From Deltaproteobacteria bacterium (GTDB taxonomy: Bacteria; Desulfobacterota; Syntrophobacteria; Syntrophobacterales; Syntrophobacteraceae): 51,242 bases of DNA. Shown here piece after piece: positions 1-51,242 of this stretch. The notes under the pieces were generated by a model, which saw nothing but the letters and a program-made list of their open reading frames with translations, did no database searches and had not been told where the DNA came from. The stretch covers positions 1-51,242 of the forward strand of contig JAJYDE010000027.1 of NCBI GenBank assembly GCA_021777755.1. Reading direction: 5' to 3'. The number at the start of each line of letters is the position of its first letter. Within the stretch, counting starts at the first letter, position 1. A program made the position numbers and the translations under genes.

Positions 1-1034
1 AAAGGGATGGCGTTTTTATTTACCGTTATGCCCGCCAGGTCCAGGGTCTGTTCGGCGATTTTTCCGGTAAGGCCGCGCGGGCCTAGATCGACAAGCATCA
101 GGTGATTGTCGGTCCCCCCCGAGACCAGCCGATAGCCGTGACCGGACAGGACTTCGGCAAGCCGCTTGCTGTTAGCGACCACGCGTTCCTGGTATTTTTT
201 AAATCCCGGCTGGAGCGCCTCCTTGAAGGAGACCGCCTTGGCGGCGATCACATGCATGAGCGGGCCGCCCTGAATTCCGGGGAAGATATGACTGTCGAGC
301 TTCTTGCCGTATTCGGCCCTGGCAAGTATCAAACCGCCTCGCGGACCTCGGAGCGTCTTGTGGGTCGTGGAGGTTACAAAGTCGGCGTAAGGGGCGGGAT
401 TGGGATGAAAACCCGTGGCCACAAGCCCCGCGATGTGGGCCATGTCAACCATGAGATGGGCGCCAGCCCGCTTTGCTATGGCCGAAAATCTTTCGAAATC
501 GATAATGCGCGGATAAGCGCTTGCCCCCGCAATGATCAGCTTCGGTCTTTCTTGCATGGCGAGGCGCTCGATATCATCGTAGTCGATTTGTTCGGTATCG
601 CGCCTGACCCCGTAGGAGACTACCCGGAAGAGCTTGCCTGAAAAACTCACCGGGCTTCCGTGGGTAAGATGGCCCCCTTGGCGCAGATCCATTCCCAGAA
701 TTGTATCGCCGGGCTGAAGCACGGCGAAAAGAACGCCCATGTTGGCCTGGGAGCCCGAATGGGGCTGAACGTTTGCGTAATCGGCGCAAAAGAGTTCGCA
801 GGCGCGGTCCTGAGCGAGCTTTTCGGCAACATCGACATATTCGCAGCCCCCGTAGTACCTTCTGCCCGGATAGCCTTCAGCGTATTTGTTGGTCAGCACC
901 GAGCCCTGGGCTTCCAGCACGGCCCTGCTGACAAAATTTTCCGATGCTATCAGCTCAAGGCGACCCTTCTGACGTTTTTCCTCTTTTTCGATGACTTCAG
1001 CTATCTCGGGATCGATGCGCTGCAAATACGACAT
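1..1034 (-). CDS. glyA: Serine hydroxymethyltransferase, 3' end beyond the left edge
   Basis: Cytoplasmic PLP enzyme that interconverts serine plus tetrahydrofolate with glycine plus 5,10-methylene-THF. About 344 residues are visible, reading leftward off the window; the family is usually 410-430 residues, so roughly the last 70-80 are missing. Diagnostic segments are [10 protein letters not shown] near the N-terminus, [25 protein letters not shown], and the PLP-lysine segment [13 protein letters not shown]. The ATG at 1032-1034 is preceded by AAGGA about seven bases upstream, which fixes the start. A plausible sigma-70 promoter lies about 95 bases upstream, so glyA may be transcribed separately from the glycosyltransferase genes behind it. 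Identification is secure; only the C-terminus is unseen. Confidence 0.96.
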
Positions 1035-1128
1035 GGTTTATCCTTTTGAAATTGAAACACGATATGATCGCTTCCACCGTGGAGCGGGCGCCCTCGGGCG
1101 CAATAACCGAACGGGATTTGAAATTTTC

Positions 1129-1157
1129 AGTATACTCCGGCCGAGGGCATTTGGCCA
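1129..1157 (-). promoter_or_regulatory. Candidate sigma-70 promoter for glyA
   Basis: On the minus strand TGGCCA (-35, four of six matches), a 17-base spacer, then TATACT (-10, five of six). It lies about 95 bases upstream of the glyA ATG in a gene-free stretch. The -35 is weak, so this is a reasoned candidate. Confidence 0.42.
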
Positions 1158-1231
1158 CAGATATTGGAAGCAAAAATGAAGTGAAAAGCGCAAATACGCG
1201 ATCGCACGGAACATGAGAAAGATTCCAAAAC

Positions 1232-1252
1232 AAGTCCTTCATCGCAGGACTT
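1232..1252 (-). terminator. Weak hairpin at the end of the GT2 gene
   Basis: AAGTCCT and AGGACTT form a seven-base stem around the stop codon of the GT2 gene, followed on the minus strand by G and four T residues. The stem is short and the T run poor, so termination here is only possible. It would separate the glycosyltransferase pair from glyA. Confidence 0.3.
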
Positions 1253-1991
1253 TGAAGATCTTGGCACCGGGCAGTCCCATTTTTGCCAGGCGGTATTCGA
1301 GGGCGGTCTTCAGGCAACCAAATCCATAGACGAGGCTTCGCCAAAAATTTATCGAGGAGGCCTCTTCGAAATACCTGGTCGGGCAGCTTACTTCCGCCAC
1401 CGTGTATCCGAGCCAGAGGATCTGCACGAGCATCTGGTTGTCGAAGAGGAAATCGTCGGAATTGGCCTCGAAAGAGAGCTTTCCCAGCAACTCCCGTGAA
1501 AATCCCCGATAACCGGTGTGATATTCGGAGAGCTTCGCACCGATGAGCATATTTTCCACAAGCGTAAGGAATCTGTTGGACACATAACGCCACACCGGCA
1601 TGCCGCCCTTGATGGCGTAGCCGCCGAGCATCCGCGAACCCAGAACGCAATGGTAGAGGCCGTTGCCTATCATTGAGACGAAAGCCGGAATAAGCTTGGG
1701 AGTGTACTGGTAGTCGGGATGAATCATTATGACGATGTCGGCACCCTCTTCAAGGGCCAGGGCGTAGCATGTTTTCTGATTGCCCCCGTAGCCCTTGTTG
1801 GTCTCGTGAACAAACATCCGGGTCCGGGGAAGGCTGCTCGCGATCTCGATGGTCCTGTCGCTGCTGGCATCATCGACAAGAATAACCAGATCGACATAAT
1901 CCTGGGCAAGGACTTCGGCATGGGTGAGTCTCAAGGTCCTTTCGGCATTATAGGCCGGCATCACCACGACCACTTTCTTGTCTTTAAACAT
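1239..1991 (-). CDS. Family 2 glycosyltransferase, polyprenyl-phosphate sugar synthase type
   Basis: A GT-A fold glycosyltransferase of about 250 residues, resembling dolichyl/undecaprenyl-phosphate mannose or glucose synthases. The N-terminus has the nucleotide-sugar binding segment VVVVMPAYNAERTL, then ILVDDASSDRT, and the metal-site region contains HPDYQYTPKLIP in place of a plain DxD. No membrane segment follows the catalytic domain, so it is probably a peripheral cytoplasmic enzyme. The ATG at 1991 is preferred over an in-frame TTG three codons upstream. It starts 21 bases after the GT39-like gene ends. By family logic it would charge undecaprenyl phosphate with a sugar for that membrane transferase; the sugar cannot be read from sequence. 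Confidence 0.85.
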   Translation of the reverse strand: MFKDKKVVVVMPAYNAERTLRLTHAEVLAQDYVDLVILVDDASSDRTIEIASSLPRTRMFVHETNKGYGGNQKTCYALALEEGADIVIMIHPDYQYTPKLIPAFVSMIGNGLYHCVLGSRMLGGYAIKGGMPVWRYVSNRFLTLVENMLIGAKLSEYHTGYRGFSRELLGKLSFEANSDDFLFDNQMLVQILWLGYTVAEVSCPTRYFEEASSINFWRSLVYGFGCLKTALEYRLAKMGLPGAKIFKVLR

Positions 1992-2012
1992 GGCCCCCAA
2001 GCCCCACTCGCA

Positions 2013-3341
2013 TCAGCTGGAAAAAGGCTTCCAACTCAATCGTTTCTTCAATGGTTTCAATGAATTGTAAATGACAAACAATGCCAGAAGATACATCACG
2101 GGGACTAGTGGTATGGCGTACCGAGGCACCGGTGCCAATACGATGAACATGAGAGTGTATTCAAAAAGCAGAACGAAGCAGACTTTGAAGGCATAAACTT
2201 TATCCGGCATCGATCGGCTCTTGCCCGGATAAAAGAAAAGCACTCCTCCCCCAAGGAAAGCGACCAGAAAAAGATAGGGCTGGATGGATTGAAATGTTTT
2301 CTTCAAAGCGCCCATCGCCGGGTTGGTATCAAACCAGGATTTACTCACAGGATAGAAGTTCAGACCGTCCAGGGAAAGGTCGTTTCCGGACCAGAGATAT
2401 AGGGGTTTCCTCAGATACCACAGGAAATAGCGCATCGGCTCGAGCCTGAAATCCGATTCGATATGACTTATGACGGAGGGGTAACTCCGCAGGTACTTGT
2501 TAAATGATGGGTCCTCAAGGTACGGATAGCCCCTCATTTGCGCGTCTTTAAAAATCAGATCGGGATAGGAGCCAAGGAGCACCAGTTTTTTGATCTGGTC
2601 GGAGGAGGGCGAAGCGACAAGAGATCTGCGCCACAGACTCCAGCCCGTCTGAAAAGAAAAAGAGAGCACGATGAAGAGCAAACCGCATAAAACAGAGCGC
2701 CGCAGGTTTCCTCCATGATCGTAGAGGGCGAAAGCGGCGAACCAGATAACCGGAAAGGCGGCAATGGCGGGACGAGTCAGAATGCACAACCCCATGGCCA
2801 GGCCGGCAAGCGCATGCAGGACGAAGGAGTCTTGCTCGCGGGCCATTATAAGCAAAAGAAGCGACAGGATCAGGAGAAAAGTAAACAGAGTCTCAGTTAG
2901 CAGATAGGCGCTTATCACCACCATGAAAGGAGAAACGGAGACCGCGCAGGCAAGAAGGAAGGCCCATGGGTCTGGAAGCATGCGGCGGGCGAGATAGAAG
3001 CTCAAAAGAGCCGTGAGGGCTCCTAGAAACGACTGAATGAGCAGCGTCGTCCAATAAAACCCTCCAAAGGATTTCGAAGCCGAATAGATAAAAGACATGA
3101 GAAGGGGAAACCCCGGAGGCCATTGCTCGGCAGTGTCACTGTAGGCCGGGAATTTGGCGCTCGAATAGACATGATGCTCGGCCAGATTCAAGGCAAGGAC
3201 GACGTAACTTCGGGCATCGGCCCTGATGGGAGCGATAATCTTCGTATTCTCGATATACATGATGCGCAGCAGGAAGGAAAAAATCAGCAGGAGGCCCAAC
3301 AGAGCAAGAAGAACAACGCGCTTAATCCATTTTGATTCCAT
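2013..3341 (-). CDS. GT39/ArnT-like polytopic membrane glycosyltransferase
   Basis: About 442 residues, dominated by hydrophobic segments: an N-terminal anchor rich in Leu/Phe, then roughly nine or ten further spans, ending with a short basic tail. The first extracytoplasmic loop has acidic residues in IRADARSY followed by EQWPPGFPLL, the pattern seen in PMT_2/ArnT-type GT-C enzymes. These take sugars from polyprenyl-phosphate donors and place them on envelope glycans, lipid A or proteins on the periplasmic side. The adjoining GT2 gene supplies a plausible donor synthase. The ATG at 3341 is chosen because the hydrophobic anchor starts right after it; an in-frame GTG at 3389 would add 16 residues. 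Acceptor and sugar are unknown. Confidence 0.8.
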   Translation of the reverse strand: MESKWIKRVVLLALLGLLLIFSFLLRIMYIENTKIIAPIRADARSYVVLALNLAEHHVYSSAKFPAYSDTAEQWPPGFPLLMSFIYSASKSFGGFYWTTLLIQSFLGALTALLSFYLARRMLPDPWAFLLACAVSVSPFMVVISAYLLTETLFTFLLILSLLLLIMAREQDSFVLHALAGLAMGLCILTRPAIAAFPVIWFAAFALYDHGGNLRRSVLCGLLFIVLSFSFQTGWSLWRRSLVASPSSDQIKKLVLLGSYPDLIFKDAQMRGYPYLEDPSFNKYLRSYPSVISHIESDFRLEPMRYFLWYLRKPLYLWSGNDLSLDGLNFYPVSKSWFDTNPAMGALKKTFQSIQPYLFLVAFLGGGVLFFYPGKSRSMPDKVYAFKVCFVLLFEYTLMFIVLAPVPRYAIPLVPVMYLLALFVIYNSLKPLKKRLSWKPFSS

Positions 3342-3537
3342 TATCTCTTTCCCGGTTCCAACGAACTGTTCCGATGTTTCATTTACCACAAAAACGGAGG
3401 CTCGGCCCGAAAATCGGACCCGAGTCGATAAAAAAGGTTCGGGCGCGCCCTCCCCCCCTCTCGCGGTTCGATTTCAAGACCTGGGGGTTATGGAATGATT
3501 TTAATGTTGAAAATTTTTTTCTAAAGTTTTAAAGCTT

Positions 3538-3566
3538 TTGTGACGTTAATAATAACGACGTATAAT
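3538..3566 (+). promoter_or_regulatory. Sigma-70 promoter for the AT-rich secreted-protein gene
   Basis: TTGTGA, a 17-base spacer, and a perfect TATAAT, in an AT-rich stretch where no gene is visible. Transcription would start near 3573, leaving a leader of about 145 bases before the GTG start at 3719. Confidence 0.6.
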
Positions 3567-3572
3567 ATACCG

Positions 3573-3718
3573 AACTATTTTTGTTGTAGTCGAGCGACTT
3601 CACGCCGGGGGCAAAAAGCGAGTGCGTCTTTTTTGCGCGGAGTCACTCGGGCGCTTCGCAATGCGCCCTTCCAAAAAGAACATGCCACAACCCCGGGACT
3701 TGGAAAAGGAGGAACAGG
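3573..3718 (+). other. Leader with stacked hairpins upstream of the secreted-protein gene
   Basis: No coding sequence is supported here. Reading from the inferred start, GCAAAAAG (3611-3618) can pair with CTTTTTTGC (3628-3636) with one bulge. CGAGTG and CACTCG can pair across that hairpin as an alternative fold. A perfect six-base stem GGGCGC/GCGCCC (3649-3654 with 3663-3668) follows. The first two folds exclude one another, which could be regulatory, but this matches no riboswitch family I recognise. The ribosome-binding site AAGGAGG at 3706-3712 closes the leader. Confidence 0.35.
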
Positions 3719-4471
3719 GTGAAGTCTTCAAGACGTATACAAAGCATGGTAATCATTTGTATCGCGGCCCTCACGTTCGGCGCGGCCTCGACTCAAGGCA
3801 GGCAGTCTTTTTCCAACGGCTCGGACAACCAATTCAAGGACATATCAGGATCGATAAGTTGTGGCGATGCATACAGCACTATTGTTTCAAATGCACCGCT
3901 TCTCAATGAAAATTACTATCTGGTATTCATACCAAAATGGAATCTGAACTGCGCATCCCACAAACACATGGAAATCATATCCGAACGCGTTCATATGCTG
4001 AACGATTTGCAGCAAAAAGCCGATTCGTATATGAATGCCAAAAACTACAAGATGGCATCTCTTTATTTTGAACGATCGATGGCATTTTACTTTGAATTGG
4101 TGACGTTGCAAAAAAACGATCCCAAAGTAATTCTTCCACATTTACTGGACACAGTAAGCAGTTTAATCAGCATTTATTCACGAATGCAAGACAAACAAGA
4201 AGCCAACACTCTTGCGTCATGGGCACATACGGCATATTCGGAAAATAATAATGACAAAATGTATATCTCGCATGCGAGTGTCCCGGATAGTGTTAAAATT
4301 GATGCCGCTTTGGACCGATGCGATAAGGAAATGTATGACAGTACCGACAGATGTACTGGATCGTCCGATGTATATTCATTGGTCCAATGTTATAATAGAA
4401 GCAAGAAACAATATAAAGCATGTACGGATTCGGCGCACGCCGCCTTATACAGTCGTGAACGTGTGTTCTAA
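3719..4471 (+). CDS. Unknown secreted or periplasmic protein, cysteine-containing, AT-rich
   Basis: A 250-residue protein that I do not recognise. The start is a GTG six bases after a textbook AAGGAGG. The N-terminus is a classical signal peptide: two Lys/Arg-rich turns, a hydrophobic core (MVIICIAALTFGAAS), and likely cleavage near residue 25. The mature part has six cysteines (in ISCGD, LNCAS, DRCDK, DRCTG, VQCYN, KACTD), an even number compatible with disulfides outside the cytoplasm. Its middle (about residues 85-165) looks helical and vaguely TPR-like (KADSYMNAKNYKMASLYFER), suggesting a repeat protein. Base composition is clearly lower in GC than the neighbours, with codons such as AAA, AAT and TAT, a possible sign of transfer. 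It is 30 bases upstream of the DUF45 gene on the same strand. Confidence 0.72.
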   Translation: MKSSRRIQSMVIICIAALTFGAASTQGRQSFSNGSDNQFKDISGSISCGDAYSTIVSNAPLLNENYYLVFIPKWNLNCASHKHMEIISERVHMLNDLQQKADSYMNAKNYKMASLYFERSMAFYFELVTLQKNDPKVILPHLLDTVSSLISIYSRMQDKQEANTLASWAHTAYSENNNDKMYISHASVPDSVKIDAALDRCDKEMYDSTDRCTGSSDVYSLVQCYNRSKKQYKACTDSAHAALYSRERVF

Positions 4472-4501
4472 ACAGTATCACGCTTTAAAAGTAACACGGA
4501 G

Positions 4502-5203
4502 TTGAAATCATCCGAATTCAGCTATGAAGTCAGCACGAGCACCAGGCGAAAAACACTATCGATTGTCGTTCATTCGGACAATCGCGTCATAGTGCATGCA
4601 CCGGCTGGCTGTCCGAGGGTGAGGATAGCCCTGTTTGTCGAACAAAAATCCGAATGGATTAAAAAAGTTCTTCAAGTCAACTCGGAGAGGTGCCCGCGGT
4701 TTCGCGAAAGGGTCTTCGAGACCGGCGAAAGGCTGCCTTTTCTGGGCCGGGAGTACACACTGCATGTCGAGGAGGCAAAAGCGGCGGCGGTGGGACTCGA
4801 AGAGGGCCTCATCCGGGTGCGTCTTGGCCCGCGGGACTTGCGAGCGGGGCCTTCGAGGATAAAGGAACTCCTCCTGGAATGGTATGTTTCCCGCGCCATG
4901 GCCAAAATAGGTGAAAAGATAGCCCTCTATGCCCCCCGAATCAACGTGAGTCCGGGACGGGTTACGATCAAATCCCTCAAGTCGCGCTGGGGCAGTTGTT
5001 CGACAACCGGCCGAATCAGCCTTGCCTGGAACATCGTCATGGCGCCCGAAGCCGTCCTTGACTACCTCGTGGTTCACGAACTCTGCCACCTGGTTCATCA
5101 CGACCACTCGACGCGGTACTGGTCCCTTGTTGGCTCCATACTTCCCGACCACAGGGAAAGGAGAAAATGGCTGCGTGAAAACGGGTGGGGTCTGTATCTG
5201 TAG
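4502..5203 (+). CDS. YgjP/DUF45-type M48-like metallopeptidase
   Basis: A 233-residue soluble protein of the YgjP/SprT-like zincin family (DUF45, COG1451). The zinc site is H192-E193-L-C-H196 within VVHELCHLVHH, with further histidines just downstream that could supply the third ligand. Before it stand the family hallmarks KSLKSRWGSCS and ISLAWNIVMAP, and after it the HSTRYW segment. The family is often found near restriction-modification or nucleotide genes, and its substrate is unclear. The start is a TTG at 4502; no ATG or GTG exists between the upstream stop and the conserved domain. It reads from the same strand as the AT-rich gene just before it but has the GC-rich codon use of the rest of the window, so co-transcription may be incidental. 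Confidence 0.85.
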   Translation: MKSSEFSYEVSTSTRRKTLSIVVHSDNRVIVHAPAGCPRVRIALFVEQKSEWIKKVLQVNSERCPRFRERVFETGERLPFLGREYTLHVEEAKAAAVGLEEGLIRVRLGPRDLRAGPSRIKELLLEWYVSRAMAKIGEKIALYAPRINVSPGRVTIKSLKSRWGSCSTTGRISLAWNIVMAPEAVLDYLVVHELCHLVHHDHSTRYWSLVGSILPDHRERRKWLRENGWGLYL

Positions 5204-5215
5204 GGGCAACGCCAG

Positions 5216-5791
5216 CTAGACGCGAACAAAAGAAGGTTCGCGATCTTGAAAATGGCCTCTGGAGACATAGCTGAATCCAGCACCGGCACAAACCGAGGGC
5301 AACCCCGTCTCCGCCATGAGGGCCTGATGCACGCGGACCGCGAATACCGCCCGCATGAATAGGGGCGCCAGTTTTTTCAAAAACCCCGGCAGCGGGATTT
5401 CAGGGGGACGAAAAGATGTGTTGCGCGTTGTTCCAAAGGCCCTTCGAACATGCCCGGCGAACCTGCGGCGACCGGCACTCAGCCGGTTTTTGAGCGAGAG
5501 CGGATCGCCCCACATATATTCTTGAACCAGCGCGCCCTTCTCATAGAGGCCCAACAAGAGAGCGTCGTCGTCGTGATTTAGGCATGCAAGAGCCGGCGCC
5601 GCCAGGCAATTGGACAGGGTCAGCGCAAGGCTTGCGATAATGTCAAGATTTTGCGTATCCGCTTCGCGATCGACAACGACAACAATTCTATCGGAGCATG
5701 CCATGAAGGCTTGTCTTTGAAGGGATCGCAAAAGCTCCCTCACCCGGTCGCCGTCCGCTTTAACCGCTATATTCACGTAAAAATTACCCAT
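5216..5791 (-). CDS. Conserved protein of unknown function
   Basis: A 191-residue cytoplasmic protein with no signal peptide or membrane span. It opens with GNFYVNIAVKADGDRV, suggesting a beta-alpha-beta unit, then RIVVVVDREADTQ, and has a distinctive acidic segment LNHDDDALLLGLYEKG that I associate with an uncharacterised bacterial family; no function is known to me. The ATG at 5791 is placed by GGAGG five bases upstream; the reading frame continues upstream into the ammonia-lyase gene but without a better start. It lies 28 bases after the threonine ammonia-lyase stop, so it is the last gene of the string that includes the PAS kinase. The C-terminus has a hydrophobic/basic stretch (FLKKLAPLFMRAVFAVRVH). 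Confidence 0.7.
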   Translation of the reverse strand: MGNFYVNIAVKADGDRVRELLRSLQRQAFMACSDRIVVVVDREADTQNLDIIASLALTLSNCLAAPALACLNHDDDALLLGLYEKGALVQEYMWGDPLSLKNRLSAGRRRFAGHVRRAFGTTRNTSFRPPEIPLPGFLKKLAPLFMRAVFAVRVHQALMAETGLPSVCAGAGFSYVSRGHFQDREPSFVRV

Positions 5792-5819
5792 TGTCGCCTC
5801 CAGAGCCACACCTCTGTGT

Positions 5820-7052
5820 TCACGGGCCGACCGGCCGCAGGCCGCGCCCGGAAGGCCCGATGACATGGCCTGCATTGCCAAGAGCCATTGCGATTTCCCG
5901 GATATGGGCGAAGTTGCGGGTCTCGATTTCAAGCTCGACCCGACTCTGACGAACCGGCATATCGGCCCCTCCCCGGTTGTGATAGATTTGCAAAACATTG
6001 GCTCCGGCATGCGCGATGACGATCAGCAGACCGGCCAGCGCCCCCGGTTCGTCATCGAGAAGGATACTGAATCGCATGATGCGCCCGTTCCAGGAAAGGC
6101 CCTTGCGAATGACCCTGTCCAGGAGCGAAATATCGATATTTCCCCCGCTGACCACAAGGACGACCTTCGCTCCGGCGCGCGCCTCGATTTTTTCGCCCAG
6201 AAGAGCCGCGGCACCCACCGCCCCGGCTCCCTCCGCCAGCACTTTTTTACGCTCCAGCAGCATTATCACGGCCTCGGCAATACGGTCCTCGCCCACCAGG
6301 ACGATCCGGTCCACCTCCTTTCGGATAATCTCGAAAGGCAGTGAGCCGATTTGTTTGACGCTGATACCGTCGGCGATGGACGGGGCGGCCTCAACCCTGG
6401 TTCTTTGGCCGCTTTGCAAAGCCTCGAGAGCCGAGGGGCAGTTTTGGGCCTGCACCCCCACTATCCGCACATCGGGCCTCACCGAATGGGCCGCAACACC
6501 TATTCCGGCGATCAAGCCTCCGCCCCCCACCGGTACGACAATCAGATCGGCGTCGGGCAAATCCTCCATGATTTCCAGGCCTATGGTTGCCTGACCGGCT
6601 ATAATGGCCGGGTCGTCGAAAGGATGAATAAAAGCTCTGCCCTCTTTTGCCAGCTCCAAGGCCTTCTCAAGCGCATCGCCCAGATTCTGGCCTTCCAAAA
6701 TGACCTTCCCGCCGTATGCGCGCGTGGCCTCCTGCTTGGAAATCGACGCCCACACGGGCATGACGATGGTAGCCGCAAGCCCGGCGCGGCCGGCGGCCAG
6801 CGCTACCCCCTGGGCATGATTTCCCGCCGATGCCGCAACGACGCCTTCCTTGCCAATCCGATCGAGTTCGCCAAGGATTTTGAAGGTTGCGCCGCGAATT
6901 TTAAAAGATCCGGTGATCTGAAGATTTTCCAGTTTGAGATAGACTTCAAAGCCGGTAATTTTGCTGAAGGTGGGAGAATAGACAACCGGGGTGCGGATGA
7001 TGCGCCCCTTGAGCATGGAGGCGGCCCGCTCTATTTCACAGAGGCTGATCAT
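5820..7052 (-). CDS. ilvA: Threonine ammonia-lyase with ACT domain
   Basis: PLP-dependent deamination of threonine to 2-oxobutyrate, the first step toward isoleucine or a catabolic route. About 410 residues: a fold-type II catalytic domain followed by a C-terminal ACT domain. The PLP lysine is K51 in GSFKIRGA, the phosphate cradle is the glycine run in VPVGGGGLIAG, and the cofactor pocket includes SAGNHAQGVALAA. From about residue 325, MRFSILLDDEPGALAGLL begins one ACT module, as in the short allosteric enzymes (TdcB/IlvA type 2), not the two-module long IlvA. The start is uncertain: ATG 7052 has no strong ribosome-binding site, and ATG 7094 would add 14 residues. It follows the PAS kinase by about 60 bases. 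Confidence 0.93.
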   Translation of the reverse strand: MISLCEIERAASMLKGRIIRTPVVYSPTFSKITGFEVYLKLENLQITGSFKIRGATFKILGELDRIGKEGVVAASAGNHAQGVALAAGRAGLAATIVMPVWASISKQEATRAYGGKVILEGQNLGDALEKALELAKEGRAFIHPFDDPAIIAGQATIGLEIMEDLPDADLIVVPVGGGGLIAGIGVAAHSVRPDVRIVGVQAQNCPSALEALQSGQRTRVEAAPSIADGISVKQIGSLPFEIIRKEVDRIVLVGEDRIAEAVIMLLERKKVLAEGAGAVGAAALLGEKIEARAGAKVVLVVSGGNIDISLLDRVIRKGLSWNGRIMRFSILLDDEPGALAGLLIVIAHAGANVLQIYHNRGGADMPVRQSRVELEIETRNFAHIREIAMALGNAGHVIGPSGRGLRPVGP

Positions 7053-7113
7053 CAGGTTTTGAAACCCTCGAAGTTGGGGATTAACGAGGAGCATGGCGCC
7101 ACATGCGCCGGCA

Positions 7114-8250
7114 CTACCCCTGTTTTTTTGGCAGAATCAGAATGAAGTCCGATCCGTTCTCCCTTGGCTCGTACCACATATCGCCTTCGTTTTTGCGCAC
7201 AAGCTCGCGAATCAGATAGAGCCCCATGCCGAAGCCGTCCTGTTTTTCAGGACCCTCGTCGATATGAGAGAATTTGGTAAAAAGTTTGTCCCTGTGTTCT
7301 ACGGGAATCGGAAGGCCGCTGTTGTAGACATTCAACCTGTGGAAACTTCCGTGGTCCTCGAAACCAAAGGCTATGACGCAGCCTTTTCCACCATATTTTA
7401 TGGCGTTTTTGAAAAGATTTCTGAAAACGGCTTTCAACCACCCCATCTCCGAACCGATGGGAATGGTGCCGGCCGGGATGGCGCCCAGACGATTATCGAT
7501 AACTATCTGGCGCTCATCTATTTCATTGGACATCTCATCGAGAACCGGGTCTATGATGTCCTGGCGCAGATCGATGATCTTTTTTTTGTCCAGGAGCGCT
7601 CCATCGATGGAATGGGCGCTTCCCAGACAATCCTCGGCGATTCCAATGAGGTTTCGCACTCGCGCCATGAGATCGGCGACCGTATTCCACACAGACTGGT
7701 CCATTTGACCGAAAGAGCCCCGCATGAGCAGCTTCAAGGTTGCGGCGATGGAAACGAGGGGTCCCCGGATATCGTGGGACATGATCATCAGCATGTCGAG
7801 CACGTGCCGATTGAGTTCCCGGATGCGCCGCTCGGATTTCGAAAGCTCCCGGTTCCGCTTTTCGGTTTCCAGGTATGCGCCCTGGAGCGACTTAAATCCG
7901 GTTATGTCCCTCAGCACGCCCTCCCAGAAATGCAATCCGTCATCCTGGGCCGCAAGTGTCGCGGTAATGGCCGCCCAGAAGGGGGAACCATCCTTTTTTT
8001 TCAGTTCGACTTCAAACTCTTTCAGACACCCGTCGGCCTCGAGCCGGGTTTGAAACACCCTTCCTTCCTCGGGATCGCAAAAAAGCGCGCAGATATTTCC
8101 AAGGTCGAGCAATTCCTGCTTGCAGCGATAGCCGAAAAGCTCCACACCCGCCTGGTTGATGTCGAGCATCATTCCCGAACCGCGGGTCACCAGGCGCGGG
8201 TCACCGGCCGCATCGAAAAAGCGCTTATACATGATTTCGGCACTTTGCAC
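7114..8250 (-). CDS. PAS-domain sensor histidine kinase, cytoplasmic
   Basis: A 378-residue histidine kinase without membrane spans. Residues 1-120 form a PAS domain (SGMMLDINQAGVELFGY, then FWEGVLRDITGFKSLQ as PAC), followed by a short coiled linker. The DHp domain has the phospho-acceptor H159 in MIMSHDIRGPLVS. The ATPase domain has an N-box (FRNLFKNAIKYGG) and a G2-box (GFGMGLYLIREL); the G1 region reads VYNSGLPIPVEHRDKLF, so the usual Asp is replaced by Ser, a variant known in some kinases. No receiver domain and no response-regulator gene is adjacent. The start is a GTG at 8250 or an ATG at 8232; neither has a good ribosome-binding site. It lies 33 bases after the H-box protein gene, suggesting a shared signalling role. 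Confidence 0.86.
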   Translation of the reverse strand: MQSAEIMYKRFFDAAGDPRLVTRGSGMMLDINQAGVELFGYRCKQELLDLGNICALFCDPEEGRVFQTRLEADGCLKEFEVELKKKDGSPFWAAITATLAAQDDGLHFWEGVLRDITGFKSLQGAYLETEKRNRELSKSERRIRELNRHVLDMLMIMSHDIRGPLVSIAATLKLLMRGSFGQMDQSVWNTVADLMARVRNLIGIAEDCLGSAHSIDGALLDKKKIIDLRQDIIDPVLDEMSNEIDERQIVIDNRLGAIPAGTIPIGSEMGWLKAVFRNLFKNAIKYGGKGCVIAFGFEDHGSFHRLNVYNSGLPIPVEHRDKLFTKFSHIDEGPEKQDGFGMGLYLIRELVRKNEGDMWYEPRENGSDFILILPKKQG

Positions 8251-8283
8251 TGGAGGTAAACAATTCGTTCAGGACTCCTTTGC

Positions 8284-9690
8284 TCAGTCAGCCACGCCCA
8301 CTCCAAGTTCCTCATCGTATTCCAAGCCAAGAACATCGGGTCCGATACCGTATTCATCATCGGTCCGGCTGCCAAACCTCAAGGACTGCAAAATGCTGTT
8401 GGCTTTCTCCTCGACCTCCTGGATCGTATGAACAATGGCCCTGAGGGATTTGAGCACCCGAAGCATCTGCTCTTTGTGAAAAACCGGCAGGGCCGGTTCC
8501 TCGACCAACCGGATCACCTCGTCCAATTGGAAAAGATTGCCCGAAGTAATCTGCACATAAGCAAGTTTTGACCACCTGGAGGCCAGGTCAACCGGCAGAC
8601 CTTCAATTTCGTTGGAAGGATCAAAACTCATGCCGGTGGCAAAAGCCTTTTCAAGGCGTCCGAGCAGGGTCTTGATTTCAGCTTCATCCCAAAAGTTCGT
8701 TGCCTTTAGCAGTGTTTCCCACTCGGGACGAATCTTGTTTTTCATCCACTCCCGCTCCTGGAAGGGAGAAAGGGACAAGGCGCCCATTTCCCTTTGATCG
8801 ACGAGCAGCTTTTGCCCAATATCGAACAACTCCGGGGAAAATTGCAGCTTTGGAACTTCCGTACTCAACGATTCACTCAGCCGCTCAAGAAGCGGCCCCT
8901 TCCACTCAAGTTCGGGCCGGCGCTCCTGGAGCACTTTTTCCCATCTTTCCCGAAGAATGCCCACCTGCGCGTTTATCGCCGAAAATACAAATCCGAGTTT
9001 GATCAGCGTATTTCTGAGTTCGTGGGCCAGAATTTCACAGCTTTGGAGCCTCTGACGGGCAAATTCCTTGCTTGCCAGGAAGAACTTTTCTCTGAACCAC
9101 AGGGAGAGCAGTTCGGAGCCCAGACTGCGCGCCAGGTTGTGCACGGCCACCGTGGCATGATCACCGACCCTGAGGGACCCGGGCTGGAAGTGGATCTTCA
9201 CAACCGCGCTCACCACATATTCGCTGTCCGTCCAGATGGGATTTCCCTGCCAGTCGAGCGGATACTGAACCTTTTGGTAAGGACCGTAAAGGCTCTTTTT
9301 GCGAACCAATACGGGTTCCATGTGGAACTCGTCCTCGGGGACCCCCGAGATCTGTTTCCTGACGCTGCGCACATCCTCGGGGGGGTTGTCGGCCGTCCAG
9401 CTCAACTGCTTTTCCACACACCAGCCCATCGCCTCCAGGGGCCGTCCCGGCTGGTCCCTGTACATTTCCCATTGTTTCCCCGGGGCATTGTATTCCGATT
9501 GGGCGGGCAAACCCCATTCCAACTCTTCGGAACCCGGTTTCCTGGTTCCGGACAATACCCTTACGGCGGTAAGCTCGGGCATGAGGCCGATTTTGTAAAT
9601 CGTCCCCTTTGTCGCATTGTCCAGGCATGACAGGAGAGTCCTGATCATGGTTCTGCACGTTGCAACGAGGAGGTCGTCTGAACTTGTCAT
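8284..9690 (-). CDS. Unknown protein with histidine-kinase-like H-box but no ATPase domain
   Basis: A 468-residue protein that I do not recognise as a whole. The N-terminal 200 residues look like a mixed alpha/beta sensory domain, possibly GAF-like. Residues 208-250 contain SCEILAHELRNTLIKLGF, which resembles the DHp H-box (HELRNPL) with H223 at the phospho-acceptor position. The remaining 220 residues are mostly helical and charged, with none of the N, G1 or G2 boxes of a kinase ATPase domain. This could be a phosphotransfer or dimerisation partner of the PAS kinase encoded next, or a degenerate kinase. The C-terminus is acidic (ending LEYDEELGVGVAD). It starts at ATG 9690, about 68 bases after a good promoter start point, and heads the string 9690-5216. 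Confidence 0.68.
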   Translation of the reverse strand: MTSSDDLLVATCRTMIRTLLSCLDNATKGTIYKIGLMPELTAVRVLSGTRKPGSEELEWGLPAQSEYNAPGKQWEMYRDQPGRPLEAMGWCVEKQLSWTADNPPEDVRSVRKQISGVPEDEFHMEPVLVRKKSLYGPYQKVQYPLDWQGNPIWTDSEYVVSAVVKIHFQPGSLRVGDHATVAVHNLARSLGSELLSLWFREKFFLASKEFARQRLQSCEILAHELRNTLIKLGFVFSAINAQVGILRERWEKVLQERRPELEWKGPLLERLSESLSTEVPKLQFSPELFDIGQKLLVDQREMGALSLSPFQEREWMKNKIRPEWETLLKATNFWDEAEIKTLLGRLEKAFATGMSFDPSNEIEGLPVDLASRWSKLAYVQITSGNLFQLDEVIRLVEEPALPVFHKEQMLRVLKSLRAIVHTIQEVEEKANSILQSLRFGSRTDDEYGIGPDVLGLEYDEELGVGVAD

Positions 9691-9764
9691 AAATTTTCCG
9701 GAAAACGGGTCGAAACAAAAGAGCGGAATGGATCACGTATTCAAAGGACGCGGTAACATTTTGA

Positions 9765-9793
9765 ATACTAAGCCACAATGGGCGCCTTATCAA
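9765..9793 (-). promoter_or_regulatory. Sigma-70 promoter for the signalling string
   Basis: Minus strand: TTGATA, 17-base spacer, TAGTAT. It sits about 75 bases upstream of the H-box protein start in an AT-rich gap and is the only evident promoter before the four-gene minus-strand string. Confidence 0.5.
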
Positions 9794-9850
9794 CTTTTAT
9801 CGTAAGTCTCGAATGATTCCTTAAAGGTTATTTTTAAAAAAAATGAGAGC

Positions 9851-9877
9851 AAAAACCGCCGTACTCCGGGCCCGGAG
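9851..9877 (-). terminator. Possible terminator after the Pro/Tyr-rich exported protein
   Basis: On the minus strand CTCCGGGCCCGGAG is a self-complementary 14-mer, followed eight bases later by five T residues. The gap between stem and T run is longer than ideal, so this is a weak call. It stands between the stop at 9949 and the next promoter. Confidence 0.33.
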
Positions 9878-9948
9878 CTATCGCCCCTCTCGCGAGCCGG
9901 AGTGCGACGGTGTGTGCGGCAATGAAATCACAAGGTTATCTTGCCCGG

Positions 9949-10335
9949 TTAATATTCGTAATACTCGTCACGAAGATTGTCCCGGTACTCCGTTCGCGTT
10001 TCAACCCGGTGTGAATAATAGGACTGGTAGGAAGGGTAGTAATAAAATACCCTCGACCTTTGCTCGACCACTACCGGCGCGCTGTAAGTCATAGCGGGCC
10101 GAGCCCCGTAGACGCCCACCGGAGGGGTGCGCACGACTGGCGCGGGCACCTCATCGACTACCGGCGGGGGCTCATAGGCGACCGGAGGCGGCGGGGCATA
10201 ACCCGACCCGAGGTCAACTCCGAACCCCACGCTGACTCCGCCCGCGCGCGCCTGCGACAGCCCGCAAAGAGCCGTACCGAACATGATAACCAGGGCTAAA
10301 ACATAACGGCATGTTGAACATTTCTTCCGCAACAC
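9949..10335 (-). CDS. Small exported Pro/Tyr-rich protein of unknown function
   Basis: About 128 residues. The start is set by AGGAGG followed six bases later by GTG at 10335; the ATG at 10350 overlaps this ribosome-binding site and is unlikely. The N-terminus is basic (LRKKCSTCR), then a hydrophobic core (YVLALVIMFGTALCG) and a probable signal-peptidase I site after SQARA. The mature part has a low-complexity proline/valine stretch (APPPPVAYEPPPVVDEVPAP) and a tyrosine-rich tail (VFYYYPSYQSYYSH), ending with acidic residues and DEYYEY. This resembles small envelope or outer-membrane-associated Tyr/Pro-rich proteins, but I assign no function. A sigma-54 promoter lies about 95 bases upstream. 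No partner gene is adjacent on this strand. Confidence 0.72.
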   Translation of the reverse strand: MLRKKCSTCRYVLALVIMFGTALCGLSQARAGGVSVGFGVDLGSGYAPPPPVAYEPPPVVDEVPAPVVRTPPVGVYGARPAMTYSAPVVVEQRSRVFYYYPSYQSYYSHRVETRTEYRDNLRDEYYEY

Positions 10336-10430
10336 GATGACCCTCCTCATTACTGGATGAAACCATGCGGACCGATCCGCTCCATAAGAAATCGCCCTTG
10401 CCGGGCGCTTTTCGAAACGAAGCCCTTTTG

Positions 10431-10446
10431 AGCAAACCCCGTGCCA
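10431..10446 (-). promoter_or_regulatory. Sigma-54 (-24/-12) promoter
   Basis: The minus strand reads CTGGCACGGGGTTTGCT, matching the RpoN consensus YTGGCACG-N4-TTGCW at every defined position. The GG/GC spacing is correct. The start point would fall near 10420, giving an 85-base leader before the GTG at 10335. Such promoters need an enhancer-binding protein; none is encoded nearby. Confidence 0.78.
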
Positions 10447-10868
10447 GTTATAAAATGACGGATGGTGAGGACCGCCCCTTGGAACCAGGGCCGCCGGGCT
10501 TTGCAATCCGCCAAGACTTAAAGATCGAAGATCGCTTCGGGGGCCGGACGAATTTCGACATTTTGCCGGGTATTATTAATTTTTCCGATATTTCATTCTA
10601 TTTTCGGCACGGGCTCCGGGATAAGGCCCCGGGTTTTGGCGGGTCTTCACACAACACAACGCACACCGGCGTCTGAATTTCCAAGGCTTTCTCATGCGAT
10701 TACCCGGGGTTTCAAAGGTTGTGGAATCATTCTCGGATGAAGATGTATAAAAACATCAGAATATACAATTCCTCGCCTGTCCGTCCGGATATGTGCCGAG
10801 TGCGCCTCACACCCGTATGGATTATTTACCATCGATAAAGAGCGCCCGGGGCACAACGCAAGCGGGCT
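10447..10868. other. Gene-free stretch upstream of the sigma-54 promoter
   Basis: No ORF with a plausible start, codon use or homology signal is seen. The stretch has AT-rich patches (around 10560-10600 and 10735-10770) alternating with GC-rich runs, including a CCGGG/CCCGG-type hairpin near 10616-10635. It would be the place for an enhancer-binding-protein site, but I could not identify a convincing dyad repeated twice. Confidence 0.4.
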
Positions 10869-11723
10869 TCACGGTCGCTCCCCCTTCGGACTGAAAAGCC
10901 TTCGCCGCCAATAGGCCGCCTCATGCGCGGCGGGGTTTTGAACCGGCTTCTCATCAATTCGAGCAACAGGCATTACTCCAACCAGGGAATTTAGCACCCA
11001 TACGGTATCGGCCGAGAAAAAATCCTCAGGGCGGGCCGAGCGGTTTGCGACACACAAACCGGCCTCCTCCATCATCGGGCGAAGAGCGCCAACGGCGGTG
11101 CCCGGCAACTGTAAAGGGCTTTCGGGCACCCACCATGCCCCCTCGGTCCTGGCAAGAAGAGACCCCGTGCAGGTTTCGGTAACAAGGCCCCGCGGGTCCA
11201 TAAGCATGGCCATGTCGCAACCCGCATCGAGCGCGGCCTGCCTGGCGGCGAGGTTGTAGAGGTAGTTAAGAGCCTTGAAGCCGGAAAGCGGGGAGGCAAA
11301 ACCATGGCTGAAGAGGTGGAGCTTGCAGCCCTCTTCATACAGGCGGGCCGGGGGATGACTGTAAGGGGAGGCCGTGATAAGAACCGTGGGGTTTGCGGCC
11401 TCGGGCAATCCGAGGCGGTTCGCAATTCCGCGGGTAACGATTATCTTGATGGCGGCAATTTGAGTGGAAAGCCCGTTTTCCCCGAGGAGTCGCTTCAGGA
11501 TCGGCTCCCAATCGGGCATGGGATCAAGGGGGATTCTAAATTGGCGAAGTGAAGCCACGAGCCTTTGCAGGTGCATGGAGAGCCACAGGATATTTCCCCG
11601 CTCGGCGCGAATCGTTTCGAAAAGGCCGTCGCCATAGAGAAAACCCCGATCCAGCGGGGATATGCGGGCTTCATCCAGGGGCCTGAAACGGCCATCGAGC
11701 CAGACAATGACCGCGTCCTTCAT
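10869..11723 (-). CDS. pabC: Aminodeoxychorismate lyase
   Basis: A 284-residue fold-type IV PLP enzyme (class IV aminotransferase family) that splits 4-amino-4-deoxychorismate into p-aminobenzoate and pyruvate. Family features are SPLDRGFLYGDGLFETIR near residues 22-39, the PLP-binding lysine K150 in SGFKALNYLYN, and the LVTETCTGSLL segment that cradles the cofactor phosphate. Branched-chain aminotransferases and D-amino-acid aminotransferases share the fold, but position directly behind pabA and pabB makes the lyase the clear choice. Its ATG overlaps the pabB stop as ATGA, indicating translational coupling. It is the last gene of the operon. Confidence 0.9.
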   Translation of the reverse strand: MKDAVIVWLDGRFRPLDEARISPLDRGFLYGDGLFETIRAERGNILWLSMHLQRLVASLRQFRIPLDPMPDWEPILKRLLGENGLSTQIAAIKIIVTRGIANRLGLPEAANPTVLITASPYSHPPARLYEEGCKLHLFSHGFASPLSGFKALNYLYNLAARQAALDAGCDMAMLMDPRGLVTETCTGSLLARTEGAWWVPESPLQLPGTAVGALRPMMEEAGLCVANRSARPEDFFSADTVWVLNSLVGVMPVARIDEKPVQNPAAHEAAYWRRRLFSPKGERP

Positions 11724-13162
11724 GGCATGCTCCCGCTCTTTTCGATCAACTCCAACAGGGTGCGCGCTTTGTGAAAGGTCTCCTGGTATTCATCTTCTTC
11801 GACCGAATCGTAGATAACCCCTCCGCCCGCCGAGTAGTAACAGGTATCCTCCTTCAGGATCGCCGTACGGATGGCCACATTCAAATCCAGATTATTGTGC
11901 CACCCGATGTAGCCAATCGCGCCGGTGTAGACATGGCGCACATCGGGTTCGAGTTCGTCTATGATCTCCATGGCCCTGATCTTCGGGCAGCCGGTTATCG
12001 AACCTCCGGGGAAAGTGGCTCGGATGATGTCGCAGGGAGTTGTTTCGGGCCGGAGTTCACCAGTCACGATAGAAACGAGATGGTGGACGTTTTCGTATGT
12101 TTCGAGCCTTTTGTGTTCCGCAACTTCAACAGTTCCCGCCCGGCAGATGCGGCCAAGATCGTTTCGCAAAAGATCGACTATCATGGAAAGTTCCGCATCG
12201 TCCTTGGAAGAACTCACGAGGTCGGCTTTGAGCTCTTCGTCTTCCGACAGGGTCTTTCCGCGTTTGCGTGTTCCCTTGATGGGCCTGGTTTCCATATAGT
12301 TTCCCCGCTGGAAGAGGAACCGTTCCATGGAGGTTGAAAGCACCTGGTGGTCGCCTGCGTTGACAAAGGCATAAAATGGGGCCGGGTTGATCTCGAAAAG
12401 GGATTTCCAGAGGCCGAAGGGGTCTCCTTTGAAGGGGAATTCAAACCGTTGCGAAAGATTTACCTGGTAGACATCCCCGCGCCGGATGTACTCCCTTACC
12501 CTGCCAAGAGCCGAAAGATAGCCCTCATGCGTGAAGTTGCTCTCAAGCGGGCCGGTTTCAAAACGAGCAGAGCCGGATTGCGGGCGAAATCGAACAACCG
12601 GCGCCATAATGGAATCAACGCGGCAAAGCCTTCCCGCAAATGGCTCCGGGGCAAAGCCGTCAAGGGGCCACACCGATCCCCGCGGGCGTAAAACAATGCG
12701 GGAACAGATCTCCGATTTTCTGTCATAAACATCGATTCGCCCCGGCCACAGGAGAAAAAGATCGGGCAACCCCAGATCATCCCGAGCGGTTTGAGGCAGT
12801 TTTTCCAGGCGGTTTTTCAAATCGTAGGACAAATACCCCACCGCCCCCCCCGAAAAGGGCAAGCCACACGGGTCAAAGTCCGGGCGAATCTTTTGGCAAA
12901 GCTTTTCTAAAACGGCGAGGCAGTCGGCCGAAAACTCATGGACCCCGGACTCGGTCTCGATCCTGACCCGATCATTTTTGGCGGAAAGAACCAGAAACGG
13001 ATCCCGGGCGAAAATCGAGTACCTGTTTTCATCGCCCGGCCGCAACTGCCCGCCGCTAAGAAGCAAGACCGAAGGGCTTTGGTAAACCCGGCTTTCAGCC
13101 TCGCGCAGGAACTCCATTTGATCGAATACCTCGAAGGTCCTGAAATCATCGAGTTCTATCAT
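11720..13162 (-). CDS. pabB: Aminodeoxychorismate synthase component I
   Basis: A 480-residue chorismate-utilising enzyme that, with PabA, aminates chorismate to 4-amino-4-deoxychorismate. The N-terminal half matches the Anth_synt_I_N domain (GGAVGYLSYDLKNRLE). The C-terminal chorismate-binding half has GDVYQVNLSQRF, the PIKGT motif with its catalytic lysine (TRPIKGTRKRG), FPGGSITGCPKIRAMEII, and YTGAIGYIGW. PIKGT distinguishes PabB from anthranilate synthase TrpE, where Ala replaces that lysine. The ATG at 13162 overlaps the pabA stop (ATGA) and has GGGAGG upstream; the open frame continues upstream through pabA but that extension is not credible. It ends overlapping pabC. Confidence 0.95.
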   Translation of the reverse strand: MIELDDFRTFEVFDQMEFLREAESRVYQSPSVLLLSGGQLRPGDENRYSIFARDPFLVLSAKNDRVRIETESGVHEFSADCLAVLEKLCQKIRPDFDPCGLPFSGGAVGYLSYDLKNRLEKLPQTARDDLGLPDLFLLWPGRIDVYDRKSEICSRIVLRPRGSVWPLDGFAPEPFAGRLCRVDSIMAPVVRFRPQSGSARFETGPLESNFTHEGYLSALGRVREYIRRGDVYQVNLSQRFEFPFKGDPFGLWKSLFEINPAPFYAFVNAGDHQVLSTSMERFLFQRGNYMETRPIKGTRKRGKTLSEDEELKADLVSSSKDDAELSMIVDLLRNDLGRICRAGTVEVAEHKRLETYENVHHLVSIVTGELRPETTPCDIIRATFPGGSITGCPKIRAMEIIDELEPDVRHVYTGAIGYIGWHNNLDLNVAIRTAILKEDTCYYSAGGGVIYDSVEEDEYQETFHKARTLLELIEKSGSMP

Positions 13163-13737
13163 CGTGGATTTTCCTCCCGGAATTTCAAAAAATTTTGCGC
13201 CAACTCCATTCCAAACCCGGTCATGAAGGACTCCGGGTGGAACTGCACGCCAAAAACGGGCAGCTTTCGATGCCTCACGGCCATACAGACGCCATCGGCT
13301 GAAAAAGCGAGCGGTTCGAGAAGCTCCGAGCGGATTTCGACGCAAAGCGAGTGGTATCTCGCGGCCATGAAAGGAGACGGCAGGCCGGAAAAGATGCTCT
13401 TCCCCCGATGATAGACCGCGGAGGTTTTCCCGTGGACCGGCCGGGGCGCCTGGCGGGTGATTCCATCAAAGACCTCGTTAATGGCCTGCATGCCGAGACA
13501 AACGCCCAGGATGGGGACAGTTGCTCCCAATTCCCGGATCACATCCTTGCTGACACCGGCGTGAGCGGGGTCCTTGGGGCCGGGCGAGACGCATATCCAA
13601 GCCGGGTCGCAGGCGCGAACGGCTTCGACACCCGCCTCGTCATTTCTAAAGACAATGACCTCGACCCCTAATTTCTGAAAGAGTTGAACCAGATTATAAG
13701 TGAAAGAATCGTAGTTATCGATCATGACCAGCCGCAT
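13159..13737 (-). CDS. pabA: Aminodeoxychorismate synthase component II (glutamine amidotransferase)
   Basis: A 192-residue class I glutamine amidotransferase that supplies ammonia to PabB. The nucleophile is C80 in LGVCLGMQ, and the triad is completed by H167 and E169 in VQFHPES. The N-terminus MRLVMIDNYDSFTYNLV and ICVSPGPKDP are typical of PabA/TrpG. TrpG and PabA cannot be told apart by sequence alone; the coupled pabB with PIKGT argues for PabA, although some PabA proteins serve both enzymes. The ATG at 13737 is preceded by GGAGA at six bases. It heads the pabABC operon; an inverted repeat about 80 bases upstream may be a control element. Confidence 0.93.
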   Translation of the reverse strand: MRLVMIDNYDSFTYNLVQLFQKLGVEVIVFRNDEAGVEAVRACDPAWICVSPGPKDPAHAGVSKDVIRELGATVPILGVCLGMQAINEVFDGITRQAPRPVHGKTSAVYHRGKSIFSGLPSPFMAARYHSLCVEIRSELLEPLAFSADGVCMAVRHRKLPVFGVQFHPESFMTGFGMELAQNFLKFREENPR

Positions 13738-13816
13738 GTACTCTCCAAAAAAATAAAGCCACCCCCACCCTGGTGAGTCGGGATGGCCTGCGCCTGGCAT
13801 AACTCACATTCAAAAG

Positions 13817-13849
13817 CTGAAATTTTTTTGCACTGTAGCAGAATTTCAG
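13817..13849. repeat. Inverted repeat upstream of pabABC
   Basis: Perfect eight-base arms CTGAAATT (13817-13824) and AATTTCAG (13842-13849) separated by 17 bases. It stands 80-110 bases upstream of pabA where an operator or attenuator-type hairpin could act. It lacks a T run on the pabA side, so it is not a simple terminator. Confidence 0.4.
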
Positions 13850-14247
13850 GATGAAAGTCTAAAAGAATCCCCGCCGGGTTCCCGGTGCTCCAAGGCGGAG
13901 GGCTTGGCGTCACATACCGCCTTCATCGGGCCACTGGCCCACTGGGGGTTATCAAGAGCCTGTGCGGTTTCCATATTCACCCTTGTCAGTTTTCCCGCCC
14001 CGTGTGTCTGGCCGGGCATACCCGGACTCATTGCCGAGTACGTGCGGGATTTTTTCAAGACAAGGGGGGCTCACTTGATTGGGCGGCGTACAGCAGAAGA
14101 ACATTCCATCTCACCAAAGCGATGAAAGATGCTCTTCTGGCGCGGCGGAAGATTTAACCGTGAATGGTTCGAAGCTCGACGGTCTATGCGGCACCGACCG
14201 TAAGGATGGGTAAGGGATGCCAAGGCGATTTGGGCAAAAATCGGTGC
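13850..14247. other. Gene-free stretch between pabA and tRNA-Thr
   Basis: Short open frames occur on both strands (the longest about 70-90 codons), but none has a convincing ribosome-binding site or recognisable protein. I see no other structured element apart from the terminator of the tRNA gene at its right end. Confidence 0.4.
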
Positions 14248-14287
14248 AAAAAGCAACGAAGGGGTTGGCCGGTTGGCACAACCCCTT
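14248..14287 (-). terminator. Intrinsic terminator after tRNA-Thr
   Basis: Minus strand: AAGGGGTTG and CAACCCCTT form a nine-base stem extended inward by GCC/GGC with a four-base loop, followed by CGTTGC and five T residues. It starts 12 bases after the tRNA 3' end, making a monocistronic tRNA unit. Confidence 0.75.
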
Positions 14288-14298
14288 GATTTTCCAGA

Positions 14299-14370
14299 AG
14301 CTGGCGATGGGATTTGAACCCGCAACCTGCTGATTACAAATCAGCTGCTCTGCCGTTGAGCTACGCCAGC
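14299..14370 (-). tRNA. tRNA-Thr (anticodon UGU)
   Basis: Read on the minus strand, GCTGGCG at the 5' end pairs with CGCCAGC at the 3' end (seven-base acceptor stem). The D arm is GCTC/GAGC, the anticodon stem is five pairs with loop TTTGTAA, giving anticodon TGT, and the T arm contains GGTTCAAATCC-type bases. The discriminator is U and CCA is not encoded. UGU reads ACA and, by wobble, other threonine codons. A consensus promoter and an intrinsic terminator flank it. Confidence 0.95.
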
Positions 14371-14387
14371 CCAAAACCTTGACGAGC

Positions 14388-14416
14388 CTTATATCATGCG
14401 GGTTTTGGGCGGTCAA
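14388..14416 (-). promoter_or_regulatory. Strong sigma-70 promoter for tRNA-Thr
   Basis: Minus strand: TTGACC, exactly 17 bases, TATAAG. The predicted start is about ten bases upstream of the mature tRNA 5' end, which is typical of tRNA genes. Confidence 0.78.
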
Positions 14417-14670
14417 GGTGAAACCCGAACAGGGCGGAATGGGCTTAAAATGGCGCTCCTTGCCCATTGTTGAACTCTTTGCTACTCTTCGGTGCCCGAA
14501 CCACTCGCGTCGAGCCAATTGTGTCCGGTGCGCCAGACATGCGTTATCTCCTTGAAGCGTATATCCGTTGTTTACCGCGGTTTTTGACCGAATTTTCGCT
14601 CGATGTCTTCCCCGCCTCCGAAGCGGCCGGGCTTTCCTTTCCTCGCAAAAACCCGGGTGCAAGGATTGGT

Positions 14671-14706
14671 GTTGAGATTGAGGTTGAAACCGGGGTTGAT
14701 CTCAAC
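14671..14706. promoter_or_regulatory. Candidate operator overlapping the SDR/fabH promoter
   Basis: Perfect eight-base inverted repeat GTTGAGAT (14671-14678) and ATCTCAAC (14699-14706) with 20 bases between. It covers the -35 element and spacer of the promoter at 14684-14712, the position expected for a repressor site. No regulator gene is adjacent, so the binding protein is unknown. Confidence 0.4.
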
Positions 14707-14712
14707 TAAAAT
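14684..14712 (+). promoter_or_regulatory. Sigma-70 promoter for the SDR-fabH pair
   Basis: TTGAAA, 17-base spacer, TAAAAT. The start would be near 14719, about 95 bases before the SDR ATG at 14815. The stretch 14417-14670 between the tRNA promoter and this promoter shows no convincing gene. Confidence 0.6.
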
Positions 14713-14814
14713 TCAAGGTTTTAAATCCCGGTTTTGGAAAATACTGCTTGAACCGTCCTGCCTCCGATTTTGAGGCGGCCGGTTCCAATTGCGTTTGCGA
14801 AGGGAGCGGTGCAC

Positions 14815-15606
14815 ATGGATTTGGGTCTGAAAGACAAGGTCGCCTTCATCGCCGGGGCCAGCCAGGGAATCGGCAAGGCAACAGCAATCGAACTGAGCAA
14901 GGAAGGCGCCAAGATCGTCATCTGCGCCCTCGACGACCCCGAGTTGCCGAAAGCCGTGGAGGAAATCCGCTCCATTTCCGGCAACGAGGTCATAGGGGTT
15001 GCCGCCGATTTGAGCGTTAGCGAGGATGCCAAAAATTTCATCCGCAAAGGCCTCGATCATTTTGGAACCATCGACATCCTTGTAAACAACGCCGGAGGTC
15101 CTCCGGACAGGCAGTTTTTGGAAATCGACGAGGAACAGTGGACCAGGGGGTTCAGGTTGAACCTTCTAAGCACCATCACGATGACCAGGGAAGCTGTTCC
15201 GGTAATGATGGAGAAGCGATGGGGCAGGATTGTCAACATGACCTCGGTTTCAGTCAAGCAGCCGATTCCGGGTCTCATCTTGTCCAACACGATCCGCATC
15301 GGGGTCGTCGGGCTGGCCAAGACCCTTTCCAACGAACTGGCGCCCTACAATATCACCGTAAACAATGTCTGCCCCGCCTACATCGAAACCGAACGAGTGC
15401 GCAAGCTCTCAATCGATGTGGCTCAAAAGCAGGCGACAACGCCCGAGGAGATCATCGGCAGGTGGGAATCCCAAATGGCGCTCCAGCGCATGGGAAAACC
15501 CGAGGAGGTGGCCGCCCTCATAGCCTTCCTGGCTTCCGAGCGGGCCGGTTTCATTACGGGGGATTCCATCCAGATAGATGGCGGATATTACAAGGGAGTC
15601 ATGTAA
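14815..15606 (+). CDS. Short-chain dehydrogenase/reductase family protein lacking the catalytic Tyr and Lys
   Basis: A 263-residue Rossmann-fold protein of the classical SDR type, close in layout to FabG. The dinucleotide motif GASQGIG (14-20), the NNAG motif (91-94), N141-M-T-S144 before the active site, and a C-terminal GDSIQIDGGYY segment are all present. Counting 13 residues from S144, where FabG has Tyr, gives S157, and the usual Lys four residues later is R161 (ILSNTIRIGVVGLAK). So the YxxxK pair is replaced, although the helix around it is intact. Similar SNxxR variants exist in some SDR subfamilies, so this may be a specialised enzyme. ATG 14815 is chosen because AAGGGAG precedes it; a frame extension upstream is not conserved in type. 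It is 12 bases before fabH. Confidence 0.86.
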   Translation: MDLGLKDKVAFIAGASQGIGKATAIELSKEGAKIVICALDDPELPKAVEEIRSISGNEVIGVAADLSVSEDAKNFIRKGLDHFGTIDILVNNAGGPPDRQFLEIDEEQWTRGFRLNLLSTITMTREAVPVMMEKRWGRIVNMTSVSVKQPIPGLILSNTIRIGVVGLAKTLSNELAPYNITVNNVCPAYIETERVRKLSIDVAQKQATTPEEIIGRWESQMALQRMGKPEEVAALIAFLASERAGFITGDSIQIDGGYYKGVM

Positions 15607-15618
15607 AGGTTTGATACG

Positions 15619-16620
15619 ATGAAGGAACGCACAGCATACATTCGCTCGGTTGGACGCTTCCTGCCGGAAAGAAAGCTCACAAACGGCGATCTGGAAAAGA
15701 TGGTTGACACCTCGGACGAGTGGATCTTCACCCGAACGGGAATCCGCGAACGACGAATCCTGGGGCCGGGGCCGGGATGCTCTCACATGGCGGTGCCGGC
15801 TGCCCTGGAATGCCTCGAAAGGGCTGGAGTCGGCCCCGAAGAGGTGGACCTCATCATTGTCGGAACGGTTACCCCCGATATGATGTTTCCATCCACCGCG
15901 TGCCTCGTCCAAGATATCATAGGGGCCAAAAACGCCTGGGGCTTCGATCTGTCGGCGGGATGTTCCGGTTTTCTTTTTTCCCTTTCCACGGCGTGTCAGC
16001 TGATCGAATCCGGAAGGGTCAACCGGGCGCTGGTCATCGGCTCCGACGTCATTTCCACCGTGATCGATTACACCGACAGGGGCACCTGCGTCATTTTCGG
16101 CGACGCCGCCGGGGCTGTTCTGCTCGAGGCATGCCCGGAGCCGGGCTTTGGATTTCTTGATTTCATCCTGAAGATCGACGGCTCGGGCGGCGAATACCTT
16201 TGCCTCAAGGGCGGGGGAAGCCGCATTCCGCCCACCCATGAATCCCTCGACAATCGCAAGCATTACGTGACCCAGGATGGACGCCAGGTGTTCAAGGCCG
16301 CGGTGAGCGAAATGGCCGATGTTTCGGTCCGGATCCTCGAACGAAACGGCCTGACCGGAAAGGACCTGACCTTTTTGGTTCCCCATCAGGCAAACAACCG
16401 GATTATCGAAGCCACCGCAAAACGGCTCAATATCGAAGAAGAAAAGGTGGTCGTAAATATTCACAAATACGGAAACACGGTCGCGGCAAGCATCCCCCTC
16501 GCCCTCTACGAGGCGGTGATGGAAAGAGACCATGATCTCCAAAAAGGTGAGTACCTGCTCATGTCCGCGTTCGGGGCCGGCTTTACCTGGGGGAGCGCTC
16601 TGCTCAAATGGTGGAAATAA
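15619..16620 (+). CDS. fabH: Beta-ketoacyl-ACP synthase III (FabH type)
   Basis: A 333-residue thiolase-fold condensing enzyme. KAS III starts fatty acid synthesis by condensing acetyl-CoA or another short acyl-CoA with malonyl-ACP. The complete triad is visible: C115 in DLSAGCSGFLF, H256 in VPHQANNRI and N286 in HKYGNTVAAS. The N-terminal WIFTRTGIRERR is the usual substrate-entrance segment. It is co-transcribed with the SDR, 12 bases before it, and ends 42 bases before a strong terminator. No fabD, acpP or fabF is nearby, so it could serve a pathway other than the main synthase, for example priming from branched or aromatic acyl-CoA. Confidence 0.92.
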   Translation: MKERTAYIRSVGRFLPERKLTNGDLEKMVDTSDEWIFTRTGIRERRILGPGPGCSHMAVPAALECLERAGVGPEEVDLIIVGTVTPDMMFPSTACLVQDIIGAKNAWGFDLSAGCSGFLFSLSTACQLIESGRVNRALVIGSDVISTVIDYTDRGTCVIFGDAAGAVLLEACPEPGFGFLDFILKIDGSGGEYLCLKGGGSRIPPTHESLDNRKHYVTQDGRQVFKAAVSEMADVSVRILERNGLTGKDLTFLVPHQANNRIIEATAKRLNIEEEKVVVNIHKYGNTVAASIPLALYEAVMERDHDLQKGEYLLMSAFGAGFTWGSALLKWWK

Positions 16621-16661
16621 TAAGTCGGAACCCTCTTTCGCCCCACCCGAGATAATCAGCG

Positions 16662-16689
16662 ACCAGCCTGCCTCCAGGCTGGTTTTTTT
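16662..16689 (+). terminator. Intrinsic terminator after fabH
   Basis: ACCAGCCTG and CAGGCTGGT pair over nine bases with loop CCTC and run into seven T residues (16683-16689). It closes the SDR-fabH unit. Confidence 0.85.
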
Positions 16690-16879
16690 CTTGCGCCCTC
16701 CGCTTCCCGCCCCAATAAATATTCCCCGAATCGCATCCTTTAGCCCTTGCGCCCGGCACCGGCCGTTTTTACCTTGATTCAGCCGGAGCGGGGAAAAGTG
16801 AAAATTGTACTGAAATCTCATGGCCGAGTGTTTGGGCAGATCCGGTATGCGCTTGTTCACACCCTGAGAGGAGAATTGA

Positions 16880-17491
16880 ATGAAAGTGCTCATCGTCTAT
16901 TACAGCACCTACGGTAACGTATTCGGCATGGCAAAGCTTGTTGCCGAAGGCGTGGGGGAAGTGGCGGGCGCCGAAGTGGTCCTGCGGCGCGTCCCGGAAC
17001 TCATGCCCGACTCTCTGGTTGATTCCAACCCGGATATGAAAGCCGGCAGGGACGCTCAAAAGGATGTCCCCCTCGTTACCATGGAAGATTTTCAAGATGC
17101 CGGGGCCATTGCCTTCGGCACGCCCACCAGGTTTGGAAATGTCTCGGCCCAACTTAAAAACCAGATCGATCAGCTCTCCGGCATCTGGCTCAAAGGCGGC
17201 TTCGAGGGAAAACCCGCGGGCGTATTCGTATCGACCGCCAGCCTCCACGGCGGGCAGGAAACAACAGCCCTCACCCTCATGGCCCCCCTTCTCCACCTGG
17301 GATTTGTGCTAACAGGCGTTCCCTACTCGGTCCAGGAGCTCTTCACGACCACCGGCGGCGGCTCTCCTTACGGCCCGGGCCACATTGCGGGACCCGACGG
17401 CAAACGAGCGATCGATCCCCAGGAGGCGGCGATCTGTCGCGCCTTCGGACGAAGACTCGCACAGTTGGGCCTCAAGCTGCAAAATGGTTGA
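16880..17491 (+). CDS. wrbA: NAD(P)H:quinone oxidoreductase, WrbA type
   Basis: A 203-residue flavodoxin-like FMN protein that reduces quinones by two electrons, protecting against semiquinone and oxidative stress. It opens with VLIVYYSTYGNVFGMAK, the FMN-phosphate loop; GTPTRFGNVSAQLKNQID is the WrbA-specific middle segment; and TASLHGGQETT and GGGSPYGPGHIAG complete the FMN and quinone pocket. The length equals that of E. coli WrbA. GAGAGGAG lies just upstream of ATG 16880. Terminators on both sides make it a single-gene unit between the fabH pair and the beta-oxidation genes; I see no clear promoter. Confidence 0.95.
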   Translation: MKVLIVYYSTYGNVFGMAKLVAEGVGEVAGAEVVLRRVPELMPDSLVDSNPDMKAGRDAQKDVPLVTMEDFQDAGAIAFGTPTRFGNVSAQLKNQIDQLSGIWLKGGFEGKPAGVFVSTASLHGGQETTALTLMAPLLHLGFVLTGVPYSVQELFTTTGGGSPYGPGHIAGPDGKRAIDPQEAAICRAFGRRLAQLGLKLQNG

Positions 17492-17517
17492 TGCGGGCCC
17501 TTTTCGAGATGTCCCCT

Positions 17518-17549
17518 CGGCGGCACAGCCCTGTGCCGCCGTTTTTTTT
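17518..17549 (+). terminator. Intrinsic terminator after wrbA
   Basis: CGGCGGCACA and TGTGCCGCCG form a perfect ten-base stem with loop GCCC, followed by eight T residues. It is 26 bases after the wrbA stop. Confidence 0.88.
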
Positions 17550-17580
17550 GCCTCCTGCGGGTTTGTAGCTATAAAATAGC

Positions 17581-17608
17581 TTGACCGCAAGTTCAGCGCG
17601 TGTACAAT
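17581..17608 (+). promoter_or_regulatory. Sigma-70 promoter for the beta-oxidation operon
   Basis: TTGACC, 16-base spacer, TACAAT, about 30 bases after the wrbA terminator and 82 bases before the acyl-CoA ligase ATG. A short dyad GCTAT-AAA-ATAGC (about 17567-17579) lies just upstream and could be part of a control site. Confidence 0.65.
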
Positions 17609-17689
17609 TTCGGCTCCAGGCGAAGACAATCCTGTGCCGCAATTCACTCACGGAAGAGATCGCGACCGGATCTCGAATCGGAGAACGTG

Positions 17690-19189
17690 ATGAACATTGC
17701 AAAGAACGTCGAGCGCGCGAGTCTTTACTTTCCGCAAAAAGCGGCCCTGATTTTCGAGGGACGCACCATTTCCTACGAAGAATTGAACGGACGAGTCAAT
17801 CGGCTGGCGAAGGCGCTACGGGCCATGGGGGTGGAAAAGGGCGACAGGATCGCACTGTTTCTGCCCAACATCCCGGCCTTTCCCATTGTCTATCTAGCCG
17901 TGCAGAAACTCGGCGCGATCGCTGTTTCCATCAACGCGATGTCGAAAAAAAGGGAGATAAAGTATATCGCGGGCGACTCCGGTTGCAAGATTGTCTTTAC
18001 GACTTCGGAGCTGCGCGGCGAGGTCCCGCGCGAGGCGTTGCCGGCGCTCGAAAAAATAGTCGTTGCCGAGGGCGAGGCGGGCGAAGACCCGGACCTGGAG
18101 ACCCTGACAGCCCCGGAGGATGGCGATTTCGCGTGCCGTGAGATGGCTCCGAACGATCCGGCGGCCATCCTGTATACCTCCGGGACCACGGGCTTTCCCA
18201 AGGGCGCCACCCTCACCCATGGCAACGTGGTATCCAATTCGATTTCCGCGGGCAACCACTCGGGAGTATGTCCGGATGACCGCATGCAGCTCTTTTTGCC
18301 TCTTTTCCACTGTTTCGGTCAAAACTACATTATGAATTCGGCCTTCGCCAAGTGCGCAACACTTGTCCTGCATCGCCGCTTCGAACCCGAGCCGGTGCTG
18401 GGAGCCATCGCCTCCCACAAGGTGACCATGCTCTTTGCGGTGCCGACCATCTTCATCCACTTTCTAAACATGGACACCTCGCGCTACGACCTGTCGAGCC
18501 TTCGCTACTGTTTTACGGCGGCCGCCACCATGCCGCTTGAAACCGCTCTGCAGTGGAAGGATAAATTCGGGATGCCGATCCACGAAGGCTACGGGCTTAC
18601 GGAATGCTCACCTTTTGCGCTCTACAATCACGATTTCAAGCTGAAGTACGGAAGTCTCGGAACGCCCATCGAAAACGTGGACGTCAGAGTCGTCGACTAT
18701 GAGGGCAAAGAGGTCCCGCCCGGAGAACAGGGAGCGATTGTCGTCAGGGGACCGAACGTAATGCGGGGCTATTGGGGAAAGCCCGCGGAAACCGCCAAGG
18801 CGATCCGCGACGGCTGGCTCCATACGGGCGATATCGGAAAGATGGACGAGGAGGGCTATTTTTTCATCACCGACCGGCTAAAGGACATGATCATCGCGGC
18901 GGGATTCAATGTCTACCCCAACGAGGTCGAGCAGGTGCTCTACCAGCATCCGGCGGTGAAGGAGGCGGCCGTATACGGCGTTCCCGATGCCGTGAGGGGC
19001 GAAACGGTCCATGCGGCCATCGTGTTGAAAAAAGGGATGAGGGCGGATGAAGAAGGCATCATCGACTTTTGCCGGGCCAATATGGCGGCCTACAAAACGC
19101 CCCGAAGGATATTGTTTATGGATGAGTTGCCCAAAAGCCCGACAGGCAAGATACTCAAGCGCATATTGCGCGGAGACGAGTCTTCATAA
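17690..19189 (+). CDS. AMP-forming acyl-CoA synthetase (FadD-like)
   Basis: A 499-residue ANL-superfamily ligase that activates a carboxylic acid to its CoA thioester through an acyl-AMP. The P-loop-like motif is ILYTSGTTGFPKGATLTHGN, the second nucleotide motif is YGLTECSP, the hinge-region aspartate is in LHTGDIGKMDEEGYFF, and the C-terminal catalytic lysine is in PKSPTGKILKRIL. Within the family it resembles long- or medium-chain fatty-acid ligases, but chain length cannot be fixed from sequence. ATG 17690 has GGAGA six bases upstream. It heads the operon with the dehydrogenase/hydratase fusion, thiolase and acyl-CoA dehydrogenase, which argues for fatty-acid degradation. Confidence 0.92.
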   Translation: MNIAKNVERASLYFPQKAALIFEGRTISYEELNGRVNRLAKALRAMGVEKGDRIALFLPNIPAFPIVYLAVQKLGAIAVSINAMSKKREIKYIAGDSGCKIVFTTSELRGEVPREALPALEKIVVAEGEAGEDPDLETLTAPEDGDFACREMAPNDPAAILYTSGTTGFPKGATLTHGNVVSNSISAGNHSGVCPDDRMQLFLPLFHCFGQNYIMNSAFAKCATLVLHRRFEPEPVLGAIASHKVTMLFAVPTIFIHFLNMDTSRYDLSSLRYCFTAAATMPLETALQWKDKFGMPIHEGYGLTECSPFALYNHDFKLKYGSLGTPIENVDVRVVDYEGKEVPPGEQGAIVVRGPNVMRGYWGKPAETAKAIRDGWLHTGDIGKMDEEGYFFITDRLKDMIIAAGFNVYPNEVEQVLYQHPAVKEAAVYGVPDAVRGETVHAAIVLKKGMRADEEGIIDFCRANMAAYKTPRRILFMDELPKSPTGKILKRILRGDESS

Positions 19190-19240
19190 TCGGATTGTTA
19201 CAACAGTTCCATCTCCCATTTCAAGGACCATGGAGGAAAG

Positions 19241-21280
19241 ATGAAAGAGATTACCAGGATAGGCGTGGTAGGAGCGGGGAATATGGGGTCGGGGATTGCG
19301 CAAAAGCTTGCGCAGGAAGGATTGAATGTCGTCCTGGTCGATATGAGGGACGACTTTGTCCAGCGCGGGATCGGCACGATTACCAAGATTTTGGAACAAG
19401 GTGTGGAAAGAAAGATTTTTACCAGGGAGCAGGTAAACGAGACCCTTGGCCGCATCAAGGGGACCTCCGACTTGAAGGAACTCGCGGATGCCGATCTGGT
19501 GATCGAGGCGGTCTTCGAAGACGAAAAGGTGAAAAAGGAGCTTTTTCAAAAGCTCGACGCCATCTGCTCGAAGGATACGATTCTGGCCACCAACACCTCC
19601 AGTTACTACGTCTCTGAAATGGCCGCGGCGACTAAAAGACCGGACCGTTTTATAGGCATGCACTACTTTTTCCACCCGGCGAAAAACCGCCTTCTTGAAA
19701 TCGTTCCGCACGCGGGGACAAGCGAGGAGACGGTCGCTCGCGCCCTCGAAGCGGGGCGGCTTCATTCGAAAACCACCATCCTGGTAAAGGATGCCGCGGG
19801 CTTTTGCGTCAACAGGTTCTTTTGTCCCCTTTTGACCGAATCTGTGCAAATCCTGAGCGATGCGCTCGCCAACATCGCCACGATCGAGGAGGCGGGCAAA
19901 CGAGCCTTCAATATCGGCATGGGCGCCTTTGAACTGATGAACGTGACGGGCATTCCGATCGCCGTTCACGCCTCGACCACGCTGGGCCTTGAAGCCGGTT
20001 CGCTCTACGATACGCCCAAGCTGCTTCGCGAGCAGATGGATTCGGGCAAAAACTGGGATCTTTCCGGCGAAGTGGACGAATCGAAAATGCAAGTCATCCA
20101 GGAAAGGCTTTGGGGCGCATGCCTCGCGGCCGCGGCGGCCCTTGTGAGCGCGGGGATCGCAAGCGTCGAGGACACCGACCGGGGGGCCAAGGTGGGACTT
20201 CGCTGGCAAGAGGGCCCCTTCGAAATCATGAACCGTTTGGGAATCGAGAGGAGCTTCCGGCTGGTCGAGGCGATGACCAAACGCTACAGCGATTTCCAGA
20301 TGCCGGAGATTCTCCAAAAACAGAAGCAACTCGGGAAACCCTTCGAGTTTCAGTTCGTCGACCTCGCGGTCCGAAACGGCATAGCAACGATTACCATCAA
20401 TCGCCCCGAAGCCTTGAACGCCTTGAATGAGACCGTGGTCTCCCAACTCGCGGAAAAATTCGATGCCGCCCTGGCCGATTCCGATGTGCGGGCGATCGTT
20501 TTAACAGGCGCGGGCAAGGCTTTCGTTGCTGGCGCCGATATCCGCTTTTTCATCGATAATATCAAAAAGGGCCGCCTGGACGATACTCATGCCTTTACGA
20601 AAAAGGGTCACGAACTCCTGCTTCGAATCGAAGAGTCCGCCAAGATCACCGTGGCCGTTCTCGACGGGCTTTCGATGGGCGGAGGCTCCGAACTCGCCCT
20701 CGCCTGCCAGGCCATTGTGGCGACCCCGGCCGGGTCGATGGCCTTCCCCGAGACGGCCATAGGGATTTTTCCGGGGCTTGGCGGCATGATACGAACTGCC
20801 CGCCAGATCGGGACGGATCTCGCCAAATACTACGTTTTCACGGGCAAAACCTTATCCGCCCGGGATGGCTTCGATCTCGGGATCATCACCAAAGCGGTGC
20901 GGCCTCAGGATCTAAACCAGGCCATCGTCGAAATCTGCTCGGGGGAAAAGCCCGACAAGTATCGGTTGCGGGAAATTCCGGCTAAATTTTCGGATCTCGC
21001 CAAAGTCTGTTCGCCTGAAAACGTGAAACGGCTCTTAGCCGGCAAAAAACCCGAGGGTGTTCCCGAAGCTCTTGCCGAGACAACTCTACGGGCCGTTTCC
21101 CGCAAGGCCCCGCTGGCTCTCAAGACGGCCGACGAATTATTCGAAGCCCAACGCGGCGTCTCGATCCGCGAGGCCATAGCTCTTGAGCTATCCCGACTGC
21201 ACCACATCTTCTCCACCGAGGATGCCCTCGAGGGGTTGTCCTCTGTTGGCGGCAAACCGCCTCTATACTCGGGCAAATAA
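19241..21280 (+). CDS. Bifunctional 3-hydroxyacyl-CoA dehydrogenase/enoyl-CoA hydratase
   Basis: A 679-residue fusion catalysing the hydration and second oxidation of beta-oxidation. Residues 1 to about 365 form the NAD-dependent dehydrogenase: GVVGAGNMGSGIAQ binds NAD, and the active-site residues are in NTSSYY, FIGMHYFFHPA (His) and GFCVNRFF (Asn). From about residue 368 comes a crotonase domain with AGADIRFF (oxyanion hole) and the two catalytic glutamates in GGGSELALACQ and PETAIGIFPGLGG. The order is dehydrogenase first, the reverse of E. coli FadB/FadJ, so it is not a FadB ortholog. ATG 19241 follows GGAGG at five bases. A helical tail of about 100 residues follows the crotonase core. 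Confidence 0.94.
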   Translation: MKEITRIGVVGAGNMGSGIAQKLAQEGLNVVLVDMRDDFVQRGIGTITKILEQGVERKIFTREQVNETLGRIKGTSDLKELADADLVIEAVFEDEKVKKELFQKLDAICSKDTILATNTSSYYVSEMAAATKRPDRFIGMHYFFHPAKNRLLEIVPHAGTSEETVARALEAGRLHSKTTILVKDAAGFCVNRFFCPLLTESVQILSDALANIATIEEAGKRAFNIGMGAFELMNVTGIPIAVHASTTLGLEAGSLYDTPKLLREQMDSGKNWDLSGEVDESKMQVIQERLWGACLAAAAALVSAGIASVEDTDRGAKVGLRWQEGPFEIMNRLGIERSFRLVEAMTKRYSDFQMPEILQKQKQLGKPFEFQFVDLAVRNGIATITINRPEALNALNETVVSQLAEKFDAALADSDVRAIVLTGAGKAFVAGADIRFFIDNIKKGRLDDTHAFTKKGHELLLRIEESAKITVAVLDGLSMGGGSELALACQAIVATPAGSMAFPETAIGIFPGLGGMIRTARQIGTDLAKYYVFTGKTLSARDGFDLGIITKAVRPQDLNQAIVEICSGEKPDKYRLREIPAKFSDLAKVCSPENVKRLLAGKKPEGVPEALAETTLRAVSRKAPLALKTADELFEAQRGVSIREAIALELSRLHHIFSTEDALEGLSSVGGKPPLYSGK

Positions 21281-21319
21281 AAATTTGAAAAACCTGGATC
21301 AACCGGAGGGATTATAAAA

Positions 21320-22507
21320 ATGTTCAAAAAAGCGTTCATTCCTTACAAGGGCTATTACTCCTCCCCCTTTTGCCGCTGGCAGGGGGCCTTGGCAAATGAA
21401 AATTCCATCGTTTTGGGCGCGGAGACGGCCAAAAGGTGGCTTGCCGCAAGCAATTTCGACACCTCGGAGTTCGACTATACCTTTTTCGGTATCACCGTGG
21501 GCCAAAACCGCTGGTTCTACGGGGGAGCCTGGGCCAACGCCATGATGGGTCTCCAGATTCCGGCCATGAACATCATGCAGGCCTGTTCCACCGGAACGAC
21601 CTGCGTCTACAGCGCCGCTTTGGCCGTTGAACAGGAGCAGTTGAAGAGTCCTTTATGCCTGATGGCCGACCGGCTGTCCAACGGGCCGCACACGGTCTGG
21701 CCCAACCCCAACGGCCCGGGCGCGGAAGTGATTTCCGAAAACTGGAACATGGATAATTTCGGAAGCGATCCGGCCACCGGTCAGGCCATGATCCAGACGG
21801 CGGAAAACGTCGCCAAAAAGGCCGGGCTCACCCGCGGGCAGGCCGATGAGCTTGCTCTCAGGCGCTATGAACAATACCTCGACTCTCTCAAAGATGACCG
21901 CGCGTTTCAGAAGCGGTACATGTTCCCCGTCGAAGTGAAGGTTTCGAAGAAAAAAACGACCGTCGTCGATGCCGACGAGGGCATTATGCCGACCACCAAA
22001 GACGGGCTCGCGGCGCTAAAACCCGTCCGTGAGGGCGGCATTCACACCTTCGGCGCCCAGACCCATCCGGCGGACGGAAATTCCCTCATCCTGGTCACCA
22101 CCAGGGAGCGGGCCACGATGCTTGCCGGAAGTTCCGCCCCCCTTATCCAGGTGCTTTCCTACGGGTTTGCCAGGGTCGAGAAGGCGCACATGCCCATGGC
22201 GCCCGTCCCTTCGGCCCAAATGGCCCTGGATCGCGCGGGGATAGCGATAAAGGACGTCTCGGTAATCAAGACCCACAATCCCTTCGCCGCCAACGACCTG
22301 TTTTTTGCCAGGGAGTTTGGCGTCGATGTCAATACTTTCAACAACTACGGCTCTTCGCTCGTATTCGGACACCCCCAGGCGCCGACGGTTCCACGGCTCA
22401 TAATCGAAGGAATCGAGGAATGCGTGATGAAGGGCGGCGGATACGTGCTCGTTACCGGCTGCGCCGCCGGAGATACGGGTGCCGCCTTGGTTTTGAAAGT
22501 AGGTTAG
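21320..22507 (+). CDS. Thiolase family protein (acyl-CoA acetyltransferase)
   Basis: A 395-residue thiolase-fold enzyme, most likely the 3-ketoacyl-CoA thiolase that ends the beta-oxidation turn, or an acetoacetyl-CoA thiolase. The nucleophile is C89 in IMQACSTGTTC, the thiolase histidine lies in GSSLVFGHPQAPT, and the second cysteine is in VTGCAAGDTGAA. The THNPFAANDLFF segment corresponds to the usual NEAFA region. The protein is more divergent than FadA: the C-terminal GHP motif is followed by QAPT instead of LGAS. The ATG is preceded by GGAGGG, and the gene is 39 bases after the fusion enzyme. Substrate length is not deducible. Confidence 0.88.
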   Translation: MFKKAFIPYKGYYSSPFCRWQGALANENSIVLGAETAKRWLAASNFDTSEFDYTFFGITVGQNRWFYGGAWANAMMGLQIPAMNIMQACSTGTTCVYSAALAVEQEQLKSPLCLMADRLSNGPHTVWPNPNGPGAEVISENWNMDNFGSDPATGQAMIQTAENVAKKAGLTRGQADELALRRYEQYLDSLKDDRAFQKRYMFPVEVKVSKKKTTVVDADEGIMPTTKDGLAALKPVREGGIHTFGAQTHPADGNSLILVTTRERATMLAGSSAPLIQVLSYGFARVEKAHMPMAPVPSAQMALDRAGIAIKDVSVIKTHNPFAANDLFFAREFGVDVNTFNNYGSSLVFGHPQAPTVPRLIIEGIEECVMKGGGYVLVTGCAAGDTGAALVLKVG

Positions 22508-22545
22508 TTTTCATTCGATCCGTTTTAAAGGGAAAGATCTGTACG

Positions 22546-24291
22546 ATGGCCAAAATGTGTCAGGGCGGAAGTTTTCTTTGGGATGCGAAAGCCCCCGAGA
22601 GCGTATTTACTCCCGAGGATTTCTCCGATGAACATCGCATGATTGCCGATACCGTGTCGCGCTTTGTTTCCGAAAAAGTTCTTCCCGAAGTGGAGGAACT
22701 CGATTGCCAAAAGGAAGGACTGATGCGGGACCTCCTCGTTGAAGCCGGACAACTGGGGCTTTTAGGCGCCAATATTGCCGAGGAGCACGGGGGCTTCGAC
22801 ATGGACGAGATCAGTTCGACCATCATCGCCGAGCGGACGGGGAGCACGGGATCGTTTTGCGCGGCTCACGGCGCGCAGGTCGGCATAGGCAGCCTGCCCA
22901 TCGTCTACTTTGGAACCGAGCGGCAGAAACGCAAGTACCTGCCCCCGATTGCAACCGGACAAAGAATAGCCGCCTATGCCCTGACCGAGCCGGGTTCGGG
23001 CTCTGATGCGCTTTCCGCAAAGTCCCGGGCCGTACTTGGCGCCGACGGCCGATTCTTCGTCCTGAACGGAGCAAAACAGTTCATAACCAATGCCGGCCTG
23101 GCCGATATCTTTATCGTTTACGCCAAAACCGAGGGCGACAGGTTGAGCGCTTTCATCGTGGAGGCCGATTCCCCGGGACTCTCCACGGGCGTGGAGGAAA
23201 AGAAAATGGGCATCCTCGGCTCTTCCACGCGCAGCGTCTATTTCGACGACGTGAGGGTGCCCGCGGAAAACCTGCTCTTCGAGATGGGAAACGGCCACCT
23301 GGTCGCTTTCAACATACTCAATATCGGCAGGCACAAAATTTCGGCCAACGCCCTGGGCAGCGCCCGGCTCGCCCTCGATCTGTCTTCGGCCTACGCAAAC
23401 GAAAGAAAGCAGTTCGGAAAGCCGATCTCGACCTTCGGGTTGATCCGGGAAAAGCTCGCCCGGATGGCCGTAAGCGTCTACACGATGGAAAGCGTGGTCT
23501 ACCGGACCTGCGGAATGCTCAACGATAAGCTCTCGGGCCTGGACAAAAGCCACCCGGAGGGCGGGCGCGCGGCCGCCGAGGCCATCGCCGAATATGCCGT
23601 CGAGTGCTCCATCGGCAAGGTGTTCGCAACCGAGGCGCAGGGCCGGGTGATCGACGAAGGAGTCCAGATTCACGGCGGCTACGGGTTTATCCGCGAATAC
23701 GCCATCGAAAGGCTCTACCGCGACGCCCGCATTATGCGGATATTCGAAGGAACCAACGAGATAAACCGTACGATTATCCCCGCAACACTTCTGCGCAGGG
23801 CCAAAAAGAAGGAATTGCCCCTGTTCGAGGCGGTTTCACACATAAGGGGAAAAGCCTCCGCGCTCGCCCCCCGAAAGACCGAAGACGACTTGGTGCAGGC
23901 CGCAAAGGACGTCTTCCTGTTCAGCCTCGGGGTGGCGTTCGAAAAATCCGGCGAAGCACTCGTCAAATGCCAGGAAGTCCTCGGGCGGCTGGCCGATATG
24001 GCAATCCTCGCCTATGCGATGGAAAGCGGCCTGCTCCGCGCCCGAAAAGCCGAAGCCAAGGGGAAAAACGCCCCCCACAAATCCGCCATGGCCAGGGCCT
24101 TTATTTATGAGTCCATTCCCGAAATCGAGACCTCGGCCACCGAGATCCTCGCCTTCTGCTCGAGCGGTGCGGAACAGGCGCAACTGCTGCTTATTCTAAA
24201 AAAGCTGCTTCAATATGTCCCCGTCGACCTGATCGGACTCCGGGAGCAAATCGCCGCCAGGATAACGGAGGCTGGAAAATACGTCTCATGA
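22546..24291 (+). CDS. Acyl-CoA dehydrogenase with C-terminal extension
   Basis: A 581-residue FAD enzyme that introduces the 2,3 double bond into acyl-CoA. The core (about residues 28-420) has AYALTEPGSGSDA for flavin binding, QIHGGYGFIREYAIERLYRDARI near the C-terminal helices, and the catalytic base E401 in RIFEGTNEINR. Another 160 residues follow, as in VLCAD/ACAD9-type and several bacterial long forms, where the extension dimerises or contacts membrane. ATG 22546 is preferred; an ATG three codons later is possible. No electron-transfer flavoprotein genes are in the window, so electrons from this step must leave by proteins encoded elsewhere. It is the last gene of the operon. Confidence 0.93.
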   Translation: MAKMCQGGSFLWDAKAPESVFTPEDFSDEHRMIADTVSRFVSEKVLPEVEELDCQKEGLMRDLLVEAGQLGLLGANIAEEHGGFDMDEISSTIIAERTGSTGSFCAAHGAQVGIGSLPIVYFGTERQKRKYLPPIATGQRIAAYALTEPGSGSDALSAKSRAVLGADGRFFVLNGAKQFITNAGLADIFIVYAKTEGDRLSAFIVEADSPGLSTGVEEKKMGILGSSTRSVYFDDVRVPAENLLFEMGNGHLVAFNILNIGRHKISANALGSARLALDLSSAYANERKQFGKPISTFGLIREKLARMAVSVYTMESVVYRTCGMLNDKLSGLDKSHPEGGRAAAEAIAEYAVECSIGKVFATEAQGRVIDEGVQIHGGYGFIREYAIERLYRDARIMRIFEGTNEINRTIIPATLLRRAKKKELPLFEAVSHIRGKASALAPRKTEDDLVQAAKDVFLFSLGVAFEKSGEALVKCQEVLGRLADMAILAYAMESGLLRARKAEAKGKNAPHKSAMARAFIYESIPEIETSATEILAFCSSGAEQAQLLLILKKLLQYVPVDLIGLREQIAARITEAGKYVS

Positions 24292-24317
24292 AAACGTAAT
24301 TGATTTTGCTGCACAAA

Positions 24318-25850
24318 TCAGCAAAGAAGCCCGGCGAGTTCCGGAACCGGGACATTGGCGAGTTCCCTGGGCTCGAGCTTATGCAACCCGCCGCCATACA
24401 CACGCCCCTCAGCAAGCATGGTTTGTGGTTGTATTCGATTCAGTGTTTCCCAAATTTTGCGGACTGCGGAAGGGTCTTTTGCAAAAACTCTGGCAAGATT
24501 CGGCTTCGGATAAAGAGCCAAATAGACGTTCGTGACGGTGGCCCGCGAGTGATTCAGAATGAACCGGAAAGGTCGTCCGCTCTTAAGATTGCTTCGCCCC
24601 AAATAGGTGCAAACAATCGGGGCGGCGGGCCGGTTTTCCTGAGAATACCAGGGCGAACGGTGTTGGCATAGATACCGTTTGGCAACACCGCGCTCCCGAC
24701 CTTCCTGAAGGTAGCTCCACAAAGCCGGATAATGGTTTTTTAAAGCGATTTCCGAAATGTTGCAGTCGAGAAGGTATAAGGGATAATTCAAGATCGGGTT
24801 GCCATTTTCATCGGACATCACCTCGGTTTGAGGCAAATAACGCGGGCTTGGCAAAATCGGCTTGAAAAACTGAAACGGCAATTTGCGCACTGAAATTTGC
24901 GAGGCGGTGAGAATAAAATAGCTGTTATCTCCAGTTGCCAGGCCGCGCTTGATTGTGAAAAAGTCGGAGAGCGGCGGCGCCTCTTGGCCGGTGTGAACCT
25001 GAGCCTGCGCAAACCGCGTCCATTTCGGCTCAACGCGCAAAACCGAGGCAGGGACCATACGACATATTTTGGGGTTGGACAAAGTGCCGCCAAAGGTAAA
25101 CTGTACATTGTAATCCGCCGGGGGGGCTTCTTTCCTGAACCATACAACTGCCGACGACACCAAACAATCGTCAAACTGCACTTCATCGGGATCAAACCTG
25201 TGAATATGAAGAAGTCTTACCTTGTCTAAAAGATAACGCTTCACAGCCCCACCGTAATTCACGGCCATGAACTCGCCCGGAATCAACCATCCGGCAACAC
25301 CGCCTTCAACCATCCATGCATGCGAGAGCCCCAAAAAATGACAATATAGGCCCGCCAGACCGCTGAATTGTACACCGCAGGCCCTTGCGCTTGCGGCCTG
25401 AATCCTGGCCTTTTCACCATTCACAATATGATGGTGGCGAACATAGGGGGGATTACAAATGAGAAGATTGAAAACACCCTCGAGAGGCTGCTGCCTCGTA
25501 AAATCCGCCATGTGTAAATCAAGTTCCGTGTCAGCCCAAAGCTCAAGAGCCGGCCCGGCATAATGAGGATCGACTTCAAACCCTGCCGCTGCGGCAATCC
25601 GGCTCGCAGGGAAGGTCCGCAACAAGGCGGAATAGAAAGCACCGGTGCCAAAGCCTGGATCAAGAAAGCGAATCTGCTCACCGTGCGGCACAATTTTTTC
25701 CGCAAAAGACAGTATTTCCAACGCGAGCGCGGTTGGTGTGGCGAATTGCCCCATACGGTTACGCTCGTCCTGGGTTTTGAGGGCATCGAGCGCGCCCTGA
25801 AAATCGAGTCTTTGTTGCTCGCGGTTCAAAACCTGGTGCACAGCTTTCAT
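24318..25850 (-). CDS. Type II N6-adenine DNA methyltransferase
   Basis: A 510-residue methylase that would protect host DNA by methylating adenine in the recognition site. SAM-binding motif I is LDPGFGTGAF (residues 64-73), catalytic motif IV is NPPY (133-136), and RMGQFATPTALA just before motif I is typical of gamma-type/Eco57I-like N6-adenine methylases. The remaining 350 residues would hold the target-recognition domain. ATG 25850 is set by the adjacent nuclease stop: the stop TGA is followed by one base and then this ATG, so the two are translationally coupled. A frame extension upstream is not meaningful. It converges on the acyl-CoA dehydrogenase with a 26-base gap. Confidence 0.9.
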   Translation of the reverse strand: MKAVHQVLNREQQRLDFQGALDALKTQDERNRMGQFATPTALALEILSFAEKIVPHGEQIRFLDPGFGTGAFYSALLRTFPASRIAAAAGFEVDPHYAGPALELWADTELDLHMADFTRQQPLEGVFNLLICNPPYVRHHHIVNGEKARIQAASARACGVQFSGLAGLYCHFLGLSHAWMVEGGVAGWLIPGEFMAVNYGGAVKRYLLDKVRLLHIHRFDPDEVQFDDCLVSSAVVWFRKEAPPADYNVQFTFGGTLSNPKICRMVPASVLRVEPKWTRFAQAQVHTGQEAPPLSDFFTIKRGLATGDNSYFILTASQISVRKLPFQFFKPILPSPRYLPQTEVMSDENGNPILNYPLYLLDCNISEIALKNHYPALWSYLQEGRERGVAKRYLCQHRSPWYSQENRPAAPIVCTYLGRSNLKSGRPFRFILNHSRATVTNVYLALYPKPNLARVFAKDPSAVRKIWETLNRIQPQTMLAEGRVYGGGLHKLEPRELANVPVPELAGLLC

Positions 25851-25851
25851 T

Positions 25852-26880
25852 TCACAATCCGAATTTTTCAAGGTCGTCGATCCGGTGTTCCCAAACCCAA
25901 TCCATACCCTCCGCGGCCTCATAGCCAAGGTATCCGCTATCGAAATACCCGCACAGGAAGAGAATATATGTTACGCACTTTCCGTGGGTATGCCGCAGCT
26001 GATTAATTTTGCTGGCTTCCTCCTTCCTCCGCTTATTGACGTTGGTAAAGTCGCCAGCCGATTTTGCCTCAATCAACAAAGGCAAGTCACCGGGTCTGGC
26101 CGTCTTCCGCATAACCACGGCATCAATAGGTATGTTAATTGACTTCGACGCCCCTTCCCGCCCAACTGGTATATTCAGACGAAAAGCAAAGGTTCCAGGT
26201 GGCATCGCGTTGAACTTTATGCCGTTACCCGAAGGCAACTGCTTATAACCGCGTGTTTCCAGCCAAGCGGCTATTGCGGCAAGCTGTCGTTTCTCCTGAG
26301 CGTTGCGGACGATGGGGTTTGCCTCGGCCCCGCAAAGCCGATCGGCAACAATTACCGCAGCTCGATAAGCCTCTTCTTTGGAAGGTTTGTGTTTTTGTGC
26401 AAGCCACACAAAAATGTCAGGATCGGCCATTTTTTCGATCATCTGACTTATTCGCGCCAGATCGCTTTCGAGTTCGTCCGGAGCCATGCGCGACGGGAGG
26501 TTCCCTCTCTCCATAACCTTGACGAGATTTTTTGAAACGCCAGCCAATCCGATCAGTCGATCAACTGCCAAAGGCGGGCAGGTAGACATGCGTAAGGTGG
26601 GTAGCGCGGATGGGTTGTTTCGCAGGACCTCCGTTTTGATGTTGGTCAGGTTTTCTGTGACCTTCAAAGTTTCTTCAACAGTCTTGGTGGACTTTATTCG
26701 AGTAGCGCGATAAGCCTCGGGCGCAAATTTTATGAACCAATCGTTATACATATGGACGGAGCGGGCAATGTCGTCCTTCCACAAATCAGGCTTATCCCTA
26801 TTGATTCCCATACCCCCACCCATCTTCTCACATCCGTCGCTTTTCCAATTGATTTTAATGGGTTGATAACTTGCTTTCAT
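25852..26880 (-). CDS. XamI-family type II restriction endonuclease
   Basis: A 342-residue protein resembling the XamI restriction endonuclease family. Recalled family features include DIARSVHMYNDWFIKFAPEAYR and LIGLAGVSKNLVKVMERG. A PD-(D/E)XK-like core is visible as an Asp in INIPIDAVVM followed by the IEAKSAGDF segment, where Glu and Lys would bind the metal and act in catalysis. XamI itself cuts GTCGAC; that specificity for this protein is an inference only. The start is uncertain: ATG 26880, 26823 and 26811 are in frame, and the conserved part begins after the last one. It precedes the methylase with one base between stop and ATG, a standard type II pair. Confidence 0.8.
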   Translation of the reverse strand: MKASYQPIKINWKSDGCEKMGGGMGINRDKPDLWKDDIARSVHMYNDWFIKFAPEAYRATRIKSTKTVEETLKVTENLTNIKTEVLRNNPSALPTLRMSTCPPLAVDRLIGLAGVSKNLVKVMERGNLPSRMAPDELESDLARISQMIEKMADPDIFVWLAQKHKPSKEEAYRAAVIVADRLCGAEANPIVRNAQEKRQLAAIAAWLETRGYKQLPSGNGIKFNAMPPGTFAFRLNIPVGREGASKSINIPIDAVVMRKTARPGDLPLLIEAKSAGDFTNVNKRRKEEASKINQLRHTHGKCVTYILFLCGYFDSGYLGYEAAEGMDWVWEHRIDDLEKFGL

Positions 26881-27093
26881 TATTGCACATCCATCAGTCC
26901 CGTCAAATGGTTTTCGCCCTCACCCCCCCGGTTTTTTCAAGCCTATCTCCTCCCACTAAACCATGAACCAACCATGAAACGCCCCTGCGCCATCCGCCCG
27001 CAAACCGCCCCGCAAAGGCAAGCTCTCTCCGCCCCCGGGGTTGCGCCCCGCCCGAGACAACTCGGTTGCTTTCCCCGGAGGCGAACAGATCAT

Positions 27094-27123
27094 TTGACAC
27101 CCTTTGAAAATTAGTAGTAGAAG
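27094..27123 (+). promoter_or_regulatory. Possible promoter for waaA
   Basis: A perfect -35 TTGACA at 27094-27099 is followed after 18 bases by TAGAAG, a poor -10. It lies 28 bases before the waaA ATG, which is tight. The gap 26881-27093 shows no gene. Confidence 0.33.
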
Positions 27124-27150
27124 CGTTTTCAAACTCTCGGGGACGAAATC

Positions 27151-28497
27151 ATGTATTTTATCTACAGCCTTTTTTTCTGCGCATGGATGGCGTTAATGAT
27201 GCCGGTTTTTCTATACAAGGCGCTGCTGCACGGAAAATATATCCGGGCGGTGAGCCGGCGGTTGGGCAACCTTCCCGAAAGCCTGCGTTACGACGGACAC
27301 CCGGTCATCTGGTTCCACTCCTGTTCCGTCGGTGAGACGCTAAGCATCGAGCCTCTGGTAAAAGAACTTCATGACCTTCTGCCCAATGCGCGCCCGGTTT
27401 TTTCCACCATCACACAGACCGGCCAGGCCATCGCCCGGCAGAGGTTTTCCGTCTACGGTGCGGACAACACCTTCTATTTTCCCTTCGATCTGGGAGTTGT
27501 GTGCGGGCGATTTCTCGATTTCATACGGCCGACGGTCATAGTGATAGCCGATACCGAAATCTGGCCCAACCTGCTGCGCCAGGCACACAAGCGCTCCATC
27601 CCCGTGATCATGGTAAACGGGCGCATTTCGCCAAGGTCCGCCAAGTTATACGGCTTCGTGCGGCCCTTGATGAAAAAGGTGTTCGAAAGCTATGCCGCCT
27701 TTCTCATGCAGTCCGAAGATGACGCAGAGAGGGTGCGAAGGCTCGGGGCGCCCGCCGGCAAAGTGATCGTTAGCGGCAACATGAAATATGACAAGGGGCC
27801 GGTTGCCCTGGAAAAAGAAGACGCCTGCCTGCCCCTTGACGAGGCGCTTGGCCTTTCGTCCCGCCCCGGACCGCTCATAGTGGCGGGAAGCACCCATGAA
27901 GGCGAAGAGCAGATTCTCCTCGATGTGCTGCGCGGGGTGAGGCTGCTGCCGGGTCTAGGCAATACGGGGCTTCTTCTTGTGCCAAGACATCCGGAAAGGT
28001 TCGACGGGGTTGCCGAACTGGTTTCCCGCAACGGTTTTACGGTGAGCCGACGCTCGGGAAAAGGCGGAGTCGTTGCAGACGCGCAGGTGTTGTTACTCGA
28101 TTCGATCGGCGAGCTTTCCGCCGCATACCGCTATGGAACAATCGCATTTGTGGGCGGCACGCTGATCGCCCACGGAGGCCAAAACATAGTCGAGCCCGCA
28201 TGGCACGCCAAGCCGATCGTGATCGGACCTTCAATGGAAAATTTCCGGCAGACCGCAGAGGATTTCCTGGCACGCGGCGCGGTAAAACAAATCCGGGCCG
28301 CGATAGCCGACCGGGAAGCCCAGATCGTGGAACTGACGGCCATATTCTCCGAATTACTTGCCGACGAGGATCGGCGAAACGCCATGGGCCGTGCGGCTCG
28401 TTTGGTGCTTGAGAGCAACCGGGGCGCCTCGCGGCTCACGGCCGAAAAAATCGCGGCCATTTTCTCGGGAGCCTCCGGGGGCGCGAAGCTCGGCTAA
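27151..28497 (+). CDS. waaA: 3-deoxy-D-manno-octulosonic acid (Kdo) transferase
   Basis: A 448-residue GT30 enzyme that transfers Kdo from CMP-Kdo to lipid A precursor at the inner face of the inner membrane, which means the organism makes LPS. The N-terminus carries one membrane anchor (residues 3-26). The proposed catalytic base is E62 in HSCSVGETLS. The nucleotide-binding C-terminal domain has AGSTHEGEE, LLVPRHPERF, FVGGTLIAHGGQNIVEPAW and GPSMENFRQ, all family hallmarks. Length is close to E. coli WaaA (425). It reads away from the restriction-modification genes and converges on pgm with only 13 bases between stops. No neighbouring LPS gene is present. Confidence 0.96.
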   Translation: MYFIYSLFFCAWMALMMPVFLYKALLHGKYIRAVSRRLGNLPESLRYDGHPVIWFHSCSVGETLSIEPLVKELHDLLPNARPVFSTITQTGQAIARQRFSVYGADNTFYFPFDLGVVCGRFLDFIRPTVIVIADTEIWPNLLRQAHKRSIPVIMVNGRISPRSAKLYGFVRPLMKKVFESYAAFLMQSEDDAERVRRLGAPAGKVIVSGNMKYDKGPVALEKEDACLPLDEALGLSSRPGPLIVAGSTHEGEEQILLDVLRGVRLLPGLGNTGLLLVPRHPERFDGVAELVSRNGFTVSRRSGKGGVVADAQVLLLDSIGELSAAYRYGTIAFVGGTLIAHGGQNIVEPAWHAKPIVIGPSMENFRQTAEDFLARGAVKQIRAAIADREAQIVELTAIFSELLADEDRRNAMGRAARLVLESNRGASRLTAEKIAAIFSGASGGAKLG

Positions 28498-28510
28498 GGG
28501 AGCTACCGGT

Positions 28511-30154
28511 TCATTCCCCCAGGGCATTATCGACGATCTGGCGCGCCTCGCTCACGATGGCCTCCAGGTGGGCTTCATCTTTGAAACTTTCCGCGTAAAT
28601 CTTGTATATGTCCTCGGTTCCCGAGGGGCGCGCGGCGAACCACCCACCGGGGCAAACCACCTTCAAGCCGCCGATGGGGGCGTTGTTGCCGGGGGCACGG
28701 GTCAGTCTGGCCGTGATGGGCTCGCCCGCAAGTTCGGAGGCACTAACGTCTTCGGGGGTGAGTTTGGCCAGCCTCGCTTTTTGCCGCGCGCCGGCCGGGG
28801 CGTCGATTCGCGTGTAGTACGACCTGCCGAACTCGGCGACGAGTCCCACGTAGTGCTCGCCGGGGTCTTTGCCCGTCTTGGCGGTTATCTCCGCGGCAAG
28901 CAGGTTGGGAATGATTCCGTCTTTGTCCGTCGTCCATACGGAACCGTCCATTCGCAGAAAGGAGGCCCCCGCGGACTCCTCGCCCACAAATCCGAGCGAA
29001 CCGTCGAAAAGCCCGTCGACAAACCACTTGAATCCCACTGGAACCTCGACCAGTTTTCTGTTTCTGGCTGCCGCCACCCGGTCGATCATCGCGCTGCTAA
29101 CAACGGTTTTTCCGACCGCCGCCGCCCCCGGCCACAGGGGGCGATTGCTGAAAAGATAATCGATGGCGACAGCCAAATAATTGTTGGGAGGCATAAGGCC
29201 CCGGCCGCGAGTGACTATCCCGTGGCGGTCGGCATCCGCGTCGCTTGCAAAGGCCACGGCGAACCGGTCTTTAAGATCGATCATTCTTGCCATGGCATAG
29301 CTCGAAGAGGGATCCATGCGGATTTGACCGTCCCAATCCACGGTCATGAATCGAAACGTGGGGTCTATTTCGTGGTTTACCACTTCCAAATCGATTCCGT
29401 GGCGTTCGGCGATGGCGTCATAATAGGCCACACTGGCTCCGCCCAGGGGATCGACCCCGAGGCGTATTCCGCTTTGCGCGATAAGTTTCATGTCCACAAC
29501 CGAGGGAAGATCTCCCACGTAGGTCTGGAGGTAGTCATGCCTGTGGGTGGTTTGCGCCTTCAAGGCCCGCTCGAACACCATCCTCGACACATCGCGCATC
29601 CCGTCGGAGACAATCTCGTTCGCCCTCTGCTCGATCCATTTGGTTGCTTCGGCGCCCGCCGGGCCGCCGTGGGGAGGATTGTATTTGAATCCGCCGGAGT
29701 TCGGGGGATTGTGGGAAGGGGTAATGACGATCCCGTCGGACAGTCCACCGGCGCGTCCCCGGTTGTATGTCAGAATCGCATGGGAGACAACAGGCGTGGG
29801 GGTGTAGCCCCCCGCCGCATCAAGCATCACATCCACGCCGTTTGCGGCCAGCACCTCGATTGCGGTTGCGAAGGCGGGCTCGGAAAGAGCGTGTGTGTCC
29901 ATGCCCAAAAACAGCGGCCCGTCTATCCCCTGTTGCCGGCGATAGAGGCAAATGGCCTGGCTTATCGCGAGAATGTGTTGTTCGTTAAACGAGTTGTTAA
30001 GCGAGGACCCCCTATGGCCGGAGGTGCCGAAGGCCACTCGCTGTCCGGCAATGGAGGGGTCGGGGCGATTGGCGTAATAAGCCGTGATAAGGCGGGCAAT
30101 GTTGGTTAGCATCCACGGTTCGGCCACTTTGCCGGCGTAAGGCGAAATGCTCAT
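28511..30154 (-). CDS. pgm: Phosphoglucomutase, alpha-D-glucose-specific
   Basis: A 547-residue enzyme that interconverts glucose 1-phosphate and glucose 6-phosphate, linking glycogen or envelope-sugar precursors with the sugar-phosphate genes downstream. Family marks: AFGTSGHRGSS near residue 42, the phospho-serine S147 in GIVITPSHNPP, the metal loop FASDADADRHG, sugar-binding FVGEESAGAS, and the C-terminal phosphate loop in WFAARPSGTEDIYKIY. The length equals E. coli Pgm (546). ATG 30154 has GGAGG five bases upstream; a TTG one codon earlier is less likely. It is in the same orientation as gnd-pgi-pgl-rpiA but separated from it by the plus-strand DUF169 gene. Confidence 0.96.
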   Translation of the reverse strand: MSISPYAGKVAEPWMLTNIARLITAYYANRPDPSIAGQRVAFGTSGHRGSSLNNSFNEQHILAISQAICLYRRQQGIDGPLFLGMDTHALSEPAFATAIEVLAANGVDVMLDAAGGYTPTPVVSHAILTYNRGRAGGLSDGIVITPSHNPPNSGGFKYNPPHGGPAGAEATKWIEQRANEIVSDGMRDVSRMVFERALKAQTTHRHDYLQTYVGDLPSVVDMKLIAQSGIRLGVDPLGGASVAYYDAIAERHGIDLEVVNHEIDPTFRFMTVDWDGQIRMDPSSSYAMARMIDLKDRFAVAFASDADADRHGIVTRGRGLMPPNNYLAVAIDYLFSNRPLWPGAAAVGKTVVSSAMIDRVAAARNRKLVEVPVGFKWFVDGLFDGSLGFVGEESAGASFLRMDGSVWTTDKDGIIPNLLAAEITAKTGKDPGEHYVGLVAEFGRSYYTRIDAPAGARQKARLAKLTPEDVSASELAGEPITARLTRAPGNNAPIGGLKVVCPGGWFAARPSGTEDIYKIYAESFKDEAHLEAIVSEARQIVDNALGE

Positions 30155-30309
30155 CAATTCCTCCCTGAAACAGTTTCGGGCTCAAAACGGGAAAAAGGTC
30201 GTAAGGAAAAAATCGCAAGAGGCTATATAATAAGATGGATCGTGAATTCAGGCCAGTCTTAACTTGCCCGGCGGCCGGGCCCGCGATGCAATGAAAGGAG
30301 ACGGACCAA

Positions 30310-31127
30310 ATGAGCAGTTCACTGGAAGCCTTCCTGGAGGCATTGGGGAATGCGGAAGAACCGATGGGCATGTTTTATACCGACACCGAGCCCGAGGGGG
30401 GATTTTCGCCCAAGGAAAGCGTCCCGGTCGCCAATGTGATGGAGCAGGCCGGAGAGCTTGACACCGCGGCCCTTTGGAAGAACTGGTCATGCGTCATGGG
30501 TAACCTCTGGCTGGCCAGAAAAAGAAGACCGCGGCCTATTTTGAAGCCAAACGCTTCGGTTGTGTCGGAGGGTCCTTTTACCTCGGATTTCACAAGCCTC
30601 AGTTGGATATGATTGCCTGCTATGTTTCAACCGGAATTCCGGGCAAATTGCCCGGCGAACGTTATCTGCCCTCTCCCGAAGTGACACGCCGATTTTTCAT
30701 TGAAGCCGAGCCCCGGACCGCGCCCGCCAGGTTTTGCGTCTTCAAGCCCGTCGGCCAATTCAAAGACGATGAAACCCCGGAGATTGTCACCTTCTTCGCC
30801 CGGGGAGAAGTCCTGTCCGGGTTGTGCACACTGGCCGCGTTCGTCACCGAGGATTTCGAAGTGGTGGTCTCACCCTTCGGGGCGGGCTGCTCTTCCATTG
30901 TATCATGGCCGCTCCTCTACCTGGCCCGGGGCGTTTCGAAGGCCGTGCTGGGCGGCTGGGACCCTTCGGCGAGAAAATTCATGAAAACCGATGAAGCCAC
31001 TTTTTCCATACCTTACGGGCTCTATCGCCTTTTCCTTGAGAAATGGCGGGATTCCTTTCTGCTGACGCAAACCTGGGAGGGAGTGAAGAAAAAGATCGCC
31101 AAAAGTCGGCAGGCCTTCGGAGAATGA
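30310..31127 (+). pseudogene. DUF169 family protein gene with an apparent -1 frameshift
   Basis: Two partly overlapping frames encode one DUF169 (COG2043) protein of about 272 residues. The first frame runs from ATG 30310 (AAGGAG upstream) through WSCVMGNLWLARK. It then goes off-register at the five-A run 30519-30523 and stops at 30612. If one A were present, the text would continue AYFEAKRFGCVGGSFYLGFH and run directly into the second frame (DMIACYVSTGIPG), which ends at 31127. The cysteines in RFGCVGG, in ACYVS and in GAGCSSIVSW look family-typical. DUF169 proteins are common in anaerobes; no reaction is known to me. The lesion is either a real frameshift, slippage-prone sequence, or an assembly error in a homopolymer. 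Confidence 0.82.
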
Positions 31128-31153
31128 GGCGGATACTGTGGAGCCTGTACCCC

Positions 31154-31855
31154 CTATCCTTGCGGCGGCCTCAAATGGCGGATTTCCTTCCGCGTGGCGA
31201 CGATAACATCGTGGGCCAGGTTCAAAAAGAGGCCGTGTTCGATGATGCCCGCGCGCGAGTCCAGTTTGCGGGCCAGTTCTTCTGGCTTGGCGATGGGACC
31301 GAAGCGGCAGTCGAGGATGAAATTGCCCTGGTCGGTTCGAAACTCGACGCCTTCGGAAGCCGTGCGAAGCACGGGCCGGCCGCCAAGGGAGGCCAGGTAA
31401 CGCGCCTGGGAGCGCCATCCGCAGGGCAGCACCTCGACGGGCAGAGGCCTGATGGTACCCAACCTCGGCGACAGTTTGGTCTCATCGACGATGATAATTT
31501 CGCGGCGGCTGGCCTGGGCGGCGATCTTTTCTCGCAGCAGCGCCCCCCCGCCTCCCTTTATCAGGTTCAACTCGGGATCCACTTCGTCCGCGCCGTCGAT
31601 TGTGATGTCGATCTCACTTGGCATATCGTCGGCCAGAAGAGCCAGCCCCAGATCGGCCGCATCGCGCCGCACCTCATTGGAAGTGGCGAAGACCACGAGG
31701 TCGCGAAGAGCGCCCTTCGCGCATAACCCGGCGATGCGGCGGACGGCGTGAGCTGAAGTGGAACCGGTCCCCAGCCCGACGATCATTCCGGGCCGGATGA
31801 ATTGGACCGCGAATTCGGCCGCTTGCCGTTTCAGACGCGCGGGGTCACCTGTCAT
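31154..31855 (-). CDS. rpiA: Ribose-5-phosphate isomerase A
   Basis: A 233-residue enzyme converting ribulose 5-phosphate to ribose 5-phosphate in the pentose phosphate pathway. It has GLGTGSTSAHAVRRI near the N-terminus, the active-site DGADEVDPELNLIKGGGGAL, and REIIIVDETKLSPRLG. Length matches RpiA (219 in E. coli). The ATG at 31855 overlaps the last base of the pgl stop codon (TAATG), so the genes are coupled. It is the last gene of the gnd-pgi-pgl-rpiA unit. Confidence 0.96.
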   Translation of the reverse strand: MTGDPARLKRQAAEFAVQFIRPGMIVGLGTGSTSAHAVRRIAGLCAKGALRDLVVFATSNEVRRDAADLGLALLADDMPSEIDITIDGADEVDPELNLIKGGGGALLREKIAAQASRREIIIVDETKLSPRLGTIRPLPVEVLPCGWRSQARYLASLGGRPVLRTASEGVEFRTDQGNFILDCRFGPIAKPEELARKLDSRAGIIEHGLFLNLAHDVIVATRKEIRHLRPPQG

Positions 31856-32604
31856 TATTCCGCCTTGAGCCGGGCCGCAGCCGGCCGGTCCAACAGCCAG
31901 CGCAGTTCCCCGGACACGGGCCGCACCGCCTGAGCGGGGAGTACAACCGGCTCCAGGGGACCTTCCAAAACGCTCCTTACTATTTCCGCTTTTCCCGCTC
32001 CCGATAAGAGGAAGACTACCTGCCGAGCCGCGTTTATGACCACGGGAGTCATTGTGATGCGCCACATTCCGGCCACTTCCACATAGGAGGCCACAACCCG
32101 TCGCCTGGTTTCCGTCACTGCGGCCAGGCCGGGAAAAAGCGAGGCGGTGTGGCCGTTTTCTCCCATTCCGAGAAGAACGAGGTCGAAGCCTGCACCGGTC
32201 TCGCCGAAAAACCGGCGTAGAGCCTCTTCGTAGTCCGCTGCGGCCTTCTCGGGCACATCCTCGCCGCGGATGCGGAAAATATTGGCCGGGGGAAGCGGCA
32301 CATGGTCCAATAGAACCGTTTTGGCCATGAGGAAGTTGCTGCCCGGGTCGCTTGGCGGCACGCAACGTTCGTCCCCGAAAAAGATGAAAACCTTCGACCA
32401 GTCGAGAGCCTGGCCTGATTCCGCTTCGGCCAGGCGGGCGTAGACCGGCCGGGGAGTTCCCCCCCCCGACAGGGCGATCGTAAAGCGACCCCGCTCCGCG
32501 ATGGCCCGCGTGCCCGATTCGATGATCAACGAGGCGGCACCTGCGACCAGGCTCGCCTTGTCCGGATAGACGACAATGTTGGATGGCCCGCGAGAGTTCT
32601 TCAT
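31855..32604 (-). CDS. pgl: 6-phosphogluconolactonase
   Basis: A 249-residue SOL/DevB-type lactonase that hydrolyses 6-phosphogluconolactone to 6-phosphogluconate. Recognised by [32 protein letters not shown] and [16 protein letters not shown]. It starts at 32604, with its ATG overlapping the pgi stop as ATGA, and ends at 31855 overlapping rpiA. This places it between the glucose-6-phosphate and ribulose-5-phosphate steps, in pathway order. Glucose-6-phosphate dehydrogenase (zwf), the enzyme that makes its substrate, is not in this window. Confidence 0.94.
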
Positions 32605-34241
32605 TGCCGCCTGCCCTGGAAACCGCGATAGCGGCGGATGAGCGCATTGGTGGAACTGTCGTGTTTGAGCGGCGGTTCCCGCTCCGCGGTGAGTTCCGGC
32701 GTGATTTGCCCCGCCAGGACCTTGCCCAGTTCCACTCCCCACTGGTCGAAGGAGTCTATGTCCCAGACCACCCCCTGGGTGAAAACATTGTGCTCATAGA
32801 GAGCGACGAGGCTGCCCAAGGTTTTTGGCGTCAGCCTTTCGGCCAGAATGACATTGGTCGGACGGTTGCCCTCGCATACGCGAAAAGGGGTCTGCAAAGC
32901 CGGAGAACCCTCGGCGGCAAGTTCTTCGGCGGTTTTTCCGAAGGCCAGAGCCTCGGCCTGAGCGAACATGTTGGCCATGAGCAGGTGATGATGGTGTTCG
33001 AGGGGACTAAGAGGCAGGCAAAAACCGATCAGGTCGCAAGGGATCAGTTTTGTCCCCTGGTGAATGAGCTGATAAAAGGAGTGCTGGGCGTCGGTGCCGG
33101 GTTCGCCCCAGATGACGGGGCCGGTCTGATAGTCGATCGATCGGCCGCCCAGATCGACATGCTTGCCGTTACTTTCCATCTGGAGCTGTTGCAGGTAGGC
33201 CGGAAAACGCTTCAGGCCGGAAGCATACGGCATTACGCCCATGGTTTGGGCGCCGAAAAAATTATTGTACCAGACCGTAAGAAGGCCCATGAGGACCGGG
33301 AGGTTTTGCTCCAGGGGCGCGGTTTTAAAATGGTCGTCCATGGCGTGAAAGCCGGCGAGCATCTCCTTGAAATTTTGCGGCCCCACAGCCAGCATCGTCG
33401 AAAGGCCGATGGCCGAATCCATGGAGTAACGGCCGCCCACCCAGTCCCAGAAGCCGAACATGTTGGCGGTATCTATCCCGAATTCGCGGACCTTCGCATC
33501 GTTTGTGGATACGGCCACGAAATGGGCGGCCACCGCGTCTCCACGGCCAAGCGCCTCGACCAGCCATTGCCTGGCGGTAAGGGCGTTGGTCATGGTTTCC
33601 AGCGTGGTGAAGGTCTTGGAGGATATGACAAAGAGCGTCTCGGCGGGATCGATATCCTGCGTGGCTTCGCTGAAATCGGACCCGTCCACGTTTGAGACGA
33701 ATCGAAAGTCCATGCTGCGTTGGCTGAAAGGCCGAAGGGCCAGGCAGGCCATCTCCGGGCCAAGATAGGAGCCGCCGATGCCGATATTGACAACGTTTTT
33801 AATCCGCTTGCCCGTGCAACCCAGCCACTTGCCGCCGCGAACCCGGTCCGCGAAATCGCTCATCCTGTCCAGAACCGCGTGGACCTCCGGAACCACGTCA
33901 CGGCCCTCCACATGAATGGAACTCCAGCGGGGAGCGCGCAGCGCCGTGTGCAGCACGGCGCGATCCTCCGTAATGTTTATCTTCTCACCCCGAAACATGG
34001 CGTCGCGCCGGGCCTCAAGGCCTCGCTCCCGGGCAAGGGCAAAGAGCAGGGAAAGGGTTTTGGCCGTAATACGATTCTTGGAATAATCGAGAAAGATCTC
34101 CGCGCCCCGGGCGCAAAAACTCTCGCCCCTGGTTGCGTCTTCGGCGAAGAGTTGCCTCAGGGTGGTGGCGCGGATCTCTTCGTAATGGGTCTTCAGGGCC
34201 TGCCAAGCCTGTGTTCGGATCAGTCTTGAAGCATCGGGCAT
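32601..34241 (-). CDS. pgi: Glucose-6-phosphate isomerase
   Basis: A 546-residue isomerase that interconverts glucose 6-phosphate and fructose 6-phosphate; E. coli Pgi is 549 residues. Signature segments are [14 protein letters not shown], the PGI signature region [19 protein letters not shown], and near the C-terminus the catalytic region [13 protein letters not shown]. It starts at ATG 34241, 55 bases after gnd ends, and ends overlapping pgl. The operon therefore covers both the glycolytic branch point and the pentose phosphate pathway. Confidence 0.97.
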
Positions 34242-34296
34242 CGTTTATTCCCTTCATCCGGTATGAAATCAACCGCGGGGTCGCAATTTCCGGGCT

Positions 34297-35307
34297 TTAT
34301 TTCTTTTCCCGATGACCGCCGAACTCCCATCGCATGGCGGAAAGGATCTTGTCGGCGAAATCATCCATGCCTCTGGAACTGAACCGGCTGAAAAGGGCCG
34401 AACCTATGACCGGGGCGGGAACGCCCTCATCGATTGCGGCCTGCAAGGTCCAGCGCCCTTCACCCGAATCGGAGACACGACCGGCGAAACCGGCCAGATC
34501 CGGGTTCTTGTAGAGAGCATCAGCTGACAGATCGAGCAGCCAGGAGGAGATGACGCTGCCCCTTCGCCACAGTTCCGCAATCTCGGGCAAAGGGAAGTCG
34601 TATTTGTAGAACTCGGGCCGGCGAAGAGGCGAGGTCTCGGCGTCCACCGCGCCTAAACGGCTCCCGATATCGGCATTCTTAAGAATATTGAATCCCTCCG
34701 CCAGGGCCGCCATCATCCCGTATTCGATTCCGTTGTGAATCATTTTCACAAAATGGCCCGCGCCATTGGGGCCGCAATGCAGGTAGCCGGTTTCGGCCGT
34801 GGATGGAGTTCCTCCACGACCGGAAGTGCGCGGGATCTCTGTGGCGCCGGGGGCAAGAGTTTCGAAAACGGGCCTCAAGGCCTCCACGGCCCGGGAATCT
34901 CCGCCGATCATCATGCAGTAGCCCCTTTCAAGCCCCCAGATACCGCCGCTTACACCCACGTCGATGTACTGGATGCTTTTTTCCTTCAACGCAGCCGCCC
35001 GGCGGATATCGTCGTGGTAGTAGGAGTTGCCCCCGTCGATCAGAATATCGCCCGGTTCGAGCATCGGCGCCACTTCTTCCAGCACCCCGTCCACGATGGC
35101 CGCCGGAACCATCAGCCAGAGGGCGCGCGGCGCGGACAGCATCGCGATCAATTCCCGGAGCTCTTTCGCCCACTTTGCCCCTTTTCCCTCCATATCCTTC
35201 AGGGACCCGGCGTCGCGGTCATAGACGATACACTCGTGACCGGCCTTGATCAAACGAATGGCCATGTTTGCGCCCATACGTCCCATCCCGACCATTCCCA
35301 ATTGCAT
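34297..35307 (-). CDS. gnd: 6-phosphogluconate dehydrogenase (decarboxylating), short type
   Basis: A 336-residue oxidoreductase that converts 6-phosphogluconate to ribulose 5-phosphate and CO2. The NAD(P) motif is GMVGMGRMGANMA, DGGNSYYHDD is the substrate motif, and FVKMIHNGIEYGMM holds the active-site lysine. At this length it belongs to the short GntZ/YqeC group (about 300-335 residues) and not the 470-residue Gnd; that group includes NAD-preferring enzymes, so cofactor preference is open. AAAGGAGG stands six bases before the ATG at 35307. It heads the operon gnd-pgi-pgl-rpiA. Confidence 0.93.
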   Translation of the reverse strand: MQLGMVGMGRMGANMAIRLIKAGHECIVYDRDAGSLKDMEGKGAKWAKELRELIAMLSAPRALWLMVPAAIVDGVLEEVAPMLEPGDILIDGGNSYYHDDIRRAAALKEKSIQYIDVGVSGGIWGLERGYCMMIGGDSRAVEALRPVFETLAPGATEIPRTSGRGGTPSTAETGYLHCGPNGAGHFVKMIHNGIEYGMMAALAEGFNILKNADIGSRLGAVDAETSPLRRPEFYKYDFPLPEIAELWRRGSVISSWLLDLSADALYKNPDLAGFAGRVSDSGEGRWTLQAAIDEGVPAPVIGSALFSRFSSRGMDDFADKILSAMRWEFGGHREKK

Positions 35308-35477
35308 AGCTTTCCTCCTTTGTTGTTTTTGTATTCCCCGGGGCCACACTAATCTACGAATGAGAAGGAGCGGGATAAAGATGGAAGCGGGAACATTTTA
35401 CCACAAAACGGGAAATCCTTGACAGATCGAAAGCATCGAGATTCGAGTCCTCGATCCTGCGGATTCCAATGATTCCC

Positions 35478-37517
35478 CTACTTCGGGGGGCCTTCCACAA
35501 TCTGGATTTTCAAGACATCCTCCCGGGGGATGGTCTTTTCAATCCTGATTTTGACCTTGTCGCCCTGGGCGAATTTGGCGTTTTCGGGAACCGGGGCGTT
35601 TGCTTCGAGCAGCAGCTCCGGAATAAGAAGGTGAGCGTAGCGGGCATTTTTATCCAGCACCAGGGCGCCCGTGGTTTCCATATCTTCCTGTTCGATATAC
35701 TTTAGAATCCAGTACCTGGTCCATTTGCGCTGGATGGTGAAAACCTTCGACTGGGCTACGGAAAGCCGTCCCGCAGCCTCGTCGAGCTGTTCGCGCGAGT
35801 AGGTCCCGGTCCGGCCGGCAAGGGCGTCTTTCAGCTGGCGCTGCACCATCAGGTCCAGGTAACGGCGGATCGGGGAGGTAACGGTTGTATATTGCGCAAT
35901 ACCGAGGCTGCAGTGAGGCTTGGCCTCCGTTGTCAGTTCGGCCCGCGAAAAAAGGCGCCTCTGGCGGTAAATATGAAACAGTTCATGTTCGCTTTTGGCA
36001 CATTCGGTCTCAGGCCGGCATTCGGCCTGGTTTCTGTATAGCGAGGGTATCCGGTTTTGAGCCAGGTGCGCGGCGGCTATCGCGTTTGCCTGTATCATCC
36101 ACTCCGAAACCAGGATTTGACTGGGAGTTTCCTTGTCATAACGGGTAATCTGGATCATTCCCGCATCATTGACATTGACCTGAATTTCGGGAATGGGAAG
36201 TATCACCGCGCCCGAATCGAGCCGCTTTTGCCGCAGCCTGGCGGCAAGTTCATAAAGTGCTTTAAGACCGCTGTCCGTACCGATGGACTCATTCACCTGG
36301 TCATAAGTAAGCCGGCGGTGGACCGTCACCAGGCTAGGGCAGATCCTGGATGCAAGCGCATTAGCCTCTGTGTCCATGGTGAGAAGAAAACTCAGCGCCA
36401 ATCGCTTCCGCCCCTCCTGCAGGCTCAAAATCCCCTCCGAGAGCAGGGGGGGAAGCATGGAGATCCGCTCGTCTGGCAGGTAGAGCGAGCTTGCCCTGGT
36501 TTCGGCCTCCCGGTCCAGGGGAGTGCCGGGGGCAACCAACTCGGCCGCATCGGCTATGTGGATGCCGACTTCCAAAAGACCGCCCTCCAGGCGTCGCACA
36601 CTCAGCGCGTCATCATAATCGCGGGTGGTGGCGGAATCGACCGTGAAAACATCCAGGGCCGTGAGATCTTCTCGACCGTTTTCGGCTGCTTCGGCAATGT
36701 CATACTTCGCCAGCTCCCGGGCCTGTTCCATGGCATCTTCGGCAAATTCGGCCGAAATCCCGTGCTCGTGGAGCAAAAGATTTTCGTTTTCTCGCCACAC
36801 CCCCAGCCTCACCAGGAGCCGGAAGGCCGCCTGCTGGCTGGCCGCAAGGGCGGCCTGCCTGAATAGCTCCCTGACAAAACCGCTCTGCCTGGCTTCCTGG
36901 CCGAACACAGCATATTCCCTGAGCGCCGCGATCAGTTCTTCACGATCGTCGATCCGCGGAACCTGTTGCTTGCGGGCATTAACGGCGCAGAGCCACTTTG
37001 CCCCTTCCGAGAGCCTGCGTTCCCTTTCGGCTTCCTTTTCGAGTTCTGCGCGCCGAGTCTCGACATTTTCGGCCGACCGGGGACAGAAGAGGGCGTCTTT
37101 GGCCTGGAAGTAGAGTTTGTCGGAAAGCAACGCTCTTTTCACCGCGGCCGCCTGGTCGTCGGAAAGAGGCGTGCTGAAGATGAACTCGGCTATTTCCTCG
37201 GCGCCGTAGCCGTTTTCCTCCGATTCGAGCAGGGTCCAGATTTCTTCCAGGTCGATATGTTCCAGCATCGCTTTCCGCTCCCTGGAGATGGCGCGCAGCC
37301 GTTGGAGCAGTTCATCGCGCCCCGAGCCAAGGTCGAGGCGGGTTTTGCCCCGGAAAACGATCCGTGAGAGCGCCAGGGCCACTTCCCGGTTGGTCTCCGA
37401 GATGGCGTTAAGCCGCCCGTCCTTAACCGCGACAACCACGCCGCACAGGATTTCCCTGGATTCATAAAATTCGAACACATCGCCGGGCGCTATTTCACTG
37501 CCCACAATCCGACTCAT
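35478..37517 (-). CDS. RNB-domain ribonuclease (RNase II/R family)
   Basis: A 679-residue 3'-to-5' exoribonuclease-type protein. The catalytic RNB domain starts near residue 320 with DVFTVDSATTRDYDDALSV, which has the acidic cluster that binds two metals. It continues with GIHIADAAELVAPGTPLD, LPDERISMLPPLLSEGI, and YTTVTSPIRRYLDLMVQRQL, ending in an S1-like RNA-binding tail. The N-terminal 300 residues are unlike E. coli RNase R (no clear pair of cold-shock domains), with long charged helices, so the protein is divergent and its name should stay general. ATG 37517 has CGGAG six bases upstream. It follows mutS by 55 bases on the same strand. Confidence 0.9.
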   Translation of the reverse strand: MSRIVGSEIAPGDVFEFYESREILCGVVVAVKDGRLNAISETNREVALALSRIVFRGKTRLDLGSGRDELLQRLRAISRERKAMLEHIDLEEIWTLLESEENGYGAEEIAEFIFSTPLSDDQAAAVKRALLSDKLYFQAKDALFCPRSAENVETRRAELEKEAERERRLSEGAKWLCAVNARKQQVPRIDDREELIAALREYAVFGQEARQSGFVRELFRQAALAASQQAAFRLLVRLGVWRENENLLLHEHGISAEFAEDAMEQARELAKYDIAEAAENGREDLTALDVFTVDSATTRDYDDALSVRRLEGGLLEVGIHIADAAELVAPGTPLDREAETRASSLYLPDERISMLPPLLSEGILSLQEGRKRLALSFLLTMDTEANALASRICPSLVTVHRRLTYDQVNESIGTDSGLKALYELAARLRQKRLDSGAVILPIPEIQVNVNDAGMIQITRYDKETPSQILVSEWMIQANAIAAAHLAQNRIPSLYRNQAECRPETECAKSEHELFHIYRQRRLFSRAELTTEAKPHCSLGIAQYTTVTSPIRRYLDLMVQRQLKDALAGRTGTYSREQLDEAAGRLSVAQSKVFTIQRKWTRYWILKYIEQEDMETTGALVLDKNARYAHLLIPELLLEANAPVPENAKFAQGDKVKIRIEKTIPREDVLKIQIVEGPPK

Positions 37518-37548
37518 CAAAAACTCCGCCACATTAAATCCACAGTTC

Positions 37549-37581
37549 CGCTGCTTCGCTCCCCGCCACCCGCTACCGCTC
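37549..37581 (-). repeat. Short degenerate heptamer tract at the mutS 3' end
   Basis: On the minus strand the bases are variants of AGCGGGT/GGCGGGG/AGCGAAG, resembling the heptamer of the array at 49.1-49.3 kb. The mutS stop codon TAG lies inside it. Only about four imperfect units are visible. Confidence 0.35.
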
Positions 37582-40248
37582 TTTCCCCCCCCGCCGTCTC
37601 TTGGACCCGGAACCACCCCCCTCGCCCTTTTGGACGATCTCATCCCGCAGGGCGTGAAGGGTCTGCAAGGCGGACAAGGGAGTCATATTATCCGGGTCCA
37701 GTTCAAGCAGCCTGCCGTGCAGCCAGTCGTGTGCTCCGGTGAAAAGCGGCAGTTGCATGCGCGGTTCCGCGCTCTCCTTTGCGGGGGGGGCCTTGGCTGT
37801 TAAAGCCGGTCCGCCGTTTCCCCGCGATTTTTCCTCGAGCCGGCACAGGATCTCGTTTGCCCGCTGCGTAACTTCCACCGGCAGCCCGGCTAGACGAGCG
37901 ACCTGGATGCCGTAGCTCCTGCTCGAACTGCCGGGGGTCAGTTTATGGAAAAAAAGTATCTCCTGGTCCGATTCCCGGATGGCAACGTTGAAATTCTTCA
38001 CTCTCGGGCGGCTGTCGGCCAGCTCGACCAGTTCATGGTAATGGGTGGCGAAAAGAGTTTTAACTCCCCTGCCGTCGAAATCGTGCAAAAATTCGGCGAC
38101 CGCCCAGGCGATGCTCATGCCGTCGAAGGTGCTGGTGCCCCTGCCGATTTCATCGAGTATGACAAGGCTGCGGGGGCTGGCCTGGTGCAGAATGTTTGCC
38201 GTTTCGTGCATTTCCACCATGAAAGTCGACCTGCCGCGAGCCAGGTCGTCCGATGCCCCGACCCGGGTGAAGATGCGGTCCACTATTCCTATTCGCGCCT
38301 CTGAGGCCGGAACGAAAGAGCCGATTTGGGCGAGCAAAACGATCAGGGCGGCCTGCCTCAAAATGGTGGATTTGCCTGCCATATTCGGACCGGTGATGAT
38401 CAGCACCTGCCGGCTCTCCTGGTCCAGGTCGAGGTCGTTTGGCACAAAACCGCCTTCGGCCAAAAATCGTTCGATCACCGGGTGCCTTCCATCCCGGATA
38501 TGGATGGAGTCGCTCGAATCGACTTCGGGCCGGGAATAATCGTATCCGGCCGCAAGCTCGGCCAAAGCGCCCAGACAGTCGAGATCCGAGATCATTTCCG
38601 CCATCTGCTGAATCCTGGCGCTTTCCCGGGCCACCGCGCACCTCAGTTCCCCGAAGAGCCGCTCCTCGAGTTCGAGCCTCTTATCGTCGGCTTCCAGGAC
38701 CTGCCTCTCGAATTCCTTGAGTTCCTCGGTGATGAAACGCTCGGCGTTTACCAGGGTCTGCTTGCGATGATAATGCGGGGGCGCGGAAGAAATATTGGCC
38801 CTGGAGATTTCTATATAATAGCCGAAAACCCTGTTGAAGCGAACCTTTAAAGAAGATATCCCGGTCTGGGCGCGCTGGGTCGCCTCATAGTCGGCCATCC
38901 ACCCCTTTGCGTCGCGGCTCAGGCGCACATAGCGCTCCAGTTCGGGATCGAAGTCCGGGTTTATGGCGCCGCCGTTTGCCAGGGTGGCCGGCGGCGGATC
39001 GCACAGGGCGGCTTCCAGATGGGCGGCCAGATCCTCCAGACTGTCCCACCTGGAGGCGATGCGCACAAGCAGCGGACTCTCGGCGCTCGCAATCAACCCT
39101 CCCAGGGCCGGCAGCACCCGCAGGGACTTCTTGAGCCCTATGAGGTCCCTCGGGGAAGAGACCCCCGTGCTGTTTCTGGCATTGAGTCTTTCGATATCGT
39201 TCATGCCTTCGAGCAGCTCGAGAAGTGAACTCCTCATGGCGCTTCCCGCCACCAACTCGGCCACCGCGCTCTGCCGCAGGGTGATTTCATCCAGATCGAG
39301 CAACGGATAGCGCAGCCACTGCCTCAGCTTGCGTCCGCCCATGGCCGTGCGGGTGTGATCGACCACGTCGGCCAGAGAGCCTTTGCGGCCCTGAAAGCCG
39401 GCGCAGTAAAAGATCTCAAGGTTTCTAACCGTTGCCTCGTCCAAAATCATGAACTCGCAACGATTGTACGGGATAACCCTTCGGATGTGTTCGCAGGAAT
39501 TGAAAAGGTTTTGGCGGGCATAGGCCAGGATCGCGCCGGCGGCCTGAACGGCCGAGTCCATCCCCTCGATGCCGAAGCCTTCCAGCGAGTGGACATGGAA
39601 ATGGGAGGTGAGAAGTTCCATGGAACGGCGCCGGTCGAAATAGACCTCTTCGACCTCGCTGAAAGAGACCTCGATCCGATTTTTGAGGGTTTTTGTCCAT
39701 TCGGCCTCGAAGCCCTCCGGGACCAGGATCTCCTTGGGGCCGATTCGCAACAACTCTTCGACCAGGCTTTCCACGGTATCGAGTTCTGTGACTTTGAACT
39801 CGCCCGTCGAAATGTCGAGAAAGGCCAGGCCGGACGACTTTCGATTTCCCGGCTGCCGGACTGCGGCCAGGTAATTGGGCTGATCGGAGGTGAGGTTCTG
39901 ACTGTCCACGATGAGGCCGGGGGTAAGGACCCTGGTCACTTCGCGTTTCACAAGCCCCTTGGCCTTCGCGGGGTCTTCCACCTGGTCGCAGACCGCCACC
40001 TTGTATCCGGCGCCAATCAGCCTGGCGATATAGCCTTCGGCCGCGTGATAGGGCACTCCGCACATCGGAATGCGGTTCTCGGCCTGCCTGTCCCTGGAGG
40101 TCAGGGCTATGTCGAGCACCTTCGCGGCGGTGATCGCATCATCGAGGAACATTTCGTAGAAATCGCCCATGCGATAGAGCAAAATCGATCCGGGGTGCTT
40201 GGATTTTATATCCAGGTACTGCCGCATCATGGGAGTAGGGTCGTTCAT
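37573..40248 (-). CDS. mutS: DNA mismatch repair protein MutS
   Basis: An 891-residue mismatch-recognition ATPase (E. coli MutS is 853). The N-terminal mismatch domain has DFYEMFLDDA, including the Phe-x-Glu pair that contacts the mismatch. The ATPase domain has Walker A ITGPNMAGKST, then RIFTRVGASDDLARGRSTFMVEM, Walker B VILDEIGRGTSTFDG, and FATHYHELVELAD. ATG 40248 is preceded by GGGAGA. Its C-terminus is basic and repeat-like (GGGSGSKRRRGGKER), unlike the usual MutS tail, and the stop sits in a heptamer-like tract. The RNB ribonuclease gene follows. Confidence 0.97.
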   Translation of the reverse strand: MNDPTPMMRQYLDIKSKHPGSILLYRMGDFYEMFLDDAITAAKVLDIALTSRDRQAENRIPMCGVPYHAAEGYIARLIGAGYKVAVCDQVEDPAKAKGLVKREVTRVLTPGLIVDSQNLTSDQPNYLAAVRQPGNRKSSGLAFLDISTGEFKVTELDTVESLVEELLRIGPKEILVPEGFEAEWTKTLKNRIEVSFSEVEEVYFDRRRSMELLTSHFHVHSLEGFGIEGMDSAVQAAGAILAYARQNLFNSCEHIRRVIPYNRCEFMILDEATVRNLEIFYCAGFQGRKGSLADVVDHTRTAMGGRKLRQWLRYPLLDLDEITLRQSAVAELVAGSAMRSSLLELLEGMNDIERLNARNSTGVSSPRDLIGLKKSLRVLPALGGLIASAESPLLVRIASRWDSLEDLAAHLEAALCDPPPATLANGGAINPDFDPELERYVRLSRDAKGWMADYEATQRAQTGISSLKVRFNRVFGYYIEISRANISSAPPHYHRKQTLVNAERFITEELKEFERQVLEADDKRLELEERLFGELRCAVARESARIQQMAEMISDLDCLGALAELAAGYDYSRPEVDSSDSIHIRDGRHPVIERFLAEGGFVPNDLDLDQESRQVLIITGPNMAGKSTILRQAALIVLLAQIGSFVPASEARIGIVDRIFTRVGASDDLARGRSTFMVEMHETANILHQASPRSLVILDEIGRGTSTFDGMSIAWAVAEFLHDFDGRGVKTLFATHYHELVELADSRPRVKNFNVAIRESDQEILFFHKLTPGSSSRSYGIQVARLAGLPVEVTQRANEILCRLEEKSRGNGGPALTAKAPPAKESAEPRMQLPLFTGAHDWLHGRLLELDPDNMTPLSALQTLHALRDEIVQKGEGGGSGSKRRRGGKER

Positions 40249-40310
40249 CGATTCTCCCGCGCCCGCAAGAAATACCCGACGCTTTTCAACGCCGGTGGGA
40301 ATGTGTTACA

Positions 40311-40384
40311 AAAAGTGAACAGGGAAGAGTGAACAGTGGGGAGGGAAACAGCCGATTACCGCTCACTCGTCGCTGGTCACTTTT
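40311..40384. repeat. Imperfect inverted repeat between mutS and uvrA
   Basis: The 27-base arms 40311-40337 and 40358-40384 match 22 of 27 when one is reverse-complemented; both begin with AAAAGTGA and carry the AGTGAACAG motif twice. The arms could form a long hairpin in either transcript. Located 60 bases upstream of mutS and 20 upstream of uvrA, in the divergent promoter region. Confidence 0.6.
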
Positions 40385-40405
40385 CACCGATTTGGAGTTT
40401 CGCTA

Positions 40406-43400
40406 TTGGACCGGGATGTTATCCGCCTTCGCGGCGTTCGCCAGCATAATCTCAAAAATATCGATCTCGATATTCCGCTCTACCGGCTGATCGCCCTTAC
40501 CGGCGTGAGCGGGTCCGGCAAATCGAGCCTTGCGCTGCACACACTCTATGCGGAAGGCCAGCGCAGGTATGTCGAGACTTTTTCGCCTTACGCCCGCCAG
40601 TTTCTGGAACGTATGGATCCGCCCGAAGCCGATCTTATCGAGGGCATTCCGCCCGGCATCGCCATAGAGTCGGGCACCGCGGTCCGAAGTTCCCGTTCCA
40701 CGGTGGGGACAATAACCGAAATCAACGACTACCTGAAGCTTTTATTTGCAAGGCTGGGCGTCCCCTACTGCCCCTCGTGCGCAAATCCGGTGACAAAGGA
40801 CACCCCGGAGTCCATCTACTCCCGACTGGGCGATCTTTCCCCGCAAGACCGCGTGCTGATCTGTTTCCCCTGCAATACCAACGGGCAAAAGGACTGGCGC
40901 GGACGGCTCATCTCTCAGGGCTTTCTTCGGATGTTTGAAAACGGGGCCGTGTGCGATCTCGATCGCCCCGGGGCCGTGGAGGCTGCCGCGCAGGAAAGCC
41001 CCGAAAAGCTCATTATCGTCGACCGGCTGCGCTGGGCAAACGCGGCCCGGGAGCGGGTGCTCGATTCCATTACCACCGCCTATACCGCCGGGGACGGACG
41101 GGTGGCGGCGGTAATCATGCCCGACCGGATCAGGCGTTTCAGCTCGGAGCTTTCCTGCGCCGATTGCGGCAACGATACGCTCATCGCCGCCGCAACACCC
41201 AACCTTTTCTCCTTCAACAGCCCGATCGGGGCCTGTCCGGTCTGCCGAGGCTTTGGCCGAACGATCGGCGTGGATATCGACCTGGTCATCCCCGACCGGA
41301 CGCTCACAATCGTAAAAGGGGCGGTAAAACCCTTCGGGACCGACAGGGAGGAATATTTCGAGCTGCTCGATTTTTGCCGAAAGGAAAAGATCCCCACAGA
41401 TATAGCCTTCGGCGACCTCGACGAATCCGCCAAAGCCAAAATCATAAACGGTACCAAAGGCTATTACGGCATAAAGGGATTTTTCGAGTGGCTTGAAACC
41501 AAGACCTACAAAATGCACGTGCGGGTCTATCTTTCACGATACCGGGCCTACGTCGCCTGCAAGACCTGCGGGGGCTCGCGCTTTCAGCCTGCCGCTCTTT
41601 CCTACCGCCTTCGCGGAGCCACCATAGCCGAGATTTCCTCTTTGAGCATCGGGAAGCTGAGCGCTTTTTTCGGCGCCCGGTGGCCGGAGACGGAAAACGA
41701 TCCCGCGGCCCGCCTGCTGGTCGATGAAATTCGCGGCAGGCTCGAATTCCTCATGGCCGTGGGACTTCACTATCTTTCACTGGACCGTCAGTCCCGAACA
41801 CTTTCGGGCGGCGAAGTGCAAAGGGTCCATCTTACCAAGGCGCTCGGGACGTCGCTGGTCAATGTGCTCTATGTGCTCGACGAGCCCAGCGTGGGTCTCC
41901 ACGCGCGCGACCAGAAGCGGCTGACAGACCAGTTGAGTCGCCTGGTCGCGATGGGAAACTCCGTCGTCATGGTCGAACACGACCCCGGGATGATCCGGTT
42001 TGCCGACGAAGTGATCGATATGGGGCCGGGGGCTGGCGAGCGCGGGGGCAAGGTCGTCTTCCAAGGGCCTCCCGCCGAACTTCACAACGCCCCCGCAAGC
42101 CTTACCGGGGCCTATCTTTCAGGCAAAAAGTCCGTACTCCCCGATTCTTTTTCCCGCAGAACCCCCCACCCCTGGAGAAAGCTTACCCTCACCGGCGCGC
42201 GCGAAAACAACCTCAAGGGAATCGACGTTTCAATTCCCCTGGGCCTTTTGGTGGGCGTGAGCGGAGTTTCGGGTTCGGGCAAAAGCACGCTTGTGGAAAA
42301 AACGCTCTATCAGGGCTGGCTCAGGAAAACTGGACGGCCGGCCGAAGCCCCCGGTCTTCACGACGACATCTTCGGGGCGGAAAACATAACCGAGATGATC
42401 CTGGTCGACCAGCAACCGGTCGGGCGGACTCCGAGGGCAAATCTTCTAACCTACACCAAAGCGCTCGATCCGCTTCGAAAGATGCTCGCGGCCACACCGG
42501 AAGCCATGGCCAAGGGTTTTTCCACCAGGCATTTCTCCTTCAACGTGCCGGGGGGAAGATGCGAGAGCTGTGCGGGAGAGGGCTTCCAGCGGGTCGAGAT
42601 GCAGTTTCTGGCCGACGTCCTGGTGCGCTGCCCGCAGTGCCACGGGAAAAGATTCAAACAGGAGGTGCTGGACATAAAATTGCGCGGGGTGTCGATAGGC
42701 GATATCCTGGATAAGAGCGCGCACGAAATTTTGGACCTTTTCCCCGAAAACCGTCCGCTCGCCGACGCCCTGCGCCCGGTAACCGAAATCGGCCTCGATT
42801 ATATCCGCATGGGCCAGCCCCTCAGCACTTTTTCCGGCGGTGAGGCCCAACGGCTAAAACTCATACGCCACCTTTCGCTACCCCATCAGGCCGAGGGCGG
42901 AGCCCTGTTCATCCTGGACGAGCCTACGACGGGGCTTCACCAGGACGATATAGCGAAGTTGATCCGGGTTCTGGACAAGCTGGTGTCCAAGGGCCACACC
43001 GTCCTGGTGGTGGAGCACAACCTCGACCTCCTGGCCGCCTGCGACTGGATTATCGATCTGGGCCCCGAAGGTGGTGAAGAGGGCGGGTTGATCGTCTGCG
43101 AAGGCCCGCCAGAATCGGTGGCCGAGTGTTCGAACAGCATCACCGGCCGCTACCTCCCGTCGGCGGCTCGGGACGGATACCGCTACGATGAGGCTGCCGA
43201 GCCACCGGCCGATTTTGCTGTTGCGAGGCCGCCCCGGCCGAAAGACATTGTCATTCGCGGAGCGCGCGAGCACAACCTGGATATCGACGAAATCCGGCTT
43301 CCCCGAAATAAATTGAGCGTTTTGACCGGCCTTAGCGGCTCGGGCAAATCCACCCTGGCCTTCGATGTGATTTTCGCCGAAGGGCAGCGCAGATACCTCG

Positions 43401-46018
43401 AATGCCTCTCGTCCTACGTGCGCCAGTATTTTAAAATCATGGAAAAGCCCGATGTCGATCAGATCTCCGGCCTTGCCCCGACGATCGCCATCGAACAGAG
43501 GACCAGCCAGTTCGGCCGGAAATCGACCGTGGGCACCATTACCGAGGCCTATCACCTGCTGCGGCTGCTCTACGCCAAGCTGGGCAGGCAAAGATGCCCC
43601 CTGTGCGGCAAAGAACTCGAAACCCTGAGCGTGGACGATATTCTCGCCCGCACGGAGCGGGAAGCGGCCCGTGGGGAAATAAAACTTCTCGCGCCGCTTG
43701 TGCACGGAAGAAAAGGAATATACCGCGATCTTTTCCTGCGCCTTGGCCGCATGGGGTTCGAGCAGGCGAGGGTCGATGGCCGCTATGTGCCTCTCCAGCC
43801 CGTGCCCGAGCTTGCCAGGCGGCGGGATCATGATATCGAGGCTCTCCTGCCGGGCCTTGATCACGCCGGGATAACGCCCGACGAACTGCTCGCCGCCGTA
43901 CGCCGGGGCCTTGCGATGGGCGGGGGCATTCTCCATCTGGATACCGGCCGGGGAGAGACCAGGGTGTTCAGCCGCCATCTCTACTGTCCGGCTTGCGATT
44001 CAGGGCTTGCGCCCCTCGACCCGAGGCTTTTTTCCTTCAACAGCAGGCAGGGTTATTGTCCCGCCTGCACCGGCACCGGAAGGGTGAAGCGGGTGGCTGC
44101 GGATCGTTTGAGGGGGGCGCCGGGCGTGTCGCTAAAAGAGGGGCTGCTCGCCTTCCTGCGCTCTTCGGTGTGGCGCGGATCAAAACGGGAGGCCGAAAAG
44201 TTCGAGCGCGCCCTCAGGGCCGAGCTTGAAATCGATCCGGAAAAGCCCGCGGCAAGTCTTGATGATTCGGTGTGGGAGACGATTCTTCTGGGCCGCAAGG
44301 GCAAATTCCCCGGGGTTTTGAAACTCCTTGAAGCCGTATCGGAAGAAGATGAGGCCTGGAAGCGGGTGCAGTCCATGTTCGAGGCTCTGCCCTGTTCCGA
44401 GTGCGGCGGCAGCAGGTTGAATCCCCAGGCGAGATCGGTCTATTTCCGGGATCTCAATATCGCCCAGATGTGCGCTCTTACCGTTTCCGAACTTGAGGCG
44501 ATGTGGAAAAAATTTCGCTTCAGCCCGGAGGAACTCCCGATCGCCGGACCGATTTCAAAGGAAGTGACCCAGCGGCTGTCGTTTCTGGGAAAAGTCGGGT
44601 TGGGCTATCTGTCACTGGACAGGTCGGGGGAGACTCTTTCCGGCGGAGAAACTCAGAGGATACGGCTGGCCGCGCAACTGGGGACCAATCTTCGCGGGGT
44701 CTGCTACATTCTCGATGAGCCCACAATCGGGCTTCATCCGGCAGACAACGAGAAGCTGCTGGCCAGTTTGCGCAAGCTTCGCGACAAGGGAAATTCGGTC
44801 ATTATCGTCGAGCACGATGCGGAAACTATGGAACAGGCCGATATGGTGGTGGAACTTGGACCGGGGGCCGGCAAAAGCGGGGGCAGGCTGGTCGCCACGG
44901 GAAGCTTCCAAGAACTGGCCAGAAACGGCGAGACCCTGACCGGGAAATGGTTCGGTAAATCCCTGACCGAACTGTGGTCGATCCCTGCGCGGAAAAAGAG
45001 CGGTGAATCGGACTGGCTGGAGTTTAAGGACGCAAGAGTAAGAAATCTGAAGGGAATCGACGTAAAATTGCCCCTCGGGCTTCTCATATCGGTTACAGGC
45101 GTCTCCGGGGCCGGCAAGAGCACCCTGGTAAAAGAGGTCATCCATCCCGGCGCCATGCCTCCGGCTCCGGGCGATTCGACCGCGGCCCGAGTTGTGCCTG
45201 GCGGCGCCCCGCCGTTGCGGCCCCGGCGGGTGCTCGAAGTCGATCACAACCCGATCGGGCGAACTCCGAGGTCCATTCCGGCCACCTACATAGGGGTCTG
45301 GGATGATATCCGCAAATTTTTCGCCATGCTCCCCGAAGCCCGTACCCGCGGATTCGGGCCCGGAAGGTTTTCGTTCAATGTAAAGGGCGGGCGCTGCGAG
45401 GAGTGCGGGGGGCAGGGACGGGCCAAGGTGGAAATGAATTTTTTGCCCGATGTCAGCGTCCCGTGCGAAAGTTGCGGCGGCAGCCGGTTCAATTCGGAAA
45501 CCCTGGACATCCGGTTCAAGGGGAAAAACATCGCCGATGTTCTGGCCATGCCGGTCGATGAGGCGGTCGAGCTTTTTTCCGCCATTCCCCGCATTTCCAG
45601 GCAGTTCAAAGTCCTCAGCGATCTCGGGCTGGGCTATCTCGAACTCGGCCAGCCCAGTCCCACCCTTTCGGGAGGCGAGGCCCAGCGCATCAAACTGGCC
45701 GGAGAACTGGGCAACTCCAAAGTCCCCACTCTCTACATTCTGGATGAGCCGACAACGGGACTTCACCGCGCGGATACCAAACGCCTCGTCGATATTTTGC
45801 GGGCTCTTACCGACCACGGCCACACCGTCCTGGTGATCGAACATAACACAGATTTCATCTGGGCGAGCGACTACGTCATCGACATCGGTCCGGGCAGCGG
45901 GGACAAGGGGGGGACCATTGTGGCCCAGGGCACTCCGGAGCAGATCGTGGCAGCCCGCAAAAAATCTCTTACCGGCCGCGCCCTGGCGCCATATGCGAAG
46001 AGGAAAAAAGCCTCTTGA
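40406..46018 (+). CDS. uvrA: Excinuclease ABC subunit A, double-length tandem form
   Basis: A 1870-residue protein consisting of two UvrA-like halves in one chain, joined near residue 945. UvrA is the damage-recognition ATPase of nucleotide excision repair. Four Walker A motifs (about residues 33-40, 620-628, 975-983 and 1563-1570) and four ABC signatures ([44 protein letters not shown]) are visible. Zinc-binding CxxC pairs recur in both halves, for example CESCAGEG with CPQCHG and CEECGGQG with CESCGG. Ordinary UvrA is about 940 residues and works as a dimer, so this is a covalent dimer; a similar double form is known in Chlamydia. The start is a TTG at 40406 with GGAG eight bases upstream. 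UvrB and UvrC are not in the window. Confidence 0.95.
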
Positions 46019-46074
46019 GCGGGAGCCGGGGTGAGTGTTCTATGAACAGGTCCGAGCGGGATATCCCTTAAACC

Positions 46075-46899
46075 ATGATACTCGAGTTTCTGGAATACCT
46101 CCTGAGTTCGTCTTCGAAGTCGTGCGGATCGATGGGATTTCTTTCGTCCTCGATGCGGGTGCGGGCGCGTTTTCGGCGTTGCAAAAGATTTTGGGCCGCC
46201 CATATCGAAAAGACGCAAGAGACGATTCTGGAAGTTGCCGGGCAATGCCCTCGCCGCCGCAGGGTCGCGTTGCTGGGCGCGGGCCTGCTGCACGACATCC
46301 CGCTTGAAAAACTCTCGAAGATGTTTGAAGAAGTCATGCTGGTGGATATCGTTCACCCCTGGTTGAGCCGTGTTTCCGCCAGGAGATTCCGGAATGTGAC
46401 CCTGGTCCGCGCCGATCTCACCGGAGCGATGGAAGAGCTTCAGCGGGTCGCACGCCTTCCGGGGAGCGCCCTCCCCGTGTCACGGCCCGATCTGTTTGTA
46501 AACGATCCGCGCCTGGACCTCACGGTGTCCGTAAACCTGCTTTCACAGCTGCCTCATCTCCCCGGCGAATACCTGGAGGGCCTGCGCGACGAACCCACGG
46601 TCGCCGCCTTCCAAAAGCACCTGATCGAGGCCCACCTCGAGTATCTCCAAAGACTTCCCGGCCGCACAGCCCTTATCACCGATATCTCTTCAAGACGGCT
46701 CGAACGGGGCGAGACCGTTGCGCAAGAGCGGGATGTTTTACACGGGGTGAGACTGCCTCCACCCGAGCTCACCTGGCAATGGCACCTGGCGCCAAGCCCT
46801 GAAATCGGGCGCGGGATAGACGTCTATAACACTGTGGCGGCATACGGGAATTGGAAAAAGGCGGTCGAACAAATGAATTTAAAAACGATAAATCGCTAG
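46075..46899 (+). CDS. Unknown protein with Rossmann-like segment
   Basis: A 274-residue cytoplasmic protein. I recognise no function. An N-terminal basic region (residues 26-45, RVRARFRRCKRFW) precedes RRVALLGAGLLHDIPLEKL and MLVDIVHPWLS, a glycine-rich loop followed by an acidic residue at the end of the second strand. This is the layout of class I SAM-dependent methyltransferases, but the later motifs are not clear. The C-terminal half has NLLSQLPHLP and a long helix (residues 185-205). The start is uncertain (ATG 46075, weak ribosome-binding site). It lies 56 bases after uvrA on the same strand and may be cotranscribed with it. Confidence 0.65.
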   Translation: MILEFLEYLLSSSSKSCGSMGFLSSSMRVRARFRRCKRFWAAHIEKTQETILEVAGQCPRRRRVALLGAGLLHDIPLEKLSKMFEEVMLVDIVHPWLSRVSARRFRNVTLVRADLTGAMEELQRVARLPGSALPVSRPDLFVNDPRLDLTVSVNLLSQLPHLPGEYLEGLRDEPTVAAFQKHLIEAHLEYLQRLPGRTALITDISSRRLERGETVAQERDVLHGVRLPPPELTWQWHLAPSPEIGRGIDVYNTVAAYGNWKKAVEQMNLKTINR

Positions 46900-46944
46900 C
46901 CCCCGGTGCGTGAACTTATCCGGGAAGCATCGCGGCGGGACTTT

Positions 46945-47640
46945 CTAGATTTTTTTCATATTTTCGAGCAGCAGGCCCATGGAAGTCGAAATCGCGGCAA
47001 AATGATCGACCCGTTTCATGATGGCGTCGGCTTTTTGAATGTATTTTCCCTCCACGAGTTCGTCCGAACAATTTTCAATCAGAAGGCCAACGCTTTCCGG
47101 TGACGATTCGAGGTGGAACTGGAGGCCTACCACGCGTCCGCCCTTGGCGGAAAACGCCTGGGCGGGGCAGGCTTCACTTTCCGCGAGCATCACGGCCCCC
47201 GGAGGCAAGGAGAATGTGTCGCCGTGCCAGTGAAGGGCCGAAAACTCTGCGGGAAAGCCTTTGAAAAGAACCGACCGGCTCCCTTCGGGCCGCAGCACCA
47301 CGGGCAACCATCCGATCTCCTTGTGTTGGTTGCGCACCACTCGCCCGCCCAGCACATCGGCCAGAAGCTGGGCCCCGAGGCAGATCCCCAAAACGGTCTT
47401 GTTCGCCTCCACGGCCTTTCCGATGAACTGCTTTTCGGCGGCAAGCCAGGGATATTCCTTCTCTTCGTAGATGTTCATCGGACCGCCCATAACAACCAGC
47501 CAATCGAATTCCTCCGGCTCGGGGAGTTTTTCCCCTCGGTAGATGTGCGTGGCCGAAAGCGTCCATCCCTGGTTTTCAGCCCAGCTCCGGATGTTTGCCA
47601 GCCCCTCGAAGGCCACGTGCTGGATGTAATGCAGTCGCAA
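46945..47640 (-). CDS. Class I glutamine amidotransferase domain protein
   Basis: A 231-residue stand-alone amidotransferase of the GATase1 group, similar to YfeJ-like/GMP-synthase glutaminase-type proteins. The nucleophile is C87 in LGICLGAQLL, with H176 and E178 in LQFHLESS completing the triad. The N-terminus LHYIQHVAFEGLANI and VVMGGPMNIYEE are typical of this subgroup, whose members are annotated only generally. It is not GuaA (no synthetase domain) and not pabA. The acceptor protein is unknown, and no partner is adjacent. Confidence 0.88.
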   Translation of the reverse strand: MRLHYIQHVAFEGLANIRSWAENQGWTLSATHIYRGEKLPEPEEFDWLVVMGGPMNIYEEKEYPWLAAEKQFIGKAVEANKTVLGICLGAQLLADVLGGRVVRNQHKEIGWLPVVLRPEGSRSVLFKGFPAEFSALHWHGDTFSLPPGAVMLAESEACPAQAFSAKGGRVVGLQFHLESSPESVGLLIENCSDELVEGKYIQKADAIMKRVDHFAAISTSMGLLLENMKKI

Positions 47641-47731
47641 TGTCGTCTCGATTCAAATGGAGAAAAGACTTGGCCGTGCACCCTCCGTCGAACCGGCCGA
47701 GACGAATCGCACACCTTCAGGCGCCAGGTTA

Positions 47732-47821
47732 GATTGGACCGCGACACAGCCGGAGGCACTTACCGCTGCTTCCTTCCGGACCTGACGGGGTTCATGCTCG
47801 TCTGTTGCGTGGTGTCCAACC
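47732..47821 (-). ncRNA. ffs: Signal recognition particle RNA, small bacterial type (4.5S)
   Basis: The minus strand contains GTCAGGTCCGGAAGGAAGC, the universal SRP domain IV loop, around positions 47767-47785. The flanks pair: GGTTGGAC with GTCCAATC at the ends, and ACAG/CTGT plus CGC/GCG inside. A further six-base pairing (GGTGCC with GGCGCC) suggests the transcript may extend to 47720-47827. The ends are estimated from pairing. It partners Ffh in co-translational membrane targeting. Confidence 0.9.
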
Positions 47822-47827
47822 GGCACC

Positions 47828-48160
47828 GGAATTAAATGCGATCCGCTCGATTCAGCCCTCCGAAAGGGGATTCAACCCCGCTAAAGCGGATCTCGGGCTA
47901 CAGGGCACCGCTGGCTCCCCGTCTAGCACGACCAAGCCTTCAGTTTTTCCGATCACCGAACAATCAAATGCTAACACATCCGAAATTGAATTGCAAACGA
48001 GCCGAAAACGGCTACAAGGAAAAAGTGCGACCATCACGTCCCCGATTTCATCGAGGCTTTTGAGGATGCGACTTCCCTCCGACATTTGTTCTTGAACCCG
48101 GGCGCAAGGTAATGGGATACTGCCGGAGAATGGCTATAGTAAAATTTGAGGAGTTAACGC
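47828..48160. other. Region between SRP RNA and the metallo-hydrolase gene
   Basis: A 77-codon minus-strand frame (48085-47852) is open here but has no convincing ribosome-binding site or recognisable protein. The right end contains TGAGGAG, the ribosome-binding site of the next gene. The region should hold the promoter of the SRP RNA, but I see no good -35/-10 pair. Confidence 0.35.
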
Positions 48161-49072
48161 ATGCGCTTTCGAAAACCGGCAAGAATAGTCGATAATCTGT
48201 GGTATTTGGGCGTTGAGGAATCGGGGGTCTACGTGCTGAGGGGAAACAGTGGGACGGCCCTTATAAGCGGGGGAATGAGCTATATTCTCCCCGATGTGCT
48301 CTCCCAAATGCGTCAGTTCGAAATCAACCCCGCCGAAATCACCACGCTTCTGATCCTCCATTCGCATTTCGATCATGTGGGCATCGTACCCTATTTCGCG
48401 GCAAAATATCCGGCGATCAAGGTGCTTGCCTCCGAAGCGGCCATCGGCACATTCCAAAAACCCAAGGCCATCGAGTTTATCAACAGCTACAATATCTTGA
48501 TGGCCGGAAACAGGATCGAGACCCTGAAAGGGTTCGACCTGGAGTGGCGCTCGGATATCACGGTGCATCCTGTAAGGGAAGGCGACCTCATCGACCTGGG
48601 CGGACTGGAGCTTGGAATATTCGAAACCCCCGGCCATTCCAACTGCGCCATTTCGGCCTATGAGCCAAATCACAAAATTCTTTTCCCATCCGATGCGGTC
48701 GGCATACCCTACGGCGACAGATTTTTCCCGGCCATGAACACGAATATCGATCAGTTTCTGAGCAGCCTCGAAAAGCTCAAGCAACTCGAAGTCCAACTGC
48801 TTTGCGCCGACCACTACGGCTACATCACCGGCGAGGAAGCCGCCACGGCGGTCCAGGGGACGATCCGGGAGGCCCTGGGCATGAGGGCGCTGCTTACCGA
48901 GGCCCTGGTGCGAAATGGCAACGACATCGACGCGGCAGCCAGGTGGAGCGTCGCTTCGACCTACGATCAAATGCCCGGCTACTTCCTCGCCCGGGAGATC
49001 CTTGAGGGGGTACTCAAACAGACGCTTAAATACATAAAGAAGGTAGCTGGTAGCGAAGAACGAAAAGCGTAG
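48161..49072 (+). CDS. Metallo-beta-lactamase-fold hydrolase
   Basis: A 303-residue MBL-fold metallo-hydrolase. The metal site is H67-x-H69-x-D71-H72 in LILHSHFDHVG, with further ligands in TPGHSNC and probably the Asp of FPSDAVG and His of CADHYG. The N-terminus NLWYLGVEESGVYVLRGNSG fits the general Lactamase_B family. It lacks marks of glyoxalase II, RNase Z or flavo-diiron proteins, so substrate is unassigned. GAGGAG lies about seven bases before ATG 48161. Its last codons (GSEERKA) are encoded by heptamer-like sequence (see the repeat), so its C-terminus may be recently altered. Confidence 0.88.
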   Translation: MRFRKPARIVDNLWYLGVEESGVYVLRGNSGTALISGGMSYILPDVLSQMRQFEINPAEITTLLILHSHFDHVGIVPYFAAKYPAIKVLASEAAIGTFQKPKAIEFINSYNILMAGNRIETLKGFDLEWRSDITVHPVREGDLIDLGGLELGIFETPGHSNCAISAYEPNHKILFPSDAVGIPYGDRFFPAMNTNIDQFLSSLEKLKQLEVQLLCADHYGYITGEEAATAVQGTIREALGMRALLTEALVRNGNDIDAAARWSVASTYDQMPGYFLAREILEGVLKQTLKYIKKVAGSEERKA

Positions 49073-49340
49073 CAAGCAACTGCCCGGGCTCTGTCATGTG
49101 TCCCGCTCTACCCGCTCCCGCTCTTCCGCTACCCTCCACCCGCTACCCGCTACCCGCTCCCGCCCTTCCGCTACTTGCCCTTCCGCTACCCGCTACCCGC
49201 TACCCGCTCCCCGCTACCCGCTCCCCGCTACCGCTCTTCCGCTCCCCGCTCCCCGCTACTTGCCCTTCCGCTCCCCGCTCCCCGCTCCCCGCTCCCCGCT
49301 CCCCGCTACTTGCTACTTGCTACCCGCTACTTGCTACCCT
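49043..49340. repeat. Heptanucleotide repeat array with a short inverted copy
   Basis: 49101-49340 is a degenerate tandem array with unit CCCGCTA or CCCCGCT, with variants such as CTTGCTA and CTTCCGCT, roughly 34 units. At 49043-49080, in the 3' end of the metallo-hydrolase gene, the reverse-complement type appears (GGTAGCTGGTAGCG, then AAAGCGTAGCAAG). Because seven is not a multiple of three, all three plus frames stay open, producing spurious Leu/Pro-rich ORFs. It fills the space between two convergent genes. Confidence 0.85.
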
Positions 49341-49346
49341 CTCTTC

Positions 49347-50717
49347 TTAAAACCCGAATTCGGACAGCAGTGAATCGACTTCGTCCTGCGAATGGACCGC
49401 GTTTTCCAAGCCGGCATGCGCGGGCCCGTAGAGTTCGTCGATCTTCTTTTCCCCCGCGGCTTCCGCTTTGACTCCGAATGTCTTGATGATATTGACCAGT
49501 TTGCCCTCAATGTCCTTTAGCAGCTTGATGATCTTTTGGATGACCTGTCCGCTGAGGTCCTGGTAGTCCTGGGCGCCCATGATAATATCGAGGTCCGATC
49601 GGTGCGCGGCTATCATCTGCTCCATGGCGTCAATGCCTTCCAATGATTGCGCAAGTTTTTTCCCGGCTGAATCGCCCACGGCTTTCAAGCCTCCCAGAAC
49701 TTCCCGCAACCGGAAGAGTTCGGTTTTTCCCTCCGAAAGCCGGTCCTGAATGCTCTCAACGTGATCCAGGGTGGTAAGGGCGGCTTTTTCCGTCATCTCC
49801 AAAATATGTTCGAGACGATTGCCCGAATCCGGAATCTTATCGGTAACGATCTCCTGAAGCGAGGGGTCGAGAGTGTTTAGAAAACTGAGTATCGAATCGT
49901 GGAGCCCCCTGGCCAGCCCCCCGATCTCTTTGTACAGACCCGCGTCGGGTTTGGACTGATCGGCCAGCTTCAGCAGGATTTTCTGCGCGGAATCCATGTC
50001 TGCACTCGATATTGCGTCGATGATATCATTTACATTTCCCACCACCGTCTGGACCAGCGATTCGTCTACGGCCCGACAAGCCCCCCCGTTCAAACTCTCT
50101 CCGTCGCAAATGAACTGTTCGATTTTTCTCAGCGTATCGGCCGATCCCGTAAAGGAAATTTTGAACCTGGCGCCGCATTGGTCATCACAGTCCAACATAA
50201 ACTCGCCGCCCAAATTCCTGACGATCTCCCTCAGGTTTTCAAAGTCCGCCTCACCCCGGCAGGCCGTCTCCATTTCGGTCGGCCCGTTCCCCTCTTCCCC
50301 GGCCGCGCGCTCGGATTGCTCAACCCCTTCCGCTCCACTCGTCGTCCCGGCTTCCCCGGAAGAGGGCCTCAAGATCTCCCGTATTTCTTCGAGAGCGGCT
50401 TCATGGTTTCCCTTACCCTCCTTCAGGGCATTCACCCCGTCGATCAACGAGCTTAGCCCGAAGCTGAGCGAGGCCACCGAATCCATACTGAAATCGGGTG
50501 ATACGTTTCCGGATAGAAACGCTTCCATCTCCATCCCGACTTTTTCCAAACCGTCCAGACCGAGCATGGCCGCGGTCGTATGAAACGACACCAGGGCACG
50601 GCGAGACTTTTCCATCTCTTTTTCGCCATCCCCCCCACCCATTGCGACAACGCTTTCCTCGGCTTCCCTTAGAAGCTTTACGAGTTCATCCCAATCCTGC
50701 GTTTCCAACTCGATCAT
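49347..50717 (-). CDS. CheZ-type chemotaxis phosphatase with N-terminal Hpt-like domain
   Basis: A 456-residue protein. The C-terminal part matches CheZ: AQDYQDLSGQVIQKI (about residues 395-410) has the Asp-x-x-x-Gln pair that dephosphorylates CheY-P, and the end QDEVDSLLSEFGF is the CheY-binding helix. The N-terminal 100 residues contain SFHTTAAMLGLDGLEK with H46 at the position of the Hpt phospho-histidine, within a helix bundle, so it looks like an Hpt domain, although the usual KG after the His is replaced by AA. E. coli CheZ is only 214 residues. ATG 50717 overlaps the cheA stop as ATGA. Functionally it would couple removal and perhaps transfer of CheY phosphate in the flagellar or type IV pilus signal path. 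Confidence 0.8.
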   Translation of the reverse strand: MIELETQDWDELVKLLREAEESVVAMGGGDGEKEMEKSRRALVSFHTTAAMLGLDGLEKVGMEMEAFLSGNVSPDFSMDSVASLSFGLSSLIDGVNALKEGKGNHEAALEEIREILRPSSGEAGTTSGAEGVEQSERAAGEEGNGPTEMETACRGEADFENLREIVRNLGGEFMLDCDDQCGARFKISFTGSADTLRKIEQFICDGESLNGGACRAVDESLVQTVVGNVNDIIDAISSADMDSAQKILLKLADQSKPDAGLYKEIGGLARGLHDSILSFLNTLDPSLQEIVTDKIPDSGNRLEHILEMTEKAALTTLDHVESIQDRLSEGKTELFRLREVLGGLKAVGDSAGKKLAQSLEGIDAMEQMIAAHRSDLDIIMGAQDYQDLSGQVIQKIIKLLKDIEGKLVNIIKTFGVKAEAAGEKKIDELYGPAHAGLENAVHSQDEVDSLLSEFGF

Positions 50718-51242
50718 TTCGAATTTTCCTCGTATAGGCTGATGATCCCTTTTACGTCGATGATAAGTGCGATTTTGCCGTCTCCCAGGATGGCGCCCCC
50801 CGAGATTCCCGACAGTTGTTCGAATAGAGTTCCAAGGCTTTTGATGACCACTTCCTGCCTGCCCACGATCTCGTCGGCGAGGAGACAATAAGAATTTTGC
50901 CCCTCACAGACCACCAGCAGCAACCCCTCCCAGGGATCGCGATGTTTGGGGTCCTCCTTGAAATAGTCGTGCAGACGGATAAGAGGCATGATGGAATCTC
51001 GCACCTTTACCAGCTCGCCTTTGCCCTGGACCGTAAAATAAGCCTCCCGGCAAATCTTGAGAGATTCCTTAAGCGCCGTTGTGGGCACAATGTAGCGCTG
51101 CGCGCCGATCTGTACGATCATTCCGTCGATAATGGCCATCGTCAGAGGCAGTTTCATCTGGAAGGAGGTGCCGAGGCCCGGGCGGCTCGATATTTCGATC
51201 TTGCCCCGCAGCCGCTCGATGCACTTCTTTACGACATCCATG
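50714..51242 (-). CDS. cheA: Chemotaxis histidine kinase CheA, C-terminal part; continues past the right edge
   Basis: Only the last 175 or so residues are in the window. They start within the ATPase domain end (MDVVKKCIERLRGKIEI, then RPGLGTSFQMKLPLT) and continue into the CheW-like regulatory domain, where RYIVPTTALKESL and GQNSYCLLADEIVGRQEVVIKSLG match the domain that binds CheW and receptors. The order cheA then cheZ-like protein, coupled by ATGA, places both in a chemotaxis operon transcribed leftward. The remaining cheA and other che genes would lie beyond 51242. Confidence 0.92.
   Translation of the reverse strand, partial: MDVVKKCIERLRGKIEISSRPGLGTSFQMKLPLTMAIIDGMIVQIGAQRYIVPTTALKESLKICREAYFTVQGKGELVKVRDSIMPLIRLHDYFKEDPKHRDPWEGLLLVVCEGQNSYCLLADEIVGRQEVVIKSLGTLFEQLSGISGGAILGDGKIALIIDVKGIISLYEENSK

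Follow-up and report, generated by a model that had tools for sequence, protein, structure and literature searches.

An AT-rich orphan gene for a predicted exported protein, probably transferred into the glyA-ygjP interval of a member of the Syntrophobacteraceae

The window analysed here, the entire 51,242-base contig of a 4.2-Mb genome assembled in 103 contigs, carries a real and probably transferred AT-rich orphan gene with a readable insertion history, a finding that is interesting but fairly ordinary. As the best explanation, to which we assign a probability of about one half, we propose the recent insertion of a single gene (about 1.05 kb) that encodes an exported, disulphide-stapled protein-binding scaffold, with the downstream gene ygjP probably on its transcript. 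The insertion would have come with a promoter, a leader and a strong ribosome-binding site of its own and would have landed between the upstream element of ygjP and the ygjP coding sequence. Its product would be exported by the Sec route and fold as a short stack of TPR-type helical hairpins, the C-terminal one stapled by disulphides. It would most likely act in the envelope, outside the cytoplasm, as a scaffold presumed to bind proteins or peptides, and ygjP would probably be carried on the orphan transcript as a side effect.

The orphan gene extends from a GTG start at 3719 to 4471 on the forward strand and encodes 250 amino acids. Among 2000 sequences drawn from a first-order Markov model of the region, none reached the 293 codons of the open stretch in which it lies, and the longest attained 269. 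Its GC content of 0.42 and GC3 of 0.45 are the lowest of the 24 window genes tested; GC3 amounts to 0.60 and 0.69 in the two adjoining glycosyltransferase genes and ranges from 0.55 to 0.75 in the 21 others. Likewise, its codon-adaptation-like score (0.58) stands at the bottom of the 24 genes, the next one scoring 0.64. The lowest-GC 750-base stretches of the window sit on the orphan (0.404, at a window mean of 0.568 and a standard deviation of 0.037), whereas stretches that start outside 2900-4600 do not fall below 0.479. The sharp drop in composition that had been read from the sequence is thus borne out by GC, GC3 and the 750-base windows, but it is not uniform: positions 3481-3600 have 30% GC, as against 58% at 3601-3718. 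Elsewhere in the window, two minus-strand ORFs at 24318-26880 have a GC3 of 0.55-0.56 and gave no NCBIfam match at 1e-5.

The gene comes with expression signals of its own. A putative sigma-70-like promoter, TTGTGA-17-TATAAT, at 3538-3566 of the forward strand agrees with the consensus at 10 of 12 positions and confirms the TATAAT promoter of the earlier reading; it lies within the 30% GC stretch (3481-3600), in which promoter-like sites also occur by chance. Over 3300-4700, seven promoter-like sites were found, compared with 2.7 ± 1.8 in shuffled sequences. A Shine-Dalgarno sequence, AAGGAGG, immediately precedes the GTG, in keeping with the ideal ribosome-binding site that had been described. 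From these consensus signals, it is plausible that the orphan is expressed, and we would put the claim that it "looks expressed" no higher than that.

The structured leader with mutually exclusive hairpins, another element of the sequence-only reading, did not hold up. The presumed 145-nt leader (3574-3718, forward strand) folds no better than its shuffles (z = +0.57; 152 of 200 shuffles as stable), and an Rfam search gave no match up to E 5. An 88-nt core and an extended segment (3570-3760) reached z-scores of -1.70 (12/200 shuffles as stable) and -1.66 (9/200), respectively. Moving the end points of the leader produced different pairings, which correspond to the alternative hairpins seen at first; such alternative pairings upon shifted end points are common in GC-rich sequences. 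A riboswitch or other known RNA was rejected, as there was no Rfam match and the stability did not exceed that of shuffles. The leader is single-copy in its own genome, and two weak matches of 30-34 bases (E about 0.007) in 2 of 39 other genomes were taken as chance.

With regard to the protein, the description as secreted and bearing six cysteines agrees with the sequence. A signal peptide is predicted at about residues 1-25, with a basic N-terminus and a 13-residue hydrophobic core (residues 10-22), and the protein has no other comparable hydrophobic stretch; export therefore appears likely from these features. Of its seven cysteines, one (residue 14) falls into the signal peptide, inside the hydrophobic core, where it presumably does not fit a lipobox, and six (48, 78, 201, 212, 224 and 235) belong to the mature part. 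The last four form a twin CX10C pattern, with C201/C212 and C224/C235 on the two helices of a predicted C-terminal hairpin. An equally spaced cysteine pair of this kind arose in 44 of 20,000 shuffles, a figure to be read with the pattern having been picked after it was seen. On an antiparallel hairpin, C212 would pair with C224 and C201 with C235, two disulphides symmetric about residue 218.

Searches of Pfam, NCBIfam and PDB sequences yielded no match above cut-off, and the statement that the protein belongs to no recognised family stands at curated cut-offs. Evidence below these cut-offs, on the other hand, points to TPR-like helical repeats. Sub-threshold Pfam matches comprised TPR_2 (at best 15.1 bits, cut-off 27), TPR_8 (15.3 bits, cut-off 25.7) and TPR_Slam; matches to DUF1186 and ARM_TT21 were below cut-off and were set aside. 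An AlphaFold2 single-sequence model (mean pLDDT 49.6, pTM 0.38) has helical blocks mostly at pLDDT 50-79, with helix pairs at residues 82-106/110-130, 135-155/159-174 and 190-212/218-244, and a second model, restricted to the helical region, reached a mean pLDDT of 59.0. Foldseek with the full-length model gave a best E of 7e-3 and no match at 1e-3; from their titles or from general knowledge of these proteins, we take all 50 matches listed to be TPR proteins. The helical-region model returned a weaker and mixed list (TPR, C3PO, designed repeats and MIT domains; best E 0.16). A VIA comparison reached a Z of at most 13.0, which the tool rates as unremarkable for helical repeats and which we treated as a common helical arrangement. 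Two 34-residue stretches (94-127 and 143-176) each carry six of seven TPR signature positions, a result equalled by 41 of 5000 shuffles. Taken together, and with all scores below significance, the mature region of the model resembles a pair of degenerate hairpins of TPR type, at about 94-127 and 143-176, followed by a C-terminal hairpin.

Several known systems resemble the orphan in part. With TPR and kinesin-light-chain-like TPR proteins (TPR_2, TPR_8), it shares predicted tandem helical hairpins, most signature positions in two stretches and a TPR-dominated Foldseek list. It differs from them in that no profile matches above the curated cut-off, the degenerate repeats are 49 residues apart, the model is of low confidence and the protein, which bears cysteines, is predicted to be exported. 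Helicobacter HcpB and HcpC, built from Sel1-like repeats, and Csep1P of Campylobacter concisus are exported, all-helical proteins of disulphide-reinforced hairpins, and by prediction the orphan is alike (PMC12904459, PMC3851747). Csep1P resembles HcpB and HcpC, although TPRpred detects no Sel1-like repeats in its sequence (PMC12904459); its cysteines lie nine residues apart with one pair per hairpin, whereas the orphan has its twin CX10C on one hairpin. HcpC itself appeared in the helical-region Foldseek list at rank 42 (E 2.0), and no Sel1 profile was among the Pfam matches of the orphan in searches with E limits of 1 and 10. CHCH or twin CX9C proteins likewise have a pair of helices, both carrying two widely separated cysteines, and CX10C variants occur among them (PMC7909247). 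They are, however, mitochondrial, and the orphan, with CX10C instead of CX9C, shares only the resemblance in spacing; residues 188-250 gave no Pfam match, CHCH included.

Among the genomes examined, the orphan is private to one species. It matched only its own genome in 55 genomes of the class (11 of them from the genus, i.e. its own and 10 congeners, and 26 from the family), in 97 relatives and in 395 genomes sampled across the phylum, three sets that overlap. It was found in none of the 10 congeners, no orthologue of the same AT content occupies the same site in any of them, and no paralogue exists in its own genome at E 1. Searches of phages, plasmids and bacterial and viral contigs detected no relative either; the contig scans require short shared peptides and reach close relatives only. 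A PHROG match (E 0.43) and a PADLOC match to Cas6 (E 0.0089) were taken as chance, the latter with a signal peptide present and no other Cas feature seen. Absence of homologues, atypical composition and an empty site in relatives, the hallmarks of a horizontally acquired AT-rich ORFan, are all present. The suggestion that the gene was transferred in accordingly gains support from its absence from the 10 congeners and the 54 other class genomes, its aberrant composition and its insertion position relative to the congeners.

What arrived might also be an ORFan of phage or mobile descent, decaying or junk-like, that serves no selected function in its host, an alternative that we regard as unlikely, yet deserving of some weight. 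Private genes rich in AT are frequently encountered: the ORFans of E. coli average 44% G+C, compared with 47% in other acquired genes (PMC2275313). Like such ORFans, the orphan is private, AT-rich and a single gene (PMC2275313), and a gene with no relatives offers no evidence of selection. It departs from this class in its clear export signal and its reconstructable insertion point. Decay is also hard to square with an intact 250-codon frame that has kept a signal peptide, a strong ribosome-binding site and a promoter, and a phage or mobile origin with the absence of any phage or plasmid match.

The insertion point can be located by comparison with the congeners. At one end of the contig lies glyA (serine hydroxymethyltransferase; 3-1034, minus strand; NCBIfam PRK00011, E 8e-167), which runs off the contig end, and its upstream region (1035-1167) matches that of congener locus L020 by blastn (E 1.5e-13), the alignment extending to about 1167. 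The ygjP-like metallopeptidase gene (4502-5203, forward strand; Pfam PF01863, E 3.5e-58) is kept in 11 of 11 genus genomes. Between the starts of glyA (1034) and ygjP (4502), the window has a gap of about 3.47 kb. In 7 of 10 congener loci, glyA adjoins ygjP across 255-857 bases; the gap is 255-320 bases in six of them and 857 bases, with no ORF of at least 90 amino acids, in the seventh (L021). At an eighth locus (L019), glyA is 4.1 kb from ygjP, and glyA was not found in the stretches examined at L022 and L025. Judging from these loci, the original arrangement is glyA-ygjP. An old, vertically inherited gene that the relatives have lost or changed past recognition, and that selection has kept AT-rich, is very improbable: very divergent relatives would indeed be invisible to searches, but the six gaps of 255-320 bases among 10 loci and the ORF-less gap of 857 bases most simply represent the empty state.

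A putative remnant of the element that ancestrally lay just upstream of ygjP is retained at 3362-3428 of the forward strand, now about 1.07 kb from ygjP, and aligns with positions -134 to -65 before ygjP of L020. This alignment scores 55, the best of 200 shuffles 32.5, and it is the top place on either window strand. Three window stretches were tested with five congeners, among which L020 alone is clear. Within 3340-3720, the L021 element falls at the same place and in the same register, with a marginal score of 31.5 against a shuffle maximum of 30.5 (0/200), and scores slightly higher at two other window places; the L019 element again shares place and register, not significantly (16/200 shuffles), and those of L022 and L023 have their best places elsewhere. 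A similar element was recognised by eye in each of the five close congeners, 60-135 bases before ygjP. In alignment A1, two of the bases around a conserved GCTAAT-like part are missing from the window copy, a loss that would fit a promoter no longer in use, if the element is indeed a promoter. The 3' end of an ilvA-like gene (5801-6000) is the second-best place for the L020 element (43) and the best for that of L019 (38.5), possibly by chance.

Since this remnant sits between the glycosyltransferase pair and the orphan, two separate insertions would be the simplest reading. Insertion A, flanked by the region upstream of glyA on one side and the ygjP element on the other, comprises a GT2 glycosyltransferase gene (1239-2000; Pfam PF00535, E 1.2e-22) and a PMT_2-type membrane glycosyltransferase gene (2013-3341; Pfam PF13231, E 8e-8), both on the minus strand; the latter has its likely start at 3341, with the ORF opening at 3389. 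Insertion B, the orphan cassette, covers 3429-4501, its left edge being the end of the L020 alignment while its right edge, set by eye, may lie anywhere from about 4475 to 4501. A search for long flanking repeats found none, and insertion B showed neither a target-site duplication nor terminal repeats, nor a gene of a mobile element; a transposon appears unlikely given the lack of terminal and target-site repeats, and no attC of an integron cassette was recognised by eye. In L019 (G007), a 4.1-kb insertion, apparently with acyl-CoA metabolism genes by ORF reading, separates glyA from the ygjP upstream element, and the glyA-ygjP spot may be an insertion hot spot. In the 857-base gap of L021 (G008), short variants of ATAACAGC and words resembling GGCAAC recur many times, a pattern that looks like a degenerate repeat array.

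This insertion history argues against a common origin of the orphan and the glycosyltransferases. We consider it improbable that the orphan belongs functionally with the pair, the three genes forming a single acquired module for envelope glycans whose glycosyltransferases would have the exported helical protein as acceptor or partner. The pair is adjacent and divergently transcribed, its PMT_2-type gene has no match in the 10 congeners at 1e-10, and in family and phylum genomes its relatives sit, by ORF reading, in polysaccharide-type neighbourhoods. Against this stand the intervening remnant, the GC3 of 0.60-0.69 in the pair versus 0.45 in the orphan, and a tblastn of the orphan against five loci with relatives of the pair, which was negative at 1e-4. 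A distant genome of the phylum (L054) has a gene 57% identical to the GT2 gene; the matches of its PMT-like partner are much more distant, and the two genes of the pair may have different histories.

Returning to the single-gene insertion, ygjP is probably now read from the promoter of the orphan, because only 30 nt separate the orphan end from the ygjP start and no terminator-like site lies between them. Whether the orphan further represents an as yet unrecognised family of exported helical-hairpin proteins with disulphide staples, which would travel as promoter-bearing single-gene insertions and take over a downstream gene (here ygjP) by replacing its ancestral promoter, is a speculation to which we give little credence.

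In summary, the present work describes a readable case of a private gene entering a conserved neighbourhood, since congeners show both the unoccupied site and the element that was displaced from ygjP. For the protein itself to matter, relatives or a function would first have to come to light. If the orphan drives ygjP, the locus would show a newly arrived gene rewiring a core one.
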